Assembly: GCF_026210795.1 (NCBI RefSeq)
Contig: NC_089451.1
Coordinates: 3,332,001-3,396,000 of the forward strand
From: Rhizophagus irregularis
Taxonomy: Eukaryota; Glomeromycota; Glomeromycetes; Glomerales; Glomeraceae
Length of the DNA stretch: 64,000 bases
Direction of reading: 5' to 3'
In this document: positions 1-64,000 of the stretch, in pieces
How positions within the stretch are numbered: the stretch's first letter is position 1
Layout of the letters: every line of letters begins with the position of its first letter
Position numbers and translations under genes: made by a program
The notes under the pieces: generated by a model
Told to the model about the DNA's origin: nothing
What the model saw: only the letters and a program-made list of their open reading frames with translations
The model's database searches: none

Positions 1-3000
1 AATTAATAAATTTTTCCAATCCTTTGTAGTTGCATATATTTTTCAAAAATGAACGCAGTTTATTTTCAATAATAATCCCATTCCAACAAGGAAGAATTTT
101 CATCATACAAGCATCCCGTTGAAAAACTATATAGCGATCCTGATCAGTATGTGCAATTTTCGCCAAATTATCTACATAATTATTACCCATATCATCACCA
201 TGAGCAACAACTTTAAACATTTCCACATGCAAGTTCAATGTTAATATAATTCTACATAAAATAGCCCATAAGAAATTATTATTAGCCTTAAAGTATTCTC
301 GTGAAGTTTGAGAAAATCTTGAGTTCTTTAATTTTTCAAATTGTGTAATTACGTTAAGCGAATCTGTATTAATTCTAACTTTGCTATTTTTTGGAACAAC
401 GCTTAATGCTAAAAGGACTGCTAATAATTCTCCTCTATATGCAGAAGGCCATTTATCAATAGTAGAATAAAATTCTACATGAGGTATATCAAATAAATCA
501 CTAATCTGAGCGAAAGCGCAACTAATACTACATTGTTCAGTACCTAATTCTATTAATGATCCATCGGTGTAAAACTCAAAAATATAATAATTGTTGTTGT
601 CAAAAGGAGCTAATGTGCGTTGTATAGTTAACAAATCATTTCTTGAAGTTGAAGAATCTAATAAATCCAAAATTATATTATCTTGCACTTGTGATAAAAT
701 CACGTGATTTTGCGTTAACGCTTGATGTATAATATCATACTTCTTTTTTGCAAAATCAAAAATGTCAAAAATATTAAATTCTATTAAGTTTGTAAGTTGA
801 CTAGGTGCAAATTGAGAATCTGTTAACAATGGTACTAAACATTGCCAGTCAGCAGAAAATGTACAAGGTGATCGTGTTGATAATGATGCATTAGCAGCAC
901 ATCCATATTCCATACATTGATATATATAAGTATGTGTATTGGTACATCTAGACATATCAATATGAAAATGTTTAATAACAGGTCGTTGTGTATCATCTAT
1001 TCCTTGAATTTTACCAATAACTACGGAGTTAAATTGTGAATTATAAACGGCTATTAAAGATCTATTTTTTTTAGTAATATCATATGATCGAGCCTCTTCC
1101 ACATTGTCAACACGAGCGCCAAATAATTGTGTTATATTAAGAGTCAGATGAACACCATCTGAAGTAATTAAGTTTCTAATATCTGAATACCATTTAGTTT
1201 CTTTCCGTTGTGAAAAAACAGGAATATAAGCCTTAATAAGTATTTCTTTCCATAACAATAAACGAGATTTATCACCTGAAATAATTTGATCTAAAAATAA
1301 GATATTCTTTTCACGAAGTCTCTTCCTATGTTTAGAATAATATGCATTATCTACTACGTCTTCCAAAGGAATTTTACCTCCTTTAATTGATGGAAAAGTA
1401 TTATCATCTAAATTTTCTAACGAAATATTATTATCATAGCATAATAAAAGCATATTAAGAATATAATTATTTTTTCGTGTATGCGGAACACGATTATAAG
1501 GAAGTTTTTCTATCAATGGGCGTGATGTCCATAATTGATCCTGTAAGGATTTTAAACGAATTTCAGTAACTTTTCCTAATAGACCATTATCATTAAGTTG
1601 AATACAAAAATCAGTAATTTTGGCTTGAAGTTGATTGTCGTAAAAATCTCTATATCCATATATATAAGGATTATCAAGTATAGCGTTAGGCGCTGAACGA
1701 GCGAATTTTAATTTGTTTTTAAACATCCTTCTAAAAGGAATAATTAAAGATTCTGTTTGTGTTTTCGATAAAGCCATAACTTGTGACCAGTATTCAACTC
1801 GAGGAACGATAATTCTATTAAATATATATAAAATATGTTTATCAGTAATCTTCTTTTTATACATAAGATTAACTAAATGGTCTATTTCATTCTTGATTTT
1901 GAACATTAGATAATTTCCATCATGTTCAATATTAAAATACACTCCCAGGATACGCATAGGTTCGTGTGGATGTTTGGCTTTAATATTAATTTCTTCACGA
2001 CCAAACTTGATTGAAATTTTGTCATTGTAATTATGAGAATATTTACGCTTCTCAGTTGTAGTCCTCATCATAAGCTCAGACTTTTCTTTGTTGATTTGAA
2101 TATCATTAAGACGATAAAATGTATCAGCAATATATAACATCTTTTCCAATTTCGATTTTTCATCAGTAATCCATTGAGTATCATCCATATACGCCATAAT
2201 GGAAACATTTTGTTGATTGAGTACACCTTCTTCTTGAACAACTGATTTTGATATACAAGAAATATTATATCCCAATTGTTGTTTATCAATTTCTGCTAAA
2301 AGAGGATCGTAATAAATACACCAAAGTAACGGTGAAATAACTTCTCCTTGATCGATTCCTGTAAGAACATCATAAGGTGCAGTTTTTCCATAAGCAGTGA
2401 TTACTTGATTTTTTCTATCTTTAAAAAGTTCTAAAATGAGAGACGAAAAATCGTTAGGAATTTTAATTCTATCCATCGCTTTTTTGAGTTGGAAGATGTT
2501 CACACGATCATAAGCCTTTCCCATATCCTGAGAGAGTATCCATAATTCATTATTATTATCGATTGAATCTTGAATAACTTCGTTTATAATCCTTATCGGT
2601 TCAAATGTTGATTGTTTAGGCAAACCAGCGAATTGATTTGCCTTTAATACATTATTATCTTTCAAAATGATTGCTAAACGACGATTTAGCAAGGAAATAA
2701 GTGCTTTTCGAGTGGTTTCTAAAAGAGTAATAGGGCGAGAGTTTGATAATTCACAATTAAAGGGTTTAGGTTTAGCAATAGGAAAGACCGTCGCATCTTT
2801 CCATTGTTCTGGTAAATATCCTAATTCTATAATTTTACAAATTAAATAATATAAAATATGATTACAATCATCACTTAGATGTTTCAACATTTCATTTGAC
2901 ACGCCTGAAGGTCCTGTCGCTTTTCCATTAGATAGTTGTCGAATAATATCTAACCATTCATCATAAGATGGAGCGTCCATAATACTAGAATATATATTTT

Positions 3001-4693
3001 CGTTAATATGAGGCTGTGGTTTATATTGTTCTTTCCATCTGCCTTGTATTGGTTTCTTTCTATTAACAGAGCCCGCCACTGTTTGAAAATGACGATTTGT
3101 TTCTTCCAACACCTGATTCTCATCTGTAATTAAAACTTCATTACCATTATGATCTTTCTTATAAATTTTTTCAATTGAAATAGAAACCATTTCTTTTTCT
3201 GTAATAGATTGAATCATTCTCCCTTGATCATCTTTATAATTATCACATCGCTTTTTGATGTTAGAGATAATTTGTTCTTGTTCCATAATGTTAAGTTCAA
3301 GTTTAAAAACAATTCTCAATTGTTTTCTAATTTCATTAAGTTCTTCAAGATAACTATGGAACTGATCATTATTTAAAAAATTAAAATTATCGTCAGAAGT
3401 AACTAACTCATACTTGTCTTTTAACTTAATTATCGCGTTTTGATAATTAATCCATTTGTCGATCATTTCCTGATTTGGATGGTTTCTTAATCCTGTGATA
3501 CATGAGCGGATTTCTTGAATACGGTTAATGATATATCTTAAATCAAAGTAAACTGACAACTTTTTCTCAGGAGCACATTTGATCTTCTGTTTTATAACTT
3601 TTTTGTTTTTTATATTTTCATTAGCAGATTTCATGATAAGTTGTCTAAGAGAATCCCACACATGATCAACATGTTTTCTTTTTGTGATCGAACGATCCTT
3701 GAGTTTGATTCTTTCGATTTCATGATCCAAACCAGCACGGAAATTATCCCATGTAAATTCATCATCTTCCTGATCCATTTCATCATATAAAAACACAGTA
3801 CGAGTTATTTTCTTTTTACTTTTGTTAATCTTAGGTAATGTTTTTCCTATAAATAATTGTGTATCAAGCGATAAAGTGACAGTATTATGATCAGTTGTAA
3901 AATGATCATTTTCTATTACAGTACTATTCAAACTTTGGCCAAGTATTGGTAATGAAGCCCAAATATAATCTATTCTTGATTTTTTGTTAGAATCGTTAGG
4001 CGGAATATAAGTATATATATTTTCGTCATCTTCGTTAAATATCGGAATTGTATCTAAAAGGTGTCTGTTTTCTAGCATTTTGAACAATTTGAAATACCAT
4101 CTATTATTAACAAATGACATCAAGTATTTTCTATAATTAATGTTGAAATCACCCATAATGATTATTTCCATATTTTTATTTTTCGCATCATCGATAACAT
4201 TTTCGATATATTGATATAGTTCCTCAATTTGTGTTCTTTCTTTTCTGTTAGCGTTAATGTACACCTGAATTAACCTAACATTTTTCTTTTGACTAAAATT
4301 TAAGTCTAAATATAAAACGCGGCCTTTATGACCAACCGCTTTATGAACAAATATATCGTATTTATCGCTAACGATAATTCCTACGCCTTGACCTTTACCC
4401 CCTTGTTGTGAATAATCAAAATAACCATGGAAACCAAATTGTTGTTGCCAAATTTTTGATTGTCTATAAGAAAGATTAGTCTCGGCTAATCCATATATGT
4501 CAATATCATTGTTTTTCATCGCGTCTAGCATGAAAATTAATTTATCTTTACTAAGGGTACGAATATTCGTAGTAGCTATTTTCGTTATTGAAGAATGTTT
4601 TAAAGATTCTTTTGTAATAATTGGATTGTTATTTTCTATTTGGGGGAAATTTTTATGTTGTTGAATGTTCGAACTAGAAGAAGAAATTATATT
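1..4693 (-). CDS. LINE ORF2: endonuclease, reverse transcriptase and RNase H polyprotein (5' codons displaced, 3' end off window)
   Basis: ORF2 would nick target DNA and copy the element RNA into the nick (target-primed reverse transcription). In one reading frame I see, in order: an exonuclease-endonuclease-phosphatase domain (GLAETN near 4480-4500, MGDFN at about 4145-4156), reverse transcriptase motif A (MGKAYDRVN near 2510), the catalytic box AYMDD at 2180-2194, and an RNase H domain with YTDGS near 560-571, the Glu in YRGELLAV near 440-460, INTDS near 360-375, and a late NNYVD near 175-185. All checked motifs share the frame and I found no stop between them. The frame is open upstream to a stop at 4715, which lies inside the CACTA element. 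The first in-frame ATG of this half is at 4531, already inside the endonuclease fold, so this half is not a natural start. The true first codons are at 11138-11152. Apart from the insertion the coding sequence looks young. Confidence 0.9.
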
Positions 4694-4707
4694 CACTGGT
4701 CGAATGA
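4694..4707 (+). repeat. Left terminal inverted repeat of the CACTA element
   Basis: Fourteen bases starting CACTGGTC, immediately preceded by the target duplication ATT (4691-4693). The mate is at 11124-11137 with one mismatch. Confidence 0.9.
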
Positions 4708-5315
4708 CAACATATCAGAGAAAATTCAGGTACCCGATTCTTCACTAATTCTTCACAGATATATATATTATACAATCCCGATACTTATTCCCGATTGGGC
4801 TCAGGTTCTTGTTGCATTTCTGGATACAACCGGGCATAAATACTTCATAAGTATTGGATTTCTATTGGTGAAGAATCGGGTTTCTGTTATTTTACAAATA
4901 AACGCCCAATATTTACCAAATTAATAACTGAATCTTTTGAAGTTTTAATAAACTATAAGGTGCAAATCGGATAAATATTATGTTAATATCGGATTTCTGA
5001 TATTTTACTTATATTTATATAATATTTAAGTATTTATTTGGGTTATCATAAAGTATCGTTAAACGATACAATACACGCCGGGCAGTAATTGAAATCACGA
5101 TATTTCAAATTGTTTTAATCAATTTATTACTATTCGTTGCAATATATTATATAGCAATATACTAATCAATTTTACAGTAATACATTTGCTTGCTATATTT
5201 AATCGTTGTTATATAGAAATAAACTACAAATCATTCTTGCGTAATAAAAATATAAACTACAAATTATTATTAATATACGTGCTCTTTTAAATCTAACATT
5301 GCATTAATGCATTAA
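4708..5315. other. CACTA left subterminal region, non-coding
   Basis: It holds several copies of a CCGATTCTT/AAGAATCGG-type motif in both orientations (about 4734, 4795, 4869) and short AATCGGAT tracts. Such subterminal repeats are the usual transposase-binding sites in CACTA elements; the binding role here is inferred. I see no convincing gene. The open frame at 4640-4924 crosses the transposon end and is treated as chance. Confidence 0.6.
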
Positions 5316-6925
5316 TTAAACCTGTTCATCAAGTTCGTTAGGTTCATCATTAATATTATCGATATTATCGATCTCATCTTGTGGTTGTACGTCGGATCCG
5401 TACGACTGTGATATCGACCAATCAGGGGCACCTTCAGGCGGTTTTGACTCGTCGATCCACGTTTTATCATCATACCAACGATGTCGTGAAAGTTTTACAT
5501 GACTTATTTTCTCACCAACTCGGTCAGCCAAGCGAAGTAATTTACGTCCCTATAAAAATGAAAAAGAGATAATAAGCAAATGTATACAATAACTATACAA
5601 TTGTTTTATTTGATACTTACACGACGTGACCTCCAGGGCTTGTCATAAACATGAAGAACATGTTTATCCGTTTCAATTTTATTCTTAGGACGAACATGAT
5701 CTTCGATTTCTTTTTTGGTGAGCTCTTCATCAGTTTCAGAAACTTCATCACTGTGGAATCCTCCTTCATTAAATATGGTTTCACAGTCTTCCTTGAATTC
5801 TTCCCAAGATAATGATGACGGTTGAAATTCTTTAAGCGAGGCATCATTAATATTGAACATATGCTCGATGCCTTTCTGACGTCGCTCTTTTTTCTATTGC
5901 AATCAGATATTAGTGATTAGGATAGAAAGGAACAAGATCAAGGATTTTAATTTCATATTTCGGATGTCTTCAGTACTTACATCTTTTCTTCGAGAATTCG
6001 TTCCTTTTCTCTTCTTTTCAAATCTAGTCTTATCCGGATCAAGGCTAACCATCCAGCTTTCTCTACGATGGCGGTGTAGATTCTGTAAGACCCATTTCAA
6101 TTCTATATCTTTGTATTGAAACCTTCCGGTCAAGACTCTAGCGATCTCCTTCATGATGTGTTTTGAAACGTGTGGTGCAATTTCTACCCATTTTTTGGTA
6201 TGATCCAATTGCAATGAATCATCGAGACCGCTAAGTATCTGCACGACCTCATCCTTAATTTTATAAAAAAATATCGATTAAAAAATTTTGCTGAATAACC
6301 AATAGTTACTTGATACTCACATGGAACAACTTATATTGATCTTCGTCCATATCTTCAAGCAAAACCCGAGCACGTCGACGATATCCAGTTTCTGGTTCTG
6401 GCGTGAGTGATGTATTTTGTTTACTCCTTGGAACTGGTGTTGTCTGAGGGGTTGATGGCCATTCAGCTTGTAGGTCGTTCCTTGTTTGAGATTTCTTGAG
6501 GGTCCGAACTTCTTCCGTAAGTGCAGTGATAGCTCTGCTTAGGGCTTCGATATCTGTAAATTGAAATCATGACATTATATTCAAAATATGTAAAATAAAA
6601 AACATAATTATTATATTATAACCATACCATCATTCCTATTATATCTTGTAGTTGAACACCCTCCTTGTTGACTTGGTGAACGACTATCTGAATAATTAGT
6701 CCTATTATGTCTTGTAGTCGAACGTCCTCTTTGTTGACTTGGTGAACGACTATCTGAATAATTAGAATAAGAAGAACGTCTAGACTTGTTCCTTCTTGAA
6801 CGATAACGGTGACGACGATGTGGTGACATTGAGTTTGTTTGATGATGGTTGTAAGAGGTTAAATTTGTTGTAGATAAGCGTCTTAAGCTTATTTTCTTAA
6901 TTTTGAAAGGTCTTCTTCCACGCAT
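5316..6925 (-). CDS. CACTA-borne accessory protein of unknown function, five exons, 436 residues
   Basis: Exons read from splice motifs are 6628-6925, 6321-6553, 5981-6253, 5621-5893 and 5316-5549, all with GT-AG borders (mostly GTAAGT or GTGAGT donors). They sum to 1,311 bp in frame. ATG is at 6925 and TAA at 5316-5318. Residues 1-100 are Arg/Ser-rich with a repeated block NYSDSRSPSQQ, like SR or nucleic-acid-binding tails. The middle carries a Lys/Arg-rich stretch after a helical segment (LDDSLQLDHTKKWVEIAPHV), and the C-terminal quarter is acidic (Asp/Asn/Glu-rich). I do not recognise a domain family. Position and divergent orientation inside a CACTA element suggest a second mobility protein, comparable in role to the DNA-binding TNPA-type partner of plant elements. 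That role is an inference from context only. Confidence 0.8.
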
Positions 6926-7488
6926 TTTTACCAAAATTTGTTAAAGGATAAAAAAAAAACAATACAATAAGGTAAAAGACGTTCTTTTATACCTTTATTT
7001 ATTTCCACAATTAAAATATTATGATTATTAATAATATTTTTTTTTTTCCTATAATTAGATTAAATGTAATGATTACGATTTTTTTTTTAATGATTTAGAT
7101 CAAAGTATAATGATATGGCAGAGAAAAAAAAATCAGTTCGTGGGAAGAAAGGGGTCTTTATATATATTTTTTTTTTGTCATATGAGGACCGATAGGTCTG
7201 TCGAAAGTAACGAAATAGTCTATTAAATAAGCTTTTTTTGATTGAATTTTTTTTTCCTTTTTTTTCATGCCGATAAGTCTATTGAAAATAACGAAATAGT
7301 CTATTGAAGTATAAGCTTTTTTTTGATTCAAATAAAGGAACTTATATTGATTTAAATACAATAAATACAATAAATTGATAGTAACCTAATATGGTCAACA
7401 ATGTCAATTATCAATCATACTAATATATCCGTTCATCGAAGAACCGGAAATTCATTTTTAATAAAATTTTTTTATATTATTATTTACA
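6926..7488. promoter_or_regulatory. Divergent intergenic region between the two CACTA genes
   Basis: This 563-bp stretch must contain the promoters of both element genes. It holds an imperfect tandem duplication of about 80 bp (roughly 7185-7255 and 7265-7335) with the shared core TAACGAAATAGTCTATT. Long T-runs precede each start. No TATA box is unequivocal because the whole region is AT-rich. Confidence 0.55.
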
Positions 7489-10400
7489 ATGACGAGAAAA
7501 TACCGAAGAACAAAAGCTGTCTTTGTAAAGAAATCCTATAATTTTAAACAGAAAACATCAAATAAAGTTCCGTGTCATTGCAATAAATGTAAAGGTAACA
7601 TGGTTGATCCACGTACAAAAAATAGTCATAGTTTAAAAAGGGATATTAGACCAAGAGGAGTTATTGAAGAAATTATAGATTTAAATCAAGTTTCATCTGA
7701 TGACCTAAACCAAGATACATCGGTAGACCTCTTGAATGATCCAATGGAAATAGAATCACATAATTCAGATGATGGTCATCATGAACCTATTGTTGATGAG
7801 GAAAATTATTCGTTTCTTCCCAAAAAATCGAAATCATCAAAAGCCAAATCGAAAGATAAACGAAAACATATCGGTAGTGGAAATTCCAAGAATGTATCAT
7901 ACCCTATTGTTGTTATTGAACAAAGTATTTCAGATGATGATACTAGTGATGCTGATGATGAAGAAAACGATCAAGTTGATAATGACTTTGATCCTATCGA
8001 AGAAATACCAAATGAATCTTCATCCGGCTGGTTTGACGCACCGGAAAATACATACGGTGATGATCCAGAAGCCTCCTTCATTGATTTTACTGAAGACTTT
8101 CATTGGATTGTTTTATGGATCTTATTATATCAAGAGAGATATAAGTTATCCGATGTCACTACCGATTCTTTAGTCAAATTTTTTAGATATCTTTTGGTTC
8201 TTTTGGATGCAAACACGTACAATTCTTTTCCTACATCTTTGTATATGGCACGTAAAAAACTTGGCGTCTGTGCTCATATTGTCAAATTCGCATCGTGTGA
8301 AAAGTGTTGCAAATTGTATAATGTAACAGAAGTATCAACTAACGACCCTTACCAAGTTCCAGCCACAATTCATTGTACCTATGTAGATTTTCCGGATCAT
8401 CCGATGGCAAATCAAAGAAAAAAGTGCAATGCTACACTTGCTAAGAAAGTTCCGGTTACTAACGGAACAATCTATCGACCTTCTTTAACGTTCCCTACTG
8501 TTAGTTTAAAACACCAATTACAATTAATGTATAATCGAAAAGGATTTGAGAAATTATGTAGAAAATGGGCGGACCGTAACGATTCTCAATTTTTGAATGA
8601 TATTTATGACGGAAAGATCTGGAAAACCTTTCAGGATCATCGTCAAAATATACCATTTTTCCGGAAAGATGTCTCAGACCGCCACTTAGGCATCATGTTA
8701 AATATCGACTGGTTCCAACCATTCGATAATTCAACTTATAGTATAGGAGCTCTATATGGTGTAATATGTAACCTGCCTCGAAATGAAAGATTCAAGCCAT
8801 CAAATATTTTGACAATGGCTTTAATTCCGGGGCCAAATGAGCCTAGTTTACATCAACTAAACCATTATATAGCTCCCATCATCGATCAATTAATCGAGTT
8901 ATGGAATGGGATTGAACTATCGAAAACATACGAAAGCTCTACCGGAAAATCTATTCGAGCCGCAGTAATATGCTGCTCATGTGATATTCCAGCCGCGAGA
9001 AAACTCTGCGGTCATATCTCTGCGCGAGTGGCTTGTCATAGATGCTTAAAAAAGGCTCAATATGATGATCGAAATCAACCGAATTTTGGCGGATTTGATG
9101 ATATTGATGAATGGTTTGTCGAAAGAGATATCAACCAGGTTCGAAGGGATGCGCGAGAATGGTTGAATTGCAATACTAAAGATGCTAGAAATAGTCACGT
9201 CCATAATACTTTAGTACGGTGGTCAGAAATGTATCGACTTCCGTACTTTGATTCAGTGCGATTTCTCACAGTGGATCCAATGCATTGTTTGTTCTTGGGT
9301 ATTGCTAAGTGGATCGTGACCAGACTGTGGATCGAGGAGGGCCGATTGACACAAAAAGATTTAGAAACAATGCAAAAAAGGGCAAATGCAATAAAAGTTC
9401 CAGCAGATATCGGTAGAATTCCCTACAAAATTGCTACAGGTGAAGGCTTTTCAAGGTTCACCGCTGATCAATGGAAGACTTTTATCTTAATTTATGCCAC
9501 TTCCATAACATGGGATCTGCTTCAAGAATCGGATAAATTGATACTCGCCAATTTTGTCCGTGCATGCAATATTCTTGTATGCAGATCTATAACAACGAAT
9601 GGGTTAGAAGAAGCTCATAAAAATCTTCTAGAAGTGGCAAAGCTCATTGAAGAAAATTACGGCGCAGAAAAAATTACGCCGAATTTACATTTATGCTTAC
9701 ATATTTGCCATTGTGCGTTAGACTATGGACCATTATACGCGTTCTGGTGTTTCAGTTACGAACGCATGAACGGTCTATTAGGTAATTCCAGATTTCCGAA
9801 CTTATCAATATAATTAAATCAATTTATTAAATAGTCTATATTTATAGGATCGTATCATAGCAGTAATAGAAGAATCGAACCAGAATTATTAAAAACCATT
9901 CAATTCAACTCTCTTCTTGATCAGTTTTCTTCATGCGCCCAAGACCATCAACATTTATCGACTTGTATCACACTAATTACACCGAAAGAAACTACCGGCA
10001 GTCTTGTAATTCATGATGAAATTAATGGAATAGATTACCGGGAATTTTTATCAATGTCTAGAAACGTGGAAGAAATGGCCGGAACAGGTTCGGAACCTTT
10101 TCCAGGTACTTTTCTTAATCCTAAAAGGATAGACACCAACCTTTCAAAAGAAGTATTAGATTTGTTGGTTGAATATTACCGCAATGCCTATGGAAAAGAT
10201 TTCGCAGCACTATCAGATATCCATGCTGCTCCTTCTGCTATACCGGTATTACCAAAAGTGAACACTTATGGACGACTAAAAATTGGATCCGAAGTTTTTG
10301 GGTCAATGTATTCTAAAAGGCACGTCACATCGGCCAAAATATTATCCCAATTTCTCCATGATAATACTAAAGATACTTATCCCGGTATTGTTCAATTTTA

Positions 10401-10695
10401 TTTTGAACATATTATACATTTTCCGGAAGGTTCTGTAAATCATTCCCTAGCATTTGTAAAGTGGTACCTTCCGGCAGAAAATCACAAGACTAGATTTCAT
10501 TGCACAATTAATGGCGATGAAAATTTGTGCAATATAGAACTATGGAAAAAAGAATTTTATGATCTTAGCAGGGATTGTATTATCCCTGTACATAGTATAC
10601 TGGGTCGGTTTGTTGAAGGTTCTTTTTCAATAGGACGAAAAGAAACCCGGAAATATGTGTCAGTAATACCGATCAATAGAAAGTTTCATATTTAA
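7489..10695 (+). CDS. CACTA transposase (tnp2-type), two exons, 1,046 residues
   Basis: Exon 1 is 7489-9781 and exon 2 is 9848-10695. The 66-bp intron has a GTAATT donor and a TTATAG acceptor, and splicing continues the frame as ERMNGLLG-SYHSSNRR, which is the usual sequence context in this family. The enzyme should cut at the CACTG ends and reinsert them at 3-bp targets. Visible features: an N-terminal CxCxxC knuckle (Cys29, 31, 34); a long acidic low-complexity stretch to about residue 190; a Cys cluster near 260-320; a conserved NIDWFQPF block near 405, a candidate catalytic Asp region; a HxxxxxxCHRC zinc pattern near 507-520; DPMHCLFLG near 595; and NLHLCLH...DYGP then ERMNG near 730-765. 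These correspond to the tnp2/EnSpm transposase family. No stop or frameshift apart from the intron, so it looks functional. Confidence 0.93.
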
Positions 10696-11123
10696 AATTT
10701 ATAATAATACTGTAATATCAATCATGTTTTATATTATGAATATTATAAATATACAAATAAATAAATATATAATAATTATTATTAAACCTTTAAATTTCTC
10801 ACCGTCTAATATCAATGTTCTATCAGTATTATTATCGGACATGTGATGTTTTACCGATGCTTATTTATAAATTAATGACAGATCATGACAGATCGGGTGT
10901 TTATTTATTAGTCATCGGGAAATCCGGAAGGTAATCAATTTGTTACTTATTATCAGCTGATCAAATTTGATATACGTTTAGAATCTATCGGCTTCTTATA
11001 TAATAGAATCAATAGGCCTATCGGGATACTGATTATTTAATGATAAAAAAAATAAGAGCCGGTTAAGAACCGAAACCTGATTGGTCCCGATTCTTAACTG
11101 GCTCTTAATACACCGATTCTTCA
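10696..11123. other. CACTA right subterminal region, non-coding
   Basis: The transposase gene ends here. The stretch includes an inverted pair, AGAGCCGGTTAAGAA at about 11056-11070 against TTCTTAACTGGCTCTTA at about 11091-11107, and CCGATTCTT motifs matching those near the left end. It probably serves as 3' UTR and as transposase-binding sites. Confidence 0.6.
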
Positions 11124-11137
11124 TCATTTGACCAGTG
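11124..11137 (-). repeat. Right terminal inverted repeat of the CACTA element
   Basis: The reverse complement begins CACTGGTCAAATGA. It is followed directly by the second ATT copy of the target duplication at 11138-11140. Confidence 0.9.
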
Positions 11138-11152
11138 ATTATTGTTCATCAT
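11138..11152 (-). pseudogene. First five codons of the LINE ORF2, stranded by the CACTA insertion
   Basis: On the minus strand an ATG at 11150-11152 lies eight bases after the ORF1 TAA (11161-11163). It is followed by ATG, AAT, AAT and AAT before the CACTA terminus. The frame equals that of ORF2 left of 4693 once the inserted DNA plus one ATT copy (6,447 bp, a multiple of three) is removed. An in-frame stop at 11177-11179 rules out a start further upstream. This is the natural ORF2 start, separated from its body. Confidence 0.8.
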
Positions 11153-11160
11153 AAAAATAA

Positions 11161-13311
11161 TTATACGGCAGAATCGTCAAAAACTTCATCATTATCCCCC
11201 AATAATGATGAAGCTGAAGGGCCACCAGCTAACATGTTGTAAAGAGATGAAAGTAAGGATTTAGTTTCCTGGTGATTTTGTTGTATTTGCTTCTGTTGAG
11301 CAACAATATTTTGAATGTTTTGATCGGATTTTTGGAATTGTTGTGATTGAATATTGGACTTATTCGCAAGTTCATCTTCATCTTCACTCGATTCAGAATC
11401 ACTTTTACAGCGTCTTTTCGCTTTAACTTCTGTATTATTATCAGATTGTTGATTTTTCTTTTTCTTACTAATTGGAACTGGATGCGCTTTATCACATTTA
11501 AGCGCTTGTTGAGCTGTAACAACTTCACCAATTTGCTTGCCAGTATCGCTAATAAGCGACTCCATATTGAGCAATTTATCTTCAACCTTCCTTATAGTAT
11601 TAATAATTTGTTCCTTGAATTTTAAAAACATCGGATGGTTATTAAAGTCATCACCATCGTCATCATTATTATCATGATTACTGCGAGATCTTCCTTGATC
11701 ACGTGATCCAGAGGGAATATTATTATTAGATTTAGAATTATTTCTGGGCTTTTGTTTAGATTTAGCCGCATCTGCATACGACTTTTTTAGATTTTTCCAA
11801 TTATCAGCGCCACTAACAAACCGTTTAGAATGAGATTTGTTAATATCTTTGTTAGTACAGTCTTTGGCCATATGAGTGGGATTACCGCAAATATTACAAA
11901 TGCGATCTTCCTCTTTACTCCAGTATAATTGTCGAGTACCAGCGTTGCCCTTTTTGAATTCAATATTCATTTGTCTGGCTGCCACCAAATCATCTCGCGA
12001 AGAAAAATGAATGTAAGCATAGCGACATCTTTGATATTTACCACGAATCATAACAGCTGGGATAAAACAAGTTTTCCCTTTACATTGTGTCATAACTTCC
12101 TTGAGATCATAACCACTAGTTTGATAATGTAACCCAGATAATCTTAACGAGAATTGTTTCCTTTTCTCGCGTTCCTCTTTGCTCAATAACAATGGTAAAA
12201 CTCTAACTATGTCTTTGTTAATATGATAACTCCATTGCTCTTTAAAGTAATCAATAGAAGTAGCATCCTTATACGTAATAAAAGCAACTTGGTAAAGACC
12301 AGCACCTCTCGTATAAATCTTCTCAATTTTGCCAAGATCTTCAAAGGATTCACGAATTTCGCGTACCTGTCTAAACGCAGGAATATCAATCACTTGAATT
12401 GTACGATTATTGGAATTTTGTGACGTATCACTATCCTTGTCATTTGTAGTAGCCACCTTTTCAGGCTTTAATGGGGTAGGTTGAAGTTTCACATTAAACA
12501 CTTCACCCGAATCACCTTCTTTTTGCTCCTGAATAACAAGTTCTATTTTAAGAAATTGGTCAAATTTTTCTTTGTCCAAAAAGGATACCTTCGCCCCTTG
12601 CTTTCCCAACGGGGTAACTGGAAGTTGTTTGTTATACTGGATATTATAGGTTTGTAGCGCCTTTTTAATTTTGGTAGTTTTTAGACTTTTTCCTCCAATA
12701 AGCTCACCATATGGAACAAGTGCAATGTATTCTTTTATTTTTTCTATAGTAATGATCGACGGGTCTTTGTTAGAATTACTAGGATCAACATCCATGGGCT
12801 GGGACCCTTGATCGGCTTGCAGATTAATCTTATCCTGATTAGGCAAAACAACAGATTGTTGTTGATCCTTATGAGGAGTTGAACTAATTTCTTTGTTAAG
12901 AGTTGGAACCTTATTGGTTCCATTCACGTTGTTTACAATATTCTGCGGAGGTAAGGGAGGGTCACGTGACAATTCTTTCGCGACCACCTTGGACTTTTCA
13001 GTAGCTTTCCCTTTGTCGTTAGCAGAAGAAGATTTGGAGTTTGGACCATAAGTATCCTGAACAATTTCTTTTTCCATGTCCATAGCACGTTCAGCTTCCA
13101 TGGTTTCTGTCAGTTTTTTGTCAGAAGTTGGTTGCGGCTTTTTCCGATAGGTATTCCAAATACTCTCATGATGAGAAGCAGTTTCCTTCAGTGCACTGAA
13201 GGTGAACTGGTTTTCAGGACTAGTCGGCCTACTTCCACCTGCTTGGGAATTGCGGCTTGAGCTACGTGTTTGTCTACCACCTCTACCACCTCGTTTAGCG
13301 TTTCCAGACAT
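11161..13311 (-). CDS. LINE ORF1: RRM-like and CCHC zinc-knuckle RNA-binding protein, 716 residues
   Basis: Single-exon frame from ATG at 13311 to TAA at 11161-11163. ORF1 proteins coat the element RNA and escort it for reverse transcription. The first 300 residues are polar and disordered (Gly/Arg/Ser then Lys/Gln/Asn). Residues about 300-375 and 385-450 look like two RRM-type folds (for example IQVIDIPAFRQVREIRESF and LRLSGLHYQTSGYDL). A CCHC knuckle, CNICGNPTHMAKDC (CX2CX4HX4C), sits near residues 469-482. After it come an Asn/Asp-rich linker, a helical stretch, and a Gln-rich probable coiled-coil tail. Order and composition fit gag-like ORF1 of LINEs. It ends eight bases before the ORF2 ATG, so ORF2 was probably translated by reinitiation or readthrough. 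The frame is undamaged. Confidence 0.88.
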   Translation of the reverse strand: MSGNAKRGGRGGRQTRSSSRNSQAGGSRPTSPENQFTFSALKETASHHESIWNTYRKKPQPTSDKKLTETMEAERAMDMEKEIVQDTYGPNSKSSSANDKGKATEKSKVVAKELSRDPPLPPQNIVNNVNGTNKVPTLNKEISSTPHKDQQQSVVLPNQDKINLQADQGSQPMDVDPSNSNKDPSIITIEKIKEYIALVPYGELIGGKSLKTTKIKKALQTYNIQYNKQLPVTPLGKQGAKVSFLDKEKFDQFLKIELVIQEQKEGDSGEVFNVKLQPTPLKPEKVATTNDKDSDTSQNSNNRTIQVIDIPAFRQVREIRESFEDLGKIEKIYTRGAGLYQVAFITYKDATSIDYFKEQWSYHINKDIVRVLPLLLSKEEREKRKQFSLRLSGLHYQTSGYDLKEVMTQCKGKTCFIPAVMIRGKYQRCRYAYIHFSSRDDLVAARQMNIEFKKGNAGTRQLYWSKEEDRICNICGNPTHMAKDCTNKDINKSHSKRFVSGADNWKNLKKSYADAAKSKQKPRNNSKSNNNIPSGSRDQGRSRSNHDNNDDDGDDFNNHPMFLKFKEQIINTIRKVEDKLLNMESLISDTGKQIGEVVTAQQALKCDKAHPVPISKKKKNQQSDNNTEVKAKRRCKSDSESSEDEDELANKSNIQSQQFQKSDQNIQNIVAQQKQIQQNHQETKSLLSSLYNMLAGGPSASSLLGDNDEVFDDSAV

Positions 13312-13545
13312 TTTCTATAAATTGTTAGATATTTACTGCGGATTTTTAAGCGATTTTAACAATTTGTAAGAAAGAGTTATAAATAAGCTCTTTTTCCCTA
13401 TTTGTAAAATTTTTTAACACAGAGATAATCTTTTGTTGGGCGTTTTTTACAAAAGTAGTTATTTTTATGTCAATCATTTGTCAATCATTTTATAAATTTA
13501 TCAAATTTATTAATTCGAATATATGTACATCGTTTCTTAATTTGA
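13312..13545 (-). other. Probable LINE 5' untranslated region
   Basis: AT-rich sequence directly upstream of ORF1 without a coding frame of its own. The element should begin within it, but I see no definite boundary or target duplication. The repeated module at 13546 belongs to another family. Confidence 0.4.
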
Positions 13546-13810
13546 TATTTACCCACATGCAGAATTGCCATGAAATTGAAAAAAATTTCCTTTTTGGTAA
13601 AAAAAGGTCCATCAAATCTTATATAACTTATGTACTTGTACATGTACATGTACAGTACATTAACATGAACAAGTACTGTACATGTACATGTACAGTACAT
13701 AGACAGTCAATCATAATGTTAACTTTTTGCACTGAATTTAACTGTGCCACTAAAGATGAATGTTAATTTGATAGATCACGAATAAATCACATTTTTTAAT
13801 ATTATGTCGA
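13546..13810 (+). repeat. Dispersed 265-bp module with GTACATGTAC core, copy 1
   Basis: The block aligns along its length with the reverse complement of 56195-56465. Shared landmarks, in order, are CACATGCA, a GCCTTTTTGGTAAAAAA-like tract, TTATGTACTTGTACATG, a run of GTACATGTAC palindromes, AACTTTTTGC, TTTAACTGTGC and AATGTTAATTTGA. In both places a palindromic tandem array lies on the same side of the module. Small open frames at 13467-13766 come from the palindromes and are not taken as genes. Confidence 0.8.
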
Positions 13811-14090
13811 TCAATTTTTGTTCTTGCACAAAACAAAAATTTAATTTTGCCAATATTTTTATTTACAGTTAAAAACTAATTTATCCAAGGATTCTTAAAT
13901 ATAAAACCCTTAAGTAATATTTAGTGATTGAAAATTCATGTTCATTTAAATATTTTATGTATTAGCTGTTATTTTCATTTCGCATTCTTGTATTGCACTT
14001 TGGGTGGCGCAGTAGATATTGGAACATCAAGTAAATAACAAATCTGCCCGAAGGGCTGTCCTTGAAAAAAAGAAAAATTCGCAAGAATTG
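13811..14090. other. Spacer between module and 51-bp array
   Basis: AT-rich, with one small inverted repeat near 14070-14100 (AAATTCGCAAGAATTGCGAATTT type) at the array edge. No gene or RNA signal seen. Confidence 0.5.
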
Positions 14091-16490
14091 CGAATTTTTC
14101 TTAATTTATTATAAAACATGTTAAAATAACGTTAAATAACATTATATAACGTTCTTTTATTATAAAACATGTTAAAATAACGTCAAATAACATTATATAA
14201 CGTTCTTTTATTATAAAACATGTTAAAATAACGTGAAATAACGTTATATAACTTTTATTATAAAACAAGTTAAAATAACGTCAAATAACGTTATATAACG
14301 TTCTTTTATTATAAAACATGTTAAAATAACGTTAAATAACGTTATATAACGTTCTTTTATTATAAAACATGTTAAAATAACGTTAAATAACGTTATATAA
14401 CGTTCTTTTATTATAAAACATGTTAAAATAACGTTAAATAACGTTATATAACGTTCTTTTATTATAAAACATGTTAAAATAACGTTAAATAACGTTATAT
14501 AACGTTCTTTTATTATAAAACATGTTAAAATAACGTTAAATAACGTTATATAACGTTCTTTTATTATAAAACATGTTAAAATAACGTTAAATAACGTTAT
14601 ATAACGTTCTTTTATTATAAAACATGTTAAAATAACGTTAAATAACGTTATATAACGTTCTTTTATTATAAAACATGTTAAAATAACGTTAAATAACGTT
14701 ATATAACGTTCTTTTATTATAAAACATGTTAAAATAACGTTATATAACATTTTTTATCATAAGAAATGTTAAAATAACGTTAAAATAACGTTTTTTTATC
14801 ATAAGAAATGTTAAATAACATTAAAATAACGTTATATAACGTTTTTCCAGTATAAGACATGTTGGAATAACGTTTTTTTATTACGAGACATGTTAAAATA
14901 ATGTTAAATAACGTTATTTAACGTCATATAACATTTTTTTATTATAAAACATGTTAGAATAACGTTATTAAACGTCATATAACATTTTTTATTATAAAAC
15001 ATGTTAAAACAACGTTAAATAACGTTATATAACGTTCTTTTATTATAAAACATGTTAAAATAACGTTAAATAACGTTATATAACGTTCTTTTATTATAAA
15101 ACATGTTAAAATAACGTGAAATAACGTTATATAACGTTCTTTTATTATAAAACATGTTAAAATAACGTGAAATAACGTTATATAACGTTCTTTTATTATA
15201 AAACATGTTAAAATAACGTTAAATAACGTTATATAACGTTCTTTTATTATAAAACATGTTAAAATAACGTTAAATAACGTTATATAACGTTCTTTTATTA
15301 TAAAACATGTTAAAATAACGTTATATAACATTTTTTATCATAAGAAATGTTAAAATAACGTTAAAATAACGTTTTTTTTTATCATAAGAAATGTTAAATA
15401 ACGTTAAAATAACGTTATATAACGTTTTTCCATTATAAGACATGTTAGAATAACGTTTTTTTATTATAAGACATGTTAAAATAATGTTATATAACGTTAT
15501 TTTAACATGTTTTATAATAAAGAACGTTATATAACGTCATATAACATTTTTTATTATAAAACATGTTAAAATAACGTTAAATAACGTTATATAACGTTCT
15601 TTTATTATAAGAAATGTTAAAATAACGTTATATAACATTTTTTATCATAAAACATGTTAAAATAACGTTATATAACGTTATATAACGTTCTTTTATTATA
15701 AAACATGTTAAAATAACGTTATATAACATTTTTTATCATAAGAAATGTTAAAATAACGCTAAAATAACGTTTTTTTTATCATAAGAAATGTTAAATAACG
15801 TTAAAATAACGTTATACAACGTTTTTCCATTATAAGAAATGTTAGAATTACGTTTTTTTATTATAGGACATGTTAAAATAATGTTAAATAACGTTATTTA
15901 ACGTCATATAACATTTTTTTATTGTAAAACATGTTAAAATAACGTTATTTAACGTCATATACCATTTTTTTATTGTAAAACATGTTAAAATAACGTTATT
16001 TAACGTCATATAACATTTTTTTATTGTAAAACATGTTAAAATAACGTTATTTAACGTCATATAACATTTTTTTATTGTAAAACATGTTAAAATAACGTTA
16101 TTTAACGTCATATAACATTTTTTTATTGTAAAACATGTTAAAATAACGTTATTTAACGTCATATAACATTTTTTTATTATAAAACATGTTAAAATAACGT
16201 TATTTAACGTCATATACCATTTTTTTATTGTAAAACATGTTAAAATAACGTTATTTAACGTCATATAACATCTTTTATTATAAAACATGTTAAAATAACG
16301 TTATTTAACGTCATATAACATCTTTTATTATAAAACATGTTAAAATAACGTTATTTAACGTCATATACCATTTTTTATTATAAAACATGTTAAAATAACG
16401 TTATTTAATGTCATATACCATTTTTTATTATAAAACATGTTAAAATAACGTTATTTAACGTTATATACCATTTTTTTATCATAGTTAATT
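14091..16490. repeat. Tandem array of 51-bp palindrome-bearing units
   Basis: About 45-48 units. The typical unit contains TTTTATTATAAAACATGTT, AAAATAACGTTAAATAACG and the perfect palindrome AACGTTATATAACGTT. The first part (14240-15330) is highly homogeneous. The middle (15340-15880) is a higher-order mix with shorter units and one inverted monomer near 15486-15536. The last part (15884-16480) uses a variant with ATTTAACGTCATATAACAT. Since 51 is a multiple of three, long reverse-strand frames of a 17-residue repeat appear (14244-14750, 14975-15331, 15884-16288); these are judged arithmetical by-products. Confidence 0.92.
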
Positions 16491-16539
16491 TAAAAAAACA
16501 TTAAAGTAACGTTAAAATAACGTTTTTTATCATGGTTAA

Positions 16540-16860
16540 TTTTAGTTAGTTTAAACTATATGTAAATATTATATAATAAAGTAATAATAGAATTAAATAA
16601 TAAATAAATAATTTTTTAAATAAAGAATTTAGTTAAATTACATGTAAATATTATATAAATAAGCAATAATAAATAACTTATAACTTACGATCTATTAAAT
16701 AAAGAATTTAGTTAGTTTAAATTATATGTAAACATTATATAAATAAAGTAATTATAGAATTAAATAAATAACTTATAACATTTGTAGTAAGTAATAATAG
16801 AATTAAAAATAACTTGCTATTAAATAATTTTTAAATAAAGAATTAAAAAAATGTTAATTT
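16540..16860 (-). repeat. Short block of the intron-like satellite
   Basis: Three or so diverged monomers of the family seen at 50.8-53.7 kb, recognisable by AATTTAGTTAGTTTAAA, AATATTATATAAATAA and AATAACTTATAACTTAC. The orientation matches the other blocks. Confidence 0.75.
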
Positions 16861-17171
16861 AAAAAAACGCAACATTGATCGGCAATCATGTGACAAACCC
16901 ATATTTTAATTACCAATCAGTCGGTTCATCACTTGACAAGTTATCATTGATCAAGCAAAATTCACAATGCGAGCCAGAATGTATAGTGCTGGCCAGACAA
17001 TTTCGGCCTGAATTTTGACTTTCGGCAGAGTTTCAGTTTCGGGAATTGCTGTCCTAAACTGAACCTGAAATTATGCCGAAATTACTGAGTCAACTACTGT
17101 ATTTTGAAACCCAACTAAAATGAACAGAATGCTATGAATTTCACAGCTCCTCATGAATGATGGACTCTTGT
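16861..17171. other. Unique spacer with imperfect hairpin
   Basis: TTTCGGC occurs twice between 16999 and 17030, and its reverse complement GCCGAAA occurs once near 17080, together with TTTCAG/CTGAAA pairs. They form an imperfect inverted repeat of roughly 100 bp that could be a worn MITE. No coding signal. Confidence 0.35.
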
Positions 17172-17438
17172 TTGGTATAAAAAAATTTTCTAGGATTTTT
17201 TTTAATAACAATATATCAGTAATAGACAATTAACTTATTAACTGAAGTTAATAATTGTTTTTAGTAAGATTTTTTTTTAGTTCACAGTAACACTAATATT
17301 AATAATAAGTAATGATAATAAAAGATTTTTATAACAATAATTACATTTAGTAAGGTTCATATTGTTATAAAAAAATCTTTTATTAATTTATTAGTATACT
17401 TTTAAAAATAAACTCACTCACTATATCCAAAAGTACAC
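17172..17438. mobile_element. Partial copy of the TA-flanked foldback element
   Basis: 17172-17340 matches 53832-53985 in the same orientation (TTTGGTATAAAAAAATTTTC, AACTTATTAACTGAAGTTAA). 17382-17438 is the reverse complement of the terminal sequence at 53701 onward and ends CAAAAGTACAC, followed by TA. It is an internally deleted or truncated member of the family at 53701-55181. Confidence 0.7.
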
Positions 17439-17868
17439 TAGTTCATATGTAAAATTTTTTTACGCCACATTGGCCAATAACTTAAAACACGTGATTAAAA
17501 TTTTTTACTATAAAAAAAAATTTCCATTTTTCGAAAAACTGACCCGGCCGGGTCACGAGAATCTAAATTTTTTTTTTTTGCCCGGCCTTACGAAGTATTT
17601 TTTTTATTAAATATAATACTTTTTTTGTTATTTTTTTTCGTGTTTAAAAAGGTGATATTATCAGTAAGACGCTATATATGGAATCCAATGATCGACATGA
17701 AAAATAACAAGAGACATGTTGTTTTATAACAAGTGGCATGTTGTTTTATACTAACAACATGCTTTTGAATTGTACGGTACGCCATAGATATTCTATCAAA
17801 TTACTTAATTTGTATGGGAGTTACATATCATAAAATGAAGTGAGTCAAGTGACTCAAATTTACACAAT
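17439..17868. other. Non-coding spacer with GC palindrome
   Basis: AT-rich with T-runs. GACCCGGCCGGGTC at about 17542-17555 is a perfect 14-bp palindrome, rare in this base composition, with a related CCCGGCC 26 bases on. Near 17695-17765 an ACATGTTGTTTTATA motif repeats directly and inverted. Confidence 0.45.
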
Positions 17869-18102
17869 ATGAAAATGATTTCATATTACATGCGTGTTGA
17901 TTGTTATTTATTTATAAACATATTTTTTTTATTAATAAAAAAAAATTTTATAAATAAAGAAAGAGATATTAATAGAGCCAAAATTAAAGAGGCTTATAGA
18001 AAAACTTTGATGCTTAATCATCCTGATAAAGGTGGTTCTCCTTATTTAGCTAGTAAAATTATTGAAGCCAAGAATTTTCTTGAAAAGGTTATTAGAAAAT
18101 AA
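17869..18102 (+). pseudogene. PAM18: Fragment of Pam18/Tim14 mitochondrial import J-protein
   Basis: The last 45 residues read [41 protein letters not shown]. This is the second half of the J-domain of Pam18/Tim14, the inner-membrane co-chaperone of mitochondrial Hsp70 in the TIM23 import motor, including the HPD loop and the KGGSPY signature. The expected N-terminal part (membrane helix and first J helix) is missing; the open frame upstream (residues 1-32) is hydrophobic AT-rich translation that does not match it. An AAAG at 17957-17960 could be a splice acceptor, so this might be a last exon whose other exons are elsewhere. The broken second copy just downstream favours a degenerate duplication. 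Confidence 0.65.
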
Positions 18103-18198
18103 TGAAAAATATTTGTCTTTTAACAAACATTTATATTAATATTATATAATATAATAATTATTTATCTTACAAACAAGAAAATTTTTTTATATTTAATA

Positions 18199-18300
18199 GG
18201 GTGTCAGATATTAATAGATCTAAAATTAAAGAGGCTTATAAAGAGATGGTTTTTTAAAGTAAAATTAATGAAGCAAATAGTTTTCGATTTTTAAACAATG
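18199..18300 (+). pseudogene. Second, broken Pam18 J-domain fragment
   Basis: About 240 bp after the first fragment the sequence again encodes VSDINRSKIKEAYKEM, then hits a stop and resumes as SKINEANSF. The HPDKGGSP segment has been lost. It is a tandem relic of the same gene. Confidence 0.6.
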
Positions 18301-18751
18301 GTGAAAAGTTATACTGTTTCGAGAAAAAGTTTATATATTAGAAAATAATTATTCTGCTTTTGGAAAGTCTTCCAATTGTTAAATTTGATTTACTACAGTT
18401 CGTGATAATGAAATTGAAAATACGTATAAATTTAAATAATGTGAAATTACTTTTGGAACTTTATTTTTGCGATAGTATATAAAAAGTTTTACAACAAGTT
18501 ATTTGTTTTACTTTGAGTGAAGAAAATCATATACTAAATATCCACCGAGAAAATTTATTTCAATACTATCCAATTATCTAATATACTATCATATAATGTG
18601 ATTCAAAAGTCACGTGAATATTCAGACCCAAAAAAGTCAAAAAAATAAAATAAAATAAAATAACTAATGACTTAAACAATTACGATTAATAGATAATTAT
18701 TAAAAATTAGTAAAAAATGATGAAATTTTAAAATAATATACAAATCAAATG

Positions 18752-21700
18752 TTACGAAAATTGTTTCTTCAATCTTTCTAATATACGATCCATATCAATT
18801 TTCACATCATCAATTTTTTCAATTGAATTTTTATCAATAGCTCTTTTAATCAAATTCTCAGTATTATCATTCACTGATTTAATAAAATCTTCAACAACAA
18901 TTTTAATATTATCATTATATGTTAAAAATGAATATTTGTCATAATCATTTACTATAAAATTACTACTTAACGTAAGTGTAGAGTTGATTTCAAAACTTTT
19001 ATAGATAGGTCCCTTATCATTATCACTCCTTGTATTATACCACTTTTCAAAATAGTCAGCTTGACTAAAGTAATAAATATGTTTTGGTTCAGGTCCAGGT
19101 TTCGAAAAATGAAAATGTTGTAATGCTTCATAATCTGATATGAAATTTGCTTGGAGCCTTAATAAAATTTGTCTACTTTTAGCTATGACATCTTCATATA
19201 CATTACTAAAAAGATAGTAAGCAGTTAAAGTAAATATCGAATAACTTGTATTTGCTAAATTATTAAATAAAATTACCTCATATAAGCAATCACCATATTT
19301 TGTAAAACGATTACAAGAAATATGCTAGCAATCACAGTAAGTACATCAACAGCCCAATAATCAAACTCATCTCTTTGAACCCAATCACCATTAATCCAAA
19401 AATATGTAGCCATCATTGCTTTAGTAAAAGATGTGAATGGATTATCACTAGACATAGGATCAAAATCAGACTTAAGTTTAATATCAAGTGTCTCATTGGT
19501 TAAAGAATTTGTAGCAACTCCACTATATGTAGAATCTTTGGTCTTAATATTCGTGGGATTTCTAAGCAGCACAAACCTACATAAATTAAAATAAAAGAAG
19601 TTAACCTAGTTAAACCTAAGATGAAAAAAAAGATTCTTATACATTGTATGTGCAAATGCGAATATCACAATTAAAATAAACAAAAAGAATGGGAATACAG
19701 TTTTGAAGATAATTACGACATGATAAATATAAATTCCAATAACTAGCAAGTGGAAAAGAATAGGTTAATGATGTAATGAAATAATAATATCTTTATATTA
19801 ATTTTGTATTTTTACCCGGCATTAGACGAAGATATAGAATCTAAAATTATTAAAATTAGTTAATTAATTACTCTTATGTAAAAACTTAAATAATCAAATA
19901 CAGTTCAAAGATTACCAATTCAATCCAAAGCAAAAAAATTGAGAATGATATCCCTGTAATTAATCTATCGCTAATTTCATTAACACTTCCAAAACCATCA
20001 AAAAATTGAAAATTTTTAAGCATTATTGACATTATTGTTACAGCAAACATAATTGAAATAATATCAAGAATATTAAATATTTCACCCAAATATTTTTTAA
20101 ATCCACAATGATGACACTGTAATACTTCAGTAATAAGTTGATAAGTTGTCAAATAATAGAATACAAAAACTAATGCAAATAAAAAATAATGATTTATAAT
20201 AGTGCTATGATCCAAATATGCCCAGCTAATTAACCCAAAACAAGCGGCAAAAACAAGAAATCGAAAGAAAGTGAAAAAAAAGAAATTTCTTGCTTTTCGC
20301 CAATGAAGAACAATAACTGCTTCAATTGCTGGATTGTCATAAATATCAAAATTCTTACATAGTATCGTCTTAGAAAAAGGACTTAACTTAGTCATATCAT
20401 TATGACTAATCTCGTATCTTCGTGGTATAAATAAGAATAGAAAAACACTAAAAATAAATTTTATAGAAGTAAATTCTATTTCTTCTTTTGGAATTCTATT
20501 TACACTAAAACCAGGAAAGGGAATCACTCGTAAAGCTAATAATGATTTTTCGAAGTTTTTACTTTCTTTGAATATACTTTTGAAATGTTTAAATTTGTCC
20601 CAAATCCAATTATTGTACCACTTAGGTTTATCAGACATCAGCCTGACCATAGGTGTGAACGCTCTAAATTTTGTGTCACTATAATTGTAACTTTCTAGGT
20701 ATCCTTCCGTAATAATTTCATCAGGATCTTGACCCGAGAAGTGACCCTGATCTGCAAAACATCTAATAAATACTTTTCTAGCATAATCGTCTATGTTTTA
20801 TGTAAAAAAAATATAAATTTCACAAACTCTTTGGATGAAAATAAAATTAAGAATAAAAAACGAACCATATTTATTTTCAAATAATAAAGGAATTGCCTTA
20901 GAAACGGTACACATCCAACCCACGCAATTTGTTGGATTTCTAGAATAGTATTCCAAAAGATATGCGACAATAATCGTATCTTTTTGATCACGGCCTATAA
21001 ATAAAATAATGTTATTTTTATTGTAATTAATTATATGCATCAGTAAAGTTAGATTTACCTCTACAATAATAAATTGCTAGTTCCATATTATTTTTTGGCT
21101 TTTTTAGCTCATCATCTCTTTTGAAAAAGGCAAGGTCATCATCTTTTAAAAACTTTTTTCCTGGCCATAATTTATTACTTGGCACATGTCTGTAATCAAT
21201 TTTATTTTTGGCAGTTTCTTCATATCCAAATAATATAAATTTTATTAAACGATCACAATCAGCAAGTATTAAACTTTTCATAAGATTATATCGAATATCT
21301 AATAATCTGAAATTTTCTGGTTCATATTTAGCAAATCTCCAGATTATATGTTCGATATAGTTAGTCAACCTCTCATACTTTTTATTAATAAGAAGCGTTA
21401 ATAAATGTTAGTATTATTTCCAAAAAAAAATAAATAAATAAATAAACTTTAATTAAATTCTTTCATGTTTAACTTACTTTATAATTATTCTCATCATTTT
21501 TAGTACTTCTATAACGTTTTCTTATATGTTCTAGTGCTTTGCAAGCGTGTCTTGCTGCATGAGATTTTTTAATAAAATCTTTTCCTTGAATCACTTTTTC
21601 TCGTATTTTTACCATTACACAATTATTTATTATTTCTTGTCTTTTTTTCTTTTTTTCTACTTCGTCTATGACTTTGTTTTCATTAATCTTTTTTATCTTA

Positions 21701-24245
21701 TCTTCTATTTCATCTATTTCATCGTTTTCTTTCTTTATTATTTCATGCTCTGTCATTTTTGTATGTTCTTCCGGTTTTAAGCTATCATTTCTTTCAAACC
21801 AATAAACCTTTAAATAAAAATCACTTGTTCTATTATTTGATCCATAATTTGGTCCATATTCAAACTTTTCAATTCTCAATCTCGTTTTCTCTCTTTCTTG
21901 CTTTACTGGAATACGATTTGACCATATATATTCAAGAAAGGCTTCCCCTTTGTTAGGAAGCTCAAATTTGTTTTTACTATCATTTATTTGATGCCAAATT
22001 TGAACAGTTGATCTACTAACAATAAGCTGTAAAGTTTCTGTTTCTGTTCCTTTTTCATTATAATAAAGACAATAAGAAGTCCTTTTATTACCACCCGATA
22101 ACCATGGCTCTATGTCATTAACTATTTGTTTAAAATTTATATTTTTATCGTAATATAATTTATGATTTTTATCCTCTTTTCCATTTAACTTTCCACAAAC
22201 GTCCTTTAAAATTATATTTGGACCTGCAGCTTTATCTAATTTTTTCTTATTGATTTTATTTTCAACATTTTTAAGAACCGATGAAACTTTTCCATAATCA
22301 TTGATTTGTAAAATATTTCCCGAAGTTATGGCTAAACGAGTGTAAATATCATCCATGTTAGTTTTAGTAATTGGAAAGTCGTCTAACTCCACTAATAATT
22401 CATGTTCTCCGGTATTGTACAGATCCCAAATTATAAACTTTACTTCCTTATCTTTGTTACTTTCTTGATCTTTGCCTTTTTCCAGATCTTCTCCTACTTC
22501 TAGACCCTCGACTTTTTGATCTTTGCCTTCTTTTAGACCTTGGCCTTCGCCTATTATAAGTAATTTTTTATCACTATCAATAAATTCCAACAAATAAATT
22601 CTTTCTAGTTCTTCAAATTTTTTTGATGCGATTTGCAAGCCATTTTCTATATGAAAAAATCTAATAAATTTGAAATTAATAATGTGAAATTACGCACTAA
22701 TCAAAGATTATTATTAATAACTTTTAACATAACAACTTACTTAACAATATTAACTTGAGTAAAGCAAAGTTGCAACCTACTAACTGAAAAAAAATATATA
22801 ATATATTCATTTACGATATTTTCAACAAATATTGCATTAACTTTATGTTCCATTTTTGCCAGATCATAAACTAAAAAATATATCATATTAATAAATATAT
22901 TTTTAACATTATTATGACGAGATAAATAAACAATTACCTTCAAGCGATTGCACGCCATTATTATGTCGTGTAAACAAAAAATATTTATCGTAAATACATG
23001 AAAGAAGTCTATTTGTACAATCAGCAAATTCAGCAAATGTAAGCCAATTATCTAATACAAATCTAATATTTTGTGGATATTCAAATTTTTCATTCAATTT
23101 CAAAAAATCAAAATCATCATTAAATTCAATATTATATATTCCACGGAAATTCAATATTATAAATCTTCTTAGTTCAGGATTGTATGAATTGTATTCACTT
23201 GAATCATCTTTACTTGAATCATCTTTACTTAAATCATCATCATTTGAAGCTTCAATGAATTTACATATTCCTGAAATTTTGTTATAAGAATAACAAGTCA
23301 CAGCGATAAGAACATAATTAACTTTTTCTTTCTCCTCATTTTCCTTCTCTTCATTTACATCCTCTCCATTTTCATTCTTTTTTTTTTGACATTTATTTAA
23401 TTCAATACGATAAATAGCGACTCCTTTTTTACTTTCATCTGTTGTGTTACTAGTTGCGGTAATATTTTCGTTAGTTGGTGATATATTTATTTTATTTTCA
23501 TCGTCAGGTGATATATTTACTGTATTTTCATGTTCTTTAGGTGGTGTAGGACATTTAAATATCTTTTTGCTAAATGGTTCTCTTACATAATCAGATTTTC
23601 CATTATCATCCTTTTTCTGCTTATCATTTCCTTTTATATCCTCATACTTATTCTTTCCTTTCATATCCTCTTCAATGTTTATGCGGGATACGGCGACAAA
23701 AATAAAATATTTGCCATTATTCTTGTGCATATTTGATATATCAAAAGACCATCCAAAATTATCTTGTTTGATTCCTTTTTCATCACCATGAAATAGAGGA
23801 GGGTCATGGTCGTAGAGCTTGTCAATACTAAAATCATCTTTTATTTTAAAATAAGCGATTGTTTTATCAATTTCGACGGATTCTTCAAATTCATTTCTGA
23901 AATTCTTTTTCTTATTGAATATAAATGGACGATAATCAGTATTCTGCAATATTTTGATCCGAAGGTTTGCTATTTAATTTTTTTTAAAGAAAAAATAAAG
24001 GTAAAAAAACTTATCGATATATGTTTAAGTCGCATAATTGTTTACTACTAATAAAATTCATGTGTTTTTTTACCTGTATCGAATGTAGCAGCAAATTTTC
24101 CATCTAGACAAAGTTCAATTTGATAAACTTCCTTATTCGTAGTGATATCGTCTTTTTCATAATTTATGTTTATTTCGTCATTATGCTTATGAAAATAGTT
24201 TGCAACACTTCTAGTAAATGTATTATTTCGTTGTTTATCTTCCAT
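18752..24245 (-). CDS. Large channel-like membrane protein, 11 exons, 1,585 residues
   Basis: Exons by splice motifs and frame: 24074-24245, 22938-23969, 22741-22870, 21478-22660, 21059-21377, 20866-20994, 19916-20790, 19816-19840 (25 bp), 19643-19742, 19277-19576 and 18752-19244. They total 4,758 bp, exactly 1,586 codons, with ATG at 24245 and TAA at 18752-18754. About the first 950 residues are soluble and look like repeats of a beta-rich or propeller type with charged linkers (RIELNKCQKKK, GKVSSVL, VQIWHQI). From about residue 1050 there are hydrophobic helices (RFLVFAACFGLISWAYL, FALVFVFYYLTTYQLI, IISIMFAVTIMSIML, ISFSIFLLWIEL, FFLFILIVIFAFAHTMF). A pore-loop-like segment, MMATYFWINGDW, and a last helix, IASIFLVIVLQNMVIAY, follow. 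This matches the ion-transport/TRP layout. I recognise it as a multigene family of Glomeromycotina; ion and trigger are unknown. Confidence 0.87.
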
Positions 24246-26104
24246 GTTTTTTGTTAAAAAAATTTTTTAGCTATAAATTTAATTATGTACTGTATTTTTG
24301 ATAATCCAAGAAAAGACGAAGAAAGCAAAATCCGAGAAAGTACTCAATTTATTTAAAAAAAATCTTTAATATCTGCAGTAACACAGGAGGACCCGAGCAA
24401 ATGTAATGAGAGATCGGCACCAATTTACTATTGGCTCTACGCATCTCTTCAGGGCCAGAATTATGTAATGCCGCCTGGCATTATCCAAAAAAGAAGGATT
24501 TACGCGTTATTAATTTTTTTATTTAAAAATCTAAATTAGTAAAACAGTGAAATTAGGATTTAACCATAAATGAAAATTTTGCACGTCGGTGATCATAATG
24601 CTACATGCATGCATACACGACAAAAATGTTCATCAGACCGAAATTTTTTTTCTTTGAAAAAATCAAAATTGGATATGATCGACCGGAAAAAAAAAACGGA
24701 AAAAAAAATCCTGCTGTATTAAGATTCAGGAAAATATTTTATTGTTCTTTTTTTAAGTAATTTTCAATGAAATGATAATCAGTAGTTAAAGATCAAGATA
24801 AATGTTGGAGCTCGAAAGTATAAACGTTTATCGTTATTTGTAATAATGATGATAATGATACATTCGAAAAATCTTTTGTTTGATGAACAAGAAAAAATCA
24901 TGAAGTAAAAGAGATAAAAACAGAATAATTAAAAGATTGGTTTCTTTTCCTTTTTTTTAAAAATCTGGTATTTTTTACCGTTTCTTTTACATATGTTTAG
25001 AAAAATTCATGCGGAAGTTTTTTTTTAGTTTTTATTATTTTTACCAAAATTGTTTAGATGTCAAATATGATTTCAGCCTCAAAGTATCACAAATTCACAA
25101 AATTCTATTCATTAATTAAAAAAAAAAAAGATTACGTGATCGTCACATGATATGTAACTCTAAGGCACACAGCATCACCGCAGAAAAATGTCACGTTCAC
25201 GTAATTTTGATGCCGATCATTTCTAAATTAATTACGTTAAACGTCAACAAATCAATACTAGTTAACGTTTTAGATTAAATAGTAAAATTTAGAGATTAGT
25301 ATTAGGGTTAAAATTAGAATTAGGGTTAATATTATGGTTTAATGGTTAATTAAATTCAAAGGGCCAACTAACTATGGTGATAAATAATAAATTTTCCTCA
25401 GATTACGATTAACTTAAGAAACGAAGCCATTAAACATGCGATGACCAGAAAAAGTATCTTATCGAAATTTAAACAGGAAAAAAATTACGGTAATCTACTA
25501 TCGTTTTTGCAATTAATTAATGAAATGTAGAATAAATTAACTAACCAATAAAATAATAACTGTCTGTGCAATATCTTAAATGACTAAACCAAAAATAGTT
25601 TAAATGAAATGATTGCTACAAACAGAAACGTTGGAATCCAGGATGAAGAGAACAAATTCATTTTTAATAAAATTTATTCCAAACATCCGAAATTCTAGCA
25701 AATACTGTAAATCGCCCACAAACTTAATTTTCAATTTATCGTCGGCCATTCTTTTCGAATTTAAAAGAAAAATAAACAATGAAAATTATTAAAATTATTA
25801 AATTCATATTTTCAATTATGTGAAAATTTGATTTTTAATTATACATTGTGATTAACTCAAATACTTCTCACCTTTTTTCAAATTCATTTCGATAATGATC
25901 TGTTTCAATGTTTGATATGAATTATATAAAGTGTTTTATATAGTAATGTATTAGTTGTGTCCTACAAATACTGTGTAAAGCAGAAAGCAGGAACGAGAAG
26001 TTTGCTATTATAACCGTTAATGAAACAAATTTATTTCCGATAAAACAATTAGATACCGAAAATATCGAAAATATAAACTTTATTTCTTTAGGGTGATGCC
26101 GTGA

Positions 26105-26400
26105 TGGTAGCATTTTTTTTATTTCTATAAATTTTTTAGAACCAGGTGCTTGGGTATTTCGAAATGATTTATAGGTGGTGGATTGGTGGTGTTTTATTAA
26201 TTTTATTGAGTTCTACCATTTTTTTATTTTGTACTTGATATTTTGAAACGATGGGTGAGTTTTTCGGATGGGGATAATGGCGTTTTTCGTAATACTTTTT
26301 TATTTATTTTTTTTTATAATTTTTTAGGATCACATGCTTGTATGTTTCGAAATGATTTATAAGTGAGTTTCTTTGAGTGAGATTAGTGGTGTTTTATAAC
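26105..26400. repeat. Diverged tandem duplication of about 190 bp
   Basis: Near 26140-26180 and 26325-26365 the same words recur: TTTTTTAGAACCAGGTGCTT against TTTTTTAGGATCACATGCTT, then TTTCGAAATGATTTATA in both, then a GGTGGTGTTTTAT or AGTGGTGTTTTAT tract. Non-coding. Confidence 0.6.
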
Positions 26401-26929
26401 CTTTTTTTTTACACAAAATAGATCATGTCGTGACATCTGTCAAGTGGCTTTTTGGTCAACTAAATCGAATTTATTTTTCTTCCACAACAACTGTTGGCAA
26501 GTGACAACGGACCCAGCTCTTCTGAAGCTTGTACAAAACGTTTAACGAGCATGGTTCGGGTTTAGAGCCATGTATGATTAAAAATTGGACTTGTGCCTTT
26601 AAATATGTTTAGGGATATAATAACAGTAATGATTATTAGTACCTTTATAATATCGAAATCAAATCTAAACACACAATGAATTTTATTAAACCCATTGTTT
26701 TATGCATAAATTGACTACTTATAGTTACGTGAGTTACGCGTAAGCAAATATATTCAATATAACTCAGCGGTACTCGCGGTACTGAAGTACTATTAAATAA
26801 AAAAAATAAAAAATATATTTCATATTTAGAATTATACTGTTTATATAATTGATGCCCTTAAAAAAAATTTTGACTATGTTATTTATATTATTGATGTATA
26901 TAAATATATATATATACAGTATGTATCTC

Positions 26930-27290
26930 AGACCGTTCATCAAATCTTACTTGAAAAAAAAATTTCATTTAACTATATTTGATTATACTTTTGAACATTT
27001 GATCATTAAATGATACTCAGACTGTTTGTCAATTTATTATACTTTTACTTGAAAAAAATATTCCATACGACCATTAAATGGTAGTTATAATTATTTATAT
27101 TCAGACCGTTCATCAATTTACTCAAAATAAAATTCAATTTGGCTATATTTGTAATTATTTATACTCAGACAGTTCATTAATTTATTATATTTCCTTGAAA
27201 AAAAATTCCATATGATCATTAAATGATAATTATTTATACTCAGGCTGTCCTTCAATTTATTTTACTTAAAAATTCCATTTGACCGATACC
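26930..27290. repeat. Degenerate minisatellite, about five units of 70-90 bp
   Basis: Each unit contains a CTCAGACCGTTCATCAATTT-like core (starts near 26928, 27014, 27101, 27164 and 27239), then an ACTTGAAAAAAAATTCCAT-like tract and ATTAAATGATAATTATTTAT. No open frame is kept between units. Confidence 0.65.
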
Positions 27291-27429
27291 TTTCAAAAAA
27301 TATAAATACTGGTCATTTCAGAAAAAATATAAATAATGATCATTTTAGAAATTTTAGAAAAAAACATCAATATAATTTTGCATCCTTAATTATTATTATT
27401 AATTTTTTACAATAACGCAATAACGCGCT

Positions 27430-28690
27430 AGTTATTAATGATGGACTTACGTATAAGCACATGAAGAGCTGGACATCTAAAGAACTAGCCAGCTTTTTGA
27501 AAAGACAAAATCTTCAAATTTTAACACCTTGAAGCCAATGACTTTTCTATATTAAATGATAAAAGGATTACTGGCTCTAGTTTCTTGCATATTTCTAAGG
27601 ATGATCTATGTAGAAGTGGTTTGGAATTGGCCCAATTATTGAAATTTATTCTTTAAAAGAAAAAATTGTCTCGGGTATTTTATGATTTTGTAAATAAAAA
27701 AATTTACTTAATTAAGTCGTTATAATAATTAATTTATTTTTTTTTAAAAGTAATAAACAGAAAAGAGACAAATCCAAGTGCAGAGTATGAGAAAGATATA
27801 ATATATTATATGTCTCAAATTAAAGGAAAGGTTAGTTATAAATAGGTTTTTATATTATTTTTTTGTATTTTTTTTCGTAAAATGATGATGATCAATACAG
27901 CTGATTTTAAGCTACCCTTTTTTATGAATAGTCTAATTCTTGTTAGGCTTTTGTAGCTTTTGCATGTTTAAATAACTGCTGCATTTATCTGAAATTTCTG
28001 AAATTTAAATTTTTTTTTTTAAAAAATCACTTTTTATTAATTAAATTTATTTTTATTCATTATTACTAAGATTATTACCAACAATTTTGATAACAGGTTG
28101 AAGGCATATTAAATAATAATGAAGATCAATTCATTCATGAAATTTTGCGTTGCCATAAAAAGAAAGCTCTTAGGTCATTTAGAGACTATGATGAAAACTC
28201 TTTTCAGACGGCCATAGAGTTAATATTGCCTTCAAACTGTTTTGTTCCTGAAATATGTTGTAGAAAAAATTCCTAATATAAATATGGATTTATTGACTTA
28301 TTTTATGATAATTGTGGAACATTTAGTGCAATTATTGAATTAAATTATTTAATTTAATCGGACTTTTTTCCAGGGAAATGGGTAGGTGGGTGAGCAACCC
28401 TCTATTTCTATCTTTAATTGATTTAGATAAAAAACTGCAAACTGAATATGAAGAAGAATTATTGAATTGAAACTATTTTTATTGGAGTAAAGACAAACTA
28501 AAATATAAATCAATTAAAGTAAATAAATATATTGATAATGGAAAGATACAACTTAATAATTATATCAATATATTAAAAAAAGGTGATGCTTCACAGAACG
28601 AGGTTGGGGTTTTTGATATGTAAGTATGGGTCGCAGTTATATTATAGGGTATTTGATTAGGTACTCAACGAATTATAGTAGTGAAAAAAA
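27430..28690 (+). pseudogene. Decayed SAM-domain plus PD-(D/E)XK-type protein gene
   Basis: Reading across frames gives SWTSKELASFLKRQNLQ and then LNDKRITGSSFLHISKDDL, a SAM-type five-helix domain. Near 28090-28270 comes GILNNNEDQFIHEILRCH and FRDYDENSFQTAIELILP, and near 28400-28610 SLIDLDKKLQTEYEEELLN and YIDNGKIQLNNYINILKKG. I recognise this order from an expanded Glomeromycotina family resembling PD-(D/E)XK nuclease-fold proteins. In-frame stops occur after ICCRKNS, after ELNYLI and after EELLN, and frames shift, so the gene is dead. Some breaks could be introns near the start (27530-28090), but the later stops are not intron-like. The nuclease assignment comes from family memory, not a visible catalytic motif. 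Confidence 0.6.
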
Positions 28691-28929
28691 CTAAATACAA
28701 ATAAATTGATTATAATTTTTCTTTAAAAAATAATAATTAAGTAAATATTATTTATAACATAATATAATAAAAATAATAAATAAAGCATCAAATTATTTCT
28801 TGGTAAATTAATAACGTAAGTCTAAAATAGGTAACAAAGCCAATTCTTTTTTTGAAAAAAAAAAAATTTCAAAAAAAAAAACGATTTATTTGATTTTTTA
28901 AATTTTTAACGACCATTTTATATATCAAT

Positions 28930-30503
28930 TACCCATAACAGAGATTGATGAAAGTTCTTACGAAAAAGAAAGTATGTCGCTATTATTCTGACATACAGTA
29001 CCTGCGAGGTGGAATGAAAATAAAATTATTACCGTTTTAAAAGTATAGGACTAGTAAGACGTACTGTATTAGCGTCAAAAAACAGTTCAAATACAAATCG
29101 GTAAAGCAAAACTTAATTTGGGCCAAAGAGAAGCGACGTGAATGAAGAGATGTAATATAAATTTATGGAAAACTCTTTCCGTCGATCCCTCATACCAAAA
29201 TTTTTACGAAAAAATATAGCTTAATTTATTGACAAAACTGATATGAAACAACAAGTACAAGTTCAGAAGGGGAGTCGACGTGGGTTGACAACGATAGGAA
29301 CTTATATGAAAGAATATTTTGAAAACTTCACTGAAATATACGAGTTCAGTTTGACTTTCAAACGGTTTCTTACGTCATGAGATTAACACAATTACTACTG
29401 ATCATTTCATTTCAACGAAGCTGCTACTATTTTGCTATGGTTTCGATAAGTCAGAATTCACAGCTATCAAAGAATGTATAGGGAAATTTGGGGCCATTTC
29501 GCCTAAAATCATCAAGATTAACAAAGTAAAATATCTTTTGATGTATTTTAACAATGAGCTTATGAGCGAGATTTGCTACAGGTTATATACACATCAACGA
29601 TGGAAGAAGACATGGGTAAAGGCTTGTAGATGAAAGGCCAAGACGAGATTATAGGAAAGAACGGTGTTTTCACAAAACTGCGGTACAGGAACACAACAAA
29701 ATGACAGTGTACATCCTTTGTCGGAGGATGAGCAATTTGAAGATGCACTGACGAGTCCAAATTACCGGCAGTTTCAACGGTGCCTAAAAGTAAAGAAGGG
29801 ATTGAAGATTATAATAGACTGAACAGTGATTTTAGCGCTAGAATCAGTGAAATTAATGATAGTAGTGAGTTCAAAAGATGACAAGGTTGTGAGCCGGAAA
29901 GCGACAACTGAAGTTGAATGAAAACAAGAAACGCGTAGTGATAATTCTAAGTAACAGCTGACTCTGATAGTGAATAAACAATTAATGTATCATTCAACAA
30001 TTAAACAAATTTAAAGATGAGGTTTGCTTTTATTTGCGTTGGAAAAGGGTTGCAGATTACACGGTCGAGCAGAGAATTTTTGGCCGTACTTCGAATATGT
30101 TTCCGTCAAGGCATAAATTAAATGGTTTTCATTTTTTTTATTTTTTGTTTCCACAAACTTATAATGGGATCGGGTGATGCGTTTATTTTAATCAATTTAT
30201 TTGGGTGTAGTAAAAGTGCCATAGAAAAAGTAGAAAACGTAGAAAACATAGGAAAATATTAAAAAATAATCAAAAAAAAATTATAACATTTTTAGTTTAG
30301 TAACCGAACGAACAAATTCTTTTGTTTTTAGATTCAGCAATTAGAACTTAAAAATTAGTTAGTTAGATCGTTTAGATAGATTAATTAGTTATAGAGTCAT
30401 TGTGATCTTTTATCAATGATTCTAGATATTTTTAGAATTATGTAATCTTTAAGATTTAAATAATTAATAAAATGCATTACTAATTATAAAAAAAAAAAAA
30501 AAA
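28930..30503 (+). mobile_element. Degenerate retro-inserted sequence with RRM-like fragment and poly(A) end
   Basis: The longest coherent stretch, 29390-29610, encodes FCYGFDKSEFTAIKECIG and PKIIKINKVKYLLMYFNN, which has the spacing of an RRM-type fold. Flanking frames carry several stops. The segment is less AT-rich than its surroundings up to about 30100. It ends with AATAAA at about 30465-30470 followed by a run of 16-17 A at 30486-30503, as expected of a reverse-transcribed polyadenylated RNA. It may be a LINE ORF1 remnant or a processed pseudogene; no reverse transcriptase is visible. The 5' limit is arbitrary. Confidence 0.5.
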
Positions 30504-31251
30504 TCTGCTATGGTTTTATAACTTTCTTAGAATTTTATTAATTATTATTATCTTGAGGACAAATACTGAAGTAACTGGATAAGGGAAGGAGAGAGGGGAA
30601 TGAGATTAACTATTCGTTGGAAGCAGCCTATTTAAATAGATGAACCTAAGACTGGACAAATAGATTTTAAGAATAAAAATTTAATTTTTTTTCGTTCCAA
30701 GATTATTACAATTGTCAAGTTCTTTCAAAATTTATTTATAATCAATCTTCTAGTAGTTAATCAATCTCTAATTTTTATAGAATCAACATACACAGGTTGG
30801 ATAATCGATTAACCAAGGGCCTTAATCAATTAATAATAAAAACATTAAATTTTTTTTTTTTTTTTTGGCCACAGATTGCACCAAATAGTTTTTGCTCATA
30901 CATTTAGTTATAGGAAAGTCTTATTTATTATTATTATTAATAAAAAATTAATACAAATTCGTCCAAATTCGTGAGCACGTGAGGCCGCATTAGATGGTTT
31001 GACCGGAGTTATGGTTTTAATCGATTAACCGATTTTTGAGATATCTTAATCGATTAACCTTAATCGATTCCAAAATCTACACTTATCACTCCCAACTCGC
31101 TAATTATCATGACGATGGATGATTCTTCGATCGCCAGGAATTCGAATTGTAGAGCCGTAGAGGATAAGGATCAACTGCTATAATAGAAATATAATCTAAT
31201 TAAAATTTACTCAACACTATTTAAATAAGGACATAACAATAACATAAATAC
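30504..31251. other. Non-coding, with repeated ATCGATTAACC words
   Basis: The words AATCGATTAACC and TTAATCGATT recur near 30803, 31018, 31048 and 31064. There are T- and A-runs and no coding frame. Confidence 0.45.
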
Positions 31252-31480
31252 CGGGAAAATCAAAATCTATTTCGCCATCATCTTCCACTATTCTCGTAGT
31301 CCATTGTAAAACATCACAAAACTTTGGTTCCAACGCAGGTTCTCTTTTTTCATCCCAATATTGATATAAAGTATACCCAATAAGATTTCCATCTATATAA
31401 ATTCGAATTATAGGGTTTGGAAATTCAGAAAAGATACATATATTTTGTATTACACGTTTGTAGAAAATTTGGGAATCTAT
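31252..31480 (-). pseudogene. Isolated exon-like fragment, unknown family
   Basis: A minus-strand frame of about 75 residues without a start codon reads FPNPIIRIYIDGNLIGYT, then WDEKREPALEPKFCDVLQW and VEDDGEIDFDFPG. It ends at a GTATTTATG donor-like site. The codon usage and residue mix look like real protein and differ from random AT-rich frames. I see no partner exons nearby and do not recognise the family, so it is scored as a gene fragment. Confidence 0.45.
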
Positions 31481-32876
31481 CTAATTAAAAAAAAAATTCT
31501 CATATTTAGATTACCTGTATAAATAATTTGAATTGTGTAACATTGAAAAGTGTGATATTATTGCGTTCGATCTATTTCGTATTTAATCAAACTGACTACA
31601 ATAACCAATCTTTAAACCAATACATTTCCGGTTAATTAAAATTTTAACTAGATTTTTTTTATCCTGATGTATAATTTTTCTTATTAATTGCAGTCATTTC
31701 CGCTCTTTTAGTTACCACGACTAACCCATTTCTATAATAATGATTTTTTTTTTATTTTTCAGTCATTTTTTTTTTTGTTTTATTTTTATTGGATTTTTAT
31801 AGGAGATTTTTTTTTTAACTAGAATTTATTAAAATTTTTTGAATTTTTTTTAACCCAGTTTATTCTTTTTTTGGTTTGGGTCAAGACTATAATCAAATTA
31901 GAACTATGTTGGTGAGATTTTTTTTTAGTCAATGATATTGTTTCTGATTAATAAATTCGCATAAAAATTTTTTTTTTAGTGAGAATTTTTTTTAGTGAGA
32001 TTGTTTTTAATTATATAGATACATAACAATATTAGTAATTTTGTAATTAAATCTATAATAAATTTTTTGATAAATTTATATAACTAAAAAAACTATATAA
32101 CTATCTGACGTCTGGATTAGTCATAATTTGAATTGTGTAACTTGAAATCCATCGATCCGTGTACATTCCAATCAACTAATACATGGAATTTTACCTAATC
32201 AGAATTTATTAATTTTATATTTTTCGTTTTTTTTTTCAACCCGAAAAAAAAATTTTTTCTCCAAATTTGTTTTTTCTCATTCTTTTCCTGTTTAATTTTT
32301 TTTCCCAAACTGAAAAAATTTTTTTTTTTTTCACTTTGGACCGAATTATTGTCCTTTTTTTTCAGAATATTTTTCGCTACTTATTTTTTTTCAGATTCCT
32401 TTTTTTTCGGAAATTTCCCTTTTTTTGAACCGATTTCTTTCTTTATCCTTTTTCTTTCCCTCAAATTTTTTTTTTGATTTTTTTTTCTTTTTCTTTCAAT
32501 TTTTTTATTATTATTAAATAAAGAAATAAAATATTATATTAAATATATTTACAAATTATTATTTTTTTTAAAAAAAAATCAATATAACATGTAGGAAAAT
32601 TGACCGACGTTAATAGAAAGATGATCAAGATTTGAAATTGTTGATTTAATAATAGACTATTATAACCAAATCCATATCCGAAATTCTCTAAATAATCACC
32701 AGATTTTTGAATAAAGATTTTAATTCAAATAGTTTAGTTAAATTAATATTTATCCGAGTAAAATGAGTATCAAAAGAATAATAATAAATGAAATGAACAA
32801 ATTTCAATACATTTAATTGTTCAAATATTTTTCCCAAGTTGGTTATAAGTTTAATATTGACGTAATAAGAAATAAT
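31481..32876. other. Low-complexity T-rich stretch
   Basis: Dominated by poly-T and TTTTTTC runs (31720-32510), followed by ordinary AT-rich sequence. No genes, RNAs or clear repeats. Confidence 0.6.
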
Positions 32877-32878
32877 TA

Positions 32879-33598
32879 TCCCTTAAACGGTTTTGCCGGC
32901 AAATTTGCCTGCAATTTTTCAAAATAAATTTATATCCAAATATAAAGTTTGTCAATATGATTTGGATTATCCTATAATTCCGCAGCTATATTGATCTACA
33001 TGACCGCTAATCACCGAAATTAGTCTCAAAAAAATAACATCGGAATTTTTATATAATAAATTAATTTTCTTTACCATAATATTCTGCTTCATTACAAAGC
33101 ATTTTAATATATTTTTTTATTTTTATTATGAAACTTCACACTATAATGAACAAAATAGAGATGATAAAATTTAACTCTATGCATTTTTTACAAGTTCACA
33201 AAAATAATTCTTTTTTTAGGGTTCTATGTAAAGTCAAAATGCCACTTCTAAATATTAAAAATCATCATAACAAAGGTTGTTCATCATAGAATATTCTACA
33301 TATTCTATTAAGCTTTAATATAGCTGCAATCAAATCCCAATGAGATCGTCAAAGTTAAATGCAAAATTTTTCGAAATTTTTTGTCATTTAAAAAATACAA
33401 CTTTTGACCAATGGACAATCTTCAATCTTATAATATGTAATTAATAAATAATGATTATTGTCACATAAATTATGATTTAAGCTCTTTGCGGAAAAAAGTT
33501 TTATTAGAATAACTTCATTTTTCATAAAATTAGATGAGAACTGAATTTTCGGTAAAATTGCAGGCAAATTTGCCTGCAATGTTTTACCGTTTAAGGGA
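32879..33598. mobile_element. TA-flanked non-autonomous inverted-repeat element, 720 bp
   Basis: The left end, TCCCTTAAACGG, and the right end, CCGTTTAAGGGA, are perfect inverted repeats flanked by TA (32877-32878 and 33599-33600). A second inverted block with GGCAAATTTGCCTGCAAT follows inside each end. The interior is non-coding; the frame at 33388-33579 has no recognisable product. The TA target suggests mobilisation by a Tc1/mariner-type transposase. Confidence 0.75.
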
Positions 33599-33764
33599 TA
33601 AAATATTAATATAATTAATTAATAAAAATATTTGTAGTATTTGCAGTTTTTTCGAAAATACTTCTAAAAAAAATTAATCAATTTTTTATTGATAATTATT
33701 TTTTCACAATTCCTTAATTTCATTCTACACTCAAGCGTCAAATCATTAATATAAATAGCACAAA

Positions 33765-33802
33765 TTCATTGGTCCCGGTGCGAAGCAACGGGTGACTGCT
33801 AG
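33765..33802 (+). mobile_element. Helitron-type 3' terminus
   Basis: A GC-rich hairpin CCCGGTGC-GAA-GCAACGGG (one mismatch in the stem) is followed 7 bases later by CTAG and then T. Helitrons end in a short hairpin a few bases before CTRR and insert between A and T. The 5' TC end was not located, so only the 3' end is claimed. Confidence 0.55.
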
Positions 33803-34741
33803 TTCTTTATTAAATAAATATATATATATAATTATATATTTCTGTTTACAATAAGAAAAAAAACTTTGTTGTTTTTTAATAATAATAAATCTTATTCCTT
33901 TTCTATAAACTACTTTTTTAAAAAGAAATGCATAATCGAAAATAAATGATAAAAAAAATAAAATAAAAAATACATAATCGATAATAAAATTAAACGAAAA
34001 AAAAAAATCAATTAGATTGATTGTAATTCATGTGATTTACAGGAACGTTTCTCCTAACGTTTTCCTTCGTGACTAAATATTTATTGGAGAAGATGAAGAA
34101 TATTTTATATTAAAAAAAAAAAAAATTGTCAAATAAAACTTTAACAAATTCAAATATTTTACTTGTCTTATGATTTCTTGGTGTTGACTGTTGCGTGTTG
34201 AAGAGATGATTACCATTATCTGAAAATCTAACATTTTTTCATCTGTTTATATAGTTCAGTAGTTATATATAAACCTTAAATCTTTTTTTTAAAAAAAAAA
34301 AATTTTTTTTTTTATTTGCTTCCATTTACTTATTTTAGCAAAAATACATGATTTTATTTAGAATTGTGTAGAATTCCGAAAAAATGCATGATTATATAAT
34401 CACATGGTTTCAGCTTTTTCGTGATGAAATGAAAAAGATCTAATACTCTAAAGCAAGGAGTATGATTCTAAAAAAAAAAAGACTTACATCACTCAATTGT
34501 TAATATTTCCTAATATAGGGATCAAAGATTTTATTATGTACTGACACAATTGCAATATACATTAATAAAGTTAGTTCAATTATATACAATTACAGTATTA
34601 ATCCATTTATATATTAAATTTTATTAATATAATCTAATAAAGTTAGTTTTTTTTTTTGCAAGAAACCAGCTTATCGGCGAAAGATAATCAAAAAAGTTAA
34701 TATTTAAATCTTTTTTTAGACTTTTTAGGATCCTTTCGACA
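33803..34741. other. AT-rich spacer
   Basis: Homopolymer-rich non-coding DNA with no gene, RNA or repeat that I can support. Confidence 0.5.
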
Positions 34742-34744
34742 TAA

Positions 34745-34869
34745 TGGTGTAGTTAGCCGAAAAACGGAGACGAATTTCTGATTGCCGATCATCCGAACCC
34801 GGTTTAATCATGGAATTCCACGACGATCTACACCTGAGCCGTGCTATTATTTTTCGTCTAACTACACCA
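34745..34869. mobile_element. Harbinger/Tourist-like MITE, 125 bp
   Basis: The ends are inverted repeats TGGTGTAGTTAGCCGAAAAA and, on the other strand, TGGTGTAGTTAGACGAAAAA (one mismatch). TAA occurs on both sides (34742-34744 and 34870-34872). A 3-bp TAA/TWA target is typical of PIF/Harbinger. The interior has a GGGTTCGGAT word on the minus strand that resembles a tRNA B box but does not fold as a tRNA. Confidence 0.75.
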
Positions 34870-34914
34870 TAATTTGGAATATTTTTTGAAAAAAAATTTT
34901 CATGAATGGCATTT

Positions 34915-35800
34915 ATTTGTTTCAGCTTCGGTCTGCAAGTACATAGATAAGCTCCTTTGACTTCATTTCGGCTTTGGAAGGTAAGGGCTTTTTTAAAATT
35001 AACTTTCTAGAAACGTTTTACTAACGTTTCTTTAATTATTTTTTTTTTTATAGGAATTGCCAGCCAGAACGAACTGGACTTTAAGGAGAGAAAGAGCTGG
35101 AATTTTTTTTATCTTTTTTTTTTTTAATTTAAGAACATTTTAACGTTTCTTTTCATTATTTTTTTTTTGTAGGGCGCTGGCTTGAACATGAAACTGGGCT
35201 TTAAGATAAGAAATGGGGAAAGGGGGAAGGTTTTAAATTTAAGAAACAAACTAATGTTTCTTTTTCATTACTTTTTGGTCCGAAATTTTTTTTAAAAAAA
35301 TTTGTTTATTTTGTTTTTTTTTAATTTAATTTAATTTTTTTTTTTGTAGGTGTCAGTTTTTTTCGGCTTTGGGACTTGGATCTGGTAAGTTTCGATTCAA
35401 AAATTTGAAACATTTTTTTAATTTTATTTTTTTTAATCTCTCTGTTTTTTTGTAATCGGTTCTTTCAGTTTAGGACTTGGATACACCATTCGAAACTTAT
35501 CTGTAATAATTTTTTTTTATTAAAAAATTTTATCTTTTTTTTGTAGCCATCCGGTTCTTTTGGCATTGAGCTTTGGATATTGGTTTCTTGGATTTCTTTA
35601 GTTGGATTTCTCAACGTTGGCACCACTTGGTTTCGATGTTTTTTTTTTGTAGGACGATACCTTGCTATATATTGGCGTCTTGGGAATGAATTGGTAAGTT
35701 TTGAAGCAAATTTTTGCTTTGAAACTTTTTAAAATTTATTTACATATATTTAATTATTTTGAGCTTCCTGGATCCTGAGAAGATAGGATCAGTAAGTTTA
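34915..35800 (+). other. Cluster of serial intron-exon-like units (possible non-coding transcript), part 1
   Basis: At least five pyrimidine tracts ending TAG (near 35053, 35171, 35348, 35547, 35653) are each followed by a 30-60 bp richer segment with a shared flavour (CTTTGG, GACTTGG, GGACTTTAAGG). Several of these end in GTAAG donors (34978, 35384, 35694, 35790). It looks like a chain of short exons without a conserved reading frame. Related clusters occur at 38395 and 40655 on the same strand. The function is unknown. Confidence 0.4.
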
Positions 35801-36271
35801 AAATCGTTCATTTTGGCCCACTTTATAATATATAGAAACCTGAAGAATTATGGTGGTTTCAAGTTTTTCCAATTACATTTGTTGATTGACAATCCATGTG
35901 AATTCTTTATAATGCAATTATAAGGATACTTGTAATACCGAGCATGATGAAGGAATATAAATATTAAAAAATCTTATGGTATTTTAAATTTTTGATAGAT
36001 GACAAATATATTTGCGGCATATGTAAAAGATAACAATAATATTTACTATATTAATTTATTATATTTTGACATATTTAACATATTTCAATATTTAACGTAA
36101 ATATTTCTATTACATTATTATTTATATTTTCATATTCTAAACATATTTTAATATAATATAATGTATATTACTAATATCAAATTACTACGGAGTCAACAGA
36201 TTAAATGCATGCACGATATGTCAATCATATTTTAAAAATGTTTCTACTGTATTTTTCAAAATCAATAAGTT
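35801..36271. other. AT-rich spacer
   Basis: No coding or repeat signal supported. The plus-strand frame at 36205-36390 overlaps the pseudogene on the other strand and is a shadow. Confidence 0.5.
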
Positions 36272-37637
36272 TCAGTAAAAGTCATGTTGGCAATTTTCTT
36301 TTATATGTCTTACCATTCCTTTGGGATTGGGTATTATTTCTGCAATTATTAATGCAGCTCGAATATCTTTGCCATTTGGACATTCATTAGTGCGATTAAG
36401 ATTCACGCCTTCCCAAAGTGATTCTAATTCCGTGATTACTCCACAGTAAGGGCATGGTTTAGGATTCTCATAATCATCATCATCTTCTGTTAAATATTTA
36501 AGAATATCGTTGAAATATATACGAACACCGTATCCCAATTGATAGATGTTGATTCCATACTATATCATTCCAAGAAACTCTATCAAACGTCTCATTTGAT
36601 GGCCAATATCCAATGTATGGGGCTAGTGATGGACGAGAATTTAATGGTATACCAACCTCTTCTGAATCAGATCCAGGGCTTGGATTCTGATGATAAGGCT
36701 CCTTGCCATGAGGAAGGACAATTATAATAAATTCAGTTTTACAACAATAACATTTGCTTGACCGGATTTTTTCTAACGCTTGCTCACGATCATTAGTTAT
36801 GTTGTACGCCACCTATAATATTGTTTTTAATATATGTATTACTAAGAAACAAAACCAATTACTTTAAATTAATATTTACCTCAATCCATATTTGAGGTGG
36901 CGGACAGTTATAAATGAACGGAAACCTCCGTTGTTTATGTGATGGTTTTTGTTGCCATGAACCAACGTCAGGATAGTATTCATTACACTATTCATTACTA
37001 TGTGCAATACACGCTACTTTTTCTTGAGACCACCATTCGGGAAGTTGCTTTTTAAGTGAACTTCGCAATTCGTCATATATATCCTCTTTTTCTCCACTGT
37101 CAAACTGAGGGAAATAAAATAAATAACATAAATAAGATAGAATTACAACCTTAATAGAATTACAATTAGAAAACAAATTACTTTTATATATAAGTCTTCT
37201 CCTATTCTATCAGCTTGAAAAAAGTTGTAAATGGAATCAAGTACGTCAAAACGGACTTTAGGATCTATTTGAGGTAAAGAAATTTTAACAACTTTCTGCT
37301 CAGGTCCATTCAACTTCTTCTTTTCTGCTATCTTTTTATTAATATCAGCGATTAACTAATAGAATCATTAGCAACATTCATTAATAAACAATACAGATAT
37401 ATTGCAGCCATATTGGAACTTTCCAAATTAGTGACAGTCAAATTAAAACACAAAACCTTATTGCTCATATCATAGATTCCATTTGAGTTGATCGTGTTTG
37501 TTGAGAAGTTTTCCTTTTTGGTAGTGATGATGGGGTTTTTGCGGAGTTAATGGTGGGGTTTTAGAGAATTGTTTAGTAGTTAAGGTAAATGATTCATTTT
37601 TAGCGGAAGTGGAAGTAAAATCTATGATATCTGACAT
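36272..37637 (-). pseudogene. Broken Uma2-like/PD-(D/E)XK family gene
   Basis: Minus-strand pieces in order: ATG at 37637 with a Ser/Thr/Pro-rich leader (MSDIIDFTSTSAK); then KVVKISLPQIDPKVRFDVLD near 37250-37300; ELRSSLKKQLPEWWSQEKVA near 37000-37070; YYPDVGSWQQKPSHKQRRFP with CPPPQIWIEV near 36890-36980; YNITNDREQALEKIRS at 36760-36812; and a C-terminal Cys motif CPYCG near 36440. The pairing PDVGSW...PPPQIWIEV resembles the PD...EV core of Uma2-type nuclease-fold proteins, which are expanded in these fungi. Defects: a frameshift in the leader near 37530, an in-frame TAG after AHSNE (about 36988), and a +1/-1 shift near 36535 between WNQHLSI and GYGVRIYF. Normal introns (for example GTAATT at about 37170, GTAAAT at about 36880) remain visible. 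Family assignment is moderate. Confidence 0.6.
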
Positions 37638-37689
37638 TTGCTTTGTATTTTATACGTTTGGTTACGGTAAAAAAAGGTATGTTACGTTC

Positions 37690-37820
37690 GGTAAATGTTG
37701 ATGAAAAAATTATAGTTGGTGAAAAAAATTAAGTTGGTGAAAAATCAAGTTGGTTGAAAATTATAGTTGGTGAAAAAATCATCAAGTTGGTTGAAAATTA
37801 TAGTTGGTGAAAAAATCATT
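37690..37820. repeat. Short tandem repeat of AGTTGGTGAAAAA units
   Basis: Six or seven imperfect copies of AAGTTGG(T)TGAAAA(ATTAT) in about 130 bp. Non-coding, just upstream of the pseudogene start. Confidence 0.65.
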
Positions 37821-37899
37821 TGCGAAAAAAATGGGCATTATATAAAAAAGTATACTGTTGCACAAACACAGCCAACGAATAAATATCGAAATATATATT

Positions 37900-38295
37900 C
37901 GTTTCGCAAAAATATATACAAATATACTAATAATTAATTTCTTTCACACGAAAAGAAAAAAAATTTTAAACAATTATTAAATATATATTGTTTCGCAAAA
38001 AATCAAATTTCACAATTTTTTTTTTTATTGATTTACTTATTATTGTTTCACAAAATATACTAATAATTATTTTTTTCACACGAAAATAAAAAAATTACTT
38101 TTCGCATAAAAAAAAAAATATACAATTGAAATAAAACAAAAGCCTATGAGCGATTGTGCTATTGGCTTTTCACAAAAAACCTGTTTCTATGTATTGTAAT
38201 ATCATTACTTAATTAGTATATCGGAATAATTGTTTAAAAATTTTTTTCTTTTCGTGTGAAAAAAATAATTATTTTTGCGAAACAATATTTATTTA
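37900..38295. mobile_element. Inverted-repeat element of about 390 bp
   Basis: 37905-37975 contains TTTCGCAAAAAT, TTTCACACGAAAAG and TTTTAAACAATTATT in order. 38222-38292 carries the reverse complement in the opposite order (AATAATTGTTTAAAA, CTTTTCGTGTGAAA, TTTTTGCGAAACAATA). Between them are further copies of the TTTCACACGAAAA word. No clear target duplication was defined. MITE-like. Confidence 0.55.
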
Positions 38296-38394
38296 TTTAA
38301 AAAATAGGGAGTAAGTTAATTATTTAATTTTATTAATACTTATGTATAAGACTAATTTTAACTTTTTTTTTCATTTCGAACATTACTAATCAAC

Positions 38395-38760
38395 TCCTTC
38401 ATTCTTATTTTTAGGTTCAGTCGGAATGATCAAACTGAAATAATGAGAGTAGTTTTATTTTGAATATTTTCTAACCAATTGTTTTTTAATTTTTTTTAAA
38501 CATTACTATTTTTAGGTTCAGTCCTGGAATTTTAGAATAGAGGATACTGATCGAAACAGTACAAATGGGTAGGTGACAATGTTCCATAATTTTTTTTTAT
38601 TTTTATTTTTATTTATTTTTTTTCATTTTGAACATTACTAATCAACCCGCCATTTGTCTTCATTACAATATTTAGGTTTGATCTTGGAGCTTTGGAATGG
38701 AGAATGTTGCTAAAATGAGTAGTTTCATTTTGAATATTTTCTAACCAATATTTTTTTAAT
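38395..38760 (+). other. Serial acceptor-like units, part 2
   Basis: Three similar units of about 130 bp, each with GAACATTACTAATCAAC or AACATTACT, then TTTAGGTTCAGTC or TTTAGGTTTGATC, then GAATATTTTCTAACCAAT. The polypyrimidine-AG followed by a short G-rich segment repeats the pattern of 34.9-35.8 kb. Confidence 0.4.
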
Positions 38761-39059
38761 GGGAACTGTTAAACGTCGCCCGGGGTTTTTTCAAATATGT
38801 CACATGATGTACAATATATAATCGGCTGACGGCTGATTTTTTTAATTAGCTAATTTAAACTTAAAATTTTTTTGCAAACATATTTATTCAAAATAATCTT
38901 ATCTAATGAAATTTTATTTGCAAATATTAAAATTTACGTCACACATTTACGATTTTAAAGAAAAAAATCACCGTATTTATTTTTAATGAAGTAATACAAA
39001 TAAAAGAAACAATAACAATAATAAATAAATTACAATGATCAAGAAAAAAGATGCTAATA

Positions 39060-40260
39060 AAAAAATGAGATAACAATGGAGTAATGGAAAATAATAGAAG
39101 ATGAAGAAGAGTGATGGGAGACGAAAAGAAGTGATGGGAAGATGAAGAGGAGTGATTGGAGACGAAAAAGAGTGATGAGAGACGAAAATAAATGATGGGA
39201 AGATAAAGAGGAGTGATGGGAGACGAAAAGGAGTGATGAAAGCCGAAAAAGAGTGATGGGAGACGAAAAGGAGTGATGAAAGCCGAAAAAGAGTGATGAA
39301 AGACGAAAAAGAGTGATGAAAGACGAAAAGGAGTGATGAAAGCCGAAAAAGAGTGATGGGAGACGAAAAGGAGTGATGAAAGCCGAAAAAGAGTGATGAA
39401 AGACGAAAAAGAGTGATGAAAGACGAAAAGGAGTGATGAAAGACGAAAAAGAGTGATGAAAGACGAAAAGGAGTGATGAAAGACGAAAAGGAGTGATGAA
39501 AGACGAAAAAGAGTGATGAGAGACGAAAAAGAGTGATGAGAGACGAAAAAGAGTGATGAGAGACGAAAAAGAGTGATGAGAGACGAAAAAGAGTGATGAA
39601 AGACGAAAAGAAATGATGGGAAGATAAAGAGGAGTGATGGGAGACGAAAAGGAGTGATGAAAGCCGAAAAGAAATGATGGGAAGATAAAAAGGAGAGATA
39701 AATGGTACTAAATAGGCTTATGGTAGGTTATAACTTTTCAAAGCATTAAATTTGTACTCCTGGCATACTGGGTTTCAATTGCTATCTGGTAGAATTATTG
39801 ATCTTGGTAGTTGAAGCCAAAAGAAAACATGTGCTAGAAGAAATAGGTGACCAGTCATTTCTTGAGTTTTACCAGGCAAAGATGAAAAAGAGTGATGAGA
39901 GACGAAAAGAAATGATGGGAAGATAAAGAGGAGTGATGGGAGACGAAAAAGAGTGATGAGAGACGAAAAGAAGTGATGGGAAGACGAAAAGGAGTGATGA
40001 AAGTTGAAAAAGAATGATGATGAGAGACGAAAAGAAATGATGGGAAGATGAAGAGGAATGATGGGAGACGAAAAGGAGTGATGGGAGACGAAAAGAAGTG
40101 ATGGGAAGAGAGGAGCGATGGGAGACGAAAAGGAGTGATGGGAGACGAAAAGATAATGGAAAATGAAAAGATGTAATAGAAAATAATGGGAGACGAAAAG
40201 GATGAAATAATGAGAAGTAATAGGAGGTGAAAATGATGAGAGACAAAAAATAAAAAAATG
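39060..40260. repeat. Purine-rich tandem array, 20-bp unit
   Basis: The basic unit is GAGTGATGAAAGACGAAAAA with GGAG/GAGA variants, repeated more than 45 times. A non-repeat island at 39700-39880 interrupts it. The reverse strand gives long Ser/His/Phe-rich frames (39855-40265) that follow from the repeat and are not genes. Extreme strand asymmetry (purines on plus) is a feature of the tract. Confidence 0.9.
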
Positions 40261-40654
40261 AACATGAGTAGTAAAAGATAATTTAGGAAACCAAGTAAAA
40301 AATAAAACTATAAGTAAAAAAAAATGAAGTTAGTAAGAAACGAAATACAAGATAGAAACAAAATAAATAAAAAATAAAAAACATATTTTTATTAATTGTA
40401 GAACCGAAAGAACTAAAAAACCTAAAAAAAATGAAATAAAATTAGTGAAAACCGAAATATGAAATAGAGTTAGTAAGAAACAAAGTGTAAAAATGTAAGT
40501 TAGAAATAAAAATAAAGAAAAAAAGAAAATACCTTGAGATCGGAAATTTTTTTTTTTTTTTTTCATTTAAACGTTACTAATCAGCCTGTTTGAAATGGAA
40601 CAATACGTGTAGATGATAATGTTCCATAAATTTTTTATTTTTTTTATATTTTTT

Positions 40655-41680
40655 TTTTAGGCGATACCATATGTTTGTTATTCTTCTTTTATGTTTGAAA
40701 TATTATTTAACTAATTAATTAATTTAAAGTAAATGAATATGAGAAAGATGAAAGAGTAAACAAAATAGGGAGAAGAGGAAAGAGTGAGAGAGGGACAAAG
40801 GGTAAGATAAAAGTTTGAAAAAAACTTTTTTGAAATTTAAAAAAAAAATGGGGTTTAATTTTTTTTTTCTTGAATCCAGCTACCAGTTTAGATCTTTGAC
40901 GCTTGGAGACATTTTTTCACAATCTATAGTTTTTCTTTGGTTTTTTTTAGATGGCTGCTTTTTGTATGCGGATTTTGGAAGTTTTTTTGTTTTCTTTAAT
41001 TCATTTTAACGAACTGTTATTAATAGTTCTTTCTTTCTTTTGTAGATGTTTTTTTGGTCTCTTGAACATTTAGTGCCCTTGACTTTAGCCACTTGGACTT
41101 TATTTTGTAGGTCTCCTTAACTTCGGCTACTTGTACAGGTTTGAAGAGATAGGGTTTACGCGAAGTTTATACTATTAAAATTTGGTGGAAACTTGTCCAA
41201 TTTCCATGGTATGCGCCAGATTTTAATGAAGTTTCTAGTTTTCGTGGAAATGTTATGGAAATGTTATGGAAATTGGACAAGTTTCAATCAAGTACACCAA
41301 GGTTTCCATAGTGGAAACCATATACCAATTCGACTAATGAATTGAATTAGATTGTAATTTTTGTAGGACTCAATTTCAATTTCTTTGGACTTGAATGCTT
41401 GGATTTTATTTTGTAGGTCTTCCACTTTGACTTCTTGTAAATTCTTATAGAAACTTAACTAATTTCTTTATTTTGTAAGATTTAAACTTTTGGATCAGCT
41501 TAAAGGTATATTGAATAAGGGAATGAGTAATGAAAAAACATTAATTTGTTATATTGTAGGAATTCAACTCTTGAATAACAAACTTCAATTTGAAGGTAGA
41601 AGGGAATGATTTTATTCATTTATTAGAAATGTTTTATTGACATTTTTCTTTTTCATTTTTTGCAGATTGAGATGTAGACA
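40655..41680 (+). other. Serial acceptor-like units, part 3
   Basis: Acceptor-like TTTTGTAG or TTTTGCAG sites at about 40660, 41042, 41107, 41365, 41414, 41557 and 41662 precede short segments with recurring CTTGGAC, TTTGGACTTG and CTTCGGCTACTTG words. No continuous frame. An AG-rich 100-bp tract (40740-40810) lies at the start. Confidence 0.4.
41188..41285. repeat. Perfect 20-bp inverted repeat hairpin
   Basis: 41188-41207 (GAAACTTGTCCAATTTCCAT) is the exact reverse complement of 41266-41285, with a 58-base spacer. A second perfect palindrome, GTTTCCA-TAG-TGGAAAC, follows near 41302. The interior repeats GGAAATGTTAT. Confidence 0.8.
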
Positions 41681-41689
41681 ATATTCTTT

Positions 41690-42362
41690 CAACTTGGATT
41701 TCAAATCGTTTAGTATTTTTAAAATAATTTAGTATTTTAGAATAGTTTAATATTTTTAAATAAATTTTACAGTAAATTATACAGTAATATTTTCAATAAA
41801 TTTTACAATAAAATTTAACAATAATTTATGGTAAATATATATGTTAACTAACTATTGTACAATGCCCCTACAAGACCAATAATGAGTATTTTAACATGGG
41901 TTGTATATAATGTACTGTAATATTAATTTTACTATACACTTTAAAAATTTTAAGTTGTTACTTGTTAGCAAAGTAGTCTTCAGTTAGTAAACAGTCTGGC
42001 GCAACAAAGTTAACGCATATAAACCTAATCTAGTTACTTTGTGTTATAATTTTATATTATACAGTACATACAGTATAGTAATTTATCCTATTTATTTTTG
42101 GCTTAATTTATAAAAAATTTTATTTATAAGATTTTAATAATAATAAATATATTCCAATAAAATACACATACTGTAATAATGATAAAGAAAATAAATAGTA
42201 AATAATAGATATAAATAAAGAAATTTATATTCTGAATATTTATAAATTTTATTCCTTTTCTTTTTCTTTAATTGTATTCATCTATAAGAATGAATTAAAG
42301 TAAATTGTTAATATTATTAGTAAAATTAACCATGTAAAAAGCAAGTTAATGTAAATAAGTAC
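41690..42362. other. AT-rich spacer downstream of the kinase gene
   Basis: Short direct repeats of TTTAGTATTTT and AATTTTACA near 41710-41830, otherwise featureless. Contains the 3' region of the kinase on the minus strand. Confidence 0.5.
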
Positions 42363-43924
42363 CTAAGTGAGTTTAGTAAAATCTATTGCTTCTATAGATT
42401 CTAGAAATTAAAAAAATAATTGTAAATTAATAAGTATTTCATAAATACTTTTTCTAATATAAACTAGGAAATTAATTACCTGAATATTTTTCAAATGAAT
42501 TATCATTAATAGCATTTTTTGGTTCCGGAAGATTTAAGTCTAAAAGCCTACTTATATAAACTGCTTGAGAATTCGTAGTATATGAAAGGGTGATGCCATT
42601 ATATGGTAATGAAGAGGAAGTTAACTTCTCATTAATTTTATCTGCTTCCTCAATTTGCTTATCAAATTCATAACCATATAAATTATCTAATAATTTATGT
42701 AATTCTTCTGCGTTAGGTCTTTTTAAAGGATCTGCATCCCAACATTGTTTAATTATGTCCAAAATTAGTTGAGGAATTTTATAATTAGATTTTGGCCTAA
42801 GCCCTTGACAAATGCTAATAACTAAGATTTTATCATGAGCAATATCATGATAAGGAGGAAGCCCTATACAGACTTCATAGGCAATAATTCCAAATCCATA
42901 AATATCACTTTCTTGAGTATATTCTCCTCCTCTTAAAACTTCAGGTGCTACATAAGGTAATACTCCATATACTTTTTTTTCATATACATTCTGAGAAGAT
43001 TTTACATTTGCTGGTCGGCATAATCCTAAATCAGTAATCATAGTATAATCATCATCTTTTAAAATATTACCACAATGAAAATCATGATGAATTAATCCTT
43101 TTTTATGAATAGAATTGAGACCTTGTGCAATCTTTTGTAAAATATTCAACTTATCTACCCACTTTATTGAATTAAATATATTATTTAAATATTGTCTTAA
43201 ACTACCTTCTTTTGCATATTCCATTACCATCATGAAATTATTAGATTTTGGATCTTTAGTAATGCCAAAACATTGAGTTACAAAATTTGAAATAATCATA
43301 GTATGTGATTCAATCTAAAAAAGAATCCATAATAATAATAAATTATAGTAAGTTTAACATTTATATTGGAACAGTAGTTTGAAAGTTATAAACAAATAAG
43401 TAACCTACTTCTTTTAAAAATTCAGATGTAATATCCTGAGAATTATGTAAACATTTTAAAACAACTGGAAAATTTTCATGACTCATCCAATCTTTTTTTC
43501 TCTTCCATTCATTATTTTCAGAATCCCATTCAACTATACATCCATCTTTCCATATTGCTTTATGAATAGTTCCAAATCCTCCTTTAGCCAAATATTCAAC
43601 ATTTTCAAATTTATCATATTCAATCCACTCTAAAAATTCCCGACGTTCTTTAGCTTTAAGTTGTGTTTTTTGAATAAACTTATCAACTTCATTATTTCCA
43701 CTAGTCCAATTTTTGAAATTTTGTTGAAATTTACATTGACACCAAAAACAAGAAGCTTTAGGTTGCTTACATTCTTTGCACAAACCATTCTCTTTATAAC
43801 ATTCTTTTAATTCTTTATTTAATATTAGCTTATCAATTAACAATTTTTGTTCATCTGTTAATCTCTGATGGTTAAAATCTTTTATTTGTTCAAATATACA
43901 ATCACCGAGCTTAAATTCTTCCAT
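42363..43924 (-). CDS. TKL-like protein kinase, three exons, 462 residues
   Basis: Exons 43409-43924, 42480-43314 and a 38-bp last exon 42363-42400 sum to 1,389 bp in frame (ATG 43924, TAG 42363-42365). The last exon is recognised because the spliced tail ESIEAIDFTKLT fits the family end; without it the protein would stop at SGN. Residues 49-64 hold a Cys motif, CKECKQPKASCFWCQC. The kinase domain follows: glycine loop AKGGFGTIHKA (about 113-123), Lys157 in VVLKCL, catalytic loop HHDFHCGNIL (Asp250), DLG instead of DFG (Asp267) and APE near 295-297. All key residues are present, so activity is plausible. It belongs to the very large expansion of Ser/Thr-Tyr kinase-like genes of arbuscular mycorrhizal fungi; substrate unknown. 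Confidence 0.9.
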
Positions 43925-44303
43925 ATTAGATTACTGGTCAATTTATGTAGAAGAAGATTGGTTTTTTTAAAAAAAACAAAATTTACACCTGCACTACAAA
44001 TTTTAAATCAGCTGATGATCACAAAATCACAAAATAAAAATATTGTTACACAAAAAAGCAATCACAAGTTATAATTATATTTTATAAGATGTTTAATCTA
44101 GCAATTATTATCTTTTAATGCATTCTGTTATTGGTAGTGATATTCTTTTATGATTGAATTACTGTGATTCAACTAAGAAGTTATTTAATCATTAAATAAA
44201 TGTAAATGGAAGTATAATTCAATTATTAATTTTTAAAGTAGTTAAAAAATTTCAACTGTTGGTAAAAAAATTGTAATAAAACCAGAAAATTAAAACTCTT
44301 ATT
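43925..44303. other. Kinase upstream region
   Basis: AT-rich, presumably containing the kinase promoter. No motif is singled out. Confidence 0.45.
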
Positions 44304-44450
44304 GTCCGGAGCGTAGCGAAGGACTTTACATTCAAGTAAAAAGAAACGCCATGTCTGAATGTCTGTCCGCCACGTGAGACGATTTTGATTGGCTGATCAA
44401 TGGACGTCTGTTCGCCACGTGAGATGATTTTGATTGGCTGATCTATATAT
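44304..44450 (+). mobile_element. GTCCGGAGCG hairpin element fragment with 46-bp tandem duplication
   Basis: Starts with the hairpin-like ATTGTCCGGAGCGTAGCGAAGGACT (stem GTCC/GGAC). Next comes a direct duplication of about 46 bp with the core GCCACGTGAGAYGATTTT and GATTGGCTGATC (44369-44400 and 44413-44443). The same terminal word bounds the element at 49262-49470. Confidence 0.5.
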
Positions 44451-44679
44451 CTTTTATGATTATGTTTTGAAATGTCTCACTCTTAAACCATTTTCAAATT
44501 TTATTTATTGTATTTATATTTATTATGCGGTTACGATGTCATTTATTTGTACTGTATAAGCTGCTTTAATAAATTAATAAATTTAAAAGATATCATTCCC
44601 AATTATTATACATTTACATTACAATGATTGACATATATTTACCATTAAAGAAGTTAAACGTTTCTTTTATCTTGTAATC

Positions 44680-45330
44680 TCTTAGAATTTTTGATGCGTT
44701 AGTCTTTCAAAAGAAAATGGCCGGAAAAGAAGATCATTAAGAGTACGGACTCGAGACACTGCCACAAATGATAGACCAGCGACGTATTCTCTTACACCGA
44801 AATCTATTATGGCCTTTGGCAGTTCAACCCTTGGCTTTTATGAACTGTTACTCGCCCACGCAAGACAAATAAGAAGTTGCGGGCGTGAACAAGTTGTTGA
44901 TTTTGCTGGCCACGTTTGTCGCATAGGTACAAGCTTTTTGCCTTCCAAAGTTGTAATAGCTGGGCCCGTATAATTGTCAAATTCGATGAGGACAGCATTT
45001 GGAAGAGATTGTGGTCCTTGGCTTCTTTAAACAAAATTTCTTGGACGAATCTCATTGAACCATTTACTAACCCTGCATCTGTCCACAAGTTAGCTCTGAG
45101 TATAAAGCGTGCGCCTCTGGCGAGTAGCAGATGAGCTTCAAGATCTTTTTCTGTATTAGAATCTGCCTTAGGTGCATCACGACCTGTATGTACAGCATGG
45201 ATTTTGGCGATGGGACAGTTTAGAGATCTAAGTTTATTATGGTTGGCCTCATAAACATCGATCTTTCGAGGTAGAATAAATGTGGCATCGGAGAATGGTC
45301 TGTTTAGGTGAATCAGCAAGTGTAGTAAGT
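44680..45330 (-). pseudogene. C-terminal fragment of a Pif1-type helicase, frameshifted
   Basis: The minus strand reads ILPRKIDVYEANHNKLRSLN, IAKIHAVHTGRDAPKADS and LLARGARFILRANLWTDAGL, and then, after a frameshift, AVLIEFDNYTGPAITTLEGK. It returns to the first frame for RGRVTVHKSQGL and shifts again for LPKAIIDFGVREYVAGLSF and VAVSRVRTL. These are the late motifs of Pif1/RRM3 SF1B helicases (TVHKSQG, then SRVR). The N-terminal ATPase core is absent. Such copies are very frequent in these genomes, both as free genes and as Helitron cargo. It is dead. Confidence 0.8.
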
Positions 45331-48300
45331 GTTTTCCAGTCTTCTATTGTTGTTTCTCTATCACATAAATGTAATAAAATTTTTTTTTTAAATGTGACAA
45401 TTATAATTTGATGCAGACCCCACTAAAACCGTGCAGACGAAATTCCGGGAACACAACGGTTCTCGTTTCCCTAGTTTTAACATCTTTTTTATATAACATG
45501 AACTTTTATTGATAATTGATTTGTTTTTTCTTTTAGTGTTTCCAAAAAAAATATAATAATTAAAGTTTTTTTGAGTCTTTGGCTAATGACGTAAATGATT
45601 CTTAAATCTAGTAGTAACTCAATAAATTTTGTGCTCAAAATATTACTCTTAATTCTAGTAAAATAAAAATTTAAAATATCATAATTTGTCTTAGATAAAT
45701 GAATAATATCATTAAATTTTATTCCAAAAATAATAAAACATAAATTAAATAATTTCTTGCGGTTATGATGTAGCCGCATGTTCAAATTATAGAATTCTAG
45801 GGAGGGATACAACAAAGAATACTAAAGGATTAAATAAATTGAAGGCTGAAGTTGTGGTGCAGTAATAAGCAACGTTCTCACACGGCTTCTTAATAATAGC
45901 TATTGATTTACTATTAAATAAAGTTAGATTAAACTTTTTTTATAATATGAGTAGTTAACGTAAAGACTATTAAAAATCTACATTTTAGATATAAATATTT
46001 ACAACTATTTTAAGAGATTGTCAAGATGAAAGAACAAAAAAATTAATTCTGTATTTTCTACCTTTTGAAATTTAAGGGTCCATTATATAAATATTTTATT
46101 TACTTAGTACAGTAAATTTAAAAATTAGATGTAACATGAATTTTGAAAGCAAATTAGTCTGCGCTTGTAAGTTCAATAGTTTAAATGATTATTAATACAT
46201 TTTGTTTATTAAGAGCACAGATTTGTTTTATTTGAAAACAATTAAAATTTCTTAATTATTCTGTACTCCTTTTTATAATATTTTCTATTTACGAATTAGT
46301 TTAATTTCCCATATAAATAAGTTATCCCATGAAACTAATATACTACAACTTGACTATATTTACATACTGTATGTTAAATCAAATTAAATAAACTACAAAT
46401 GACAAATTTGTGAATCAACCATTAACGTTTAATATTGTATCTCTTCGTTAAACATTGTGATTCAGCCCAAAATATTCTCGGATAAGTTCATTATAAACGC
46501 GTGAATATGTTAATATCAAACTTTAATCTTCTTTTCTCAACTTTTTAGTTGCATTTTTTTTTATCATGTTGTTTTTTTATTAGAAAATAAAAGCCATATT
46601 ATATCATAAAAATCAAAAAAAAAATATTTTTTAGTTCAATTATTAAATGATGTTTGAATTCTTTAAAAGAGAAAACATTTTTTTTCATTATTATCACATA
46701 TTCCATCAAATCATTAATCAATCATCTGATTAAGATATAAATAAATCATTACTTATTTTCTTTCATCTAATTGTCAATAATTATTATGTATTTTTATTTC
46801 ACTCTAATTATATATATCGAGATTTGTCAATTTTAAATTGTATAAACGAAAATATAGAACTATTAAAAGAATTAGAATTATCAAAATATATAGGGATGTT
46901 ACAGAATGTGGTTTATTCCAAACCGGTTTTAACCCGTTTATGCTCAAACTGATATAGTTAGCAAAAGCTAGTTTTTTTTTAAAAAAAAGGAAGAAAAATA
47001 TATGATTTTTTTTGATGATTTTTTTTTTTTGAAAAATGAGAACTCAAAAAAAAGGAGAGTATTTATAATTTAGCAGTTACCACAAATTAAAAGCAAAAAG
47101 ACATATCGTAAATAAACACATTCCAATTAACATAAAACAAACAAAAGTTTATATTAAAAAAAAGTTCTAATTCTAGATTTTTATTTACAATTTCTAAATA
47201 AATTTTATTCATAAAAATTTAACGAGCTAAATTAGTTCATATTTCACATTAGAATTATTTTGCTAGTCAATTTTTTTGTACTAGATAATAAAATAGTGAC
47301 GTTCTTGACGGGCGGTTCTTCGTAATTAATTAGATAATAATGACATATACTTATTACACCACTAAAAGTTTTGTTAACTGCTGATCGTATTAAATAGAAA
47401 AGCTGTTAATATTAAATGTATTATATAATTTTTTGTGCATATATTTAAAATATTTCAACGTAATTTAATAGATACTGATTAAAGCTACAAAATGACGTTG
47501 AGATTATCCTTTTTGGTTATCTAAATCAAAAGTTATTAACCTGTAAAATTCAGGTATTTTATATATAATTTTCAGACTTGAAACATATAATTTTGGTTAG
47601 TCATTATAAATTTTGGCCGGAATATAAGCTTAATCAGTCAATATCAAAAAGTCTTAAATAAAATCTTAATTCTAAGCTAAAATTAATAATTTCAGCCAGA
47701 AGTATTAATCACATGATTTACTACTGTCCAATAAAAAGTCAATATTAATTCGATCACGTGATTTTTTAAATTTTTTAATTTGAAACATATTGATGATTTG
47801 TTGTGTCTTCCGCTATATTAATTATAAAAATATTACATAATTTATCGGCGGTTTTCATTAATTTCTGTTATAAAAGGTCGTTCTAAGAGGGTTAGAATTC
47901 AACATACTTTCATAGGTTCATTTAAATAAATTATATTATGCATGTTAATATTATTTGTTTCTCTTTTTCAAAAACTTACATATGGAATTATAACCGAAAA
48001 TTATTGATTTTATTATTGTAGGTAATAATGTAATATCCTAAATTATATTAATATGGTTTATTAATATTATTTGTTATAATTATGATAAGAAAATAATAAC
48101 CTAGTATCATTTTCTTTGCCGCTGATTAAAACGGAAATATATGAAATTTCTAAGTAAATTAAGAATTAACGTTTGGTATCAATATAAGAAAATGCATTGC
48201 GTGGTGATCATCAGAAGTCGCATTTTGAAGAAAAATTCTATCATTTCAATTAAAAAAAAAGTATTTATTTTTTTAAAAAAAAGAATTTGTACAAATCATA

Positions 48301-48345
48301 CGTGTAAAGGTGATGAGCAAAATCATTTACAAGAATGTCAAAAAA
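45331..48345. other. Three-kilobase AT-rich non-coding stretch
   Basis: No supported gene. The minus-strand frame at 45489-45815 and the plus-strand frame at 48141-48353 are Ile/Leu/Lys/Asn-rich translations without a recognisable domain. No clear repeats or RNA genes. Confidence 0.45.
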
Positions 48346-48534
48346 TCATTTAGTAGAAAATCTAACCTGATCATGACTTGCAATAGGCTTAAATTGGTAA
48401 CTGCAACATTCTACTTTTTTTATCGAAATAATAAAACCTCTACATAACCTTTTTTTGTGTATTGTATCAAGATAAATAACTGATGCATAATACAATCCAG
48501 CTGGTATAGTTCCAAAAATATTTAAATAAATCAT
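48346..48534 (-). other. Unassigned exon-like frame
   Basis: A 62-residue frame beginning MIYLNIFGTIPAGLYYAS ends at ASHDQ, followed by GTTAGA, a possible donor. Composition is more protein-like than its surroundings, but no partner exon or family is recognised. Kept only as a possibility. Confidence 0.2.
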
Positions 48535-48904
48535 CTATAAAAAATTTTACATTATTTATTTTTAATTTTATACATTGGAATGGGTTTATACTTTATACTT
48601 ATTTTAATAACTCATTACGCCGGATTTATGAAATTTAGCAAAAACCCTGTGCGCTTCAGGAATTAAAATTAACTTAGGAACATTAGGCTTTTTTCCTAAA
48701 AAATGTCAAATAATGACGCGCCTTTAACACTGGAAAATTGGTTAGATAATGGGAAAATTGGTTAGACGCAAGATTTGGGGTACAAAAAACTTTTTAGAGC
48801 CCATTTTTGACTGTTCATTAATAAATTTGGTGATTAAAATACTGTCAAATATTTATTTAAATTGACATTACAGACAAATGGTTATTTTATGATGTTACAT
48901 TTAA

Positions 48905-49145
48905 TAATTGGAAAGGTTATAAAAATGATTTATTCAAATTAAAAACTAAGAAACTTGTAAAATTTTTATTACTCTAGTCTTAGTGTTTAAATAATTCTAA
49001 GTAAAATAGTAAAAAAGAATATAAATATTTAATACTTGGATAAGCTATGAAAAAAAAGGAATTATTCAAATTACAAACTAAGAAACTTGTAAATATTTTA
49101 CTACTCTAGTCTTAGTGTTTAAATAAATCTAATAAGAATAAAAAA
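48905..49145. repeat. Tandem duplication of about 120 bp
   Basis: ATTCAAATTA-AAAACTAAG, AAACTTGTAAA, TTACTCTAGTCTTAGTG and TTTAAATAA occur in the same order at about 48930-48995 and 49055-49130. Non-coding. Confidence 0.7.
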
Positions 49146-49261
49146 AAAAAATTTCTGTTGAGTACATCATATCAAATATCACTTAAAAAACTACAAATCT
49201 TTTAATTTCATTTGTATTAAACACCTAAATAATTTATACTAGGAAACGGGAACCGTTGTAA

Positions 49262-49470
49262 GTCCGGAGCGAGGTATAATAATAAAGATGTAGCGATATT
49301 CTACTAATTAGCAGCATAACGCCTTGGAATTCCGGTAATTTTCTGCTGATTAGCAGCATAACGCCTTGGAATTCCTGGACAGAGAAACTCACGTGATTGA
49401 AAATTTACACGTTATTTCCATAGATCATCATAGTGCGTAAACATATATAGTCCTTCGCTTCGCTCCGGAC
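49262..49470. mobile_element. MITE bounded by GTCCGGAGCGA inverted repeats, 209 bp
   Basis: The left end is GTCCGGAGCGA (49262-49272) and the right end TCGCTCCGGAC (49460-49470), a perfect 11-bp inverted repeat. Inside, a direct duplication of GATTAGCAGCATAACGCCTT and GGAATTCC appears near 49305 and 49348. The same family word occurs at 44304. No target duplication was defined with certainty. Confidence 0.65.
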
Positions 49471-49524
49471 AATAAATAAAAATTAATTTCACATAAACAA
49501 TTTGCAAATTTACCTTTTTCATAT

Positions 49525-50737
49525 TTATTTATACATACCAATTCTATAATTATTCAAATCATCACTTACTACATTTTCAAGAATTTCATCATCACTTAGT
49601 ATTATTCGTAAATCTTCACTTTCAAGAATTTCATTCAATTTTTTACTAGTAAAATCAAATAAGCGACTTGTATAACATGTTTGTGGATGAGATTCAATAG
49701 CAAAATTGTTATGCTGCCCAATTGGTAGTGCATCTATAAATTCCATAATACTGTGTTTTAATTCTTCATTAATATCTTCAATTTTCTTTCTTGTAGGAAG
49801 ATAAATCCATTTTTCAATAATATCTAATACTTCCTTAGCAGATGGCCTTTTTAATGGATCTTCATCCCAACATTTTTTCATTAAATCTACATAGCATTGT
49901 GGAGTATTTTCAATAATTTCAGGACGTTCACCTTTACAAATATCTAAACTAAGGTAAATATCATGTGCTCTATTATTAAATGGTGGCACTCCAGATGTAA
50001 ATTCCCACATAATCATAGAAAAACTATATATATCACTAGCCGGAGTATAAGGTTTACCTCTTAAAACTTCAGGTGCCATAAATGACATAACACCATAAAT
50101 ATCATACCTTTTCAAAATTGATTTTACAGGTCTACATAATCCTAAATCACTAATATAAATTTTATCCTTATTCTTAACATTATGATTTAAAATATTGCCA
50201 TCATGAAAATCACAATGAGTAAGATTATTTTTATGTATTTCATTAAGTCCAGAAATAATTTCATACAACATGCATAATTTTTGCTTCCAATGATTTTTCA
50301 TTATTTCCATCAAATTTCCTCTTAAATCACCTTTGTTTGCATAATCCATTACTACCATATATTTTGGAATGCTTGAATCTTCTGTAAATCCATGAAAATT
50401 AATAATATCACTTGAACTTAAACATTTTTCATGATATATCCACTATAAAAAAATAATATTAATATATTAATATAAATAAATTACAATTTAAATTAAAAAA
50501 ATAATAATATACTATCATACCTCATTTAAAAATTCATTTAAATTCTCATTTAAATTCTTGTGACATTTAAGAATTACATCTTTATTTCCATCATTATTTG
50601 ACCAAATAGCTTTATATATAGTACCAAATCCTCCTTCATTAAGATATTCAATATTTTGAAATTTATTATAAGGAATCCATTTTAATTTTTTTTTAAGAAT
50701 AAAATCATCTATAATTGCATTCCCACTTTTCCCAAAT
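49525..50737 (-). CDS. TKL-like protein kinase, 5' end not visible
   Basis: Two exons, 50521-50737 and 49525-50442, give at least 377 residues up to TAA at 49525. The domain has all core motifs: NEGGFGTIYKAIW glycine loop, VILKC lysine, HCDFHDGNIL catalytic loop, ISDLGLCR and APEVLRG, with a conserved tail to about residue 300. The first visible exon opens with FGKSGNAIIDDFIL, equivalent to the SGNNEVDKFIQ segment of the kinase at 42.4-43.9 kb. The Cys-rich leader and start codon that should precede it are absent from the next 250 bases. Beyond that the minus-strand upstream side is the intron-like satellite. Either the first exon lies far upstream across the satellite, or the gene has lost its 5' end. 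A GTATGT near the end could also be a donor to a further 3' exon. Confidence 0.8.
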
Positions 50738-50759
50738 CTATAAATTTAAATAATTAAAA

Positions 50760-53690
50760 TTATATTATAGTTTATATTAAAATTTACACCAAAAATTAAA
50801 TTCATAATTAACACTTACTCTAAAATTTAAATAGGAATTTAATATAATATAAAGTTTTAATTTTTGGACAAATATATATAATAACCTATAATTTACAACT
50901 TACCAACTGTAAAAGTGAATAAAGAATCCAGTTAGCAAATAAATATTATGTAAAATATAAAAACAAAAAACTTACAAGCTATATCATAAATATTTTTAAA
51001 TAAAGAATTTAGATAATTTAAATTATATGCAAATATTATATAAATAAGTAATAATAGGATTAAATAAATAACTTACCTCCTATATTATTAATTAAATAAA
51101 GAATTTAATTAGTTTAAATTATATGTAAATATTATATTAAATTAGTAATAATAAAATTAAATAAATAACTTACTTCCTATATTATTAAATAGTTTTTAAA
51201 TAAAAATTAGTTTGTTTAAATTATATATAAATATTATATAAAGAAGTAATAATAGAATTAAATAAATAACTTACTTTCTATATTATTAAATATTTTTTTA
51301 AATAAAAAATTTTAGTTAGTTTAAATTATATATAAATATTATATAAATAAGTAATAATAGAATAAATATAAAACAACTTACTTACTATATCAGATATTAT
51401 TAAATAATTTTTAAATAAAAAATTTAATTAGTTTAAATTATATGTAAATAGTATTATATAAATAAGTAATAATAGAATTAAATAAATAACTTACTTTCTA
51501 TATTATTAAATAATTTTTTGAATAAAAACTTTAGTTAGTTTAAATTATATGTAAATATTATATAAATAAACAATAATAGAATAAAAAATAACTTACGCCC
51601 TGTATTATTAAATAATTTTAAATAAAGAATTTAGTTAGTTTAAATTATAAATAATTAATAATAGAATTTATATAACTTACACCCTAAATAATTTTTAAAT
51701 AAAGAATTTAATTAGTTTAAATTATATAAATAAGTAATAATAGAATTAAATAAATAACCTACAATCTATATCATTTAATTTTTTAAATAAAAAATTTAGT
51801 TAATTTAAACTACCTATAAAACTAAATGAATAACTTATAACTTACGAACTATTAAATAAAAAATTTAATTATTTTAAATTATATGTAAAACATTATATAA
51901 ATAAATAATAATAGAACTGAATGAATCACTTATAACTTACAATCTATTAAATAAAAAATTTAATTAGTTTAAATTATATGTAAAATATATAAATAATAAT
52001 AATAGAATTAAATAAATAACTTATAACTTACAAACTATTAAATAAAAAACTCAATCAGCTTAAATTATATGTAAAATATTATATAAATAAGTAATAACAG
52101 AATTAAGTAAATAACTTACAAACTATATTATTTAAATAATTTATTAAATAAAGAATTTAGTTAGTTTTAAATTATAAATAAATAATAATAGAATTAAAAT
52201 AAATAACTTACACCCTAAATAATTTTTTAAATAAAGAATTTAATTAGTTTAAATTATATGCTAATATTATAAATAAGTAATAATAGAACTTACACACTAT
52301 ATTATTTAAATAAAGAATTCAGTCAGTTTAAATTATATATAAATATTATATAAATAAATAATAATAGAATTAAATAAATAACTTACAAACTATATCATTT
52401 AATTTTTAAATAAAGAATTTGATTAGTTTAAACTATATGCAAATATATATAAATAAGTAATAATAGAATTAAATAAATAACTTACACCCTGTATTATTAA
52501 ATAATTTCAAATAAAGAATTTAGTTTTTAAATCATAAATAAATAATAATAGAATTAAAATAAATAACTTACACCCTAAATAATTTTTTTAAAGAATTTAA
52601 TTAGTTAAAATTATATGTTAATATTATATAAATAAGTAATAATAGAACTTACCCACTATATTATTTAAATAAAGAATTTAGTTAGTTTAAATTATATATA
52701 AATATTATATAAATAATAAGTAATAATAGAGTTAAATAAATAACTTATGCCTTACCAACTAAAATAAATTACAAAATAGTTTTTTAAATAAAGAATTTAG
52801 TTAGCTTAAATTATATGTAAATATTATTTATCATATTTTTAATTATCACCATCTAAAATTATATAAATAAGTAATAATAGAATTAAATAAATAACTTACA
52901 TTCTATTTAAGTAAAGAATTTAATTAATTTAAATTTTAAATTGTATGTAAATATTATATAAATAAGTAATAATAATAGTATCAAATAAATAACTTATGCC
53001 TTACCAACTAAAATAAATTACAAAATAATTTTTTAAATAAAGAAATTAGTTAGTTTAAATTATATGTAAATATTATATAAATAAGTATAATAAAATTAAA
53101 TAACATATTACTAAAAATTTTTAAATAAAGAATTCAGCTAGTTTAAATTATATATAAATATTACAAATTAAAATAATAATAATAGAATTAAATAAATAAC
53201 TTACCAACTAAAATAAGTTACAAAATAATTTTTTAATAAAAAAAATTTAGTTAGTTTAAATTATATATAAATATTAAGTAATAATAGAATTAAATAAATA
53301 ATTTATAATTTACTGACTAAATAAATTACAAAATAATTTGAATTTAATTAGTTTAAATTATACATTAATACCATATAAATCAGTTAATAATAGAATTAAA
53401 TAAATAACTTACATACTATATTATTAAATAGTATTTTAAATAAAGAATTTAGTTAGTTTAGATTATATATAAATATTATATGAATGAGTAATAATCGAAT
53501 TAAATAAATAACTTACTCCCTATATTATTAAAAAATAAAGAATTCAGTTAGTTTATATTGTATATATTATTATATAAATAAGTAATAATAGAATTGAATA
53601 AATAACTTACAAACTATATTATTTAAATAATTTATTAAATAAGAAATTAGTTAGTTTAAATTATATATAAATATTATACAAATAAGTAAT
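50760..53690 (-). repeat. Satellite of intron-like monomers (about 28 copies of roughly 80-115 bp)
   Basis: On the minus strand each monomer begins GTAAGTTATTTATTTAATTC, continues through TTATATAATATTTACATA and AATTTAAACTAACTAAATTC (a branch-point-like ACTAAC), and ends TTATTTAATAATATAG or a variant with AG. The next GTAAGT follows after exactly three bases in nearly all junctions read: GAG, GAA, AAA, TAA, GGC, GGT, ATT, TTC, TTT, TGT, TGG, AAT, TAT and GGA. So donor, branch site and acceptor words are conserved while the three bases vary. Minor variants have TTATGCCTTACC. The first monomers abut the minus-strand kinase exon at 50737. Confidence 0.88.
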
Positions 53691-53700
53691 TAAATAACTA

Positions 53701-55181
53701 GTGTACTTTTGGATATAGTGAGTGAGTTTATTTTTGAAAGTATACTAATAAATTAATAAAAGATTTTTTTATAACAATAGATTGTGTTAGTGAGATTTAT
53801 AAAAAAATTTAATGAGATTTTTTTTTAATAATAGTTTGGTATAAAAAAATTTTCTATGATTTTTTTTTAATACCAATATATTGGTAATAAACAATTAACT
53901 TATTAACTGAAGTTAATAATTGTTTTTAGTAAGATTTTTTTTATAGTTCACAGTAACACTAATATTACTGATAAGTAATATAAATAAAACAATAGATTAC
54001 ATTTAATAAGGTTAATAAAAAAATTTTCCAAGATTTTTTTAATGGTATAGTACAATAGATAGATATAATAAAATTTTCTGAGATTTATATTAATAACAAT
54101 AGGTATGCTAAATTTTTGGTGATTATTTTTTTTAATAACAATAATAGATTGGTATCATAGTACAATGGATGGTATAGTACAATGGATTGATTTAATAAAA
54201 TTTTTTGTGTTTTTTTTTAATAACAATAGATTGGTAATAGACAATAAAAAATGTTGCAAAAACATTAAAAACTGAACTGATAATGAATTGGCAAATCATA
54301 TTGGTTTTCAATAATTACTAGTCGCAGTAATAATTGTCTATTACCAATCTATTGTTATTAAAAAAAAGTCACCAAAAATTTTATCATACCTATTGTTGTT
54401 AAAATAAATCCCAAGAAATTTTATACCTAGTATCTTTTGTACTATACCAATTAATTTGTCATAAAAAATTCCAGAAACTGATCTATTGTATTAATAAAAA
54501 ATCTTAGAAAATTCTTTATATCTATCCATTATAAGTTATAACATACCAATCTGTTGTTATCAAAAAATTTTTTATATTGATCTAATGACTCTATTGTTAA
54601 AAAAAAAGTTCAGAAAATATATTTATATCAATCTATTATTAAAAAAAAAAATTCAGAAAATTTTTTTATATCTATTCATTGTACTATACCAATCTATTGT
54701 TAAAAAAATCTCAAATTTTTTTTATATATCTTAATCTATTTTATAAAAGTTTATTAAGTTATCTATTACCTATTAATAGTATTAGTATTACTGGAAAAAA
54801 TTTTACTAAAAAACAATTATTAACTTAATAAGTTAATGATTGTTATTACCAATTTATTGTTATTAAAAAAATCACAAAAATCTTATTAAATAAATCTATT
54901 GTACTATGATACCAATCTATTGTTTAATATTAAAAAAAAATCACCAAAAATGTTATCATACCTATTGTTATTAAAATAAATTCCAGAAAATTTTATTATA
55001 TCTATCTATTGTACTATACTATTATATTATTAAAAATAAAAAATCCTAGAAAATTTTTTTATACCAAACTATTATTAAAAAAAAGTCTCATTAAATTTTT
55101 TTATAAATCTCACTAAACACAATCTATTGTTTATAAAAAAATTTTTTATTAATTTATTAGTATACTTTTACAAAAGTACAC
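53701..55181. mobile_element. Foldback (long inverted-repeat) element, 1,481 bp, TA-flanked
   Basis: The ends are GTGTACTTTTG and CAAAAGTACAC, with TA on each side (53699-53700, 55182-55183). The two arms are roughly inverse copies around a centre near 54280-54320. For example AACAATAGATTGGTAATAGA at 54232-54251 pairs with TCTATTACCAATCTATTGTT at about 54328-54347, and AAAGTATACTAATAAATTAA in the left arm pairs with TTAATTTATTAGTATACTTT in the right. The arms also contain internal repeats of AATTTTTTTATA-like words. No protein is encoded. The TA target points to a Tc1/mariner-type mobiliser. A partial relative is at 17172-17438. Confidence 0.78.
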
Positions 55182-55183
55182 TA

Positions 55184-56190
55184 TTTTTTTTGATTTTTAG
55201 CTAACAAAAACGTCAAGTATGACGTTTTTAGCTAATAAAAATCATTTTCCCTTGATTTTTAATAACAAAAACGTCAAGTCTGACGTTTTTAGCTAATAAA
55301 AATCAAATTTCCTTGATTTTTAATAACAAAAACGTCAAGTCTGACGTTTTTAGCTAATAAAAATCAAATTTCCTTGATTTTTAATAACAAAAACGTCAAG
55401 TCTGACGTTTTTAGCTAATAAAAATCATTTTCCCTTGATTTTTAATAACAAAAACGTCAAGTCTGACGTTCTTAGCTAATAAAAATCAAATTTTCTTGAT
55501 TTTTAATAACAAAAACGTCAAGTCTGACGTTCTTAGCTAATAAAAATCATTTTTCCTTGATTTTTAATAACAAAAACGTCAAGTCTGACGTTCTTAGCTA
55601 ATAAAAATCAAATTTTCTTGATTTTTAATAACAAAAACGTCAAGTCTGACGTTCTTAGCTAATAAAAATCATTTTTCCTTGATTTTTAATAACAAAAACG
55701 TCAAGTCTGACGTTCTTAGCTAATAAAAATCAAATTTTCTTGATTTTTAATAACAAAAACGTCAAGTCTGACGTTCTTAGCTAATAAAAATCAAATTTTC
55801 TTGATTTTTAATAACAAAAACGTCAAGTCTGACGTTCTTAGCTAATAAAAATCAAAAAAAAAATGATTTTTTAATCACAAAAACGTCAAGTCTGACGTTT
55901 TTGATTAAAAAAATCATTTTTTTTTGATTTTTTAATCACAGAAACGTCAAGTTGATTAAAAAAATCAATTATTTTGACGTTTTTGATTAAAAAAAATCAA
56001 TTATTTTTGATTTTTCAATCACAAAAACGTCAAGTCTGACGTTTTGATTAAAAAAAATTATTTTTTTTTGATTTTTCAATCACAAAAACGTCAAGTCTGA
56101 CGTTTTGATTAAAAAAAATTGATTTTTTTTTGATTTTTCAATCACAAAAACGTCAAATTTTTGACGTTTTTGATTAAAAAAAAAATTTTT
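55184..56190. repeat. Tandem array of 61-bp units with AACGTCAAGTCTGACGTT palindrome
   Basis: About sixteen units. The typical unit is CTTGATTTTTAATAACAAAA followed by ACGTCAAGTCTGACGTT and then TTAGCTAATAAAAATCA. The unit as a whole is a near-palindrome (TGATTTTTA...TAAAAATCA). The last five or six copies (55850-56190) are a shorter variant with TTTTGATTAAAAAAAT. Non-coding. Confidence 0.92.
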
Positions 56191-56194
56191 TTTT

Positions 56195-56465
56195 TTCACA
56201 TTTTAATAAAAAATGATCAACATACTATTTCATGATCTGTCAAATTAACATTCTTTTTGAGCAGCACAGTTAAACTCAGCGCAAAAAGTTTCCATAGTGA
56301 ATGTTTACTTTCTCTGTACATGTACATGTACTGTACATGTTCATGTTCATGTTCATGTTCATGTACATGTACAAGTACATAATAATATAAAGATTAACTG
56401 GAGACTTTTTTACCAAAAAGGCAATTTTTTTCGTATCCACGGCAACTGTGCATGTGGTGATTTTT
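56195..56465 (-). repeat. Dispersed 265-bp module with GTACATGTAC core, copy 2 (inverted)
   Basis: The reverse complement aligns with 13546-13810 over its whole length, including GTACTTGTACATGTACATG and the flanking ACTTTTTGC and TTTAACTGTGC words. This copy adds four GTTCATG/CATGAAC units. It directly joins the 61-bp palindromic array on the side where copy 1 faces the 51-bp array. Confidence 0.8.
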
Positions 56466-56569
56466 AAAAATGGAATGGGAAAATTTTGGCGAAAATCTGG
56501 TCAAAATGGGATGATCGACTAAAATTTTTTCCCCTTAAAGATAAAAATTACCAGAAAATCTTATCTTTG

Positions 56570-57065
56570 GGTTAACTTACGAGTTACTGTATATTATTAA
56601 ATAATTTTTTAAATAAAGAATAAATATTATATAAATAAGTAATAATAGAATTAAATAAATAACTTAATTATATAAAAATATTATAACAATAAGTAATAAT
56701 AGGATTAAAATAAATAAATTACCTTCTATATTATTAAATAATTTTTTAAATAAAAAATTTAGTTAATTTAAATTACTTATATAATTGAATGAATAACTTA
56801 TAACTTACTCCCTATTAATAAAGAATTTAGTTAGTTTAATTGTATGTAAATATTATATAAATAATTAATAATAGAACTTACACACTATATTATTTAAATA
56901 AAGAATTTGATTAGTTTAAATTATATGTAAATATCATATAAATCAGTTAATAATAGAATTAAATAAATAACTTACATACTATATTATTAAATAGTATTTT
57001 AAATAAAGAAATTAGTTAGTTTAGATTATATATAATATTATATAAAAAAGTAATAATCAAATTAA
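56570..57065 (-). repeat. Intron-like satellite block interrupted by the TTAA transposon (left part)
   Basis: About five monomers with the same GTAAGT...ACTAAC...AG layout on the minus strand. Three-base spacers between acceptor and donor are AAG, GGA, TGT and TAT. The block ends at the TTAA (57062-57065) that is duplicated by the transposon. Confidence 0.85.
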
Positions 57066-57092
57066 GGGGAGTGTGTAGTCACGTGATTTTTA
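57066..57092 (+). repeat. Left terminal inverted repeat of the TTAA transposon
   Basis: Begins GGGGAGTGTG and contains the palindrome TCACGTGA. It matches 62220-62246 inverted, with one T/C difference. Confidence 0.9.
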
Positions 57093-57437
57093 ATATAAGA
57101 TTGATCGGCGTCAAAAATTTTTCTGCGGTTTTAGATTTTCGCGTCAAAGTCAACGTGATAATCAAATAAACAATATAAAAATAAAAACCACTTTTTCTCA
57201 TTTTTTAGAACCTAAAGTTTCGTCAGGTACAGTTTTTATATAGACTTACATATTATATTTTAGAAGAAAATATCAAAAGAAGTTCAAAAAAAGTTCAGAA
57301 TCGCTATATAAAAGTTCAGAATCCTATTTGCCGGGATTTTTTAGTTACCCAAATTTTATTTCAAAAACGATATTATGCTTTTATTTATTATTTACACTTT
57401 CCAAATTTTAACTTTATTGTTATTCTACTATTTAGAC

Positions 57438-60400
57438 ATGCCTTTACGGAAATGGTATCAAATTTTATGCCAAAGGAATCCGCATTTCGAAAGTTACCAG
57501 CGACCATATAATAATAGTTGGCTTGTATTTGACAAATCCGTACCTTTGGAAGCTTTGGATATACACAACGAACTTGTTACTTCTAGTTCTTCAACAACTA
57601 CTCCATACCTTGCTTTAACAGTACATAATTATCCAAAAGATAACTCTACAAGTACTTGGGTTCCTTTATTAGTTGGTTATACAGTAATAATTCTTTGGAA
57701 AAAAAAACTCTTACGACTTGCAATTACTAAAGACAGCAACAATAATTTAATTTATATGTATGAAGATTATGAAGATGATATTTCTCTTACTGATTGTGTA
57801 CACAGATCCTCCCATCGTAATTTTTTTCATGGATTGATTCATTATCTCAATATAGATGGTCGCGTTTCAATTCCTGCTTTAATAGGACTCAATATTTTGG
57901 AAATTGTGATTCAACTCAGGAATGTAATTAATATGACGTTTCCAAATTTATTCACTCAAGTTAAACAGGCTCATAATGCGATTGTAACTACAAATAGAAT
58001 AAAAAATAAAATGAAACGAAAAGCAAGTAGTTTATGTGAAAATTTAGAAAATAATATATCTACTTCAACAACTTCTAATACAGTAAAAATCAATTCGGGT
58101 ATTTTAATCAGTTCTAATGGTCTTCCCATGACTCCTAAATCGACCCAAGCACTTGTATGTGAATATGCTTCAGAACTTAACGAAAAAAGAAATCTGAAAA
58201 AAAAATTAAAGCGTACAGAAAATAAATTAGTTGAACATGAACAGGCAATGAATCCTTTTATTGTTAACCTACAAGAAAATAAAGAAAATATCGAGAGTAA
58301 GGTTTCAAATTTAATACAAGAATCAAATATAGGTACCACTATGCTCATTAATACAGACCAATTCCTCCGACTAGTATTGTCTCAACCATGTTCGCAATGC
58401 TTTACAATGCTTGATTCTAAACGTCAATATAGTGTTTGTTCTATAGGATTCACTTTCAAAGTTTCAATTACATGTGATTGTGGGAAATATACAGAATATT
58501 CCAATGAAACTTCTTCAAACTTTTCTTTAGCAGTGGCAAGTAGTGGATTAGTAGGAGGAATCAATCGTCAATCACTTGAAATGATATTAGCAACACTTGG
58601 AATAACCCAGCAACTTACCAAAAAATCTCACCATGAAAATCAAAAAAAAATCTTCCATCCGATTTGTAAAAAGGCAGAAGAAAGTGCAAACAAAGCTCTT
58701 CGATTGACATGTGAATATATAAAGCAAATAAATGAAAAAATTCTGCCAGTAAGTTTTGATGTGTCATGGTCACATGTAAGAAATGCAAATCAGGCCAGCG
58801 GAGAATTTATCTTTTCAAAAAAATTAGATGGATATCCTCACAGACCCATTCTTGGATTTTATTTTGTTGAAAAATCGCGTAAATGCAAGAAAAATGGTGA
58901 GAGTGTTATTGTACATAAGGGCAATCATGACAAAAGCTCCAGACAAATGGAACACGCAATATTAATTGCTATTCTTCAAAAAGTTACACCAATTTTGGAA
59001 GAATTTGATCTGCTACTTGATATCGGAATAGATGGAGATTTGGAAAGTAATAAAACACTCGGCACAGTAGCAATAGTTAACCAAATATTTGCTGACTTAA
59101 AACATGTTGCAAAATTAATACGTAGCAAAATTGGTCAGTATGTTTAAAAATATAAATTCAATAAATGGAATTTAATTATTAACTAAATTCACCTTATTTT
59201 TATTATAGTAAAGAATGTACAGTGGCGTTCTTTTGAGCAAGTGATAATGCAGTATTTTAATGGATGCATTTATGCTGCTGGTGCAAGAAAAGCTGATAAA
59301 GAAATAGATACTCCTAGCGAAGATGAATTGAAGTATGTTCAAGTAGAGGGATTAGTTAGACATCTTTGTGGCAATCATTCTTTATGCTGGCCAGAGGTTT
59401 GCTGGATCAAAGAAAATCCTGATATTGAATTGAAAGAACCTAATCTAATTACATATACTGAAAATCAACGATATGCATTCCGCCAATTTTTACTTACAAT
59501 CTTTCAATTACCAAAAGGCCAAGGTTTAGTAACAGAAATTCGCACTTCATCTAATGAATCATTCAATAGAACTAAATTAGTTTATCTTTCTAAATTAATT
59601 GATTATTGGAAGTCATTTGCAGCTCGCTATTCTCTGGCTGTAATCCAAAACAATGAGGGAATTGCAAATCTTTTGGAATTTATTTACACCGTAGGAGTGG
59701 GGAGTTATTCTGAGAATGATATAATAAATATTAGGAAGATACAAGAAGAAAGACAGGCAAATAGAGAACGTAATAATGAAAAGTTAGCACAAAAGACAAA
59801 AGAAAAAGGTGAAAAAATATTAAATCAACGAAATGAATTAGAATCTTTTGACTTTAGTCAAGAATTAGTACCTTATGGTCGCCAGTTTCAAAAAAGAATA
59901 CAACAATATGAAGAATTTACACCCTCATTTGCTTGTTATATCAAAAACTTTTCCACTACAGTCAAATGTATATGTTGCCGCTCTTTTCCCAAATACACAT
60001 CTAGTGGCTTATGTAAATTATGTAATTATTATATTCAAATGGGATACCATGATAGAATTATTAATGAATCATATCAACCAACTTCAAAATTACCTGTTCA
60101 AATAATTCCTCCAGATCAATTTATTCTTCAACATATATTTCAATTTTCTTCATTCCGCTTATATCAACGAGAAGTTATTCAATCATATACCCAAGGTCAG
60201 GATGTTTTTGCATTAATTCAAACAGGAGGTGGCAAAACCTTTTGTTACGCAGCATCCAGTTTGATTTTTTCTGGATTGACAGTAGTGATTTCACCTTTGA
60301 AAGCATTAATTTTAGATCAAGTGGTAATTGTGTAAGATTTAGTGATTATATTTTAAAAATATTAACTTGCCTTTATCTTTACTTCAGAACGAATTAATCA

Positions 60401-62065
60401 AAGTTGGAATACCATGTGCAGGGCTTTACGCAACAACAGGACAATCATTGGAATACCAAGAGAAAGTTTTTCAAGAAATCGTGAGTAAAATGCTCAAAAT
60501 ATTATTGATAACACCAGAAAAACTAATGCTCAATCAAGGTTTTCGTAATATGTTAAGAAAAGTTCATGGAGAAATAGGCGTTAGATTTGTAATAGATGAA
60601 GCCCATTGTATACTGGAATATAACCATTACAGGTAAGAATTACAATTTCTTTTATATATATATATATATATATATTAATCTAAACTTCTTACATTATTTT
60701 ATTAGGCCTGAATGGGGGAAGCTAGGCTGCTTAAAAGAGTTTTTTCCATCCACTTCCATTTTACTTCTTACTGCCACTTGTTCCCAAGATGATGCAGAAG
60801 TAATTCGTCAAAACCTCAATATTAATTCTGTAAACTTTAATGTGATTCGCAGTTCATGCTTTTCCCGTCCTGAAATTGAATATATAGTGAAAAAAAAGAG
60901 TACCCGTGAAAGAAATTTAGTGGAAATAGCTAAAATTGTTAATGAAATTAGTGATGGTCAATGCATAATTTATTGTTCTTCTCCAGGTATATGCAATGAA
61001 ATATTACCTTTATTGCAAGACAAACTAAAAGGCACAGCAATTGGCACTTATCACGGAGGTCTTGAAAGTTTTGAAAGAGATCAAGTTATGCTTCAATGGA
61101 AATCTCGACTACTAAAAGTCATGATAGCAACAAATGCTTTTGGGTTGGGCGTAAATTCACCTAATATTCGCACTGTTGTACATTATACATTTCCGTCTAG
61201 TATAAGTTAGGATTTACTGTATATTATTTGTTAAAATATCAGTTATAAGAAAATTTACCTTTTTCTTTTTATTACATAGGTAATTTTATACAAGAATCCG
61301 GACGTGCAGGTCGTGATGGAAATCCAGCACAAAGCATTTTGTTTTATTCCCGAAATGATATTAAAACTGTATATACCATAATTACAGGAGGCCGTGAAAG
61401 GTACTGTGAATTTCTTTCATTACAAATAAAAAACTTATTTAATAAATAGTTTTCTTTATAGTGATTTCGATAATAATGAATCTACATCTCTTGAACGCAC
61501 ACAATATCTAAACAAGGGGCAAAGGAAGATATTTGAAATGGTTACTTATTGTGAGAGTATTTATGAATGTCGTGCCCAACAACTTGCAGCTTACCATTCA
61601 TGGCAATCCGATTCCAAAATTCCGCGGTGTACAAAATGTGATTGTTGCATAAACTATTTTAAAGATCTTCCAAAATCTGAAAATATTAAAAATGATGTAA
61701 TTCATTTACTGAAAGTTATTATCGCTGTGACAGAATTTTTGGGAATGAGAAATCAACTTACTTTACCTATCGATATTATTCATGTTTTTGCTAAAGCAAA
61801 TAACAATAATATCAAAGAAAAGCAACTCAGTTCTTTACCGATTTACAAACAAGATTACAACAAAACTCTTCGGCGATTTGAAGATATTTCTCGTTTACTT
61901 GACAATTTAATTATAAAAAATTTGGTAAAAGTTCGTATTGATTTAAAAAAAGTAAATACAAGTACAAGTTCTACACAATTGTCCGGTAAAGTAATAATAG
62001 AAGGAATTACCGAAAATGCCATAGAAATAGCACAAAATCGGTGTTGGAGTTTTTTATTGAAATGA
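57438..62065 (+). CDS. DDE transposase fused to RecQ-family DNA helicase, six exons, 1,424 residues
   Basis: Exons 57438-59133, 59209-60323, 60388-60632, 60706-61199, 61280-61400 and 61462-62065 (all GT-AG) total 4,275 bp in frame. I prefer ATG 57438 (MPLRKWYQ) to the in-frame ATG 57375, whose extra 21 residues are purely hydrophobic. Residues 1-300: unknown N-terminal region and coiled coil. CSQC/CDCG zinc pattern about 318-350. Transposase core: FDVSW (Asp441), HKGNHDKSSRQME, GIDGDLES (Asp532/534) and SSNESFNR (Glu682), a DDE triad in the style of Kolobok/Mutator-like enzymes. A CICC...CKLC knuckle precedes the helicase: QTGGGKT (about 904-910), SPLKALILDQV, DEAH (1007-1010), LLTATCS, YHGG, ATNAFGLGV, QESGRAGRDG (about 1190), a RecQ zinc region YCESIYEC...CTKCDCC (about 1253-1288), and a winged-helix-like tail. 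Every helicase motif is present. The helicase may help resolve or copy excision sites; that is inference. Confidence 0.9.
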
Positions 62066-62219
62066 GAGTTACAAAAAATTTATATTGTATTACAAAAAAA
62101 AAAATAAAATATTTTTATAATTTTGGTAGGATTCTGTGATCCTATTCTGGCTGGATTTATGAGACGCCCTTAAAAATTTCCGATTCGGATTCCTAAATTT
62201 TGTGCCATGTTGATCATAA

Positions 62220-62246
62220 TAAAAATCACGTGACTACACGCTCCCC
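62220..62246 (-). repeat. Right terminal inverted repeat of the TTAA transposon
   Basis: The reverse complement begins GGGGAGCGTG with TCACGTGA inside, followed on the plus strand by TTAA at 62247-62250. The 3' UTR of the fusion gene fills the 150 bp before it. Confidence 0.9.
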
Positions 62247-62333
62247 TTAAATAAATAACTTACTCCCTATATTATTAAATGATTTTTTAAATAAAGAATT
62301 TAGTTAGTTTAAATTATTTGCAAATATTATATA
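62247..62333 (-). repeat. Intron-like satellite, right side of the TTAA insertion
   Basis: Continues the monomer broken at 57065: AACTTACTCCCTATATTATT, then AATTTAGTTAGTTTAAATTA. The three-base spacer is GGA. Confidence 0.85.
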
Positions 62334-62825
62334 AAGATAGTGGCCAAAATTATCTGAACACTTAAAATTATGCAGATCATGTTAATGTGATATAAAAAAC
62401 GTATAATTTTGTATTAATAATAATAATAAACAAATTTCTACTATATTTTAATTACTTATGTCATTTCAGAATTCTTTTGGAAATATGAATCCAATTAATG
62501 CATAAATTTTACAATTTATATAACAAAAAATATAAAATAATTAAATTACTATAACTCAGTGTCTCAGTTAATATCAATCAGAATATTATAAATTTACCAC
62601 CATTTGGATCATCTTATTGAGATGAATTTAATTTATGAAAATCTAATTACCAGAGCAAAATATATCTAAACAATTTAAAGTGCTAAATATTAATCTCCCA
62701 AAAAATTCAGTTATTATCATTTGAATCCTTTCAGTGAGATAGATGCATGAATCTAAAATCATAAAAAACAATCACTAGATCGAAAAATATACAATAAATG
62801 TCCAGGTAATTTTGGCTTTTCTCTG
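62334..62825. mobile_element. Mariner-like MITE, 492 bp, inserted in a satellite monomer
   Basis: The left end contains TGGCCAAAATTATCTGAACA (62341-62360). The right end contains TGTCCAGGTAATTTTGGCTT (about 62799-62818), an imperfect inverted repeat. The flanks AATATTATA-TA and TA-AATAAGTAATAA rejoin as satellite across a TA (62332-62333, 62826-62827). No coding frame, so non-autonomous. Confidence 0.7.
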
Positions 62826-62827
62826 TA

Positions 62828-64000
62828 AATAAGTAATAAATTATTAATAAAATTAAATAAATAATTTATAATTTACCAGCAGAAGTAGCCAATGCTTTTT
62901 TAAATGAAAGAATTCAGTTAATAAATAAATATTATGTAAATAAGTAATAATAGAATTAAATAAATAACTTACATACTATATTATTTAATAATTTTTAAAT
63001 AAAGAAATTAATTAGTTTAATTATATATAAGTATTATATAAATAAGTAATAATAGAATTAAATAATAATTTACCTTCTATATTATTTAATTTTTTAAATA
63101 AAAAATTTAGTTTGAATTATAAATAAGTATTATATAAATAAGCAATAATAGAATTTAATAAATAACTTATAACTTACTATCTATTAAATAAAAAATTTAG
63201 TTAGTTTAAATATTATATAAATAAATAATAACAAAATTAAATAAATGACAATAACTTGTAATTTACCAACAAATATAGCTAAAATAAATTAAAAAATAAT
63301 TTTTAAATAGAGAATTTAATCAATTAAATTATATGCAAATATTATATAAATTAGCAACAATAAAATTAATAGTTTGTAACTTACAAACTAAATAAATTAC
63401 AAAATAATTTTTTAAATAAAGAATTATGTTAATATAAATAAGTAATAATTAAATAAATAACTTACTGCCTAAATTATTAAATAATTTTTTTTAATTTAAA
63501 TTGTATATAAATATTATATAAATCAGTAATAATAAAATTAAATTAAATAACTTACCCACTATATTATTAAATAATTGTTAGTTTAAATTATATATAAATA
63601 TTATATAAATAAATAAAAACAAATAACGATAAATTGTAATTTACCAGCAAAAATAACTAAAATAAATTAAAAAATAATTTTTAAATAGAGAATTTAATTA
63701 ATTTAAATTATATGAATAAATTAGTAACAATAAAATTAAAATTACAAGATAATTTTTTAAATAAAGAATTAAGTTAGTTTAAATTATACATAAATACTAT
63801 TATAAATAAATAAAAACAAAATTAAATAAAACTTGTAATTTACCAGCTAAAATAACTAAAATAAATCAGAAATAATTTTTAAATAGAGAATTTAATTAAT
63901 TTAAATTATATGATGTATAAATTACTAGTAACCATAAAATTAAATAAATAGCTTATAACTTACAAACTAAATAGAATTACAAAATAATTTTTTAAATAAA
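62828..64000 (-). repeat. Intron-like satellite, continuing past the window edge
   Basis: About ten to twelve monomers of the same family and orientation, more diverged than at 50.8-53.7 kb. Three-base spacers such as TAT, AAG, ATA, GCA and TGG can be read between AG and GTAA. Several monomers lack a clean donor (AATTTACCAGC variants). No gene is visible. Confidence 0.8.

Follow-up and report, generated by a model that had tools for sequence, protein, structure and literature searches.

Our analysis of a 64,000-nucleotide stretch of the Rhizophagus irregularis genome (contig NC_089451.1, positions 3,332,001 to 3,396,000 of the forward strand; hereafter, the window) identified an element that is very probably an intact-looking, recently mobile KolobokH, that is, a Kolobok-type cut-and-paste transposon with a DDE transposase and a RecQ-type helicase predicted to lie in one polypeptide (Table 1). 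In diverged relatives of this element, the helicase is under purifying selection as strict as that acting on the transposase. Within the family of the window copy, the four members are too similar to yield an estimate, and the same constraint is assumed by extension.

Table 1. Features of the putative KolobokH element (positions in the window).
Feature	Position	Strand	Details and evidence
Whole element	57066-62246		5,181 bp, flanked on both sides by TTAA
Left target-site duplication, TTAA	57062-57065	.	read from sequence
Left terminal inverted repeat, starts GGGGAG	57066-57092	+	sequence; 33 genome places, control 0
Right terminal inverted repeat	62220-62246	-	sequence
Right target-site duplication, TTAA	62247-62250	.	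read from sequence
Predicted gene	57438-62065	+	six exons, 1,424 codons
Exon 1, transposase N part	57438-59133	+	D441 (58758-58760), D532 (59031-59033), DLKH (59094-59105); splice models, motifs in relatives
Intron 1	59134-59208	+	75 bp, frame-neutral, contains stop; splice models
Exon 2, fusion-spanning (transposase end and helicase start)	59209-60323	+	open frame; motifs in relatives
Transposase zinc finger, exon 2	about 59361-59403	+	
Catalytic E682, exon 2	59556-59558	+	
CxxC..CxxC linker, exon 2	about 59967-60023	+	
Helicase QTGGGKT (Walker A), exon 2	60219-60239	+	
Intron 2	60324-60387	+	preferred splice model
Exon 3, helicase as far as motif II (VIDEAHC)	60388-60632	+	splice models, Pfam; motifs in relatives
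Intron 3	60633-60705	+	preferred splice model
Exon 4, helicase motifs III-V (LTAT, IIYC, ATNAFGLG)	60706-61199, may reach 61205	+	splice models, Pfam; motifs in relatives
Intron 4	61200-61279	+	preferred splice model
Exon 5, helicase motif VI (QESGRAGRDG)	61280-61400	+	splice models, Pfam
Intron 5	61401-61461	+	preferred splice model
Exon 6, RecQ zinc-binding region and C-terminal region	61462-62065	+	Pfam

A first-pass annotation of this DNA had proposed a TTAA transposon with a RecQ helicase fused to a DDE transposase, and the ends, the reading frame and the motifs support this proposal. The element boundaries and the TTAA duplication had been placed correctly, and the 27-bp inverted repeats are present with one mismatch between the two ends (26 of 28 bases are identical when the repeats are extended to 28). 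The termini correspond to GGGGAG(T/C)GTGTAGTCACGTGATTTTTA. A genome search for the inverted repeat plus TTAA, allowing up to three mismatches, returned 33 matches, eight of which are the ends of four full copies; the reversed pattern, used as control, had no match genome-wide.

Besides the window copy, three near-identical copies are present elsewhere in the genome (C22, C20, and C18), each between TTAA sequences and with different 40-bp flanks. An alignment of all four is 5,183 columns long, of which 8 contain substitutions and 4 contain gaps; over about 5.18 kb, any two copies differ by gaps in 2 columns and by 2 to 6 substitutions. In each of the other three copies, the coding part contains a one-base indel, which may reflect decay or assembly error. 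When the flanks of the C20 copy were joined, many genomic repeats matched across the join; three aligned relatives of this site (84-87% identical) have one TTAA (L047) or ATAA (L045 and L046) at the corresponding position. The C22 site has one longer uninterrupted relative (L048, 73% identical) with one TTAA. Thus, a single TTAA is seen in two of the four uninterrupted site relatives, all of which lack the element. The joined C22 flanks form an open frame across the insertion site, so that the C22 insertion interrupts coding-like sequence.

The catalytic residues named in the first pass (Asp441, Asp532/534, and Glu682) are present in the window protein and conserved in its relatives. They lie in the conserved motifs FDxSWSH (D441), DGDL (D532, the first D of DGD being assumed to be the second catalytic D), and NExFN (E682), and are accompanied by a DLKH motif (D553-LKH556) and a zinc finger (H617/H622/C625/C630, residues assigned by eye). 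Over 21 rows, comprising the window copy and L001-L020 (loci are designated by L numbers), D441 is present in 20, L020 being the row without coverage there; D532 is also present in 20, with N in L007; C625 and E682 are each present in all 21. DLKH is found in 17 rows and NLKH in two (L007 and L013), while L008 and L009 are unread at this position. Several divergent copies have stops or altered catalytic residues; L021, added later and outside the 21 rows, carries the changes E682K and C630Y. On the helicase side, the motif set reported in the first pass was recovered in full, including Walker A, DEAH, motif VI, and the Cys-rich zinc region, and RecQ motifs are found in the relatives as well. 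The window protein matches the Pfam families DEAD (2.5e-22), Helicase_C (4.3e-17), and RecQ_Zn_bind (4.1e-6), and PDB entries for an ATP-dependent DNA helicase (4.7e-63), helicase Q1 (7.7e-63), and the Bloom syndrome helicase (9e-62). The RQC domain did not pass the Pfam cut-off in the window copy. It did so at 9 of the 11 places listed for it in the genome (L004, L005, L012, L015, L017, L018, L022, L023, and fragment L040), suggesting that a KolobokH family can carry the complete RecQ layout. The window transposase half matched no Pfam family, and its profile had no PDB match up to an E-value of 10; the Mutator-like transposase family PF20700 was found in two of six transposase parts from the family (best 2.2e-6).

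The first pass had tentatively suggested that such a fusion was undescribed. This suggestion does not hold: the fusion of a transposase with RecQ has already been described as a kind of element under the name KolobokH (PMC9587614; PMC10989895), a Kolobok lineage in which the DDE transposase has a RecQ helicase downstream (Kojima and Bao, 2022, PMC9587614). The window element agrees with the published description in its TTAA duplication, 5'-RR..YY-3' ends, C/DxxH motif, and zinc finger before the last E, and we found no difference from that description (PMC9587614). Specifically, the Kolobok features present are a TTAA-specific 4-bp duplication (at the four close copies and at 10 of the 17 loci L004-L020), GG..CC termini, a D441-D532-E682 triad with D553LKH556 between the second D and E, and the very conserved third Cys of the zinc finger (C625). 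The assignment to KolobokH was made from motifs, ends, TTAA, and agreement with this description. The main text of PMC9587614 contains no occurrence of 'Rhizophagus'; a KolobokH from Cladobotryum mycophilum likewise carries RecQ-like helicase genes, and the report on it mentions, citing the work of Kojima and Bao, that a similar structure is present in R. irregularis (PMC10989895). The C. mycophilum element is described as about 10,470 bp long, with three genes, two of them RecQ-like, beside telomeric repeats (PMC10989895), whereas the window element has 5,181 bp and a single fused gene. KolobokH has also been listed as a possible source of fungal helicase domains (PMC10799480), and a Kolobok profile has been applied to R. 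irregularis in a study whose main text contains neither 'helicase' nor 'RecQ' (PMC11075540).

Two other kinds of element were considered. AcademH, of the Academ superfamily, is also a DDE transposon lineage with an encoded helicase, but it produces duplications of 9 or 10 bp (PMC10045372), in contrast to the 4-bp TTAA of the window element. On this difference in length, we rejected AcademH. To our knowledge, piggyBac has no helicase, and no piggyBac family appears among the Pfam matches, the window transposase half having none at all. piggyBac shares the TTAA target but lacks the RR..YY ends of Kolobok (PMC9587614), and since ends and motifs of the window element fit Kolobok instead, we judge this identity unlikely.

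The genome contains several diverged, recently active KolobokH families. Every place listed by three of the genome searches (the four close copies, L004-L020, and L021-L029) was opened, and L040-L043 were added from the RQC and human RECQ1 searches, which amounts to 34 coding loci, with 22-64% identity to the window protein per matched stretch at the divergent ones. The first-pass annotation had asked whether the two halves always occur together and within the same inverted repeats. Both halves are matched at 27 of the 34 loci (the close copies, L004-L020, and L021-L026), with the helicase downstream of the transposase on the same strand, an order that our script imposed as a filter; at L025 the transposase match begins as late as residue 676, and at L026 the helicase match stops at 1019. 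The remaining seven are fragments, with transposase only (L027 and L028), helicase only (L040-L043), or, at L029, a stretch adjoining L020 that is probably its front, split off by an insertion. Regarding the ends, the search covered L004-L020 and found TTAA and GG..CC at L004, L006, L008-L012, L014, L017, and L018, but no clean pair at L005, L007, L013, L015, L016, L019, or L020. The repeat score exceeded the within-locus control at L006, L010, L011, L014, L017, and L018, but not at L012 (29 vs. 30); for L004, L008, and L009 the search required GG..CC and was run without control, and at L008 two end pairs without TTAA outscored the TTAA pair. The ends of L008/L009, L017/L018, and L010/L014 are fixed independently, because the near-identity of these copies runs exactly from TTAA to TTAA.

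Copies lacking the helicase, which by the terms of the first pass would have refuted its reading, were found only as short end-only elements and as the fragments L027 and L028. Ten of the short end-only loci were opened: six (L030-L035) have both ends and measure 468-487 bp from TTAA to TTAA, with 6 mismatches in the far end of L035, and one end was found in each of the other four. These elements are too short for either half and hence do not argue against the helicase; at best, they would be mobile in trans.

The two halves have a similar history and are similarly constrained. Transposase and helicase trees were built from 17 of the 27 two-half rows, each with seven well-supported clades, six of them common to both; the seventh clades (L004, L007, and L017 in one tree, L005 and L023 in the other) are compatible, so that no conflict exists among well-supported clades. 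A weaker group in the helicase tree (79/77) would split L004 from L007 and L017. Support is lacking for where the window copy, L008, L020, and L021 fall; the last three sit on long branches, and the deep order is unsettled. The trees fit a single old fusion followed by joint descent of the halves. Selection was estimated as Nei-Gojobori dN/dS with bootstrap between pairs of loci, excluding stops, of which each half in a pair had between 0 and 10, in codon frames taken from matches to the window protein, the ends of which may include intron. Ten diverged pairs gave 0.16-0.22 for the transposase half and 0.13-0.22 for the helicase half (transposase and helicase, respectively: L017/L004, 0.17 and 0.16; L017/L007, 0.20 and 0.22; L017/L005, 0.16 and 0.20; L004/L005, 0.16 and 0.21; L004/L007, 0.18 and 0.20; L015/L016, 0.17 and 0.13; L012/L015, 0.20 and 0.17; L012/L016, 0.17 and 0.17; L006/L019, 0.22 and 0.16; L005/L023, 0.18 and 0.22). 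These pairs share loci, and four are separate (L017/L004, L005/L023, L015/L016, and L006/L019). The pair L017/L025 gave 0.10 for the transposase (110 codons) and 0.23 for the helicase, and the near-identical pairs L010/L014, L010/L024, and L015/L022 had intervals too wide for use. The method detects relaxed constraint, since the decayed copy L026 compared with L004 gave 0.71 (transposase) and 0.44 (helicase). Because its dN/dS is about as low as that of the transposase half and the trees share clades, the helicase seems to be a functional component of the element. This measured selection adds to what was known of KolobokH; having several families in one genome makes selection on the helicase measurable, and the reason for the retention of RecQ testable.

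In our judgment, the helicase most likely serves the element's own propagation, as selection on the relatives suggests; the role in excision, gap repair, or copying that the first pass assigned to it is a possible one. The transposase part would bind the ends, cut, and insert at TTAA, and the fused helicase would thereby be delivered to the cut DNA and could remodel it. Helicases of the RecQ family work in the 3'-5' direction. At the donor break, unwinding or resection by the helicase might shift repair toward copying from the sister chromatid, which would restore the element at the donor site and produce a gain in copies. We tentatively regard such donor-site unwinding or resection as the likeliest step for the helicase, and favor it because the enzymes encoded by sister Kolobok lineages, described as a DnaQ-like exonuclease, a lambda-exonuclease-like nuclease, or a His-Me finger nuclease (PMC9587614), act on DNA ends and recombination.

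It is possible, if rather unlikely, that the task of the helicase is strand transfer or the opening of the TTAA ends instead of donor-site repair, as the fusion would place it at the transposon ends and the two halves are equally constrained. DDE transposases in general, however, cut and join DNA with no need of a helicase. An unlikely role is amplification through induced recombination, in line with the endonuclease cleavage and subsequent unequal crossover proposed for the KolobokP nuclease (PMC9587614); this precedent and the other DNA-end enzymes of the sister lineages point in that direction, but the close copies lie one on each of four contigs, with no tandem array listed; the flanks fetched for three of the four covered about 600 bp.

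That the helicase is a captured host gene which rides along as a passenger and contributes nothing to transposition is highly improbable next to a role in propagation. Transposons do capture genes, and the helicase-less end-only relatives and transposase fragments described above would agree with such an origin. We nevertheless rejected it on the selection acting on the helicase, which matches that on the transposase and is far from the values of the decayed L026, on the co-occurrence of the halves at every coding locus that is not a fragment, and on the absence of conflict between the trees.

The six-exon frame of 1,424 codons reported in the first pass was among the 144 frame-keeping models returned by a GT..AG intron search, and was preferred, by eye, for its fit to RecQ motifs. 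It is scarcely credible that transposase and helicase are separate adjacent genes which the splice model alone unites. Alternatives exist for four of the five introns, but exon 2 is open from upstream of E682 to downstream of QTGGGKT, so that one exon spans the fusion independently of splicing. For intron 4, a second plausible donor (intron start at 61206) would give 1,426 amino acids, reading FPSSISNFIQESGRAGRDG.

Finally, no cellular RecQ was found in the genome with TIGR00614, the human RECQ1 and BLM cores, RQC, or HRDC, for which 35 of 137, 86 of 86, 90 of 90, 11 of 11, and 1 of 1 candidates, respectively, were scored. It is nonetheless doubtful that the fungus is devoid of a cellular RecQ of the BLM/Sgs1 or RECQ1 type, with those of KolobokH as its only ones, so that the transposon would supply a recombination function missing from, or by now needed by, the host; if a cellular RecQ is truly missing, the sharing of RecQ between host and transposon becomes a testable question. 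The places listed by these searches are KolobokH loci or the fragments L040-L043, with a few exceptions: a DEAD-box helicase, read by eye, on C27 (L044); two weak regions matched by the BLM query on C3 and C13, near PF00270 matches; the HRDC place on C32; and an RQC place below the cut-off at C7:1591762.

The cores of human RECQ1 and BLM were searched against the whole genome and every first-look candidate was scored; the matches corresponded to loci or fragments of KolobokH, the TTAA-inserting DDE transposon with a RecQ helicase fused to its transposase, and to a small number of weak places that are DEAD-box-like. This whole-genome search, which was performed exon by exon and may have missed some stretches or had them masked, turned up no cellular RecQ helicase.

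Six short loci recovered by their end pattern (L030-L035) carry inverted repeats nearly the same as those of the window element, and are perhaps mobilised in trans by its transposase or a related one. One KolobokH copy, L024, matches the window protein with two large gaps, near residues 567 and 1290, both of which look like additional insertions; the DNA within the first has 87% identity to the 5' flank of L008, another KolobokH coding locus.

Judging from both flanks of the near-identical C22 copy (L001), its insertion split a coding-like frame near the 3' end of that frame. An uninterrupted relative of this site, 73% identical, is located at C1:2405416-2405618. Two further frames within the window are included in the table.

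Coordinates of KolobokH-related loci and of other frames in the window
Feature	Location	Strand	Size	Remarks
End-only elements L030-L035	C14, C17, C31, C32, C9, C21		468-487 bp	TTAA at both sides
KolobokH copy L024	C15:2420800-2428300			
Protein kinase domain-like frame	window 49525-50358	(-)	277 residues	likeness judged by eye only
Frame like the end of a Pif1-like helicase	window 44807-45319	(-)		likeness judged by eye only
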